Positions 1-39,934 of a stretch of DNA of 39,934 nucleotides are shown one piece after another (position 1 is the stretch's first letter; every line of letters begins with the position of its first letter). Both the position numbers and the translations under genes were made by a program. Source of the DNA: an uncultured Schlesneria sp. (GTDB taxonomy: Bacteria > Planctomycetota > Planctomycetia > Planctomycetales > Planctomycetaceae); the NCBI GenBank assembly GCA_903840265.1, contig CAIMFH010000005.1, positions 1 through 39,934 of the forward strand. The letters run 5' to 3'. The notes beneath the pieces were generated by a model. That model made no database searches. It saw nothing but the letters and a program-made list of their open reading frames with translations, and had not been told where the DNA came from.

Positions 1-256
1 CGGCTTTCTCGAGTTCTTGAATGGAGCTCCCATACATCGTTCCGACATACTTCGTCTCCAGCAGGCTGGTGAAGTCGATATGCTTCCCAAACCCATTCAT
101 CGCCGCGTAAGCGCAATAGATCCCGCAATAGGTCGTACTCTCGCGACCGACATCGGGGATGTCACTGGCTTCCTGTTGCACTTCGGCAGCGGTGACCGAC
201 CCCATTCCCGCCGACATCAAAACGGCGACACAAACACTTAACAAACGCGAAGTCAT
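1..256 (-). CDS. Secreted C39-like cysteine peptidase-like protein, N-terminal part (cut by window edge)
   Basis: The frame is open from an ATG at 256 to the window edge (85 codons seen). It starts with a Sec signal peptide: Arg4, then a hydrophobic stretch and an AxA-like end at about residues 20-24. After a short linker comes YCGIYCAYAAMNGFG (43-57), then a helix-like segment and GSS-IQEL-EKA (76-85). A Cys-Gly followed by a small-residue helix, then a G-S-x-x-E-L turn, is what C39-type papain-fold domains look like; Cys44 would be the nucleophile. The usual Gln about six residues before the Cys is not obvious, so activity is uncertain. A GGAAAG purine run precedes the ATG. It is the last of four co-directional exported-protein genes, and its C-terminal half, with the His and Asp, is outside the window. 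Confidence 0.6.
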   Translation of the reverse strand, partial: MTSRLLSVCVAVLMSAGMGSVTAAEVQQEASDIPDVGRESTTYCGIYCAYAAMNGFGKHIDFTSLLETKYVGTMYGSSIQELEKA

Positions 257-311
257 ACAGCTTTCCGTGAGAATGACCACCAATTGATTCTCGAGATGAC
301 TCCAGAAATAT

Positions 312-1460
312 TCAGCCAGAATTCGTGCGAATCCTCCACCAGACCATTCCCAAGATGGTGGTCACGACGCCCCAGATCCATTGCATTTGCGATTGGGCAG
401 GCCGACGAGGTGCCAAGGGAGTATCTTTCAGGTCCTCAACAGTCTTCTCATTTACCGCCAGTTGGATTTGCCCATTCACATACTCGTATTCCAGTGAAGG
501 TCTGTCTTCGACGGAAACCCGGACCCTTTCAGGGACGGGAATCATCGGCCTGAATGATGACGGATCCGAGAAATCGGGTTCGAGATTCCAATCTGTGAAA
601 GTGTATGACGTGTTTTCCAGCGCTTTGGCACCGTCGACGGTCGAGATTGTCTTGACCGTTTCCAGCGCCGTGATGACGTGAGAATCCTTCCACGGCGCGA
701 TCTTCGTCTTTCGCGCCTCGAAGGTCACGTTGTTGACAACGGATTTATCGCTGAAGCCGTAAAGTGTCGTTAGAACCCTTCGATTATATTGAAAGCGGTT
801 GTCGTTCAGAGTCGCTCCGGACTGCTCCAACAGTAGCCGGGTGACCACAAAGCTGGCATCGGGATCGAACCAGACTCGATGACGGGTACCATCTTTCGAA
901 GCTCCTTCGACACAGTATCCGATGTCATCCCTAATCACTCGAGTGTCGCTGCCGGACCTCAGCAGTTTCGCGAGAGGGGTGATATTTGGAAAGTTGGTGA
1001 CTCCGAAGGCGATCGAGGCTCCGCCCAAAACAGACTCCACGAAATGTTCGTCATCGGCCTCGGGGACCAGCCTCCCGTTCACGGCTGAGGCCGACGGCGG
1101 ACGCACATTGAACTGTTCGTGCGGAAAGTAGATGCGTAGAACGTGTCCATCCCGAAGATAGCAAAACTCATTGGAGTGTTGATTGGCGACATCCGCGTCC
1201 AAAGCGGTCTCGAGAACCCTTAAGTTAACACGCTCGCCATCGAGGCGAAGGCTGGTCTGGCGAGTGGTTTCCGTGGGTTGAACCGCACCATCCGCACGCG
1301 TGGTGGCGCATCGTTCAAAGGATGTCATCTGACATCGACGCAGTCGGTTCAACGTCGCCTGATGGCGCGCCAAGATTTGCTCAAGTGTCAGGCCCTCGTC
1401 AGCCTGCGCGAAACCCGCCAGGAATACCAACGAAGCGACCCAAAGTGATGCGATTTTCAA
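312..1460 (-). CDS. Conserved secreted protein with C-terminal membrane anchor, function unknown
   Basis: I chose a TTG start at 1460 because AAGGA lies 8 bases before it and the product then begins with a classical signal peptide (Lys2, hydrophobic core, cleavage after AQA). An in-frame ATG at 1517 would add 19 residues and has only a weak ribosome site. The open frame continues further upstream, but that part reads through the neighbouring gene's repeat in another frame and is unlikely to be translated. The mature part (about 340 residues) looks like an all-beta protein with scattered aromatics, reminiscent of LolA-like lipoprotein-carrier folds. I cannot assign a family. Near the C-terminus a Trp-rich hydrophobic segment (QWIWGVVTTILGMVWW) followed by RIR looks like a single membrane anchor. 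The C39-like gene begins 55 bases downstream. Confidence 0.7.
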   Translation of the reverse strand: MKIASLWVASLVFLAGFAQADEGLTLEQILARHQATLNRLRRCQMTSFERCATTRADGAVQPTETTRQTSLRLDGERVNLRVLETALDADVANQHSNEFCYLRDGHVLRIYFPHEQFNVRPPSASAVNGRLVPEADDEHFVESVLGGASIAFGVTNFPNITPLAKLLRSGSDTRVIRDDIGYCVEGASKDGTRHRVWFDPDASFVVTRLLLEQSGATLNDNRFQYNRRVLTTLYGFSDKSVVNNVTFEARKTKIAPWKDSHVITALETVKTISTVDGAKALENTSYTFTDWNLEPDFSDPSSFRPMIPVPERVRVSVEDRPSLEYEYVNGQIQLAVNEKTVEDLKDTPLAPRRPAQSQMQWIWGVVTTILGMVWWRIRTNSG

Positions 1461-1566
1461 GGCAGAGATCCTTGGCACTTGACTCACCAAGAAAAGCAAA
1501 AAGCTTCCGTCGCTCATGGACGAAAGCTCTTTTAATTTAGGAGATTTTGGCGATCTGATAGACAGA

Positions 1567-2025
1567 TTAGCGAACTTGTGAGGCCCGAACTTGCGAGGCC
1601 CGAACTTGCGAGGCCCGAACTTGCGATCCGCCAACTGCTGCTGAGGGAGACGAATTTCCTGTATATCCAGGTGGATTGGTGCTGGTATCTGAGTATGCGG
1701 GGCTGCAGGAACCCGTGGTTGACCAGTCATCTCGAGGGAAACAACGCGGAGATCGTGCACAGCCGTTACTCGACATTGACTTCAACGTGCAGGTCATAAA
1801 TCGCCAGCCGGGCACGGCATAGCATCGGGTGTAAGTGTACAGGCACGCGCTTTGGTAAGTGGCATCACCGCATGAACTGTCAATCGTCTTATTGACATCG
1901 CACGGATCGCCGCCACGAGTGTCTGCGGTCCCATGCACGTTCGGCGTCGATGCAAATAATCCCACAACCGCAGCGAATACAACCACGCCCGTCCGGACAC
2001 TGGATTCAAGTCTCTTACGATTCAT
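1567..2025 (-). CDS. Small secreted cysteine-rich protein with C-terminal pentapeptide repeat
   Basis: The product is 152 residues from ATG 2025, with AAGGG 8 bases upstream. An earlier in-frame start at 2064 lacks support. The N-terminus (MNRKR, then a hydrophobic stretch, then VHG/T) is a signal peptide. The mature region contains eight cysteines, an even number, suggesting four disulfides in an exported mini-protein. After a Ser/Pro/Gly-rich linker the protein ends in repeats of A-S-Q-V-R, encoded by the 15-base tandem repeat at 1571-1629. No homologous family is recognised. It lies between a pseudopilin-like gene and another secreted protein in the same direction. Codon pattern and signal peptide support a real gene; function is unknown. 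Confidence 0.6.
   Translation of the reverse strand: MNRKRLESSVRTGVVVFAAVVGLFASTPNVHGTADTRGGDPCDVNKTIDSSCGDATYQSACLYTYTRCYAVPGWRFMTCTLKSMSSNGCARSPRCFPRDDWSTTGSCSPAYSDTSTNPPGYTGNSSPSAAVGGSQVRASQVRASQVRASQVR
1571..1629. repeat. 15-bp tandem repeat, about four copies
   Basis: The unit CGAACTTGCGAGGCC occurs at 1571-1585 (one mismatch), 1586-1600 and 1601-1615, followed by a 14-base degenerate copy at 1616-1629. It encodes the A-S-Q-V-R repeat at the C-terminus of the Cys-rich secreted protein on the minus strand. The unit is a multiple of three, so copy-number change would alter tail length without frameshift. Confidence 0.9.
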
Positions 2026-2188
2026 AGCTTGGGCCCTTTCAGCAAGCGGTAGATTCCAGACCATACGATGACATTTATCATCGGATGTCTGCTCAAGATA
2101 ATGAATCTGCCGGATAGGAGGGTCAAGCCATTTTTAGTGATTCTTACAGAATACCCAAACTACGGAATCGTACAGTTTTGTGTCATTT

Positions 2189-3052
2189 TCAGTAATCGCC
2201 TATTATTTCACCACCACCCGTGGTTGACAACGAGCAAAAACTACCATTGTTGTCGATATTCTCGCTCAAATAATGAACAGAACCGTCACCGAACAGAAAG
2301 TGGCAACCACCGACGTGTAGGCTGCTAAAACAGTTTGGGTGACTTCCGTTGATGCGTTGATTCCGTCCCTGTGGGTCGCACCAGGAGACTACGTCGTTTA
2401 GGTTGCCCTGCAGGTTGGCGATCCAAATCGAGCCCGCGCTGCCGATCGTGAACTCATTCATATTCGGGTAAAGCGCCCCATCCCAGCTCCGCTCGCCTGC
2501 CGCAATTGTGTTCGAAAGTCCGTCAGTGACGTCTCGGTCTCTGACCGAGCTGTTGAAAAAGAACATCCCATTCCCAACTTTTGGCGAGTCGTCACGATTG
2601 GAGCCGTACATCGTCACATAGTTCGATTTGGCGTGCCCACCCATCTGCTGATTCCAGTGATCACTGGAATCGCTCGGGCACAGATAGAAGGGTAAAACGG
2701 TTTTCGAGAGGTTGTTTGCGACCGTCGGAGCGTTGTTGCCATTGGGTGCCAATTGAAGATAGAGCGGAGACTGGTCAAGGAACGGCAATAGCATCGTTCC
2801 CCAGGCCCATCCCGTTTCATTTCCAACACCGGTGATGACCAGACTGCTAAACGGCTGGCAGCCATGCACCCCTTCATAATTGTGCAGTGCCAGGCCAATC
2901 TGTCGTAGATTATTTCGGCACTGCAAACGGCGGGCGGCTTCACGAGCCTGCTGGACCGCTGGCATCAGAAACGCGATCAGCGAGGCGATCAACGCCATCA
3001 CGACCAGGAGTTCGATCAGGCTGAACCCGCTGCGAATTCGATCGCGTTTCAC
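2189..3052 (-). CDS. DUF1559 domain protein (planctomycetal pseudopilin-like, H-X9-DG)
   Basis: The start is GTG 3052 with GGGAGG about 9 bases upstream. The product is 287 residues. The N-terminus has a type IV prepilin signal: a short basic leader, then G-FSLIELLVV with Glu at position 5 of the mature form, then a hydrophobic helix leading into the AREAARRLQCRNNLRQIG-LA signature of DUF1559 proteins. Near the C-terminus, H-V-G-G-C-H-F-L-F-G-D-G matches the H-X9-DG motif. Such proteins occur in large numbers in planctomycete genomes; the lineage expansion is established but their role is not, beyond probable processing by a prepilin peptidase and surface or periplasmic location. The gene starts 38 bases after obg in the same direction, so co-transcription is possible. 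Confidence 0.93.
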   Translation of the reverse strand: MKRDRIRSGFSLIELLVVMALIASLIAFLMPAVQQAREAARRLQCRNNLRQIGLALHNYEGVHGCQPFSSLVITGVGNETGWAWGTMLLPFLDQSPLYLQLAPNGNNAPTVANNLSKTVLPFYLCPSDSSDHWNQQMGGHAKSNYVTMYGSNRDDSPKVGNGMFFFNSSVRDRDVTDGLSNTIAAGERSWDGALYPNMNEFTIGSAGSIWIANLQGNLNDVVSWCDPQGRNQRINGSHPNCFSSLHVGGCHFLFGDGSVHYLSENIDNNGSFCSLSTTGGGEIIGDY

Positions 3053-3090
3053 TCAGAACCCTCCCGCGAAGGTGAGTCTCACCTTGGCGA

Positions 3091-4095
3091 TTACTCCTGG
3101 GGTTCATCCAATTCGTCGAGCAGCCGGATCGTGGCCTGTAGCAGTTGCGGTAGCCCGCGGCCCGTCACGGCGCTGATCTTCAACACCGGCCGACCGATTC
3201 GCTCTTCCAGCAACTCGGCAGCAGCATCGGCATCGGCCAACTCCGACTTTGTTACGACTACAATCTCGGGACGTGCGGCGAGCTCTTCGTCGTACAATCG
3301 CAGTTCTTCGCGAATCTGCAGGTAGTTTTCGACAGGGTCCGTCTGATCATCTGGAGCCGGTTCCACGAGGTGAATCAACGCTTTCGTGCGTTCCACATGC
3401 CTCAGAAACTCATGTCCCAATCCGACGCCAGCGTGGGCCCCTTCGATCAACCCGGGGATGTCCGCCAGGACGAATTGCCGTTCTTGCCCGACTCGGACGA
3501 TTCCCAGATTTGGATACTTCGTGGTGAAGGGGTAATTCGCAATTTCGGGAGTTGCTCGCGATAAACGGCTCAGCAACGTTGATTTGCCGGCGTTCGGCTT
3601 CCCAATCAGCCCCATATCGGCGATGACCTTCAGCTCCAGGCCGATGTCGCGCTGCTCGCCGGGATCGCCGGGACCGAACTCACGCGGAGCTCGATTCGTC
3701 GAACTCATGAAGCGGGTATTTCCTCTGCCCCCGTCGCCGCCCTTCGCGACAATGACCTGATCGCCGTGAGCGATCAAATCCTTCAGGATGTGTCCGCGTT
3801 TGAGGTCGCGCAGGATCGTCCCTGTGGGGACGCGAATGATCGTATCTACACCGTCACGGCCGGTTTTCAGCGATCCGTGACCGGGCTCGCCTCCCGACGC
3901 CACCCAGTGGCGGACGCCAACCAGATGCACGAGGCTACTGACGTTCTCGTCGGCCTCGATGATGATGTGACCACCCCGTCCACCGTCGCCCCCATCGGGA
4001 CCCCCACGGGGAACGTGTGCTTCGCGTCGAAAGCTGCCAGAACCGCTACCGCCGTCGCCAGCTTTACAGAAAATCGTGACCTGATCTACAAACAT
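3091..4095 (-). CDS. obgE: GTPase Obg (ribosome maturation / stress GTPase)
   Basis: 334 residues from ATG 4095. The glycine-rich Obg fold (1-158, with GGDGGRGG-type repeats) is followed by the G domain: P-loop GKPNAGKS (165-172), switch region PFTTKYPNLG, G3 DIPGLIEGA (212-220), G4 as T-K-S-E (282-285) and G5 SA (308-309). Obg proteins bind the 50S subunit and act in late assembly and stringent-type control. The C-terminal OCT extension of some firmicute Obg proteins is absent, as in many bacteria. The G4 motif departs from the usual N-K-x-D at two of three conserved positions (see findings). The gene lies 104 bases downstream of the NfeD-family gene and 38 bases upstream of the DUF1559 gene. 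Confidence 0.97.
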   Translation of the reverse strand: MFVDQVTIFCKAGDGGSGSGSFRREAHVPRGGPDGGDGGRGGHIIIEADENVSSLVHLVGVRHWVASGGEPGHGSLKTGRDGVDTIIRVPTGTILRDLKRGHILKDLIAHGDQVIVAKGGDGGRGNTRFMSSTNRAPREFGPGDPGEQRDIGLELKVIADMGLIGKPNAGKSTLLSRLSRATPEIANYPFTTKYPNLGIVRVGQERQFVLADIPGLIEGAHAGVGLGHEFLRHVERTKALIHLVEPAPDDQTDPVENYLQIREELRLYDEELAARPEIVVVTKSELADADAAAELLEERIGRPVLKISAVTGRGLPQLLQATIRLLDELDEPQE

Positions 4096-4199
4096 AGTCG
4101 CATGATGATAGTCGATCGCACGCTGACACGGGAGTCACTCGTCAGAATCGCCAGCGAGTGCCGCGATTGCTCCCTGGTGGTCGAAAGCCAGGGGCAAAT

Positions 4200-6401
4200 C
4201 TAAATCTGTCGGACGACAATTCGATTGCCGCTCAATTCCACGACTTCGATGGCCGCATCAGCCCCGATAAAGGGGCCTTCGCTGATCACATTAACGATGC
4301 GATCGCCCAACTGAGCTTTGCCGGCCGGGCGCAACATCGTAATTGTCGTCCCGCGCTGACCCATCAAAGCGTCGCCTTCGACCGAAGTCTGAGCACTTCT
4401 GCTGTTGAACCGGAGTTGTGGCTCATCGTTTGGTGACGAACCTGGTGGGCCCAAAATCATGGCTTCAAACATGGGAAGCTGCGGAAGGTATTGAGCTGCC
4501 GCGACGCCGAAAACCCCTAGAAGGGCAAACGCCAGCACCACCCAACCCGCTTGGATCGTCAATTCCTCGATATTCGTCGCCAGATCGTATGACCAGGAGT
4601 GTCCCGCCATGACCAACGATGCCAGGATCATGGCAATGCCCGACAGACCAAAGACTCCGAATCCCGGCATCACAAAAACTTCCATCGCCAAACAGGCGAT
4701 TCCCAGCACGAACAACACGACTTCCAACCAATCAGCAGTGCCACCCAGAAAACGACTCCAGAAGAAGAGGGCAAAGCAGAGGACCGACAAAATCCCCAGG
4801 ATTCCTGTCATCGCGTGCTGCTCGAGATAAATCAGAACCGCTCCGATGATGACCAACATCACCGTAATCCCTGGCGAATTGAGCCGGAACACCAATGCAT
4901 CCACCCAGGTCTTCTCAATCGGCCGCAATTCGGCTGTCGGGGGAAGCCCCATGCGTCCTTTGAGTTCATTGAAGTCGTGGACGATCGGCTCTGCCAGTTT
5001 CAATTCGTGAGCACGTTGCCCGGATACTTCAAGCAGCAATTCGCCGTTGGTTTCTGACAATTGCGGCCCGATCAGCCATTCCCCACCCGAAGTCCGAATA
5101 TCTTCTTCTGACATGTACCAGACACGGCCGGTGTCGCGGTGCGTCGCCTGAAAGACTTTCGCGGTGTGATCGGCCATCGCGACATACAAGGCACTCGGGC
5201 GATGCTTCTTAATGGCCAGATCCGTCAGCATGATTCGCAACTGAGCCACAATTCGATCGATCTTGTCGTGATGCGGATCGATCGGCCGCATATCGCCAAT
5301 CTTTGCCTCAGGGTGCATGATGATTTCATCGCAGGCAAGAGCCACGATCGCCGCTCCGCTGGTGGCCGCTTCGGGTATGTACGCGATCGTATGGATCTTG
5401 TGATCTTCCAACTGGGCGATGATCTGGGCCAGGTTGAAGCTGGGATCAAATTCTCCTCCAGGTGAACTGAACTGGAAGACGACGACTTGAGCCCCCTCAC
5501 GAACTGCCCGATCGACCTGCCGAGCCAGAAAACTTTCCTGCAAGCGGTCGATCACACCGTCAACTTTGATCAGACGGACGCGACGATTTTCTTTTTCGGC
5601 GGATTGTTCACGCAATGCTTCACGCGGCAATCCCAATAGTTCGCCCACGGCACTCCGCGAATCGGCGAGTTGCGTGACCAGGATATCCAAATTGCGAGCG
5701 GTCGCTCCGCGGAACGTGCCCACCAGCCCCGCCTCTTTAACGACCTCAGTCCCTTCAATCGCGACGTTGGTCTTCCGCAACGCTTCCAACTCGTCTTTGG
5801 TGACGACGCGAGATTCGAGTTCGTCCGAGTCAGCTTTGGCCGATCGTAATCGCACCTTCCACAATTGCTCGTTCTGATCCATCATGCCGCGAGCCAGAGC
5901 GATGTTCACCTTGGGATTATGCCGTTTTTGAGCGAGCGCCAGCACCGCCTGTCGATCATCGGGATCTAATGGCTGACCGCGACCAATGTCGCCAAGCTCT
6001 GCTTCCGGATGCATGATGATTTGCCGACAAGCCAGCGCCAGCAAGACATTCGATCCGGTGACGGTGTGCGGAATCCAAGCCACGGTGGTCACATTAGAAA
6101 CCTGCGGCGAAGTTAAGAACTTGGCCAACCCCTGCACCTGGTGAAACTGACTGGTGCCTGGTTCGATCTGGAGCACCAGATAGGCGGGTCGTCCCTCTTG
6201 AGCAGCCAAGCTCTGCAGGTTCAACGCTGCGTTTGAGACCCGTGCAAAGAGCTGGTCGTCGACTGGGCTCGCCACCGTAACGAACTGCCCCAACGGCGTT
6301 TTGGCGACAGCTTGTTCCGCGTCGTCCGCTCGCGCGATCGAACCGATCAGCGCAACGAGAGACAAGCATCGAATTGCGAACTGGATCTTATCTATGATCA
6401 T
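4200..6401 (-). CDS. NfeD-family membrane serine protease with two ClpP-like domains
   Basis: 733 residues with an N-terminal signal peptide (cleavage near ARA/DD, residue 25). Two ClpP/crotonase-like domains follow, about 35-260 and 275-480. Each carries the echo ALAC-x-x-IIMHPEA-x-x-GD, so they arose by duplication. The second has the dyad expected from the archaeal 1510-N protease: Ser348 in ATSGAA and Lys380 in PHHDKI. The first has Gly-Ser swapped at the nucleophile position (VTGSN, 114-118) and Arg150 where Lys is expected, so it is probably inactive. Then come a membrane region (about 512-640) and a C-terminal OB-fold NfeD domain (about 665-733). Long NfeD proteins cleave membrane proteins such as stomatins; no stomatin gene is adjacent. 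Expected location is the inner membrane with periplasmic protease domains. Confidence 0.92.
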   Translation of the reverse strand: MIIDKIQFAIRCLSLVALIGSIARADDAEQAVAKTPLGQFVTVASPVDDQLFARVSNAALNLQSLAAQEGRPAYLVLQIEPGTSQFHQVQGLAKFLTSPQVSNVTTVAWIPHTVTGSNVLLALACRQIIMHPEAELGDIGRGQPLDPDDRQAVLALAQKRHNPKVNIALARGMMDQNEQLWKVRLRSAKADSDELESRVVTKDELEALRKTNVAIEGTEVVKEAGLVGTFRGATARNLDILVTQLADSRSAVGELLGLPREALREQSAEKENRRVRLIKVDGVIDRLQESFLARQVDRAVREGAQVVVFQFSSPGGEFDPSFNLAQIIAQLEDHKIHTIAYIPEAATSGAAIVALACDEIIMHPEAKIGDMRPIDPHHDKIDRIVAQLRIMLTDLAIKKHRPSALYVAMADHTAKVFQATHRDTGRVWYMSEEDIRTSGGEWLIGPQLSETNGELLLEVSGQRAHELKLAEPIVHDFNELKGRMGLPPTAELRPIEKTWVDALVFRLNSPGITVMLVIIGAVLIYLEQHAMTGILGILSVLCFALFFWSRFLGGTADWLEVVLFVLGIACLAMEVFVMPGFGVFGLSGIAMILASLVMAGHSWSYDLATNIEELTIQAGWVVLAFALLGVFGVAAAQYLPQLPMFEAMILGPPGSSPNDEPQLRFNSRSAQTSVEGDALMGQRGTTITMLRPAGKAQLGDRIVNVISEGPFIGADAAIEVVELSGNRIVVRQI

Positions 6402-6590
6402 CCTTCGAATCCCGTCACGAGTTGTCAGGATACTGGGGACGCGACGTGTGACAACGCCGCGTCCTGCAGATTATATCCACGACGGACGAGATGTGGAGGT
6501 TTTCGCCGCAAGTTTCGCATCGAAAATAACTTAGCGGTACGTCACACGAGCGACGGGAGAACACATTTGCCTGATTGTGAATCACAGACG

Positions 6591-8909
6591 CTAGCGCATG
6601 TTGAGCGGCTCGACATCGATAATGAATTCGATTTCGGGATGATTCGGAATTGTAGGCGCAGCATGCAGCCAGAGTTGCTGCAGTGACGACAATTCGACCG
6701 CTGTCATTTGAAGGTGATAGCGAAAGTTCGCCTTCAACCGGGTCACCAGACACGGAGCCGGACCAAGCAGGCGCACTTCCAACCCCAATTCTTTCGCGCT
6801 GCTGCGCAGGATCTCACCGACCTTGGTCGCGAAGTCCTTGACTTCGGTTTCCACCGGGCCGCGGACGACAACTCGCGCCAGATGAGTAAAGGGAGGCACC
6901 TTCAACGCCTGACGATGCCGCAATTCGTCGGTGGCAAACCCCAGATAGTCATGAGCGGCGGCCTTCATGATCGCGGGCTGGTCAGGTGACGCGGTCTGAA
7001 CCAGGACTCGCCCCCCTTTTTCACTGCGCCCGGTGCGACCAGCAACTTGCGCAATCAACTGAAATGTCCTTTCCGCAGATCGCAGATCGGGCTGATGCAA
7101 GAGTGTGTCGGCATCGATCACTCCGACCAACGTGACGTTCGGGAAATCGAGCCCTTTGGCGATCATTTGAGTCCCGAGTAGAATCTGCACTTCGCCGTGC
7201 CGGAACTGCTCCAACGCTATATCATGACTACCCCGTTTCTGCATTGTGTCGCTATCCATCCGCAGACACTTGTATTCCGGAAACCGGGTTTTCACTTCGC
7301 TCTCCAGCCGTTCGGTTCCCATCCCCAATGACAGCAGACCGGGCTTGGCGCACTTAGGGCAAGCGGAAGGAGGTTGTGTGCTGAAATCGCAACTGTGACA
7401 AAGAGCGACTCCGCGAGTCTTGTGCCACGTTAAGGTGACATCGCAATCCGGACACTTCACTCCTTCACCGCAACTACGACACCAGAACACCGGTGAAAAA
7501 CCGCGCACGTTCAGGAACAGAATCACTTGTCCGCCGGCCTTAAGTGCGGCCTGCATGGACGTAAACATCGCTCGACCAATGCCAGATCCTTTCGCGATCG
7601 CTGGATCATTCCGCGTATCGACGATGACAACCGGCGGCAGCGGGAGCCGAGCGACGCGCTTCGGCATCGCAATCAGCGTGTCTTGCTTGCGCAGCACTCG
7701 CAGGAAGGATTCCAGCGTTGGTGTTGCCGAACCGAGAATTAACGGAATTCCCTCGAGTTCCGCTCGCTGCCGAGCGACCTCGACCGCGTGATAGCGCGGC
7801 GTGCTGTCTTGCTTGAAACTGGTCTCATGCTCTTCATCGATCACGATCAAACCGAGATGCGGTGTCGGCGCAAAGACGGCGCTGCGGGCACCGACCACCA
7901 CTTGCACAGCCCCGCTGGCAATTTGCTGCCAGTGACCATGCCGTTCGGCATCCGTCAAATGGCTGTGCAGGACCGCAACTGACGGAAAACGACTGTGAAA
8001 GCGGCGAATCGTTTGCGGCGTCAAGCTGATTTCCGGAACCAAGACAATCGCCTGTCGGCCGTAACTGACGATCTCTTCAATCGCCTTGATGTAGACTTCC
8101 GTCTTGCCGCTGCCAGTCACTCCATTCAGTAACAGAGTTCGGTGCTGACTCGATCTGACCACATCCAGAATCGTGTGCACAGCACGCTGCTGATCGGAAT
8201 TCATCACGATTTCGCGGTGTGCCTCGGGCTTCGCCATAATCGGCGCAGAAAGCTGTCGCTCACGCGATGCGACGATCAACCCTTTGTCCCGCAAGCCGTG
8301 AATCGGTGCGAGGCCGCAGCTGGCGGCCTCCGAAAGTTCATCAATACGTAAGGGGCTCGCAGCCGATGTGAGCACTTCGAAGACCGCACGCTGTTTGGCG
8401 GGCAACTTCAATTCGCGGAACAGCAATTCTCGATCACTCAGCCGCGGCAGTAGCGAGGGATTGACGGCAAAAAAAGTAAATTCGCGTGTTCCTGCTCGAG
8501 ATTTCACACCCGCCGGGACAATGCTTTCCAGCACCTGCCCCCACCCACATAGATAGCGGTCGGCGATCCAGCGAGTGAGTTGCAGCATTCGCCCATCAAC
8601 CAGCGGTTCGCGATCCAGAACACTCGTCAGGGTCTTCAGCGTCTTTCCGGTCGGCAATCCCGTCGACAAGCCCACGCAAAAACCGACCGTCGGCTTGTTC
8701 CCTCTCCCAAACGGAGCCTCGATCCGCTCGCCAGGACTGACCAGATCGCGCAGGTCGTTCGGAACCACGTATTGGAAGACCGTCGTCAGGGGGCGATTGA
8801 AGACCACCTCCGCGACCAGGCAATCTGCCGCCGCAGCCACTTCCCAGGACTGCAGGTTCGCTGGCAGTTCTTCTTCGGAGAATAGTGAGGACTGGCGGGG
8901 CTTGGACAC
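6591..8909 (-). CDS. priA: Primosomal replication restart helicase PriA
   Basis: 772 residues from GTG 8909; no strong ribosome site is visible. The order is PriA 3'-DNA-binding and winged-helix domains (about 30-230), Walker A GVTGSGKT (263-270), DEEH Walker B box, LGSATP motif III, then a zinc-binding insertion with paired C-x-x-C units (CRSC, CPDC, CHSC, CPKC). The second RecA-like lobe has GTQMIAKG-DFPNV and QVAGRTGR (motif VI). PriA reloads the replicative helicase at stalled or repaired forks. All expected motifs are intact and the length fits the family. It ends 189 bases before the NfeD gene and begins 11 bases beyond the end of the DUF1571 gene in the same direction. Confidence 0.98.
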   Translation of the reverse strand: MSKPRQSSLFSEEELPANLQSWEVAAAADCLVAEVVFNRPLTTVFQYVVPNDLRDLVSPGERIEAPFGRGNKPTVGFCVGLSTGLPTGKTLKTLTSVLDREPLVDGRMLQLTRWIADRYLCGWGQVLESIVPAGVKSRAGTREFTFFAVNPSLLPRLSDRELLFRELKLPAKQRAVFEVLTSAASPLRIDELSEAASCGLAPIHGLRDKGLIVASRERQLSAPIMAKPEAHREIVMNSDQQRAVHTILDVVRSSQHRTLLLNGVTGSGKTEVYIKAIEEIVSYGRQAIVLVPEISLTPQTIRRFHSRFPSVAVLHSHLTDAERHGHWQQIASGAVQVVVGARSAVFAPTPHLGLIVIDEEHETSFKQDSTPRYHAVEVARQRAELEGIPLILGSATPTLESFLRVLRKQDTLIAMPKRVARLPLPPVVIVDTRNDPAIAKGSGIGRAMFTSMQAALKAGGQVILFLNVRGFSPVFWCRSCGEGVKCPDCDVTLTWHKTRGVALCHSCDFSTQPPSACPKCAKPGLLSLGMGTERLESEVKTRFPEYKCLRMDSDTMQKRGSHDIALEQFRHGEVQILLGTQMIAKGLDFPNVTLVGVIDADTLLHQPDLRSAERTFQLIAQVAGRTGRSEKGGRVLVQTASPDQPAIMKAAAHDYLGFATDELRHRQALKVPPFTHLARVVVRGPVETEVKDFATKVGEILRSSAKELGLEVRLLGPAPCLVTRLKANFRYHLQMTAVELSSLQQLWLHAAPTIPNHPEIEFIIDVEPLNMR

Positions 8910-8920
8910 GTGAGGCCGGC

Positions 8921-9817
8921 TTAAGGTTGAAACGCTTTTTTTGCGTCAAAATCAATGTCGTTCAGGCCGACATTCGTCCTGATTTTGGAGTAAGTATAGT
9001 CTTCCAGAGCAGGCGTATTCGTTTCGCCCGGCCGTGGAAACCCGAGCTGTTCGACTCGGACGGCGAGATGCGTCTGCTGATCGATCCATAGCCGAGTGAT
9101 ATGAAACTGAACCTTGTCGCGGGGCGTCGGGACAATCGACTCGTAGATCGTGCATGCTTCGCCAGCCGGCAATTTGGCGTCAGGCTCGACTCGTGTGCTG
9201 ACATCGGCATGCGCCCGGTCGGCTTCCCACTGAGTGATGACCAGATCGACCATTTTTTCCAGGCCGATCATCGTTACCGGATGGCGGTTATCGGCCATGG
9301 CCAGCGATCCCGTCGGCAGCAGCGGTTGAATCCCCAGAATCGATTTGTATCCTGCTTCCTGAACCAGCAGGTTGTTGCTGTTGCTGCCCTTCACGTAGAC
9401 AACTTGGCGTCCTGCGACGGCCTTCGGTTCAACAAACTTCAAATAGACGCTGAACGGTTCGACTCGCACTTTCAAGTTCATTTTTGTCGCGACGAGCTTA
9501 CGGCCAACTTGCTCGCGCTTGTCGAAAACGGCCGAGTAATCCTGGACGTCTTTCAACGCTTCACGCGCTTTGTAGGCCGCTTGCAACAATTCATCCAATG
9601 CATGCGGCGAAGCAGGGGTCGCTTCGTTAGGAAGCGAATCAACTTCCATTTTCGATTCGGGCGGATCGACGGTCGATATCACTGCGGCATCTGGATCAAC
9701 ATTCGCTGGCTTCGCAGGAAAAAATGCCTTCCGAAGTATGACTGCAGCAACACAAATCCCGATGACGACCAGGACTGCCGATCGCCATCGAATCTGTCTT
9801 CTTGTCACTGCAGCCAT
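8921..9817 (-). CDS. DUF1571 family exported/anchored protein
   Basis: 298 residues from ATG 9817, chosen because AAGGTG lies 6 bases before it; an in-frame GTG at 9826 is the alternative. A basic N-terminus (TRRQIRWR) and one hydrophobic helix (about 13-28) indicate a signal anchor. After a low-complexity linker the globular part begins near residue 75 with DVQDYSAVFDKREQVG-RKL, the typical opening of DUF1571 proteins, and continues with the V-x-F-S-V-Y-LKF segment. The fold resembles LolA/LppX-like lipoprotein carriers. The family is common in planctomycetes and without assigned function. It sits between tal and priA in one direction, with 27 bases to tal's stop. Confidence 0.85.
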   Translation of the reverse strand: MAAVTRRQIRWRSAVLVVIGICVAAVILRKAFFPAKPANVDPDAAVISTVDPPESKMEVDSLPNEATPASPHALDELLQAAYKAREALKDVQDYSAVFDKREQVGRKLVATKMNLKVRVEPFSVYLKFVEPKAVAGRQVVYVKGSNSNNLLVQEAGYKSILGIQPLLPTGSLAMADNRHPVTMIGLEKMVDLVITQWEADRAHADVSTRVEPDAKLPAGEACTIYESIVPTPRDKVQFHITRLWIDQQTHLAVRVEQLGFPRPGETNTPALEDYTYSKIRTNVGLNDIDFDAKKAFQP

Positions 9818-9844
9818 CAACAACACCTTAATAGGTCGAATGAA

Positions 9845-10894
9845 CTACTTGGCTGCTCGCTTCTTGGCGATTAGTTCCAGCAGAGCCTTGAGAGGATCTG
9901 CGAACTTCGCCAATCCCTCTTCCATCAGGACCGTTTCCAGCTTGTTGAAATCGACCTTCTGATCGATATCGGCAACGATCTCCGTCGGCGGCAGTCGATC
10001 AACCTTACGCGAGAAGACTTTTCCCGTCAGCTTTTGGATCGCTGCATTCGTCGCCGGCGGATTCGTCTGGATATCCGAGCCAGCGAGTGCATCCACGTAC
10101 TTGTCAGGCGAATCGCTCGGATCCTTCGTGCCCGTACTGGCAAAGATGAACTCCTGCTTCAGATTCAGGTTCTTGTCAGACCAGAACTGTCGGTTCTCTT
10201 GCCACAACCGCTGCGCATTGACGATACCAACCAGACCTTGCGCGCCGGCCGACAAGTCTGGCACATGTTTCTTCGTATAGACATCGATCCGGCTGACAAA
10301 GATGCTGTAGACTGACTTGAAGCCTTCCAGAGACGGCCGTCGCTTCGCACCGCGCCAGACTGCATCGCGGGCCGCAACGTATTGGCGTCGCGAGAACAAC
10401 AGCGTCACATTCAAAGTGATCCCGGCTGCGGCCAGTTCCTCAAGGGCACCCAGACCTGCTGGCGTCCCCGGAACTTTAATCATGCGGTTCGTGTGCCCCT
10501 TCGCCCATTTCTTCCCGAGTTCGATGTACCGAGCCACCTTTTCGTCATGCGACAGCGGACAATCTGCCGCTTCCAACAGCGGATCCAGTTCGAAACTGAC
10601 ATAGCCGTCGTCGCCTTTCGTGCTGCGATGAACTTCGGCGAAGACTTCCTGAGCCTGCTTCACCAGCCGATCGGTCATCTCCCAGGCGATATCCTCATCC
10701 GACAGTCCCTGCTTGGACAATTCCATAATCTGGTCGTCGAACCGACCGGTTTTCAGCAGATCGGAAATGATGATGGGGTTTGATGTGGCTCCGGTAGCTC
10801 CGAACTTGCGATTTTCGAGCACGAGATCAGGATCAATGCTATCGAGCCATAATTTCGTACCACAGCTCACCAGCGTTTCGAGTGGCGTCGGCAT
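9845..10894 (-). CDS. tal: Transaldolase
   Basis: 349 residues from ATG 10894, with GGAG 8 bases upstream; a TTG 21 bases earlier is less likely. Transaldolase moves a dihydroxyacetone unit between sedoheptulose-7-phosphate and glyceraldehyde-3-phosphate (EC 2.2.1.2) in the cytoplasmic pentose phosphate pathway. The Schiff-base Lys140 lies in RMIKVPGT, Asp18 in LWLDSID, and the N-P-I-I segment at 39-42 is in place. Length and the long loop after the second strand fit the larger bacterial type, related to tal of actinobacteria and cyanobacteria. The gene opens the minus-strand run tal-DUF1571-priA. Confidence 0.97.
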
Positions 10895-11210
10895 CGTGAG
10901 AACTCCGTCTTGCAAGGGTCACGTTATGGGTGCAGCGTTCAGTCTCCCCAACCACAATGGATCTGTCGAGGCTTCACGCCCGGCATTTCTCATCGAGTAG
11001 TCGGCGGCGATGGCTGACGGGATATTTTGACTTAAGTCACGCCATTCTTCGAGGATTCGGCGGCGACTTCAACCACCGCGAGGTGTGACCGGCACTCGGC
11101 CACCGATCGAAACCACCCTCCAGATCTCGAACAGGGTGCTGGGACCATTCACCAGTTTGGGTGCCGCTTTCGATTTCAAGACGGCACCCAGACATGGCTG
11201 TCACCTGAAG
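10895..11210. other. Intergenic gap of 316 bases between yheT-like gene and tal
   Basis: No supported gene lies here; short open frames lack ribosome sites and family resemblance. The part next to tal must hold its promoter, but no convincing -35/-10 pair was identified. The part next to the yheT-like stop holds the hairpin described separately. Confidence 0.6.
11158..11190 (-). terminator. Hairpin just downstream of the yheT-like gene
   Basis: TGGGTGCCG (11158-11166) pairs perfectly with CGGCACCCA (11182-11190). The inner CTT and AAG extend the stem across one bulged base. It lies 20 bases past the stop codon of the minus-strand yheT-like gene. There is no U-tract on either strand, so it may act as an RNA 3'-end protector or a non-canonical terminator. 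Confidence 0.4.
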
Positions 11211-12278
11211 TTACGCGGCTGCCAAAAGCTCTTGCGAATGACGCGACATGAGCTCAAGAATTCGCCAATCGAGCCAGAATTCGTCTGGATCTTGGCCACG
11301 ACGAGCAATATACCCCACATGTCCACCACCGGCTGCGACCGCCAACCGCACTTGTGGCGACCAACATTCAATAGAGCGAGTGAACATCTGCAGCGGCACC
11401 ATCGGATCGTCTTGTGACGTAATAACCGTCGTGGGGACTTGAATTCGCGGCATGAACTGCATGGCGCTACTGCGGTCGTAGTACTCACGACTTGTGGAAA
11501 AACCGCTCACAGGAGCGGTGTACCAATCATCAAACTCCATCAGACTCCGCGGCCGATTCCATTGTTCTGGCATCGGCGCATCGGGCCTCTGCGAACGACG
11601 CTGCAACAAATCGCTAAACAGCTTGCCGACGAAATGGCGGTCGTACCACCCCGTTAAGGTTCTCCGAAGGGCTCCCAAGCTATGCGACAGGTCGATCGGG
11701 GGATTGACCGCAATCGCCTGAAGTATTTCACAGGGAATGCGTTCCGGCGATTCGCCGAGATATTTCAGCAGGATATTGCCACTCAGCGAAACTCCCAGCA
11801 GACTCAAATAAGGTTCGCGGTGAATAGTTCTGTTGCGACGCAATGCGGTGGCATCGTGCGTCTCACACCAACAAACGATATTTTCGAGCACGCGAGCCAA
11901 ATCATCTGACCGACCAGCATGATATGGCAACCGGGCCAAGCCACGTCCGGCACCACACCCGCGCATATCCCAGCGGAAAACACGTGTTCCCTGCTGTGTC
12001 AATTTTGCCGCCAGCCGAACCAGCACCGGACTTTGATGACTGCCATTGAGCCCATGCATGAGCAGCGCGGCACGATCGCCGGGTTGCCATCCGGGGGGAC
12101 AGTCGTCATGCACGACGACGATATCACCATCATCAAATACGATTTGCCGGGGAATAGCCTGGTATTGATTCAACCGACCGAACCAACATCCGGCCGCCAG
12201 CGTCTGTCGATGAGCGCCGCTTAACCACCATGGGGGGAGGAAAGGGCTCAATTGCAGATATCGATCCGTCAACGCCAC
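11211..12278 (-). CDS. yheT: YheT-family alpha/beta hydrolase
   Basis: 355 residues from GTG 12278, with GGAG about 9 bases upstream. The N-terminal PPWWLSGAHRQTL segment is typical of the YheT/ABHD1-3 family, followed by LLMHGLNGS (oxyanion strand-turn) and nucleophile Ser164 in GVSLSGN. The acid lies in SQDDPMVPL and the His in GGGHVGY. The triad is therefore complete. Bacterial members are cytoplasmic esterases of unknown natural substrate; animal homologues act on lipids. It reads away from the ribosomal operon, so the 548-base gap upstream is a divergent promoter region. Confidence 0.9.
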   Translation of the reverse strand: MALTDRYLQLSPFLPPWWLSGAHRQTLAAGCWFGRLNQYQAIPRQIVFDDGDIVVVHDDCPPGWQPGDRAALLMHGLNGSHQSPVLVRLAAKLTQQGTRVFRWDMRGCGAGRGLARLPYHAGRSDDLARVLENIVCWCETHDATALRRNRTIHREPYLSLLGVSLSGNILLKYLGESPERIPCEILQAIAVNPPIDLSHSLGALRRTLTGWYDRHFVGKLFSDLLQRRSQRPDAPMPEQWNRPRSLMEFDDWYTAPVSGFSTSREYYDRSSAMQFMPRIQVPTTVITSQDDPMVPLQMFTRSIECWSPQVRLAVAAGGGHVGYIARRGQDPDEFWLDWRILELMSRHSQELLAAA

Positions 12279-12826
12279 TCCGAATCACTCCAACTCGTTA
12301 GATGACTGGTTGTTATTCAGTCCCGACAACAGCAGTCAAAATTATTTTAACCGAAATATCGCCAATACTTCCACAGATTACGACGAGCGAAGGGACAAAA
12401 GAACCACGTCCACCTCAAGACCACGTAACCCAGAAGCACATCGACGACGGACAATGGTCCAATCTTAATCCCATAAACTTCGGCAACACAGGCAATCTAC
12501 GCAGCTTAGCCTGCCACCACCCATATCCGACACCGACTACCCCCAAACTGCATCAGGTTAATTCTCGCACCCGATACGAGATTTTGGGCGTTTATTACAA
12601 GATCAAAATGTCACTGTAACCATTGCGACCATGTGGTTTTCAAAGTTTCCGAGGCACGCATCCAAGCCCCTCAATGCCTACGGAGCAGAATGTCTAAAAG
12701 CAAGCAGAATTTTGGAGTTAAACTGCGACCTGATCGTTGACATTCAATTCCTCTGCCAATACCATCTCTGATTCCCCATTTTGGGGTGCCGGTAGTCTTT
12801 GTAGTTGTTTCGAGAGGATTCTGGGC
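12279..12826. other. Divergent promoter region between yheT-like gene and rpsJ
   Basis: 548 bases without a supported gene. A 105-codon open frame (12302-12619, plus) has no ribosome site and an unremarkable His/Pro/Thr-rich product, so I do not call it. The rpsJ promoter lies at 12737-12765. An imperfect hairpin followed by TTTT at about 12560-12584 was noted but is weak. The tuf, fusA, rpsG and rpsL genes that often precede rpsJ are not here. Confidence 0.6.
12737..12765 (+). promoter_or_regulatory. Sigma-70-type promoter of the S10-spc-alpha cluster
   Basis: A perfect -35 box TTGACA (12737-12742) is followed after exactly 17 bases by TACCAT (12760-12765), which matches the -10 consensus at the key T, A and final T. 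The predicted start point near 12772 leaves a leader of about 55 bases before the rpsJ GTG. The leader is too short for a large L4-type attenuator like that of E. coli. Confidence 0.6.
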
Positions 12827-13153
12827 GTGTCAGGACCAAGACAAGAAAAGATTCGCATTCGCATGGAATCGTACGACCATTCGGTCCTCGATCAATCGGC
12901 AGCAGAAATCGTCGACACGGCAAAGCGAACTGGCGCGATTGTGCATGGCCCAGTGCCACTCCCAACTCGCATCGAACGATACACTGTTCTCCGCAGCCCG
13001 CACATCGACAAGAAGTCACGCGAACAATTCGAGATTCGCACACACAAGCGACTGGTCGACATCATTCAGCCGACCGGCAAGACTATCGACGCACTGAACA
13101 AGCTGTCGCTGCCAGCCGGCGTCGACGTCAAGATCCGTGCGTCCGTCAACTAA
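12827..13153 (+). CDS. rpsJ: 30S ribosomal protein S10
   Basis: 108 residues. The start is GTG 12827, with GAGAGGA 8 bases upstream; the frame is open further upstream, but that part does not resemble S10 and overlaps the promoter. The core [17 protein letters not shown] and the [14 protein letters not shown] segment are canonical for S10, a 30S head protein that also acts as NusE in antitermination. It is the first gene of the cluster, 53 bases before rplC. Confidence 0.97.
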
Positions 13154-13206
13154 CGTTGCTAGTCGCGTTTCACTGAAATTTAGTTCTGTTGGGTAGGGTG
13201 TCAGTC

Positions 13207-13866
13207 ATGTCTCGTGGGTTGCTCGGCCGTAAAGTCGGCATGACGCAGGTGTTTGATAGTCGCGGCGCGATTGTGCCAGTGACGGTCGTCGCCGCGGGTC
13301 CTTGCGTTGTGTTGCGTTTGCGAACCATGGAACGCGATGGTTACAACGCAGCTCAGTTAGGCTTTGAAGACAAGCCTCGTCGACTGTCATGCCGAGCAGA
13401 GCGAGGCACCGTCGCCGTGCTGGACGCCGCTCGTCCAGGCAAGGTCGAGAAGCCAAATTGTGAACCAAAGCGGTTCATTCGCGAGTTTCGCGATGCTCCC
13501 GAGTATACCGTTGGCCAGGTGCTGACTGTATCCGACTTGGCCGAGTGTCCGAAGGTAGACGTTATTGGTGTTTCTAAGGGACGTGGCTTTGCCGGTGTGA
13601 TGAAGCGACATCACTTTAGTGGTGTGTGCGCAAGCCACGGCGTGAAGAAGGTGCATCGTTCTGGTGGTTCCACCGGACAAAGTACCGACCCCGGCAAGGT
13701 GTTCAAGGGAACCAAAATGCCTGGTCGGATGGGTGGTGTGCGAGTCACAGTGCGCGGGTTGCGACTCTGGCAAGCCGACGCGGATGCTGGATTGCTGCTG
13801 CTGAAGGGGGCCATTCCTGGCTACTCTGGCGGTTATGTCGTCGTTCGCGAGACCAACTGCTATTGA
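13207..13866 (+). CDS. rplC: 50S ribosomal protein L3
   Basis: 219 residues from ATG 13207 (TAGGGTG precedes it); a TTG at 13189 would add six residues. GLLGRKVGMTQVF at the N-terminus and HRSGGSTGQSTDPGKVFKG in the loop that reaches towards the peptidyl-transferase centre are family signatures. The Gln in that loop corresponds to the residue methylated by PrmB in E. coli. L3 nucleates 50S assembly. Followed 58 bases later by rplD. Confidence 0.98.
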   Translation: MSRGLLGRKVGMTQVFDSRGAIVPVTVVAAGPCVVLRLRTMERDGYNAAQLGFEDKPRRLSCRAERGTVAVLDAARPGKVEKPNCEPKRFIREFRDAPEYTVGQVLTVSDLAECPKVDVIGVSKGRGFAGVMKRHHFSGVCASHGVKKVHRSGGSTGQSTDPGKVFKGTKMPGRMGGVRVTVRGLRLWQADADAGLLLLKGAIPGYSGGYVVVRETNCY

Positions 13867-13924
13867 TAGCAGTGTCGCGTGCGATGTTCTTCTGATGTCG
13901 AATGACAACACATTGGTGATTTGA

Positions 13925-14566
13925 ATGGCTTCATTTCCAATTTACGACCAATCAGGTGCGCCCACAGGCCAAAGCTGTGAGTTGAATCCTGATGACTTTG
14001 CGAAGGTGATCTCGGATCGCCTGCTGCACGAGGCCGTCGTTATGTACGGCTCAAACCAGCGACTCGGAACATCGAAAACAAAGTCCCGCGCCGAAGTGAT
14101 CGGTAGCGGAAAGAAGATGTACAAGCAAAAGGGCACCGGCAACGCCCGTATGGGTAACAAGCGGACACCAGTTCGCCGCGGTGGTGGCCACTGCTTCGCC
14201 AAGCGACCAAAAGACTGGAGCTACCGCCTGCCTCGCAAAGCATTGCGACGAGCAACCGCGATGGCATTCGCCAGCAAGGTTCGTGACGGTGAGCTGCTTG
14301 TCCTCAACTCCTTGGCGATCACGGAGCCAAAAACCGGACCAATCGCCAAGATGCTGAACAAGATTGGTGTTGGCGAAGCGAGCTGCGTTATCGGCATCGC
14401 GGAACCAAACCCGATCGTCTGGAAGTCTTGCCGAAACATCGAGCGTTGTTCTTTGGTCCCAGCTACCGAATGGAATGCGGGAACTCTGCTTCGCAATCGA
14501 TACCTGGTCGTGACCGTCGATGCGATTGAACGCTTTAAGAAACGATTTGATCAGCCGACCGCCTGA
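13925..14566 (+). CDS. rplD: 50S ribosomal protein L4
   Basis: 213 residues. It has the globular L4 domain and the long basic exit-tunnel loop (about 44-90) with GSGKKMYKQKGTGNAR, where most bacteria have G-x-G-x-K-P-W/x-x-Q-K-G-T-G-x-A-R; the Pro-Trp is here Met-Tyr. L4 lines the exit tunnel with L22. In E. coli it represses its own operon by attenuation, but no comparable long leader is present before rpsJ here. Confidence 0.97.
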   Translation: MASFPIYDQSGAPTGQSCELNPDDFAKVISDRLLHEAVVMYGSNQRLGTSKTKSRAEVIGSGKKMYKQKGTGNARMGNKRTPVRRGGGHCFAKRPKDWSYRLPRKALRRATAMAFASKVRDGELLVLNSLAITEPKTGPIAKMLNKIGVGEASCVIGIAEPNPIVWKSCRNIERCSLVPATEWNAGTLLRNRYLVVTVDAIERFKKRFDQPTA

Positions 14567-14600
14567 ATAGAGTCCAGCGAGAATTGAGAAGAGGTTAGAG

Positions 14601-14903
14601 ATGGCTGTGGAAACAGGAATTGTGTTGCGGGGTCATCAGGTCTTGCGACGCCCGATTATCACCGAAAAGACAATGCATCTATCGGAGCGACGGAACACAT
14701 TCGTCTTTCTGGTTGACAACTCGGCGACCAAGACAAGCGTAAAGGCTGCCGTGGAAGAGCATTGGTCGGTTCGAGTGACCGGCGTGCGCATCCAGAATCG
14801 CGTGGGTAAGACACGTCGATTCAAGGCTCTGCTCGGAGAAACAGGCGCGTCAAAGCGAGCTCTCGTGACTCTTCACGAAGATGATCGTATCGCCCTGTTC
14901 TAA
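14601..14903 (+). CDS. rplW: 50S ribosomal protein L23
   Basis: 100 residues from ATG 14601 with AAGAGG six bases upstream. RRPIITEKTM and the later V-x-V-R-I-Q-N-R-V-G-K-T-R-R-F loop are typical. L23 sits at the tunnel exit and docks trigger factor, SRP and the translocon. Positioned between rplD and rplB as in the standard S10 operon. Confidence 0.97.
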   Translation: MAVETGIVLRGHQVLRRPIITEKTMHLSERRNTFVFLVDNSATKTSVKAAVEEHWSVRVTGVRIQNRVGKTRRFKALLGETGASKRALVTLHEDDRIALF

Positions 14904-14951
14904 GAAAATTGGATTTCGCCAGAGTCGGTTGATTGTAGATTAGGATTCGCC

Positions 14952-15809
14952 ATGGGCATTAGAACATACAAACCAACAAGCGCCGGTCGCCGCGGCGGGA
15001 TGGTTAGCGATTTTGCGGACATTACCGACAAGAAGAAGCGTCCAGAGAAGACTCTGGTTTCGCGCTTCAAGCGTCGCGGTGGCCGCAACTTCCAGGGTAA
15101 GATCACCTGTCGTCACCGCGGTGGTGGGCAGCGAGTTCTCTATCGTCAGATCGATTTCCGACGAAGCAAGGACGGCATCACCGGACTTGTCACGCATATC
15201 GAATACGATCCAAATCGTACTTGCCGAATCGCTCTGGTCCAGTACGAAGATGGCGAAAAGACCTACATCCTGGCTCCGGAAGGCTTGGCGGCCGGAGCCA
15301 AAATCGGCAGCGGAACAGCAGTCGAACCGCTGCTCGGCAACTGTATGCCCATGCGATTGATTCCAGTCGGCACCTCGATTCACAATATCGAGCTGCAACC
15401 TGGCCGCGGCGGACAACTCTGCCGTAGTGCCGGTGTCTACGCCGTGATGAACGCCAGCGAAGGCAATTGGGCTCAAATTACTCTGCCATCTGGTGAAGTT
15501 CGTCGAGTTCCTGCCGAGTGCCGTGCAACTATCGGTGTACTTGGTTATTCTGAGCACTCGATGATCGTGATCGGCAAAGCCGGCCGCGTTCGTCGCAAGG
15601 GGATTCGGCCTTACGTTCGCGGTTCCGCAATGAACCCGATCTCGCACCCGATGGGTGGTGGTGAAGGCCGTCGTTCGGGCGGTCGGCATCCCGTCAGCCC
15701 AACCGGTAAGCTGGCTAAGGGCGGCCGCACTCGAAATCCACGTCGTCCAACGCGAAACGCGATTATTCGCCGCCGCAAGTCACGACGTTATGGTCAGGTG
15801 TCACTGTAA
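14952..15809 (+). CDS. rplB: 50S ribosomal protein L2
   Basis: 285 residues, slightly longer than the usual 273-277; ATG 14952 has TAGGA 6 bases upstream. It has the OB-fold and SH3-like domains and the C-terminal extension that approaches the peptidyl-transferase centre. In that extension the usual MNPVDHPHGGGEGR reads MNPISHPMGGGEGR (227-240): His232, the counterpart of E. coli His229, is kept, while the neighbouring Asp and second His are Ser231 and Met234. The following Trp of the usual T-P-W-G is replaced (SPTG). These look like lineage changes in an otherwise intact protein. Confidence 0.98.
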   Translation: MGIRTYKPTSAGRRGGMVSDFADITDKKKRPEKTLVSRFKRRGGRNFQGKITCRHRGGGQRVLYRQIDFRRSKDGITGLVTHIEYDPNRTCRIALVQYEDGEKTYILAPEGLAAGAKIGSGTAVEPLLGNCMPMRLIPVGTSIHNIELQPGRGGQLCRSAGVYAVMNASEGNWAQITLPSGEVRRVPAECRATIGVLGYSEHSMIVIGKAGRVRRKGIRPYVRGSAMNPISHPMGGGEGRRSGGRHPVSPTGKLAKGGRTRNPRRPTRNAIIRRRKSRRYGQVSL

Positions 15810-15865
15810 TATTGAATTCCGTTTAGTCGTTTTTGAAGGGGCCGAGAGGCCCGAGGCGAATCACC

Positions 15866-16132
15866 ATGGGGCGAAGTCTTAAGAAGGGGCCGTATGTCGA
15901 CGCGAAGTTGATCGCGAAGGCAGCTGCCATGCAAGGACGCAAGAAAGAACCGATCAAGACGTGGGCTCGCCGGTCGACGATTTCGCCGGAATTCATCGGG
16001 CATACGTTCATGGTTCACAATGGTAAAATCTTCGTCAGCGTGTATGTCACCGAAGAAATGGTTGGACATAAGCTGGGCGAGTTTTCGTTGACCCGTACGT
16101 TCCGGGGTCACGGGAACAAAGGCAATAAGTAG
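15866..16132 (+). CDS. rpsS: 30S ribosomal protein S19
   Basis: 88 residues from ATG 15866, chosen because [12 protein letters not shown] is the canonical S19 N-terminus; an upstream in-frame start at 15833 would add 11 residues of poor fit. [15 protein letters not shown] and [13 protein letters not shown] are family signatures. S19 contacts 16S rRNA in the head and the A-site finger bridge. Confidence 0.97.
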
Positions 16133-16160
16133 GCGAATCGCCTTTTTTGAGAGCATGGTC

Positions 16161-16502
16161 ATGGACTACCGAGCGACAATTCGTTATGCCCGTATCTCGC
16201 CGATGAAGGTACGGCATTTGGCAAACCTTGTGCGGGGTCGTTCTGCACGTGAAGGTTTGGAAACCTTGCGGTATCTGCCGCATCGCGGAGCCCGAATGCT
16301 GGAGAAGGCGCTGAAAAGTGCCATCGCCAACGCGGAAGAAGCGGGTGTGCGGAACGCGGATGCCTTGGTTGTTCGTACAGCCGGTGTCGACAGCGGACCT
16401 ACCTTGAAGCGAATCCAGCCGCATGCGCGTGGGATGGGCTTCATGATCAAGAAGCGTATGTCGCACATCAGTGTGTCGGTCAGTCTGCCCGAGCAGAAGT
16501 AG
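16161..16502 (+). CDS. rplV: 50S ribosomal protein L22
   Basis: 113 residues. GAGAG at 16149-16153 is correctly spaced (7 bases) for ATG 16161; the ATG at 16155 is only one base away from it. ISPMKVRHLANLVRG and the tunnel-lining hairpin A-R-G-M-G-F-M-I-K-K-R-M-S-H-I are canonical. L22 lines the exit tunnel opposite L4, where macrolide resistance mutations occur. Confidence 0.96.
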   Translation: MDYRATIRYARISPMKVRHLANLVRGRSAREGLETLRYLPHRGARMLEKALKSAIANAEEAGVRNADALVVRTAGVDSGPTLKRIQPHARGMGFMIKKRMSHISVSVSLPEQK

Positions 16503-16539
16503 TCGAACAGAATCTGGTTAGTTGGAAGGATACAGTTCC

Positions 16540-17238
16540 ATGGGTCAAAAAGTTCGACCGACGGGATTTCGAGTTGGGATCGTCGAAGACTGGCGAAGCC
16601 GCTGGTATGCTTCGCGCTCCGAATTCGGCGATCTCCTGATCGAAGACCATAAGCTGCGCACGTTCATCAAAAAGAAATACGAGTTCGCCGCGATTCCTCG
16701 CGTTGAAATCGAACGAACACGCGATCAGGTCGTGGTGCACCTGCACACGGCTCGTCCGGGGATCATCATTGGCCGTAAAGGCCAGGAAGTTGATCGCCTG
16801 AAGGCAGAACTTGAAGATCTAACCGGTCGCCGAATGGACCTGAAGATCGTCGAGATTTCTCAGCCGCTCAAATCAGCAGTACTGGTTGCAGAGGACATTG
16901 CCCAGCAGTTGGCTAAGCGAGGTAGCTTCCGCCGAGTGGTGAAGCGTTCTCTCGATCAGGTGATGGAGACGGGTGTCGACGGGATGAAGCTAGAGCTTTC
17001 CGGCCGCCTGGGTGGCGCGGAAATGTCCCGAACCGAAAAGGCCAGTCGGGGATCGATCCCGCTGTCCACGATTCGCAAACACATCGACTATGGGTTTGCA
17101 ATAGCGAAGACAACGATGGGTGTCATCGGGGTCAAAGTTTGGATTAACCTCGGCGAATACGAGCAGGAGCAGAACGATGGCACTCATGCCCAAGCGGGTA
17201 AAGCACCGCAAAGAGCAAAGAGGGCGCGTAAAAGGTAA
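16540..17238 (+). CDS. rpsC: 30S ribosomal protein S3
   Basis: 232 residues from ATG 16540 with AAGGA 9 bases upstream; MGQKVRPTGFR is the usual start. It has the KH domain with GIIIGRKGQEVDRL and the C-terminal domain with GRLGGAEMSRTE, which with S4 and S5 forms the mRNA entry channel and its unwinding site. The last 20 codons, encoding a tail rich in Arg, Lys and Ala, overlap the first 62 bases of rplP in another frame. Confidence 0.97.
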   Translation: MGQKVRPTGFRVGIVEDWRSRWYASRSEFGDLLIEDHKLRTFIKKKYEFAAIPRVEIERTRDQVVVHLHTARPGIIIGRKGQEVDRLKAELEDLTGRRMDLKIVEISQPLKSAVLVAEDIAQQLAKRGSFRRVVKRSLDQVMETGVDGMKLELSGRLGGAEMSRTEKASRGSIPLSTIRKHIDYGFAIAKTTMGVIGVKVWINLGEYEQEQNDGTHAQAGKAPQRAKRARKR

Positions 17239-17590
17239 TGCCAGCCGCGGCATCACGGTTGCGTTTGGTGACTGGGGCTTGCAAGCTGTGGAAGCCGGTC
17301 GGATTCGCGGAAACACAATCGAAGCCTGCCGAGTGGCGGTATCGCAGTACGTCCGTGGTGAAGGCAAGCTTTACATTCGCATTTTCCCGAACAAACCCAT
17401 GACCGCGCGTCCTTTGGAAACGCGAATGGGTACCGGGAAGGGTGAGCCCGATCACTGGGTGGCCGTGATTCGTCCAGGTAAGGTATTGTTTGAACTGGCT
17501 GGTGTTAGCGAAGCGGCGGCACGTGAGTGCTTTGCCCGCGTTGCTTACAAACTGCCGGTCCGCGTTCGTCTGGTCGGTCGGACTCATTAG
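17177..17590 (+). CDS. rplP: 50S ribosomal protein L16
   Basis: 137 residues from ATG 17177 with GGAG seven bases upstream; MALMPKRVKHRKEQRG matches the conserved L16 N-terminus, so the start lies inside rpsC. GDWGLQAVEAGRIRGN-TIEA and the R-M-G-T-G-K-G-E-P-D-H-W loop near the A-site tRNA are canonical. The 62-base overlap with rpsC suggests translational coupling. Confidence 0.97.
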   Translation: MALMPKRVKHRKEQRGRVKGNASRGITVAFGDWGLQAVEAGRIRGNTIEACRVAVSQYVRGEGKLYIRIFPNKPMTARPLETRMGTGKGEPDHWVAVIRPGKVLFELAGVSEAAARECFARVAYKLPVRVRLVGRTH

Positions 17591-17634
17591 TCGGCGAGCT
17601 GGCTCCCTGGGCCGCACGTAAGTAGGGTAGGGTC

Positions 17635-17823
17635 ATGAAAGAATTGAATAACGAACAGCTGGAACTCCAGTTGAACGAGACATGCCGTGAGCGGCTGGAC
17701 ATGAAGATGAAGGCGGCCTCGGACAAGACCGTCGGCCATCGCAGCAAGAAATTGCGACGAGATATTGCTCGCGTGCTGACCGAATTGCGGTCTCGCGAAA
17801 TCGCAGCTCTGAAGAAGAGCTGA
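17635..17823 (+). CDS. rpmC: 50S ribosomal protein L29
   Basis: 62 residues, the normal length for this two-helix protein near the tunnel exit. MKELNNEQLELQLNE at the N-terminus and the late K-K-L-R-R-D-I-A-R segment are the family pattern. TAGGGTAGGGTC upstream provides the ribosome site. Confidence 0.95.
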   Translation: MKELNNEQLELQLNETCRERLDMKMKAASDKTVGHRSKKLRRDIARVLTELRSREIAALKKS

Positions 17824-17876
17824 TTGTCGTCGGCAGAGTATTGAAGACAAATCGTCAAGTTTTGCGAGAGCGGAAG

Positions 17877-18107
17877 ATGCGTAAGCGAGAGATCGGGATC
17901 GTAACGTCAGATGGTGCCGATAAGACGCGCCGAGTCGAAGTCGAACGCGTATTGGCGCACGCCAAGTACGGTAAGACAATTCGACGCCGAACCGTCTGCC
18001 ACGTCCACGACGAAGAGAACACCTCCAAGACCGGTGACCGTGTCGAGATCGTTGAAAGCCGACCGCTGTCCCGCTTGAAGCGATGGCGACTCGTGAAGGT
18101 TCTCTAA
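17877..18107 (+). CDS. rpsQ: 30S ribosomal protein S17
   Basis: 76 residues from ATG 17877, which has GAGAG six bases upstream. A TTG at 17841 would extend it by 12 basic residues, and that extension could be genuine. The core GIVTSDGADKTRRVEV and the later H-D-E-E-N-T-S-K-T-G-D-R-V-E-I are canonical. S17 is an early 16S rRNA-binding protein. Confidence 0.94.
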   Translation: MRKREIGIVTSDGADKTRRVEVERVLAHAKYGKTIRRRTVCHVHDEENTSKTGDRVEIVESRPLSRLKRWRLVKVL

Positions 18108-18152
18108 ACCCGCAACTGTTTGACACGTGATTGTGGATGTTGAGTGTGACTT

Positions 18153-18521
18153 ATGATACAAATGCAAACGATGGTTGACGTTGCCGACAACTCTGGTGCT
18201 AAGAGCGCCCGGTGCATCAAAGTACTGGGAAGCTCCGGACGCCGAACGGCTGGCTTGGGTGATATCATTGTCGTCGCTGTCCAGAGGGCGACGACGACTG
18301 GCGTCATCAAGCGAAAAGCAGTTGTGAAAGCGGTCATTGTCCGCACGAAACAGCCAACGGGCCGTGCGGACGGTAGTTCGGTTCGATTTGATTCGAACGC
18401 CGTCGTGATCGTTGACGACGAAAATAATCCAAAAGGCAGCCGCATCTTCGGAGCGGTTGCTCGTGAGTTGCGTGAACGTAAGTTCATGAAGATTGTCAGC
18501 TTGGCTCCGGAAGTTGTTTGA
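18153..18521 (+). CDS. rplN: 50S ribosomal protein L14
   Basis: 122 residues, exactly the family length. [17 protein letters not shown] and the [10 protein letters not shown]...P-K-G-S-R-I-F-G region are diagnostic. L14 contacts 16S helix 14 (bridge B8) and is the binding site of silencing factor RsfS. It opens the spc part of the cluster. Confidence 0.98.
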
Positions 18522-18573
18522 TTACTTCGATTGACTCGCAGGCGAATGCAGTCCTGCAGCGAAGAGGCATGTG

Positions 18574-18900
18574 ATGAGAATTCTGAAGGGTGACATGGTT
18601 GTGGTAAGTGCGGGTGATGACCGTGCCAAGCAGCCTCGTCGAGTGCTTCGCCTGGTTGAAGGCGGGGCTCGAATTGTCGTTGAAGGCGTGAATCGCGTCT
18701 ACCGCCATGTGCGAAAGGGTCATCCAAAGAGCCCGCAAGGCGGACGATTGTCGGTTGAGATGCCGATCGCTGTCAGCAATGTGCAGGTTTACTGCCCGAA
18801 GTGCAACCGCGGTGTTCGCGTCGGAAGTCGTGTTGATGAAGCCGGAAAGAAGTTTCGCGGTTGCCGTAAGTGCGGATCGCAACTGACTGCCAATAAGTGA
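18574..18900 (+). CDS. rplX: 50S ribosomal protein L24, zinc-ribbon form
   Basis: 108 residues from ATG 18574 (AGAGG six bases upstream); the GTG directly before it is in frame. The N-terminal KOW motif (ILKGDMVVVSAGDDR) is followed by four Cys in C74-P-K-C77 and C97-R-K-C100, a zinc ribbon found in some bacterial L24 proteins. L24 starts 50S assembly near the tunnel exit. Confidence 0.97.
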   Translation: MRILKGDMVVVSAGDDRAKQPRRVLRLVEGGARIVVEGVNRVYRHVRKGHPKSPQGGRLSVEMPIAVSNVQVYCPKCNRGVRVGSRVDEAGKKFRGCRKCGSQLTANK

Positions 18901-18947
18901 TCGACAAACAGTCTGCAAGACAATTGACGGAATAAGGCCGAAGCCAA

Positions 18948-19490
18948 ATGAGTGCCCTGCAAACCAAGTATCGAACCGAGATCGTTCCCCGGCTGAAAGA
19001 GAAGCTTGGCGGACGAAACGTACATGCAATTCCAAAGATCGAGAAGGTCGTGCTGAGCATGGGGCTCGGTAAGTCCGTCGGTGAGCGAAAGCGATTGGAA
19101 GAAGCAGTCGAGCAACTCAGCATGATCGCTGGCCAGAAGCCGCGAATCACGCGTGCTCGACGAGCAATCTCCGGCTTTCGCCTGCGTGAAGGCATGGAAA
19201 TCGGTTGTGCAGTAACTCTGCGATCCAAGCGAATGTATGAGTTTCTCGAACGGCTGATTCACATCGTGCTGCCACGCGTTCGCGACTTTCGTGGCGTGAA
19301 TGGAAAAGGATTTGACGGTCGCGGCAATTTCAGCATGGGATTGTCAGAACAGATGGTGTTCCCCGAACTGAATCCAGACAAGGTGTCGTTCGTCCAGGGG
19401 ATGAACATTGCGGTTGTCACGACGGCCAAGACGGACGATGAAGGACGACAACTGCTGCAGGAAATCGGGTTCCCGTTCAAGAAGGAATAG
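18948..19490 (+). CDS. rplE: 50S ribosomal protein L5
   Basis: 180 residues, normal length. Typical segments are IPKIEKVVLSMGLG, the Q-K-P-R-I-T-R-A-R-R loop and RDFRGVNGKGFDGRGN-FSMG. L5 binds 5S rRNA and forms bridge B1b with S13. Standard spc-operon position between rplX and rpsN. Confidence 0.98.
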   Translation: MSALQTKYRTEIVPRLKEKLGGRNVHAIPKIEKVVLSMGLGKSVGERKRLEEAVEQLSMIAGQKPRITRARRAISGFRLREGMEIGCAVTLRSKRMYEFLERLIHIVLPRVRDFRGVNGKGFDGRGNFSMGLSEQMVFPELNPDKVSFVQGMNIAVVTTAKTDDEGRQLLQEIGFPFKKE

Positions 19491-19551
19491 GGAAACGCAG
19501 CAACCGGATCGACGATAGCAGGTCGAGTCAGACAAGAATCGGAGCAATTCA

Positions 19552-19737
19552 GTGGCAACGCTAGCACATGTGGTTAAAGCGGCTAAGAAGCCGAAGTTTT
19601 CATCGCGAATTGAACATCGATGTCAACTCTGCGGACGTCCGCGCAGCGTGTATCGACGTTTCAAGTTGTGCCGGATCTGCTTCCGCAACATGAGCTTGGA
19701 TGGATTGATCCCTGGCGTGCGCAAAGCAAGTTGGTAA
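19552..19737 (+). CDS. rpsN: 30S ribosomal protein S14, short zinc-binding type
   Basis: 61 residues from GTG 19552 with GGAG seven bases upstream. Cys24, Cys27, Cys40 and Cys43 in C-Q-L-C-G-R-P and C-R-I-C-F-R form the zinc site of the short (type Z) S14. The ending [10 protein letters not shown] is canonical. Confidence 0.97.
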
Positions 19738-19781
19738 GTTGCCTGCGTGGCAACGAGTGATTTGGGACAGGAAGAAATAGA

Positions 19782-20183
19782 ATGCCGGATCCCGTAGCGG
19801 ATATGTTGACGTGCGTGCGAAACGCGGTGGCCGCCGAGCGACCGACCGTCGAGCTTCCAAGTTCGAAGTTGCGGGTGTCGATCGCCGACGCCATGCAGCG
19901 TCACGGTTATATTTGGGACTATGAAGTTGTGACTCCGGAGGACGCCGCGTATAAGGCTCGCCTGCGGATCAATCTGAAGTACGGCCCAACCGGCGAACGA
20001 GTGATCCAGAAGATCTCCTGCGTCAGCAAGCCAGGCAAGCGAGTTTACTCGTCTGTCGGTGACATTCCGAATGTGTTGCAGGGTTTGGGCATCTGCCTGC
20101 TCTCAACGAACAAGGGTGTCCTAGGCGGCGGCGAAGCGAAGAAGGCCAATGTTGGCGGCGAAGTTCTGTGTACGATTTGGTGA
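19782..20183 (+). CDS. rpsH: 30S ribosomal protein S8
   Basis: 133 residues. D-P-V-A-D-M-L-T at the start and the C-terminal S-T-N-K-G-V and A-K-K-A-N-V-G-G-E-V-L-C-T-I-W are diagnostic. S8 organises the 16S central domain; in E. coli it represses the spc operon at the rplE site. I did not find a clear S8-type operator here. Confidence 0.97.
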   Translation: MPDPVADMLTCVRNAVAAERPTVELPSSKLRVSIADAMQRHGYIWDYEVVTPEDAAYKARLRINLKYGPTGERVIQKISCVSKPGKRVYSSVGDIPNVLQGLGICLLSTNKGVLGGGEAKKANVGGEVLCTIW

Positions 20184-20242
20184 TTCGAATCGGATCGCCG
20201 CAGCGGAAGCAAGTTTGAATCGAAGACTTGGTCAGGTGAATA

Positions 20243-20788
20243 ATGTCTCGAGTTGGATTAGCCGTCATTACCGTGCCTTCAGGCGTTGAGATCAAGACGC
20301 AGGACGAACAGGTCCAGGTCAAGGGAACTCACGGACAGTTGTCCATGCGTGTCCCCGATGGGATCGGCGTGGCATTTGATACAGGCAAACGAGAGTTGGC
20401 CGTGTCGCGTGAGGATGACCGTCGTGAGCTACGGGCCTTACACGGGCTGACCCGCGCACTCGTAGCGAACATGGTTCGCGGCGTTGTTCAGCCGTGGGAA
20501 AAGAAGCTGGAAATCGTCGGCGTTGGGTATCAAGCGTCGTTGGCACCCGGCAAGTTGACATTGAACGTTGGTTTCGCGAATCCTGTTGTAATTGTGATTC
20601 CGAAAGGCGTCACCTGCGAATTGCCAGACAATACCCATGTGATATTGAAGTCATCAGACCGCCAGGCAGTCGGTCAGGTCGCCGCCAATGTTCGCAGTGT
20701 TCGTCCCCCTGAACCATACAAGGGTAAAGGGATTCGTTATGCCGGTGAACATGTGAAGCGTAAACAAGGTAAGGCATTCGGCAGCTAA
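20243..20788 (+). CDS. rplF: 50S ribosomal protein L6
   Basis: 181 residues with two duplicated L6 folds. The second carries the nucleotide-contacting P-P-E-P-Y-K-G-K-G-I-R-Y motif near the C-terminus. L6 lies by the sarcin-ricin loop and factor-binding site. Normal position between rpsH and rplR. Confidence 0.98.
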   Translation: MSRVGLAVITVPSGVEIKTQDEQVQVKGTHGQLSMRVPDGIGVAFDTGKRELAVSREDDRRELRALHGLTRALVANMVRGVVQPWEKKLEIVGVGYQASLAPGKLTLNVGFANPVVIVIPKGVTCELPDNTHVILKSSDRQAVGQVAANVRSVRPPEPYKGKGIRYAGEHVKRKQGKAFGS

Positions 20789-20842
20789 CGGGCTGGCATT
20801 CATCAGCCCCATCAGTCTGGTCTGAATTTCGGAAGTCGGTAA

Positions 20843-21196
20843 ATGAACAAAGTTAAGCGTCTGGCGAAGCAGCAAGAACGACGGAAGTATCGCGTCCGCA
20901 ATCAACTGAAGTCCGGCGGACGGGTTCGGTTGTCGGTCTTTCGAAGCAACCTTTACTTCCGATGTCAGGCCATTGATGACACGGCGGGGAATACACTCGC
21001 AGCAGCGTCATCTGGCGAATTGACTGGAGATGCTGTTAGAGGATGTGATGCCGCGGCACAAGTTGGGCGGTTGATCGCCGAGCGACTGCTGGCTGCAGGA
21101 GTCAAGGAAGTCTGCTTGGACCGAGGTGAGTATCGTTACCACGGCCGGGTGAAGGCGTTTGCGGACGGTGCTCGAGGCGCTGGATTGAATCTCTAA
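20843..21196 (+). CDS. rplR: 50S ribosomal protein L18
   Basis: 117 residues. The arginine-rich N-terminus, R-L-S-V-F-R-S-N in the first strand, and [19 protein letters not shown] near the end are diagnostic. L18 with L5 and L25 carries 5S rRNA into the central protuberance. Confidence 0.97.
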
Positions 21197-21253
21197 TCGT
21201 CTCGTCGCCTTCATCAACAAGTGGTTCAAGCATTCACAAGAGGGGTCGGTCCG

Positions 21254-21736
21254 GTGGCGGAGCAAAACCAAAAAGAATATCCCGAACGAGTCGTACAGAT
21301 TCGTCGGTGTGCTTGCGTGGTCAAAGGTGGCCGTCGGTTCAGCTTTACGGCGCTAGTCGTCGTCGGCGATGGCCGCGGTAAAGTAGGCTATGGCTATGGT
21401 AAGGGCGTTGAAGTCCCCCAGGCTGTAGAAAAGGCTGTGAAGTCAGCCGGCAAGAAGATGTACAACGTTGCCACCGAGAACGGAACAGTGCCGCACGCGG
21501 TGATTGGCAAGTTCGGTTCGTCGTCGGTAATGCTGATGCCAGCGAATGCTGGTACAGGAATTATTGCTGGTGCTGCGGTTCGATCGATCGCCGAAGCCGC
21601 CGGAATAACAGATGTGCTCACAAAGTGCCGTGGATCGAGCAATCCGCTGAATGTCGTCAAGGCCGCCTTTGACGCAATCCGCCAGCTTCGGCATCGGGCA
21701 GATGTAGCTAGGCTTCGCGGAGGTTCCGAACGATGA
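21254..21736 (+). CDS. rpsE: 30S ribosomal protein S5
   Basis: 160 residues. The start is GTG 21254, with AGAGGGG eight bases upstream; the in-frame GTG at 21221 would add 11 residues unlike S5. The double-stranded-RNA-binding-like N-domain has V-V-K-G-G-R-R-F-S-F and G-D-G-R-G-K-V-G-Y-G-Y-G-K. The C-domain has the canonical A-G-T-G-I-I-A-G. S5 helps guard decoding accuracy. Its TGA overlaps the rplO start as ATGA; no rpmD (L30) lies between. Confidence 0.97.
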   Translation: MAEQNQKEYPERVVQIRRCACVVKGGRRFSFTALVVVGDGRGKVGYGYGKGVEVPQAVEKAVKSAGKKMYNVATENGTVPHAVIGKFGSSSVMLMPANAGTGIIAGAAVRSIAEAAGITDVLTKCRGSSNPLNVVKAAFDAIRQLRHRADVARLRGGSER

Positions 21737-22200
21737 TGATCCATGAATTGACCACTGTCGAGGGAGCTCGGCCGCGTAAGCGAATTGGTCGCGGTATTGG
21801 CTCGGGACACGGTAAGACATCCGGTCGCGGTCATAAGGGTGCCGGTAGTCGCTCGGGTTACAAGCGTCGAATCACGTTCGAAGGTGGTCAGATGCCGCTG
21901 ACGAGGCGGATCGCCAAGCGCGGTTTCAACAATCGCCAATTCGAAACCGAGTGGGAAGTTTGCGACGTTGCTGCGCTGGAAAAGGCGTTCAATGCCGGCG
22001 AAACCGTGACTGTCGCGGAGTTGCGCAGTCGTGGTGTGCTGCCTCGACGCAAGTCGGGCGGTTGTGCCGTCAAGCTCATTGGTGCAGGTACACTGACAAA
22101 ATCACTCACGGTGATCGTCAGCGGTTGTACAGCCGGAGCGAAGAAGTCTGTTGAGCTGGCTGGTGGCAAGGTGGTCACGCGAAGCCGTAGCGAAGTCTAA
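21733..22200 (+). CDS. rplO: 50S ribosomal protein L15
   Basis: 155 residues. The glycine- and arginine-rich N-terminus (RKRIGRGIGSGHGKTSGRGH, 16-35) is diagnostic. The ATG overlaps the rpsE stop by four bases, so the two are translationally coupled; a second ATG follows immediately at 21736. L15 is a late 50S assembly protein. Confidence 0.97.
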   Translation: MMIHELTTVEGARPRKRIGRGIGSGHGKTSGRGHKGAGSRSGYKRRITFEGGQMPLTRRIAKRGFNNRQFETEWEVCDVAALEKAFNAGETVTVAELRSRGVLPRRKSGGCAVKLIGAGTLTKSLTVIVSGCTAGAKKSVELAGGKVVTRSRSEV

Positions 22201-22245
22201 GCTCAATCCGGGACCGCCAAAGAACCGTCACATACTGGGTGAAGC

Positions 22246-23619
22246 GTGTACGCATCATTTATGCAGCTTTTGCGTATCCCGGAAGTACGCGCCAAGATCG
22301 GCTTGACGTTATTGCTTCTGGGCGTCTATCGCCTTGGTTTCTCCGTGGTCCTGCCAAACGTCGATCAAGAGATCCTGGCAGAAAACATGAAGAGCCAGGG
22401 TGGCGGTGACGGAATCGATCGCATGGTTGCCATGCTGTCGCTGTTCTCCGCGTCCAACATCGGCATGATGACCATCTTCGGTTTGGGAATCATGCCTTAC
22501 ATTTCGGCGTCGATCATCTTCCAACTGCTGGGGACGGTTTATCCACCGTTAGAGCAGATGCAGAAAGAAGGTGAAGCGGGGCGACGAAAGATCAACGAAT
22601 ACACTCGTTACGCAACGGTCGTAATTTGTTTATTCCAGAGCTTCTTCTGGGTACGAATGCTCGCCAGCGGCGGTGCCACTGGCAATCCGGTGTTCCTGCC
22701 TGGTTTTAACGATTTGTTCTGGCAGATTTCGGCTGCGATCACGATGACCACTGGAAGTATTTTCCTGATGTGGGTCGGTGAGCAGATTGATGAATTCGGA
22801 ATTGGCAATGGGGTCAGCCTGCTGATTATGGCTGGGATCCTGGCACGCATGCCGGAAGCAGTTCGCTCGCTGGTGGCGCCGGTGCTGGAGAAGGGGATGC
22901 CCTTGGGTAGCCCGACCGGAATCGAACGATACGTGACCTTGGTGATATTGTTCCTGGTTGTCATTGTTTGTGTGGTGATGATTACTCAGGCGCAGCGAAG
23001 AATTCCTGTCCATAGTGCCAAACACGTTCGCGGTGCGAAGGTCGTTGGCGGTCAGATGCAGTCGCTTCCAATTAAGATCAATCAATCCGGTGTGATGCCA
23101 ATCATTTTTGCATCCAGCTTGTTGATGTTCCCTCAGCTGATTTTCGGTATGTTGGCCTCGGCGGTGGGGACTGTGCCGTTTATCGGAACGTTGGCGACGG
23201 CGGCAGATGTCGCGTTTAAGAATACGGGTGGCGTTTTTTACAATACGTGCTACGTCGCCCTGATCTACTTCTTCTGCTTCTTCTGGACAGCGGTCACCTT
23301 TAATCCGACCGAGATGGCGAATAATCTGAAGGACTTCGGCAGCTTCGTTCCAGGTTATCGACCAGGGGCTCGAACGGCTCAGTACCTTGAACGAGTGATG
23401 TTGCGGATGACGTTTGTGGGTGCGGCGTTCCTTTCGCTAGTCGCCATTATCCCGACAGTAGTCGTAAATTCGATGAGTGTGGATTACTTGGTCGCCAGTT
23501 TCTTCGGTGGGACCGGTTTGTTGATTTGCGTGTCCGTGGTGATTGACTTGATCACGAAACTCGACAGCCAGCTGGTCATGCGTGGCCTGCCAACGCTGTT
23601 GGACCGCGATACGAAATAG
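22246..23619 (+). CDS. secY: Protein translocase subunit SecY
   Basis: 457 residues from GTG 22246; an ATG five codons later is possible. The protein has ten hydrophobic segments, with the plug/TM2 region [13 protein letters not shown] and the following E-G-E-x-G-R-R-K-I-N. SecY forms the inner-membrane Sec channel that exports the many signal-peptide proteins of this window. It ends the spc part; adk and map, often next, are missing. Confidence 0.98.
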
Positions 23620-23654
23620 AGCTGATTGTTAGACAGTTTTTGGGGAGTGCGGTC

Positions 23655-23771
23655 GTGAAAGTTCGATCAAGCGTGAAGCGAATCTGCGACGGTTGTAAAA
23701 TCGTTCGCAGAAAGGGTAGAGTATATGTGATCTGCGCTCTCGATGCCCGGCACAAGCAACGCCAGGGTTAG
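23655..23771 (+). CDS. rpmJ: 50S ribosomal protein L36
   Basis: 38 residues, found by reading the gap between secY and rpsM. GTG 23655 has GGGGAG seven bases upstream. The product begins [15 protein letters not shown] and ends ARHKQRQG, with zinc ligands Cys11, Cys14, Cys27 and His33 all present (zinc form). Its place between secY and rpsM is standard; infA, which often accompanies it, is absent. Confidence 0.97.
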
Positions 23772-23884
23772 TTCGTCGGCTGATCGCGCAATCGTTTAGA
23801 GCCTTCGGCGAATCACGGGAGCCAATCGCGGTAACCGGGTCGCCGATCTTGTTTTTTGGAAGTTTAGAGGGAACGGACTAGAAG

Positions 23885-24271
23885 ATGCCACGTATTCAGG
23901 GCGTTGATATTCCCAGCGACAAACCAACGTTTATCGCGCTGCAGTACCTGTATGGAGTCGGACCGCACGTTGCGTTCGAGATCTGCCATTCAGTCGGCAT
24001 CGACCCTCAGCGTAAAAGCCGAGAAATGAGCGAGGATGTCCTTGCTCGAATTTCGGCGTTGCTGGACAAGGACTACACCGTTGAAGGTCAGCTTCGACGA
24101 CAGGTTCAGCAGAATGTGATGCGATTGAAGGATATTCAGTCCTACCGTGGCCTGCGACATCGCCGCGGCTTGCCAGTACGAGGTCAGCGGACCCGTACGA
24201 ATGCCCGCACTCGCAAGGGTGTGAAGAAGACTGTGGCTGGCAAAAAGGGCGTTAAGGACATGAAGCACTGA
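23885..24271 (+). CDS. rpsM: 30S ribosomal protein S13
   Basis: 128 residues. PRIQGVDIPSDK at the N-terminus, then Y-G-V-G in the helix-turn-helix-like part, and R-H-R-R-G-L-P-V-R-G-Q-R-T-R-T-N-A-R-T-R in the tail that touches P-site tRNA are diagnostic. It starts the alpha part after a 113-base gap. Confidence 0.98.
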   Translation: MPRIQGVDIPSDKPTFIALQYLYGVGPHVAFEICHSVGIDPQRKSREMSEDVLARISALLDKDYTVEGQLRRQVQQNVMRLKDIQSYRGLRHRRGLPVRGQRTRTNARTRKGVKKTVAGKKGVKDMKH

Positions 24272-24313
24272 TCCTTGGGATTACTCTCGTTTTGAGCGGT
24301 TGGAAAGTTAAAA

Positions 24314-24694
24314 ATGGCACAAGGTAAGAAGCGACGCGTTCGCCGAAATGTGACTCGCGGCATCGCGCACATCAAAGCGACGTTCAACAACACGACGGTC
24401 ACAATCACAGACACGAACGGCGACGTTCTCTGCTGGGCAACGGCTGGTACTGTCGGTTTCAAGGGAAGCCGCAAGAGCACCCCGTTCGCAGCTCAGCGAG
24501 CCTCAGAGACCTGTTCTGAGCGTGCTGCGAAGTTCGGCGTTCGAGAATTGGAAGTTCGCGTCAAGGGCCCAGGCTCGGGTCGCGAAAGTGCGATCACCGG
24601 CTTGCAGTCGTTTGGCGTGCAAGTTCGTGGCATCGAAGACGTGACTCCATTGCCGCACAACGGTTGCCGTCCTCGCAAGAAGCGACGCGTCTGA
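24314..24694 (+). CDS. rpsK: 30S ribosomal protein S11
   Basis: 126 residues. [16 protein letters not shown] and the C-terminal [18 protein letters not shown] are canonical. S11 forms the platform around the mRNA exit. Directly followed by rpoA; rpsD, normally between them, is not present. Confidence 0.98.
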
Positions 24695-24752
24695 TCGTTA
24701 AGCTGGCTGAGATTCACTGCCTAAAAACAATGTCGGGTATGGGGGATAGCAG

Positions 24753-25772
24753 ATGCGGATTCGCTGGCGTGGATTAGAATTACCGAATCGGGTGGTTCCC
24801 GAAGTCGAAGGTTCAAGCGATACCTACGGCAAGTTCACGATCGAACCGTTTGAACGCGGTTTCGGTGCGACAATCGGTAACTCGTTGCGTCGAATCCTGT
24901 TGTCGAGCCTGGAAGGGAGTGCGGTCACCCGCGTTCGGATCCAAGGCGTGCAGCACGAATTCACAGCGTTGCCTGGGATCGTCGAAGACGTGACCGAGAT
25001 TTGCTTGAACGTGAAGTCGCTGATCGTCAAGAACCGCAGCGCGACCTCGCGAACCGTTCGCATCGAGAAGAGTGAACGTGGCGTTGTCACTGGTGCTGAC
25101 ATTGTCGGCGATGAGCAGATTGAAGTTGTGAACAAGGATCTCGTCATCGCCACGATGACTGATGACGTCTCGTTCCAACTGGAAATGCAAATCGAAAATG
25201 GCCGCGGTTACGTGCCAGCTTCCGAGCAATACGAGCAAGAGCCTGAACTCGGTGTGATTCCGCTGGACGCGATTTATTCGCCAGTCCTGCGCGTTCGTTA
25301 TCGCATCGAAGAAACACGCGTCGGTCAGCGAACGAACTATGACCGACTGATTCTGGAGATTTGGACCGACGGGACGATCACTCCTGAGAATGCTCTGGTT
25401 GAATCGGCCAAGATCCTCCGCAAACACCTCAGCCCGATCATTACTTATCGCGAAGCTGGTCCAGTGACATCACCGGACGGTGGCCTGCGAAATATGATTG
25501 ATGCGACGGGCTATGCTCCGGTTGATCTCGAACTCGAAGAGAAACTGCAGCAGAGTTTGGCTGAATTGAACTTGTCGGTCCGAGCAACGAACTGCTTGGA
25601 GTCCGAGGGAATCAATTCGGTTCGTGACTTGGTGCTGCGGTCCGAAGATCAACTTCTGCAGGTTCGGAACTTTGGTGAGACGACGCTGCAAGAAGTCCGA
25701 GAACGCCTGGGTGTGATCGGTTTACGGCTGGGAATGCGTTTGCCGCAGTATCTGCAGCGAGACGCACGTTAA
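24753..25772 (+). CDS. rpoA: RNA polymerase alpha subunit
   Basis: 339 residues from ATG 24753, with GGGGGA six bases upstream. The N-terminal dimerisation domain has [16 protein letters not shown]. After a linker, the C-terminal domain (about 255-325) begins [11 protein letters not shown]; its Arg and Asn correspond to E. coli R265 and N268, which contact UP-element DNA and activators. It is the penultimate gene of the cluster. Confidence 0.98.
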
Positions 25773-25818
25773 TTTGTTAGCTTAAGTCCGTCAGGAATTT
25801 TGATAGCGAGTATTGGTG

Positions 25819-26382
25819 ATGAGGCACAAAAGGCGAGGTCGGCAACTCGGACGGAACGCGGCACATCGACGTGCCATGTTCAGGAATATGGCAACCAGTT
25901 TGATCACCACAGTGATTCCAGCTGGCAGCGATGTTCCCGAAGGTCGAGTCTCTGGCAGAATCGAAACAACGGTCCACAAGGCCAAAGAGCTGCGACCGAT
26001 CGTCGAGAAGCTGGTGACGCTGGCAAAGAGGTCGCTTGTTCACGCCGAGAAGTCCGTTGAATTCGCGACGTCGGCCGCACGCGGGACCACTGAGTGGCGC
26101 GAGTGGCGGAAGTCCGACAAGTGGCAGCAATGGAATCGGGCGATCGCTCCGGCAATCGCTTTGCGACGCCGAGCATTTGCGGCCCTTCGATCCCGTGCTG
26201 CTGTCGATTTGCTGTTTAGCGAACTTGGTCCGAAGTTCCGTGAACGGGCCGGCGGATACACCCGTATTGTCAAGTTGGCGCGAGTTCGCTTGGGCGACGG
26301 CGGCAAGCTGGCAATCATCGAATTCGTTGGTGATCGCGATCGCAATAAGGCACGACGTTCGACTCTGAAAGTCGGCGAGTGA
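25819..26382 (+). CDS. rplQ: 50S ribosomal protein L17, extended form
   Basis: 187 residues from ATG 25819 against about 120-130 in most bacteria. In-frame GTG and TTG codons lie just before it. [12 protein letters not shown] and [16 protein letters not shown] are canonical, and the end G-G-Y-T-R-I-V-K-L aligns with the family. Two insertions explain the length: about 14 residues near 34-47 and about 40 charged, Trp-rich residues near 76-120. Last gene of the cluster, followed by a terminator. Confidence 0.96.
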
Positions 26383-26405
26383 TCTTGCTAAGCTGATTAA
26401 GAGAG

Positions 26406-26435
26406 AAGCCTCGCTTTTGCGAGGCTTTTTCTTTT
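26406..26435 (+). terminator. Rho-independent terminator of the ribosomal cluster
   Basis: A perfect 9-bp stem (AAGCCTCGC / GCGAGGCTT) with a TTTT loop is followed by TTTCTTTT. It lies 24 bases after the rplQ stop and before the convergent response-regulator gene. The minus-strand side has no U-tract, so it acts on the ribosomal cluster only. Confidence 0.92.
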
Positions 26436-26520
26436 GTATGCGGCCCTCTGGAATCCAGTCCGCAGGGATGACAAATACGCAGGAATCAGACGGTGAAAGA
26501 ACCGGTCATCCTCCGCGTCG

Positions 26521-27867
26521 TTACAAGTCGATTCCCAGCTCTTCGATTTTTCGATAGAGACTCGATAGGCCGAGTTTCAATCGCTTGGCGGCTTCGCGTT
26601 TGTCAGGCCATTGATTGAGGACTCGCAGGATGTGCAGTCGCTCATAGTGTCGCAGGGCCGTGCGCAAGTCGTCTGTGTCGGGCAGAGGCTGGTCGGACCC
26701 ACGCAGATCAGGCGGTAAGTCATTTGGGCGGATCTGCGTTCCGTCGCACATCATGACCGCTCTCTCAATCGCGTTGTCTAATTGGCGGACGTTCCCTTTC
26801 CAGGGAGCCGACATCAACGTTCGAATCGTTTCACTTGTTGCAGCAGTGACTCGCTGGCCCATGGCCCGGCTGTGTTTTGCGATGAGGAATTCGACCAGCT
26901 CGGGGATATCGTCCAATCGTTCTCGTAACGGCGGGATCCGGATCGTCATTCCGTCCAAACGATAGAACAGGTCCACTTGAAAGCGACCTTCGGAAACCTC
27001 GACTGACAGGTCTCGTGTGGTGGCAGCAACAATGCGCGCCGACATCTGGAGCGGCTTCGTTGCTCCCAACGGAGTGAATTCCTGATATTCGATGGCTCGC
27101 AGCAGCTTGTCCTGGGTGGCCAGTGGCAATTGCGAGACTTCGTCGAGATAGACTGTTCCGCCACCAACCGTACGAAAGCTACCGGGCACCTCCTCGTTGA
27201 TTCCTGGCAAACCGCCAACGTTGGCACCGAACATCTGCGCTTCCAGTTGTTCGCTGGGTCGCGTCGCACAATTGATAGCGATGAATCCTTCGTCGTGCTT
27301 CGGGCCCCACTTGTGAATTGTCCTGGCAAAGAGTTCTTTGCCAGACCCAGACTCACCGACGAGCAACACATTCGAATTGGTCACGGCGACTCGTCGAGCC
27401 GCATCTTGAACCGCCTTCAAGGCGTTGCTGGAACCGATCAAGGATTCGCCGGATTCCCGGCGTGCCAGTTCTCGACGGAGAAACTGGTTTTCCATTGAGA
27501 GTTCGCGGTACTGAAACAACCGCTTCAGCTTATTCGATAAATCGTCGAAGATGACGGGTTTGACGAGATAGTCGAAAGCCCCCGACTGGAAGGCTTCGAC
27601 AGCGTTCTCGACTGTGGCGTAAGCGGTGATAATCAAGCCTGAAACGCTTGGATTCAGTTGCTGTAGTCGCCTCAGCAGGGCCAATCCGTCACCGTCCGGC
27701 AGCTGCACATCGCAAACGGCAACTTGAAAATCACGTTGACGAGCATGCTGGAGAGCCGCGGCCACGTTTCCCGCGGTCACGACATCGTATCCCTCGTCGC
27801 TCAGGAACTCTCCCAGCGAAGTGCGGATAATGGGTTCGTCTTCAACGATCAATACTGAACGGGGCAT
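26521..27867 (-). CDS. NtrC-family response regulator lacking the GAFTGA motif
   Basis: 448 residues. The receiver domain has the acidic pair E-D-E (9-11), phospho-acceptor Asp53 in CDVQLPDGDG, and a late Lys in LVKP. The AAA+ domain has Walker A GESGSGKE (171-178), Walker B TVYLDEV (about 238-244) and an R-finger region. A C-terminal Fis-type helix-turn-helix follows (R-E-A-A-K-R-L-K-L-G-L-S-S-L-Y-R-K). Where sigma-54 activators have GAFTGA, this protein reads GGLPGI (218-223). It may therefore act without sigma-54. It begins 49 bases after the histidine kinase gene and is its probable partner. Confidence 0.95.
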   Translation of the reverse strand: MPRSVLIVEDEPIIRTSLGEFLSDEGYDVVTAGNVAAALQHARQRDFQVAVCDVQLPDGDGLALLRRLQQLNPSVSGLIITAYATVENAVEAFQSGAFDYLVKPVIFDDLSNKLKRLFQYRELSMENQFLRRELARRESGESLIGSSNALKAVQDAARRVAVTNSNVLLVGESGSGKELFARTIHKWGPKHDEGFIAINCATRPSEQLEAQMFGANVGGLPGINEEVPGSFRTVGGGTVYLDEVSQLPLATQDKLLRAIEYQEFTPLGATKPLQMSARIVAATTRDLSVEVSEGRFQVDLFYRLDGMTIRIPPLRERLDDIPELVEFLIAKHSRAMGQRVTAATSETIRTLMSAPWKGNVRQLDNAIERAVMMCDGTQIRPNDLPPDLRGSDQPLPDTDDLRTALRHYERLHILRVLNQWPDKREAAKRLKLGLSSLYRKIEELGIDL

Positions 27868-27916
27868 ATCAACTTTGAATTGCTGGGGCTTGGTGGGTTG
27901 TCAGTGAAAGCGAATC

Positions 27917-29305
27917 TCAGGTCTCTGCGGACGTGATCAGAGGCAAGGACGGTGGCGCTTCGTCGCGCCTGTTGTCGGTATCATGCCGTTCAGCATCGAG
28001 TTTGGCCAGATTCAGCCGTACAGTGAAGGTCGCTCCTGGCAGCGAACTCGCGGTCAATTCTATCCGTCCGTCATTCTGTTCAACGATATTTCGGCAAACA
28101 AACAGACCGAGGCCGGTCCCTGTCTCTTTGGTCGTGAAGTAGGGAGCAAAGACTCGTTCGCGGTGTTCAGGCGAAATCCCGTGGCCGTCGTCCCGAATGT
28201 CGATTCGGAGTTCATTGGATTCAATCGTGGTGTGGATCTCGATGCAACCACCTTCCTCAGTCGCGTCCATCGCGTTCAGGATCAGGTTTAGGAACACTTG
28301 GACTAACTGATCGCGAACAATCATCAGCGGCGGCAAATTTTCGACATAATCGGTAACGATCCGCTTTCCCTTTTTGCGTTTGTAGTACTTGGCAATGTTC
28401 AGTGCCGCATCGAGGACCGCATGGATGTCACATCGAGATCGCTCGTAAACGACTGGACTGCTGAAGTCGACGAGTTCCCTTAGGGTGCGCTGGATGCGAC
28501 GGAGTTGATCGTCAACCAGTTGCAATTTCTCGCGAGTTTCGGGCTCGATGTTGCGTCGATTCAAGAGTTGAACCAATGAACTAATCGCCGCAAGTGGATT
28601 TCCGACTTCGTGTGCAATGCCGGCCGCGAGCAACCCGAACGCAGCCTGTTTTTCCTGCTGGACGATCATTGCCTGCGATTCCTGCAGTTGCCGCGTGCGT
28701 TCCAGAATTCGATGTTCCAGTAGACGCTGATTTTCCTGAAGCTCGCCATTGAGTTGTCCGAGTCGAGAGCTGGCCCATTTCAACAAGCCAATCAGGGATG
28801 TCCCGGCCCATGTCACCCAGGCCATGAAAATTGGCGTCAGAATCAGGGCGGCAATTTCGTCGCGGCTATGTACCGCCAGTGCGAGAGAGATCGCCGAATA
28901 GCTCAGGACGTGCAGCCCCAGCGTCGCCCAGGTAATCGACGGCTTGTATCGAATCGCGCAGACCAGCAGCGAAAGAAAATAGTAGAACCGGAAGGCGCTC
29001 AACACGCCTCCGTCGAAGTAGCACAGCAGGCCAATGAACATGGCTTCCATCAGCGACACGAACAACGGCCACTCGCTGAAGAAAACCTTGCCATGGAGGC
29101 TGTAGTAAGTGTCGAGAAGCGCGTAGATCGCTCCCAGCACCAGAATGGCATCCAATGCGCTGCGGTTCGAGGCTTCACCGCCACCGATCAGGTTGACGAG
29201 GCCATAGCCAACACAGATCCCAAACCAGCGAATGCGGACGGTGATCGCTTGGACGGATAACTGCCAATCGAAATCGGGCGATTCGATTGTGGGCGACTGC
29301 GACAT
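27917..29305 (-). CDS. Membrane sensor histidine kinase
   Basis: 462 residues. The N-terminal third holds about six hydrophobic segments (23-43, 52-70, 80-97, 101-118, 123-145, 150-177) and no large periplasmic domain, so the signal is probably sensed in or near the membrane. A coiled coil (about 180-222) leads to the H-box G-I-A-H-E-V-G-N-P-L-A-A-I with His232, followed by the N-box (N-L-I-L-N-A-M-D-A), G1 D-D-G-H-G-I and G2 G-T-G-L-G-L. All kinase motifs are intact. The type fits NtrB/ZraS-like HisKA kinases. It forms an operon with the downstream regulator. Confidence 0.94.
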   Translation of the reverse strand: MSQSPTIESPDFDWQLSVQAITVRIRWFGICVGYGLVNLIGGGEASNRSALDAILVLGAIYALLDTYYSLHGKVFFSEWPLFVSLMEAMFIGLLCYFDGGVLSAFRFYYFLSLLVCAIRYKPSITWATLGLHVLSYSAISLALAVHSRDEIAALILTPIFMAWVTWAGTSLIGLLKWASSRLGQLNGELQENQRLLEHRILERTRQLQESQAMIVQQEKQAAFGLLAAGIAHEVGNPLAAISSLVQLLNRRNIEPETREKLQLVDDQLRRIQRTLRELVDFSSPVVYERSRCDIHAVLDAALNIAKYYKRKKGKRIVTDYVENLPPLMIVRDQLVQVFLNLILNAMDATEEGGCIEIHTTIESNELRIDIRDDGHGISPEHRERVFAPYFTTKETGTGLGLFVCRNIVEQNDGRIELTASSLPGATFTVRLNLAKLDAERHDTDNRRDEAPPSLPLITSAET

Positions 29306-29431
29306 TAAGCGAACTCAACCAGACGGCGGGTGGAAGCGAAACCAGATGCTCCGGCGAGTATATCCGATGCCGCTCCACCTCGACCAACCAAGTCGCCCTT
29401 CGTCAGGATACCGAGACAGGTATTTGAACGA

Positions 29432-30337
29432 TTACCGCGTCGGAATAGACGGACGCTTGGCGAATGCCGTGCGAATAATTCCCAGCACCCGTTCGCGTTC
29501 TTCGCCAACCAGTGTGAGCCGCGGTTCACGGACCCATTCGGAACCGAGGCCGGCTTCTTGGACGATCAACTTGATGTACTGAATGAAATGCACATGCGTA
29601 TCCAGCTTCATGAGCGGCTGGCTCCAGCGATAGAGGGCTCGAGCCTTGTCCCATTCACCTGCGCGAGTCAGATCCCAGAGGTGTTGGTTTTCGGCGGGGA
29701 ACCCAATCCCGCTGCCGGCGACCCAGCCGTCGATCCCCAAGATACTCGCTTCGAGCATCAAGTCGTCCACCCCCGTAAAAACGGCGTAACGTCCGCCTAC
29801 CGCATTGTGAATTTCCGTGATCCGGCGGGTATCCGCCGAGCTTTCTTTAATTGCCACGAAGGCAGGTTCATCGGCCAGTTCCGCGAAGAGAGCTGGAGTG
29901 ATGTCGTTCGCGTAGCTGATGGGATTGTTGTAGATCATGATCGGCAACCCGCCGCGTTTGGCCACCGTTCGCAAGTACGTCATGGACTCGCGCGGATCAC
30001 CTCGATAACTCATAGGCGGCATCAGCATCACGCCGCTGGCACCCAGTTTCTTGACATCTTGAACGTATTGCACGGCGGCCGCGGTGCTTGATTCGGCCAC
30101 GCCGCTCAAGACCGGGACTCGACCTCGCGAGGTCTCGACGGCGCAGCGGATCACCGCACATTTCTCGTCAGGAGCCATCGTCTGATTTTCACCGAGGGAA
30201 CCGCACACGATCAGGCCGCTGACTCCACTGGCAATGATCGCTTCAAAATGCCTTGCGGTTGCACCTAGATCCAACGATTGGTCTTGCTTGAATTGCGTCG
30301 TCACTGCGGGAAAGACGCCGGTCCAATAAGGTTGCAT
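29432..30337 (-). CDS. DapA-family lyase/deaminase, probably 1-pyrroline-4-hydroxy-2-carboxylate deaminase
   Basis: 301 residues from ATG 30337, the usual length; an upstream in-frame start at 30373 adds 12 poorly fitting residues. It is a TIM-barrel of the N-acetylneuraminate lyase/DHDPS superfamily with Schiff-base Lys164 in AIKESS and Tyr136 in IYNNP. The substrate loop reads CGSLGE instead of the GTTGE of true DapA, and the H-F-I-Q-Y-I-K-L segment resembles deaminases of hydroxyproline breakdown (EC 3.5.4.22). The specific function is inference from such features and from the neighbouring dehydratase and peptidase. It lies 55 bases after the large peptidase gene. Confidence 0.85.
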   Translation of the reverse strand: MQPYWTGVFPAVTTQFKQDQSLDLGATARHFEAIIASGVSGLIVCGSLGENQTMAPDEKCAVIRCAVETSRGRVPVLSGVAESSTAAAVQYVQDVKKLGASGVMLMPPMSYRGDPRESMTYLRTVAKRGGLPIMIYNNPISYANDITPALFAELADEPAFVAIKESSADTRRITEIHNAVGGRYAVFTGVDDLMLEASILGIDGWVAGSGIGFPAENQHLWDLTRAGEWDKARALYRWSQPLMKLDTHVHFIQYIKLIVQEAGLGSEWVREPRLTLVGEERERVLGIIRTAFAKRPSIPTR

Positions 30338-30392
30338 GTTTTGCCTGTTTGAGAAAAGTCTGTTTGCCTGCAATTTAGCGGCCGCGCCGCCG

Positions 30393-33300
30393 TTAGCGTT
30401 CCGAGGTTCCAGCGGCCTTCGTCTCGACCGAGGCCGGGTTCTGCGGCGAAAGTAAGTGCCGCTGAAAATAGTTCGTCATGACCGAATAGAGATGTCGAGT
30501 CGTGTTTCGCCCTTCCGAAATCGAGTGCGAACGTCCGGGGTAGGGCATGATTTCAAAGGATTTGTTGTTCGCGATCAGATCGTTCATCAACTTCTCCGTT
30601 CCCTGGTAATGGCAGTTGTCATCACCAGTGCCATGCACGAGCAGCAAGTTTCCTTTGAGTTGAGCAGAGTGAGTCAGCGGCGAACCATTTCGATAACCTT
30701 CAGCGTTGTCATCGGGCAAGCCCATGTAACGCTCCTGATAGATGGTGTCGTACAGCTTCTGATCGGCGACAGGGGCGATCGCAACGGCCGTACGATACAG
30801 ATCGGGATATCGAAAGATCATGTTCAGGCTCATGCTGCCCCCGCCGCTCCAGCCCCAGATGCCGACTCGTTGGCTGTCGATCGACGGATATTTCTCGATC
30901 AGAGAACGAGCCGCGTTGGCCTGATCCTGAGACGCCAGGACTCCGACCTGGCGATAAACGCATTTTCGCCACGCGCGACCTCGAGGTGACATGGTTCCCC
31001 GATTATCAATGCTGGCCACCACGCAACCCTGTTGTGCCATCATCATGTGCCAGAGCCCACGCGATCCTTGCCAGGCATCTCGGACAGTTTGGCCGTGAGG
31101 CTCTCCGTAGACGTGAACCAATAGCGGCAGCTTACGGGAGGGATCCGATTTCGCAGGCCTGATACTCCAAGCATCCAGTTGCACATTTTCGCCGATATCC
31201 AATCGCAGGAACTCGGTAGCGACTGGTTGCAACGAAGCGAGCTTCTCACGCAATTTCGAGTTGGTGGCTAATGTCCGAACGACCGAATGATCGGCCATCC
31301 GTATGAGTTCGACGATTGGCGGTTTGGTGAACGTCGAGTAGGTGTGAACAGCCCATTCGGCGTTTGGTGAAATGCTGTAGCCATGCCAGCCTGGTTGATC
31401 GGCGGGTGTCAGGCGTTCCAGCGGGCCACCTCCGATCGCAGTTTGATACAAGTACGACTGAGTCGCATTTTGAGGTGAGGCCGAGTAATACAACTTGGAC
31501 CTGGGCTCATCGACGCCTTCAATGCGAATCACGTCGAATTCACCGGGGGTCAACGCGACCAGAGACGATCCATCGACGGCCGCAACGTACGCGTGTCGCC
31601 AGCCGTCTCGTTCGCTGATCCAGAGAAAGTTTTTGCCGCCGTTCAGCCATTTCACCGGGTTCTCGTTTTCGAGCCAGGCATCGTCGGTTTCAGTGTGAAT
31701 TATTTTTGCCGCACCGGTTAGAGGATCGGCCAACACCACCTTGTTCACGTTCTGCAAACGATTGAATTGTTGCACGAGCAAGGTCTGGCTGTTCGGGGTC
31801 CATTCCATTCTGGCGAGATAGTGGTTCCGCGGATCTCCGGGAATATCCATCCAGCGAACGGGTCCACCCAATGCGTTCACAACGCCAACGCGAACAGCGG
31901 AGTTCTTATCGCCGACTTTTGGATAGGCAAACGAGATCGTCTTGGAATGACTTCCCGACGTGTTTTCGACGAGGTGAAATACGGGAACATCACTCGTATC
32001 GAACTGCCAGAAGGCGACCGCTTTTCCATCGGGACTCCAGCGGAAGGCATCGCGGATTTCGAGTTCCTCCTCATTCACCCAATCGGCAGTCCCATTGATC
32101 AGGTGGTCAGAGCCGTCTGAAGTCAGTTGCGTGATCTCCAGACTCGCGAGGCTCTGCACGTAGAGATTGTTTTTGCGAACGTAGGCGACTTTGGTTCCGT
32201 CGGGTGAAAACTTCGCGAACATCATCGTCGCCGGTTCGGCATCCCCGCCCACTTTTTTGAGCTCGCGGGAGGCAACGTCCAAGACCCAATAGTCGCCGCG
32301 TGTATTTTGACGCCACACTCGATGACTGTTGGTGAAGATCAACAACTTGGCTTCGTCTGCCGAAAACTCAAACCGATCGATCGAAAGCGGCTTCTTGTTG
32401 TCGGCGACGATGAAAGATTGAGCCGAAACGACGATCGTTTTTTCGCCGCTGGCGGCATCAATTCGAACCAGATCACGGCCCTCACCCTTGTCGGCGGCCG
32501 GCTCCTGCGAGAAGTAAGTCCCTGTGAGTTTGCTCCAGACGACGCCAGGCACTTTCTCTTCGTGGAATTCGTCCGAATGGAAGATGCGATCGATTGTCAG
32601 CAAGGTGCCTGTTTCAGCCTCTTGGTTGCGAGCTTCCGCACCTTTGCGAATCGCAACTTTCACTTCTGCCAATCGTTCCGGCCAGACGAACTTGGGGGCT
32701 TTCAACGGATCGTAGCCCTGCAGATGATCTTTCAACCGGTTGATCGGCTTGGTGTACTTCAGCTCGGTCTCGCCGAAGACCTCTCGACAAAGGTCCGCCA
32801 GTCGCGGGTCGTACTCGGCCAATTCGACGCGCGTGTTCACGTGATTGTGATCGTGATCGTTTTCGCGGTTGTTGTCGAACCAGGACTGGACACCCTCTGC
32901 AAAGTATTCATGGTGATTGACGGAGGCATACTTCCCCTTCCACAGACCGCCATCCATCGCCTGTTTGTAGGCGTCCTTCAATCGTCCATTGAATGTGGGG
33001 TCAATATTCTGCATGCCACGCAGATGAATGTTGTGTGCCAACTCGTGGATCAGGATGTTTTCCGTCGAATACGGATCGCCCGAGTAGCCGAGCAAGTTCT
33101 CTTCGCCACACGAGCAGTAGGGGTCCGTCTCGCTGCCGCCAGTCCCGCGAGCACGGGCGTCCCAAAAGTCTTTACCGGAAAATCGTTTCAGATTTCGATC
33201 GGGAGCTTCTCCTTCGCCCAAGTGCGCGAACTCGAGAAGGTCCGTCGTGAATTCATTGTGAGCGATGATGCACAGCCGGGCTCCGCTTTTGGTCATGGCA

Positions 33301-33755
33301 TCACGCACATCCGGTCGCTTCGCCAGCATCAAGTCGATGAGATACGCCGCCTCCTTTAATGCGAACGGATTGACCTTATCGGAGGCCACGATCGGAAATC
33401 CATTCGCACTCGCCGATTGACTATAAAACTTCGGGGCACCGTGCTTGGCTTCAGGATCGAACCGAAATCCCTGAATCGGAACTTCACTGGTGACAATCGC
33501 TTCGACTTTGTCGTCGCGGCCCACGACGGCAAATCGATGTCCCAAGGTCGTCGTGATGACAGTGTCTTTGCCCGGCGCGACTGATCCATTCGGCATTCGC
33601 TCTGAATCAGATTTGAGCCAAAAGATCTCCACAGGCTCATTCGAGCCGTTCAGAATCTGCAATTGCGGACGACGCGGTTTCGCGGTTTCATCGGCATGCA
33701 CGGCCAGCGCGACAAATGCGGGAACAATCATCAACAGATAAATGAACGGTCTCAT
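30393..33755 (-). CDS. Giant secreted peptidase: VHL-like + HExxH metallopeptidase + DPP IV-type S9 peptidase
   Basis: 1120 residues from ATG 33755 (GGAGG precedes, rather close); it starts with a signal peptide (MRPFIYLL..., cleaved near VHA/DE). Residues about 30-95 look like a VHL beta domain (I-L-N-G-S, F-W-L, APGKD, LGH). Residues about 110-350 hold a zinc peptidase with HELAH (237-241) and a likely third ligand Glu287 in YFAEG. A beta-propeller of DPP IV type follows, with W-V-N-E-E-E-L, whose Glu pair binds the substrate N-terminus in DPP IV. The C-terminal alpha/beta hydrolase has Ser970 in GWSGGG, Asp in HGTGDD (about 1045) and His1077 in GRSHS. Both active sites look intact. DPP IV enzymes release Xaa-Pro dipeptides. 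It lies between the dehydratase and the DapA-like gene. Confidence 0.9.
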   Translation of the reverse strand: MRPFIYLLMIVPAFVALAVHADETAKPRRPQLQILNGSNEPVEIFWLKSDSERMPNGSVAPGKDTVITTTLGHRFAVVGRDDKVEAIVTSEVPIQGFRFDPEAKHGAPKFYSQSASANGFPIVASDKVNPFALKEAAYLIDLMLAKRPDVRDAMTKSGARLCIIAHNEFTTDLLEFAHLGEGEAPDRNLKRFSGKDFWDARARGTGGSETDPYCSCGEENLLGYSGDPYSTENILIHELAHNIHLRGMQNIDPTFNGRLKDAYKQAMDGGLWKGKYASVNHHEYFAEGVQSWFDNNRENDHDHNHVNTRVELAEYDPRLADLCREVFGETELKYTKPINRLKDHLQGYDPLKAPKFVWPERLAEVKVAIRKGAEARNQEAETGTLLTIDRIFHSDEFHEEKVPGVVWSKLTGTYFSQEPAADKGEGRDLVRIDAASGEKTIVVSAQSFIVADNKKPLSIDRFEFSADEAKLLIFTNSHRVWRQNTRGDYWVLDVASRELKKVGGDAEPATMMFAKFSPDGTKVAYVRKNNLYVQSLASLEITQLTSDGSDHLINGTADWVNEEELEIRDAFRWSPDGKAVAFWQFDTSDVPVFHLVENTSGSHSKTISFAYPKVGDKNSAVRVGVVNALGGPVRWMDIPGDPRNHYLARMEWTPNSQTLLVQQFNRLQNVNKVVLADPLTGAAKIIHTETDDAWLENENPVKWLNGGKNFLWISERDGWRHAYVAAVDGSSLVALTPGEFDVIRIEGVDEPRSKLYYSASPQNATQSYLYQTAIGGGPLERLTPADQPGWHGYSISPNAEWAVHTYSTFTKPPIVELIRMADHSVVRTLATNSKLREKLASLQPVATEFLRLDIGENVQLDAWSIRPAKSDPSRKLPLLVHVYGEPHGQTVRDAWQGSRGLWHMMMAQQGCVVASIDNRGTMSPRGRAWRKCVYRQVGVLASQDQANAARSLIEKYPSIDSQRVGIWGWSGGGSMSLNMIFRYPDLYRTAVAIAPVADQKLYDTIYQERYMGLPDDNAEGYRNGSPLTHSAQLKGNLLLVHGTGDDNCHYQGTEKLMNDLIANNKSFEIMPYPGRSHSISEGRNTTRHLYSVMTNYFQRHLLSPQNPASVETKAAGTSER

Positions 33756-33832
33756 CGGACCTCCGGATATCGAATGGAACAGGCGTAGCGATCGGCGAGT
33801 CGTCAATAAGGTAGCGGACTCTCAGGCGGATT

Positions 33833-34936
33833 TCAGGAGACATCGACCACGCGCGGCCCGAGCACTGACATCTTCGGTGCGATCCCCAGACCAGCCGAAG
33901 TACTGGCGCTCATGAATCCATTTTGACGCTGAGGAGCACCATCTGCCGTGCTGACCGTGACGTAGCTGTTAAAATCGGTGCTCGTAAATCGAAATTCCTC
34001 GGGAGTGCTGTGTGCCAAGTGAGCAATCGCGGCGGTGGTGATGTCGCCCCCCCAGCTATCCTCCAACGTCATCGCGATTCCCATCGAAACACACAGATCG
34101 CGAGCCTGACGAGTCTTTGTCAGGCCGCCGAGTTTGCTGATCTTGAGATTGACGACATCCATCGCCAGATCGGCTTTGCCGCGCAAAAGCATATCGAGGC
34201 TATCGACATTCTCGTCCAGAACGAACGGGTGGTCGGTGTGTCGTCGGACGGAGAGACATTCTTCGTATGTCAAACAGGGCTGTTCGATGTAGACATCCAC
34301 GTCTCGCACGCCACGCACCACCCGCATCGCTTCGTGCTGTGTCCAGCCGGTATTCGCATCTGCCACGAGCCGATCCGAAGGAGCCAGCATGGCCCGGACA
34401 GCTCGGATACGTTCGATATCGGTGTCAGGATCGCCGCCGACTTTGAGTTGAAACCGCGTGTACCCCGCGGCTCGATATCCTGCGACCTTGCGAGCCATTT
34501 CGTCGGGGGATTCCTGCGAGATCGCACGATACAGCCGAACGCTCTCCCCGAATCGTCCCCCCATCAGAACGCAGACAGGTAACCCAGTTGCCTTGCCGAG
34601 AAGATCCCAACAGGCGATGTCGATCCCTGATTTGACGTAAGCGTGTCCCTTGAGCGCGGCATCCATCCGATGATTGAGTTTGCTCAGCTCTCGCGGGTCG
34701 AAGCCCAGTAGGTGCGGTGCCAGCTCTCGCAGACCCGACCGAACTCCCTCGGCATAGGCCGGCAGGTAGAATGGCCCTAAAGGACAGACTTCGCCGTATC
34801 CAATCAGGCCGCCATCGGTTTCGACCCCCACGATCGTGCTGTCGAAGACGGACACGGATTTACCGCCAGACCAGCGATAGGAGCCTTCGACAAGCGGCAA
34901 TTCAACGCGATGAGCAAAGATCCGAGTGATCTTCAT
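33833..34936 (-). CDS. Enolase-superfamily dehydratase, probably cis-3-hydroxy-L-proline dehydratase
   Basis: 367 residues. It has the N-terminal capping domain and a TIM barrel of the mandelate racemase/muconate lactonising group. Lys165 in RFQLKVGG and Lys265 in NLKISK flank the active site; Asp193, Glu218 (YIEQP) and Asp241 (VLDEN) are the metal ligands. The N-terminal E-G-S-Y-x-W-S-G-G-K and the G-E-V-C-P-L-G-x-x-Y-L-P-A-Y segments resemble what I remember of the characterised cis-3-hydroxyproline dehydratases (EC 4.2.1.171), but this is from memory; a racemase or another dehydratase remains possible. It begins a minus-strand set with the peptidase (77 bases) and DapA-like gene, divergent from the AraC-type regulator. 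Confidence 0.83.
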
Positions 34937-34968
34937 GACAGATTCCAGGGAACTAAACAGGGCTGAGA

Positions 34969-35784
34969 ATGGACGATCGGCGTCAGTCCGATTCTACTGA
35001 GCGGCACATTAAGTTACTTGGCGAGAAACGGCATTCCCGCATGAAACCGCGCACAACACAACTGAGTTCCCGGTCCACTTTGGCTTCGCCGGTAAGCGTG
35101 GCGCTGCTGGAGCAATTGTTCGATCAGGTGCCAGATGTCACGTTTTTTATGAAGGATGCCGACGGGCGATATCTGGCCGTCAATGATTCATTGGCGACTC
35201 GGCATGGGTTGAAAAACAAATCTCAGGCGATTGGGAAGCTTCCCAGCGACATCTGCCCCGGCGATCTGGGACGAATTCCGGTTGAGCAGGACGCGACCGT
35301 CATTCGTACGGGGCGACCGTTGTTGAATCACCTCGAACTGCACTGGTATCAGCCCCACCGAGCAGGTTGGTGCCTCACGACAAAGCTGCCGATTGTCCAA
35401 GCCGATGGGATCGTCACCGGAGTGATTGGCATTTCACGCGATGTCCGCGTTCCGATTGAACCTGACGAAATCCCGGCTGATTTCGCGGCCGCCATTCAGG
35501 AAATGGAAGACGACCTGTCGGAATCGATCACACCGGCCGATTTGGCTCGGAGATCTGGACTGACGCCGCAGCGGTTAGCCCGCCTGACCAAGCGGTTGTT
35601 CGGGTTGACCCCCAGCCACTTCATCACGAAATCCAGATTGTCTGCTGCCGCACAAATGCTGCGAGAAACAAGCCAGTCAGTGTCCGAAATCGCCTTGGCT
35701 TGCGGGTTCTACGACCATAGCGCGTTCACTCGGGCGTTCCGTGCAGCCGCCGGTGTCACTCCTACAGAGTTTCGCGGGCGGTGA
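34969..35784 (+). CDS. PAS-domain AraC-family transcription regulator
   Basis: 271 residues from ATG 34969, with AGGG six bases upstream; an ATG at 35041 gives 247 residues and leaves a more usual 104-base divergent region, so the start is open. A PAS fold (about 44-160; [18 protein letters not shown]) is followed by a C-terminal AraC double helix-turn-helix (about 185-271) with the canonical [18 protein letters not shown] and P-T-E-F-R. It is divergent from the dehydratase gene and probably controls that set, with the PAS domain sensing a pathway intermediate. This role is inferred from position. Confidence 0.9.
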
Positions 35785-35932
35785 CTTGGTTTGACGAAGA
35801 GGCATCGAGGCATGGTCTCACGATTTGTTCAGACGTCTCACTTCGCGATTGGCATGGACATCAGGCAGCTTGGCAATCATGCTGGCACCGTTGACCAACC
35901 CATTCTGGATTCCTCGCGTTAGATTGACCTTC

Positions 35933-37474
35933 ATGGCATGGATGCCCCGCCGAAGTCTATTCGTTTTGATCGCCATCACGCTTGTCCTACGACTCTGCTG
36001 GGCCGGGGCGATGGAGATGGCGAATGACGAAGCCTACCACTTCCTCTACACCCTCCATCCTGATTGGAGCTACTTCGATCATCCGCCCATGCTGATGTGG
36101 GTGGCCAGCTTGGGAAGATGGCTTTGTGGGGGGTGGTTGCATCCTTTGTCACTGCGGCTGGGTTTTGTGCTGCTGTTTGCGGGCAGCACATGGATCATGT
36201 TCGACTGGACCGCACGCTGGTTCGGCGAACGCGCAGGATTCTACGCCGCCTTGGCGCTGAACGTTGCCGCGTACTTCAGCGCGGGGGCGGGCACGTTTGT
36301 CTTACCAGATGGTCCGTTTCTGTTTTTTGCACTGCTGACAATGCGCAATCTGACCGAAGCACTTTTCACGAAAGTCGACGGGGTTGCTGTCATGCGAGTC
36401 GAAGTCAAAAGTCCCGTTCGATCAGATGTTATCGCCTGGATGTGGGTGGGATTCGCGTGTGCGGGTGCTTTGACGAGCAAATATCATGGTGCTTTACTTC
36501 CAATCGCGACGCTGTGCTATGTGATTGTCACGCCGCGAGCTTGGCCTGTTCTACGGACTCCCGGGCCCTATCTGGCCGCGATTCTAGGTGGTTGCGGCTT
36601 GATCCCGATCCTGGTGTGGAATGCTCAGCATGAGTGGGCGTCGTTGGCATTCCAGGGAGCACGCGCCGTTGGAGTCCAGTTTTCCCCAGTGGGCTTGGCG
36701 ACGATGATCTTTGGGCCCATGGCCTTCTTGCTGCCTTGGGTCTGGTTCCCGGCAATCGGACTTCTTTTCACGCGGATACGTCGATTTCGAGAGCTGACAG
36801 GCGTCGATCGGTTTCTGGTTTGTTTATCGATCATGCCTCTCACCCTGTTCTTCTGTGTCTCGTGTGTTCGACCTATTCTGCCGCATTGGCCGCTGGTTGG
36901 ATTTTACCCACTGTTTCCCTTGGTCGGTGCATTATGGGCGCACAATGCGGAGGTGAATCCGATTCAAGTTCGCCGATGGGTTATCTTCATGTGCCTTTGC
37001 ACGCCGACGATCGCATTATTATTCGGCTGCCAAGCTCGCTTTGGCATCGTCAGTTTTCCGTGGAAGAGTGACCCGGCCCGTGAAATCAGCGGATGGGAAT
37101 CGGTTGGGCGCGAACTCGAAACGCGGCGACTACTTGATCGCCCCAACACGTTCCTGTTTACCGAAAATTGGTATGACAGCGGGCAGCTAGCCTTCTGCGT
37201 TCGCAATCGACTCCCGGTCACCTGCTACAACCAGGGAGACTCGCGCGGATTCGCTTACTGGAGTAAGCCATCGGATTGGGTCGGCAAAGACGGTCTGCTG
37301 GTGAGTGCGGAAAAATTGCCGAACTTGGAGCGGTTCAAGCCGTATTTCGAACGCGTGGAACTGCTCGCGAACTTTTCGATGACCCGCGGCGGAAGGCCCT
37401 TTCGGCCGATCCACGTCTACCTTTGCTCAAACCAACGGCAGCCGTTTCCGTTCGCCTACAGTCCCCGTGACTAG
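35933..37474 (+). CDS. GT39-type membrane glycosyltransferase (ArnT/PMT-like)
   Basis: 513 residues from ATG 35933; the frame is open back to a TTG at 35825, and no candidate start has a clear ribosome site. About ten membrane helices are visible. After the first helix, N-D-E-A-Y-H-F and later Y-F-D-H-P-P-M match the lumenal/periplasmic loop of GT39 enzymes, in which the acidic residue is catalytic. Such enzymes transfer sugars from polyprenyl-phosphate donors to lipid A, proteins or glycans on the outer face of the inner membrane. The C-terminal 130 residues form a soluble domain. The acceptor is unknown. GalU and the GHMP kinase downstream suggest a surface-sugar theme. Confidence 0.82.
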   Translation: MAWMPRRSLFVLIAITLVLRLCWAGAMEMANDEAYHFLYTLHPDWSYFDHPPMLMWVASLGRWLCGGWLHPLSLRLGFVLLFAGSTWIMFDWTARWFGERAGFYAALALNVAAYFSAGAGTFVLPDGPFLFFALLTMRNLTEALFTKVDGVAVMRVEVKSPVRSDVIAWMWVGFACAGALTSKYHGALLPIATLCYVIVTPRAWPVLRTPGPYLAAILGGCGLIPILVWNAQHEWASLAFQGARAVGVQFSPVGLATMIFGPMAFLLPWVWFPAIGLLFTRIRRFRELTGVDRFLVCLSIMPLTLFFCVSCVRPILPHWPLVGFYPLFPLVGALWAHNAEVNPIQVRRWVIFMCLCTPTIALLFGCQARFGIVSFPWKSDPAREISGWESVGRELETRRLLDRPNTFLFTENWYDSGQLAFCVRNRLPVTCYNQGDSRGFAYWSKPSDWVGKDGLLVSAEKLPNLERFKPYFERVELLANFSMTRGGRPFRPIHVYLCSNQRQPFPFAYSPRD

Positions 37475-37664
37475 AAGCCAACGTAAGAACACCGCATGAC
37501 GAATGGACGGCCTCCTCGATGCCCCCTCCGGTTGCTGTTTGTACCTTTTGGCGTCAGTTCTTCACCTGTTGCCTGGGCGGCAGAATTGCTATGTTGCGGT
37601 TGCCGGACCAACCCGACAGGGCGGCAGGACGCACTCCGATGAAATCTGCGAGGGAATGGATCAG

Positions 37665-38540
37665 ATGATTGATATTGCTGTCGTACCAGTGGCCGGCCAT
37701 GGAACTCGCCTGCTTCCCGCCACGAAGAGTCAGCCCAAAGAAATGCTGCCTGTCGGCAGACGACCTGTGGTGCAATATGTCGTCGACGAGTTGGCCCAGT
37801 CGGGTATTCATCGCCTGCTGTTCATCACGGGGCCCGGCAAGACTTCGATCGAGAATCATTTCGATATCAATCCCGAATTGATTTCGTTCTTGCGTGAGAC
37901 CGGTCGCGAGGAACAACTGCAGGAATTGCAGTTCGAACGACAGCAGATGGAATATTTTTACACTCGCCAGCGTCGGCAACTCGGCCTCGGTCACGCGGTC
38001 CTGTGCGCAAGACCCTTCATCGGTGACCAGTCGTTTGTGGTGGCCTTAGGAGACTCGATTTTGGGGGTCCATGCCAAGTCGAACGTGGTCCAGCGAATGG
38101 TCGAACAGTTTGAATCCTCAAAAGCCGATGTCGTGGTCGCCTTCGAGGAAGTCCCCAAAGAAGACGTAGTCCACTACGGCGTGGCGTTGCCGAAGCAACC
38201 AGCCGGGGCGGTTTTCGACTTGCTCGATGTTGTCGAAAAGCCAAGCGTGGCCGAAGCTCCAAGCAACCTCGCCGTGGCGGCCCGATATGTCTTTTCGTCG
38301 TCAATCTTCGATGCTCTCGCCAAGACCGAACCAGGCAAGGGGGGCGAAATTCAGCTCACGGATGCCATTCGCCGAGTCTTGAGAGAAGGTGGCAAAGGGG
38401 TAGGGATTCGCCTGACTCACGAAGAGCGTCGGTTCGACATTGGAAACTTTGAAAGCTACTACCGCGCCTTCGTGGAGTTTGCGATGGCCGACCCCGACTA
38501 CGGCGACGATCTGAAGCAGTTCGTGCGCGGGTTGCTGTAA
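37665..38540 (+). CDS. galU: GalU-family UTP-sugar-1-phosphate uridylyltransferase
   Basis: 291 residues from ATG 37665 with GAGGG about 10 bases upstream; the frame is open to 37503 but that part does not fit. The nucleotide-binding [18 protein letters not shown] (11-28) is typical for GalU with a His in place of the usual Leu. A-L-G-D-S-I-L-G (metal and base site), V-E-K-P and [10 protein letters not shown] are present. GalU makes UDP-glucose from UTP and glucose-1-phosphate (EC 2.7.7.9). Its location 40 bases before a glucuronokinase-like gene raises the possibility that it uses glucuronate-1-phosphate. Confidence 0.93.
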
Positions 38541-38580
38541 CGAATCCAGATATCTACGAGTTGGTGACGGAGCACTTACG

Positions 38581-39588
38581 ATGCAACTACTACGACGCCG
38601 GGCCTATGCTCGCGCGGGTCTCGTTGGCAATCCGTCTGACGGGTACAACGGTCGGACGATCTCGTTCATCATCCGCAATCTGTGGGCGGAAGTAGTCCTG
38701 TACGAATGGGACGAGATCGAAATCCTCTGGAGTTCCGAGGACCAAAGTCGCTTCCGTTCTGTACATGACCTCGCCCAGGATGTTCGGCTGCATGGCTACT
38801 ACGGCGGCGTCCGCCTGGTGAAGGCGACGATCAAACGATTTGTCGAATACTGCGATGCCCAGAAGATAAAGCTGCACGATCGCAATTTCTCGATCCGCTA
38901 TCAGAGCACCATACCTCGTAATGTGGGGTTGGCGGGTTCCAGCGCGATCATCATTTCGACTCTTCGCGCGCTGATGGACTTCTACGAAGTGACGATCCCT
39001 CTGGAGGTCCAGCCATCGCTTGCCTTAAGTGTCGAGACTCGTGAACTGGGTATTACGGGTGGCCTTCAAGACCGGGTCATCCAGTGCTACGAAGGCCTGG
39101 TTTCGATGGACTTCTCAAAGGATAAGATGACGACTCGCGATGGCTACGAATGCGGGGTGTACGAGCGACTCGACCCTGCATCGTTGCCTCCCATTTATGT
39201 GGCGTACTGCGATGAAATGGGTGAGCCGACTGAAGTCATCCATAACAACTTGCGTCAGCGTTATGACCGCGGCGATGCCGATGTGGTGACGGCGATGCGC
39301 ACGTTTGCTGACTTGGCTCGAGACGCGCGACACGCACTCGGCCAGGGTGATGTGGCCCAGTTAAGTCGACTAATCGACACCAACTTTGATACGCGACGAT
39401 TGATCTGCCAATTGCATTCCGGCCACATCGAAATGATTGAACGGGCTCGCAAGGTGGGAGCAACGGCGAAGTTCGCGGGTTCCGGCGGCGCGATCATCGG
39501 CACCTACGCGGACGAATCGATGTTTCGCGCGCTGCAAAAGGAATTGGGACAGATGCGCTGCATGGTCTTGAAGCCAATCATTGAGTGA
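38581..39588 (+). CDS. GHMP kinase resembling glucuronokinase
   Basis: 335 residues, with GGAG eight bases before the ATG. The N-terminal [30 protein letters not shown], and [11 protein letters not shown] (111-121, the GHMP ATP loop) followed by [12 protein letters not shown] match plant glucuronokinases at most positions as I recall them. [12 protein letters not shown] is the third GHMP motif. Glucuronokinase makes glucuronate-1-phosphate (EC 2.7.1.43), which a uridylyltransferase converts to UDP-glucuronate. The preceding galU-type gene could supply that second step. Other sugar kinases (L-arabinose, galacturonate) are alternatives. Confidence 0.85.
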
Positions 39589-39616
39589 TGCTTTCAAAGT
39601 CCCTGGATGTGGGCTG

Positions 39617-39934
39617 TCACAGTTCGATATCGACGACGTTCCCATGTTGCAGCAGCAATCGAAGACTGTAGACCACAACGACAGAGACTAACGCTGTCGC
39701 TCCGAGTAGCAGCCAGCGTGCGGCCCGTGGCCGATATCGAGCGATAATTTGGGCCAGTACGCAGACGAAGGCCACCATCGAGAACTTGAAGTAGACCATT
39801 CCCTTCGCACCCCATTCGGCGATAAAGAATCGGGCCACGGGGTTTGCTTCAATGAAGACACCGCCGCTCTGACTGAGCAGGATGTACGTCATGAACAGGT
39901 CCAGACTACTTACAACGACGTACAGCAGTGTCTC
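39617..39934 (-). CDS. Small membrane protein (DUF5658-like), cut by window edge
   Basis: The frame is open to the window end; 105 codons are seen plus the stop at 39617. Three hydrophobic segments are visible. The first ends at L-D-L-F-M-T-Y-I-L-L and is followed by E-A-N-P-V-A-R-F-F; this D...T then E-A-N-P pattern is typical of small DUF5658 membrane proteins of unknown role. The true start lies outside the window, although an internal ATG at 39892 exists. Convergent with the GHMP kinase gene, 28 bases apart. Confidence 0.7.
   Translation of the reverse strand, partial: ETLLYVVVSSLDLFMTYILLSQSGGVFIEANPVARFFIAEWGAKGMVYFKFSMVAFVCVLAQIIARYRPRAARWLLLGATALVSVVVVYSLRLLLQHGNVVDIEL

Follow-up and report, generated by a model that had tools for sequence, protein, structure and literature searches.

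A predicted exported protein combining a VHL-like domain, a metallopeptidase and a DPP IV-type peptidase, encoded next to putative hydroxyproline genes in a planctomycete

The window, by which is meant the whole analysed stretch of 39,934 nucleotides from an uncultured Schlesneria sp., contains a gene for a predicted secreted protein in which a VHL-like beta domain, an HExxH metallopeptidase (MP) and a DPP IV-type serine peptidase are joined, and a predicted cis-3-hydroxyproline dehydratase gene is located directly upstream of it. On the sequence evidence, the reading favoured here, with a probability of roughly 0.6, is that the protein is an exported enzyme which processes proline/hydroxyproline-rich protein and is encoded in a hydroxyproline-catabolism operon. 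Human VHL reads hydroxyproline on HIF in oxygen sensing. If bacterial VHL domains bind hydroxyproline as well, the reader role would be wider than oxygen sensing, with protein digestion as its obvious simpler use, and a possible route would be at hand by which aquatic bacteria degrade collagen-like or algal hydroxyproline-rich proteins. Among the literature matches listed (titles and abstract starts), no paper on planctomycete VHL-peptidases was found, and the sole related match, PMC9002001, treats according to its excerpt one bacterial VHL protein in silico.

Gene, reading frame and domain order

With regard to the strand, the original prediction needed correction: the gene lies on the minus strand, whereas stops abound when 30393-33755 is translated on the plus strand. 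From the ATG at 33755, which is preceded by GGAGG four bases 5' of it, to position 30393, the single uninterrupted frame of 1120 residues that had been predicted was recovered, free of internal stops. The signal peptide was called by eye and hydropathy, and this judgement agrees with the one proposed originally. The gene and its parts are the following.

30393..33755, minus strand: whole gene, predicted secreted VHL-like / metallopeptidase / DPP IV-type protein, 1120 aa
33693..33755, minus strand: signal peptide, residues 1-21
33492..33683, minus strand: VHL-like beta domain, residues 25-88 (HMM, hhalign, alignment to human VHL)
32613..33455, minus strand: HExxH metallopeptidase domain, residues 101-381 (alignment, profile search)
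33033..33047, minus strand: HELAH zinc motif, residues 237-241 (sequence, conservation)
32907..32930, minus strand: from Tyr276 to Glu283, by homology the catalytic Tyr and the third zinc ligand respectively
31317..32363, minus strand: DPP IV N-terminal beta-propeller, residues 465-813 (Pfam DPPIV_N)
32064..32072, minus strand: Glu562-564, presumed DPP IV double-Glu motif (sequence)
30453..31043, minus strand: S9 catalytic domain, residues 905-1101, with Ser970, Asp1045 and His1077 (Pfam Peptidase_S9)

A misassembly of two genes, raised earlier as a possible source of the long frame, was rejected. When the same architecture was sought in other planctomycetes, the order VHL-like / HExxH / DPP IV-type was found intact and in one frame in two further species (G012, 95% identical, and G011, 71%), and therefore the fused gene is no misassembly.

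The two peptidase parts

Both Pfam domains of DPP IV (S9B) were matched over their full length, DPPIV_N by residues 465-813 (E 3.4e-97, 325.8 bits, cut-off 22) and Peptidase_S9 by residues 905-1101 (E 5.4e-45, 153.9 bits, cut-off 22.6), bearing out the predicted beta-propeller and S9 domain. As in DPP IV, there is a complete Ser/Asp/His triad (S970/D1045/H1077), as had been proposed, and a Glu-Glu motif, situated in the sequence WVNEEEL at residues 559-565, of which Glu562-564 are what we take to be the double-Glu motif that holds the substrate N-terminus. The protein differs from DPP IV in its two additional N-terminal domains and in the Gly that follows Ser970, where human DPP IV has Tyr.

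Concerning the predicted zinc peptidase, HELAH at residues 237-241 stood, with H237, E238, H241, Y276, E283 and E287 invariant in 30/30 aligned homologues, but Glu287 is the less likely third ligand. As judged from the alignment to Pro-Pro endopeptidase and from the Tyr-x6-Glu spacing, Glu283 rather than Glu287, four residues on, is more likely the third zinc ligand, with Tyr276 as catalytic Tyr; both Glu residues being invariant, conservation alone does not decide between them. The excerpt of PMC12828418 gives the zinc ligands of PPEP-3 with the same spacing. HExxH and Tyr-x6-Glu are shared with PPEP-1/-3 and with the wider ATLF (M34) and M90 gluzincins, but the likeness is weak: the top PDB profile match was a Pro-Pro endopeptidase at E 0.016, and every curated Pfam cut-off was missed. 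The profile check suggested originally did return metallopeptidase families, all of them sub-threshold, namely ATLF (E 0.0025-0.019; best 18.0 bits vs 27.4), M91 (14.9 vs 25) and M90 (14.0 vs 26.2).

The metallopeptidase and S9 parts, as far as their sequences tell, both look intact. An accidental fusion in which one of them is inactive would be in keeping with the metallopeptidase scores under the Pfam cut-offs compared and with the Gly after S970, but is very improbable in view of an order intact in three species, invariant active-site residues and dN/dS values of 0.01-0.08 across the four domains relative to G012 (VHL 0.013, MP 0.072, propeller 0.081, S9 0.041), and MP and DPP-type domains are moreover fused or neighbouring in several orders in other loci. 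Two proteases in one chain had been regarded as unusual; they are not a one-off, because the same metallopeptidase family is fused elsewhere, in other Planctomycetota and in Verrucomicrobiota, with DPP IV-type, DUF885, a second HExxH, cyclophilin or VHL domains. Members of the family are also free-standing or fused to a glycoside hydrolase.

The VHL-like domain and its pocket

The suggested check with Pfam VHL (PF01847) gave no match at E<=10, either for the window protein or for its N-terminal 100 aa; L049, L046 and L057, which belong to the same family of peptidases, do reach the gathering score of this model. A bacterial VHL HMM, built solely from 40 other Planctomycetia PF01847 domains and excluding the window, matched window residues 25-88 with E 3.6e-8 in a search of 8151 open frames, among which the best unrelated frame had E 0.37, and ten relatives of the window domain were found besides it. 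In a search of 16425 sequences the same HMM picked out human VHL at 1.5e-13, and hhalign of 12 window-type against 10 canonical bacterial VHL domains gave 97% probability. By these profile comparisons the N-terminal domain is homologous to the VHL beta domain, and the VHL-beta-like domain once placed at about 30-95 is confirmed at 25-88.

The human VHL pocket residues used for comparison (W88, Y98, S111, H115, W117) were taken from the excerpted texts of PMC6650433 and PMC9528729. Window residues W46, T69 (or its neighbour), G72 and H73 correspond to human W88, S111, G114 and H115, so that the positions of Trp88, Ser111 (as Thr), Gly114 and His115 are kept; Y98 is changed to N56, H110 to T and W117 to F75. 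The window copy thus differs from the human domain in Tyr98 -> Asn and Trp117 -> Phe as well as in being bacterial and part of a predicted exported peptidase. Across 73 unique window-type domains, W88 (73/73), Thr at S111 (73/73) and H115 (72/73) are retained, Y98 is replaced by Asn in 61/73 and W117 by Phe in 72/73, and H110 is not kept; five random columns matched this pocket conservation in 6/20,000 draws. In 49 unique canonical domains W88 is present in 49, Y98 in 48, Thr/Ser at S111 in 48, H115 in 40 and W117 in 48, and for 27 domains taken from the phylum's other classes the respective numbers are 27, 27, 27, 25 and 27, a conservation reached by five random columns in 0/20,000 draws for each set; since the Pfam VHL model served to gather both sets, the 27 domains coming from its best-scoring matches, they are biased toward VHL-like residues.

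PF01847-type domains, with almost the entire human pocket, occur in 55/198 Planctomycetia sampled, about a quarter, and outside this class in the phylum too. The canonical ones are mostly carried by S9 peptidases, and some VHL domains sit on sulfatases and LRR proteins. Of the canonical domains attached to peptidases 38/39 have His115, L120 having Asp instead, as against 0/6 of those on sulfatases or LRR proteins, the count of 39 omitting from the 49 rows four sulfatase, two LRR and two L098 rows, L108 (cut-off) and L205 (fragment). The short L205 row, although placed in the canonical group, resembles a piece of the other VHL type.

A more tentative proposal, which we regard as possible but would not press, is that peptidase-borne bacterial VHL domains read hydroxyproline for exported hydrolases and are the probable origin, or else a sister, of the VHL pocket in animals, and that in the window subfamily the pocket was re-tuned by Tyr98 -> Asn and Trp117 -> Phe for another imino acid, e.g. 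3-hydroxyproline, matching the 3-hydroxyproline dehydratase next door. Bacterial VHL domains might also serve studies of VHL ligand selectivity as a naturally occurring series of pocket variants.

Neighbours in the proposed operon and linkage to hydroxyproline genes

Three neighbouring genes are considered here.

33836..34936, minus strand: cis-3-hydroxyproline dehydratase gene, directly upstream of the VHL-peptidase gene (profile NF043002)
29435..30373, minus strand: DHDPS-type gene
34969..35781, plus strand: divergent PAS-AraC regulator gene, candidate operon regulator

The upstream neighbour scored 610.6 bits against NF043002 (cut-off 500), and the DHDPS gene remained below every equivalog cut-off in the profile search. 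Relatives of the DHDPS gene are found <=200 bp from Pro_racemase in 7/16 places; in the window genome itself the sole Pro_racemase found is on another contig (C107), not near the VHL-peptidase gene. PF05544 (Pro_racemase) also takes in proline racemase and trans-3-hydroxyproline dehydratase, and a match to it is therefore no proof of an epimerase.

In regions taken from 59 related genomes, 11 VHL-like+MP loci were found, and in 9 of them the dehydratase gene is adjacent and on the same strand, which now backs a hydroxyproline link that had been offered as inference. The C-terminal partner in these nine is DPP IV in 3 and HExxH2+DUF885 in 6; the genomes of the remaining two (G025 and G050) have no dehydratase at E<=1e-100. 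If the enzyme were a general scavenger of proline-rich protein, MP and DPP IV would free Pro dipeptides, the VHL-like domain would be only structural or anchoring, without hydroxyproline recognition, and the hydroxyproline gene would be adjacent because such protein contains some. The altered pocket of the window subfamily, the free-standing metallopeptidases and their fusions to cyclophilin, DUF885 and glycoside hydrolase, and the VHL domains on sulfatases and LRR proteins would suit such a scavenger; we nevertheless consider it unlikely, given that this subfamily retains W88, Thr at S111 and H115 and that the dehydratase linkage persists across swapped C-terminal enzymes.

Among 80 loci kept from named genomes, Verrucomicrobiota included, the dehydratase is near the VHL-MP gene in 9. 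For 198 Planctomycetia, 6 MP-dehydratase pairs <=10 kb were counted, of which a single genus contributes four, where 0.25 would be expected, and canonical VHL places lie <=10 kb from Pro_racemase in 3/65 cases (0.15 expected) and from the dehydratase in 0/65. These counts comprise 106 MP places, nine second matches in the same genes being left out, and 65 of 66 VHL places, without the second G027 copy. That all VHL genes belong to hydroxyproline operons was rejected on the figures of 3/65 and 0/65, and at most of the canonical VHL loci hydroxyproline genes are absent from the vicinity. The phylum-wide sample, with 35 same-genome pairs, yielded only G015, already counted, and nothing new in other classes. 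Co-occurrence by genome was significant for VHL+dehydratase (p 7e-4), MP+dehydratase (p 8e-6) and MP+Pro_racemase (p 3e-6) and not significant for VHL+Pro_racemase (p 0.096) and MP+VHL (p 0.11); like the linkage counts, these values ignore kinship and do not allow for phylogeny.

In L105, L049, L106 and L204 canonical VHL proteins are clustered with genes for Pro_racemase and DAO, the L105 cluster consisting of VHL-DPP, Pro_racemase, DAO, Pyr_redox_2, DHDPS and Aldedh; the DHDPS match in L106 is only 31%. C-terminal-VHL sulfatases share clusters with hydroxyproline-type genes in L106, L144 and L204, and in L157 the VHL-MP gene is bordered by plain sulfatases, as might be expected if the VHL-like domain bound glycan or the glycosylated/sulfated hydroxyproline of algal wall glycoproteins and sulfatase, peptidases and hydroxyproline catabolism together stripped the matrix. 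This appears rather improbable, as a scan of window genes surrounding the putative operon showed no sulfatase and His115 is lost in 4/4 sulfatase-linked VHL domains, which therefore probably have another ligand. Sulfatases are very numerous in planctomycetes, so these neighbours may also have arisen by chance.

According to the favoured reading of an exported hydroxyproline-processing enzyme, the VHL-peptidase gene would be cotranscribed with its hydroxyproline neighbours. The gluzincin, which among solved structures comes closest to Pro-Pro endopeptidases, would cut inside proline-rich chains and the DPP IV module would take Xaa-Pro/Xaa-Hyp dipeptides off the new N-termini, while the VHL-like domain might grip imino acids of the chain in the way that human VHL grips hydroxyproline, its changed pocket perhaps fitting another form, e.g. 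3-hydroxyproline. Released hydroxyproline would be consumed by the dehydratase and the DHDPS-type lyase, and the divergent PAS-AraC regulator perhaps controls the operon.

Published hydroxyproline clusters, such as the L. aggregata cluster to which LhpJ belongs, contain transporters, a regulator and catabolic enzymes according to the excerpt of PMC5144071. Shared with such clusters are the window neighbour over the NF043002 cut-off and, in the related L105, Pro_racemase, DAO, DHDPS and Aldedh; compared with the clusters as excerpted, the window cluster differs by including a predicted secreted VHL-peptidase. In L033, L034 and L036-L039 no copy of the PAS-AraC gene turned up at E<=1e-25. Relatives of it are present in L031, L032/L136, L152, L170 and L183, as well as in L105 and L106 (37-43%), and they adjoin some other VHL or hydroxyproline loci.

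The window protein and its two peptidases

The architecture in which a VHL-like domain, an HExxH metallopeptidase (MP) and a DPP IV-type S9 peptidase (DPP) follow one another is real and is maintained by selection. The original prediction had placed it in one uninterrupted frame at 30393..33755; the frame was recovered as stop-free over 1120 residues, lies on the minus strand and has GGAGG 4 bases ahead of its ATG.

33755 (ATG) to 30393 (end of stop), minus strand: window gene, 1120 residues, no internal stop
Residues 101-381: MP domain
Residues 465-813: DPPIV_N propeller (Pfam, far over cut-off)
Residues 905-1101: Peptidase_S9 (Pfam, far over cut-off)

The Pfam matches bear out the predicted propeller and S9 domain, and the catalytic triad (Ser970, Asp1045, His1077) and the glutamate motif (Glu562-564) are all present. 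DPP IV-type enzymes are the best solved relatives of the S9 part. The residue after the catalytic Ser is Tyr in human DPP IV, whereas it is Gly in the window protein and Ala in 6 aligned VHL-S9 fusions, and the S1 pocket may therefore be roomier.

The MP family was found in 33 of 59 related genomes, own genome included (E≤0.001); of the 198 Planctomycetia sampled, 92 have it (E≤1e-20). In a scan of species genomes, at least 568 of the 591 stretches listed encode relatives; the 80 loci kept are recorded as Planctomycetota and Verrucomicrobiota, with some records under other organism names. All 30 aligned homologues share H237, E238, H241, Y276, E283 and E287, in line with the predicted zinc peptidase. 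Glu287 had been proposed as third ligand; Pro-Pro endopeptidases, the best solved relatives of the MP profile by a weak match (E 0.016, ATLF-type entries next), place E283 at that position, though E287 is also invariant, and Y276 at the position of their catalytic Tyr, by the residue numbering of PPEP-1. The same Tyr-x6-Glu spacing is found in PPEP-3 (Tyr190, Glu197; PMC12828418).

MP and DPP domains share one frame at 6 of the 80 loci and occupy neighbouring frames at two more (L168, L179). The orders VHL-MP-DPP, MP-DPP, MP-MP2-DPP and MP-DPP-MP2 were met, where MP2 is a second HExxH domain, about 30% identical to the first, which in all 3 relatives scanned passes the cut-offs of both ATLF and M90 in Pfam; one further relative (L057) has the order VHL-DPP-MP-MP. 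The window DPP is 55-61% identical to the DPPs of L168, L179, L211, L212 and L215 but 23-29% identical to those of VHL-DPP proteins, and so the joining probably occurred more than once. Recurrent fusion of MP and DPP speaks for cooperation between the two peptidases. Six loci (L033, L034, L036-L039) encode VHL-MP followed by MP2 and DUF885, which we take to be a peptidase, apparently giving three peptidase-like domains per chain. At L052 and L053, the same MP family is fused to a cyclophilin-type prolyl isomerase, another proline-directed partner.

Spread of VHL domains and conservation of the hydroxyproline pocket

Pfam VHL (PF01847) gave no match to the window domain that had been called VHL-like; an HMM built from 40 other bacterial VHL domains matches it at E 3.6e-8. 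This HMM finds ten relatives of the window domain at 1.5e-8 to 3.6e-5 and thereafter noise only, from 0.37. It also recovers a fragment of human VHL at 1.5e-13 from a set of 16425 sequences. PF01847 itself passes its cut-off in 55 of the 198 Planctomycetia, while 14 control genomes gave none. Across the phylum, 55 of 392 genomes have it, in a sample that overlaps the first. VHL and a DPP IV-like S9 peptidase share a frame in 34 of 40 loci examined within the class; for other classes, where the loci were truncated, at least 18 of the 27 frames show this pairing. In one 981-aa frame (L098, 5012-7954), the only Pfam domains at E≤0.001 are two copies of VHL.

In human VHL, the hydroxyproline pocket consists of Trp88, Tyr98, Ser111, His115 and Trp117, with the hydroxyl held by Ser111 and His115 (PMC9528729, PMC6650433). 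These five positions are among the most conserved columns of canonical bacterial VHL domains: among 49 unique domains, W88 is kept in 49, Y98 in 48, Thr/Ser at 111 in 48, H115 in 40 and W117 in 48, and among 27 domains from other classes, which played no part in HMM building, the counts are 27, 27, 27, 25 and 27, both sets having been collected by the Pfam model and hence biased to VHL-like residues. Of 39 canonical domains that sit on peptidases, 38 have His115, against 0 of 4 on sulfatases and 0 of 2 on leucine-rich repeat (LRR) proteins. The sulfatases (L106, L144, L204) carry VHL C-terminally and lie in clusters with hydroxyproline-type genes; in the LRR proteins (L107, L114), VHL ends frames of about 300-420 aa. 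Both losses in the 27-domain set are from L241, where VHL occurs in two separate frames. The window domain is of a second type, which sits immediately ahead of the MP domain. Domains of this type, gathered via the peptidase and not via Pfam VHL, number 73 unique sequences, with W88 in 73, Thr at 111 in 73 and H115 in 72; where human VHL has Trp117 and Tyr98, they mostly have Phe (72) and Asn (61).

Linkage to hydroxyproline-type genes

At L105, genes for VHL-DPP, Pro_racemase, DAO, Pyr_redox_2, DHDPS and Aldedh lie in a row, families that we take to serve steps of the trans-4-hydroxyproline route, although the Pro_racemase model (PF05544) also covers proline racemase. The route is partly after PMC5144071 and PMC4364671. 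L049 combines DHDPS, Pro_racemase, a DAO-like gene and MP-VHL; L106, Pro_racemase, DAO, a weak DHDPS (31%) and the VHL sulfatase lacking His115; L204, DHDPS, VHL-MP, two sulfatases, Pro_racemase, VHL-DPP and DAO.

Pairs within ≤10 kb were counted in 198 Planctomycetia against expectation from a 6.6 Mb genome. MP and the cis-3-hydroxyproline dehydratase, whose gene lies just upstream of the window gene, form 6 pairs (0.25 expected), four of them from one genus; Pro_racemase and dehydratase form 6 (0.32), VHL and Pro_racemase 3 (0.15), MP and Pro_racemase 2 (0.27), VHL and MP 2 (0.15; in both a single gene) and VHL and dehydratase 0 (0.17). The 392-genome sample has Pro_racemase in 77 genomes beside the 55 with VHL, and only one of its 35 same-genome pairs, that of G015, lies within ≤10 kb, a pair already counted. 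With so few close pairs in both samples, the majority of VHL-S9 genes are outside hydroxyproline-type clusters. The hydroxyproline connection, offered as inference in the original prediction, is supported by gene order together with pocket conservation in the wider VHL family.

The operon around the window gene

Just downstream of the window gene: DHDPS-family lyase gene
34969-35781, divergent from the dehydratase gene: PAS-AraC regulator

LhpJ, an enolase-type enzyme of the same kind as the dehydratase, is reported from a hydroxyproline cluster of Labrenzia aggregata (PMC5144071). Regions fetched from 59 relatives hold 11 VHL-like+MP loci; the dehydratase gene adjoins on the same strand in 9, which are not independent, as all belong to one genus, and was not found in the genomes of the other two. 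The C-terminal partner is DPP IV in the window and in two other species (G011, G012), and an HExxH domain with DUF885 in six. Among the 80 loci, the dehydratase is near the VHL-MP gene at L136, L139, L140, L144, L147, L152, L157, L160 and L170; three of these (L136, L147 and L160) appear to come from genomes that are in the count already. Several contigs are too short to show whether it is near. Relatives of the DHDPS-family gene lie ≤200 bp from Pro_racemase in 7 of 16 places.

The PAS-AraC protein is a candidate hydroxyproline-responsive regulator. Relatives lie next to several VHL or hydroxyproline loci, namely L031, L032/L136, L152, L170, L183 and (37-43%) L105 and L106, with none at E≤1e-25 in L033, L034 and L036-L039. 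After the operon, on the same strand, lie a histidine kinase and a sigma-54 response regulator (26524-29305). The pair is kept in L031 (98%), but searches of L032 and the remaining loci gave no relatives at E≤1e-25.
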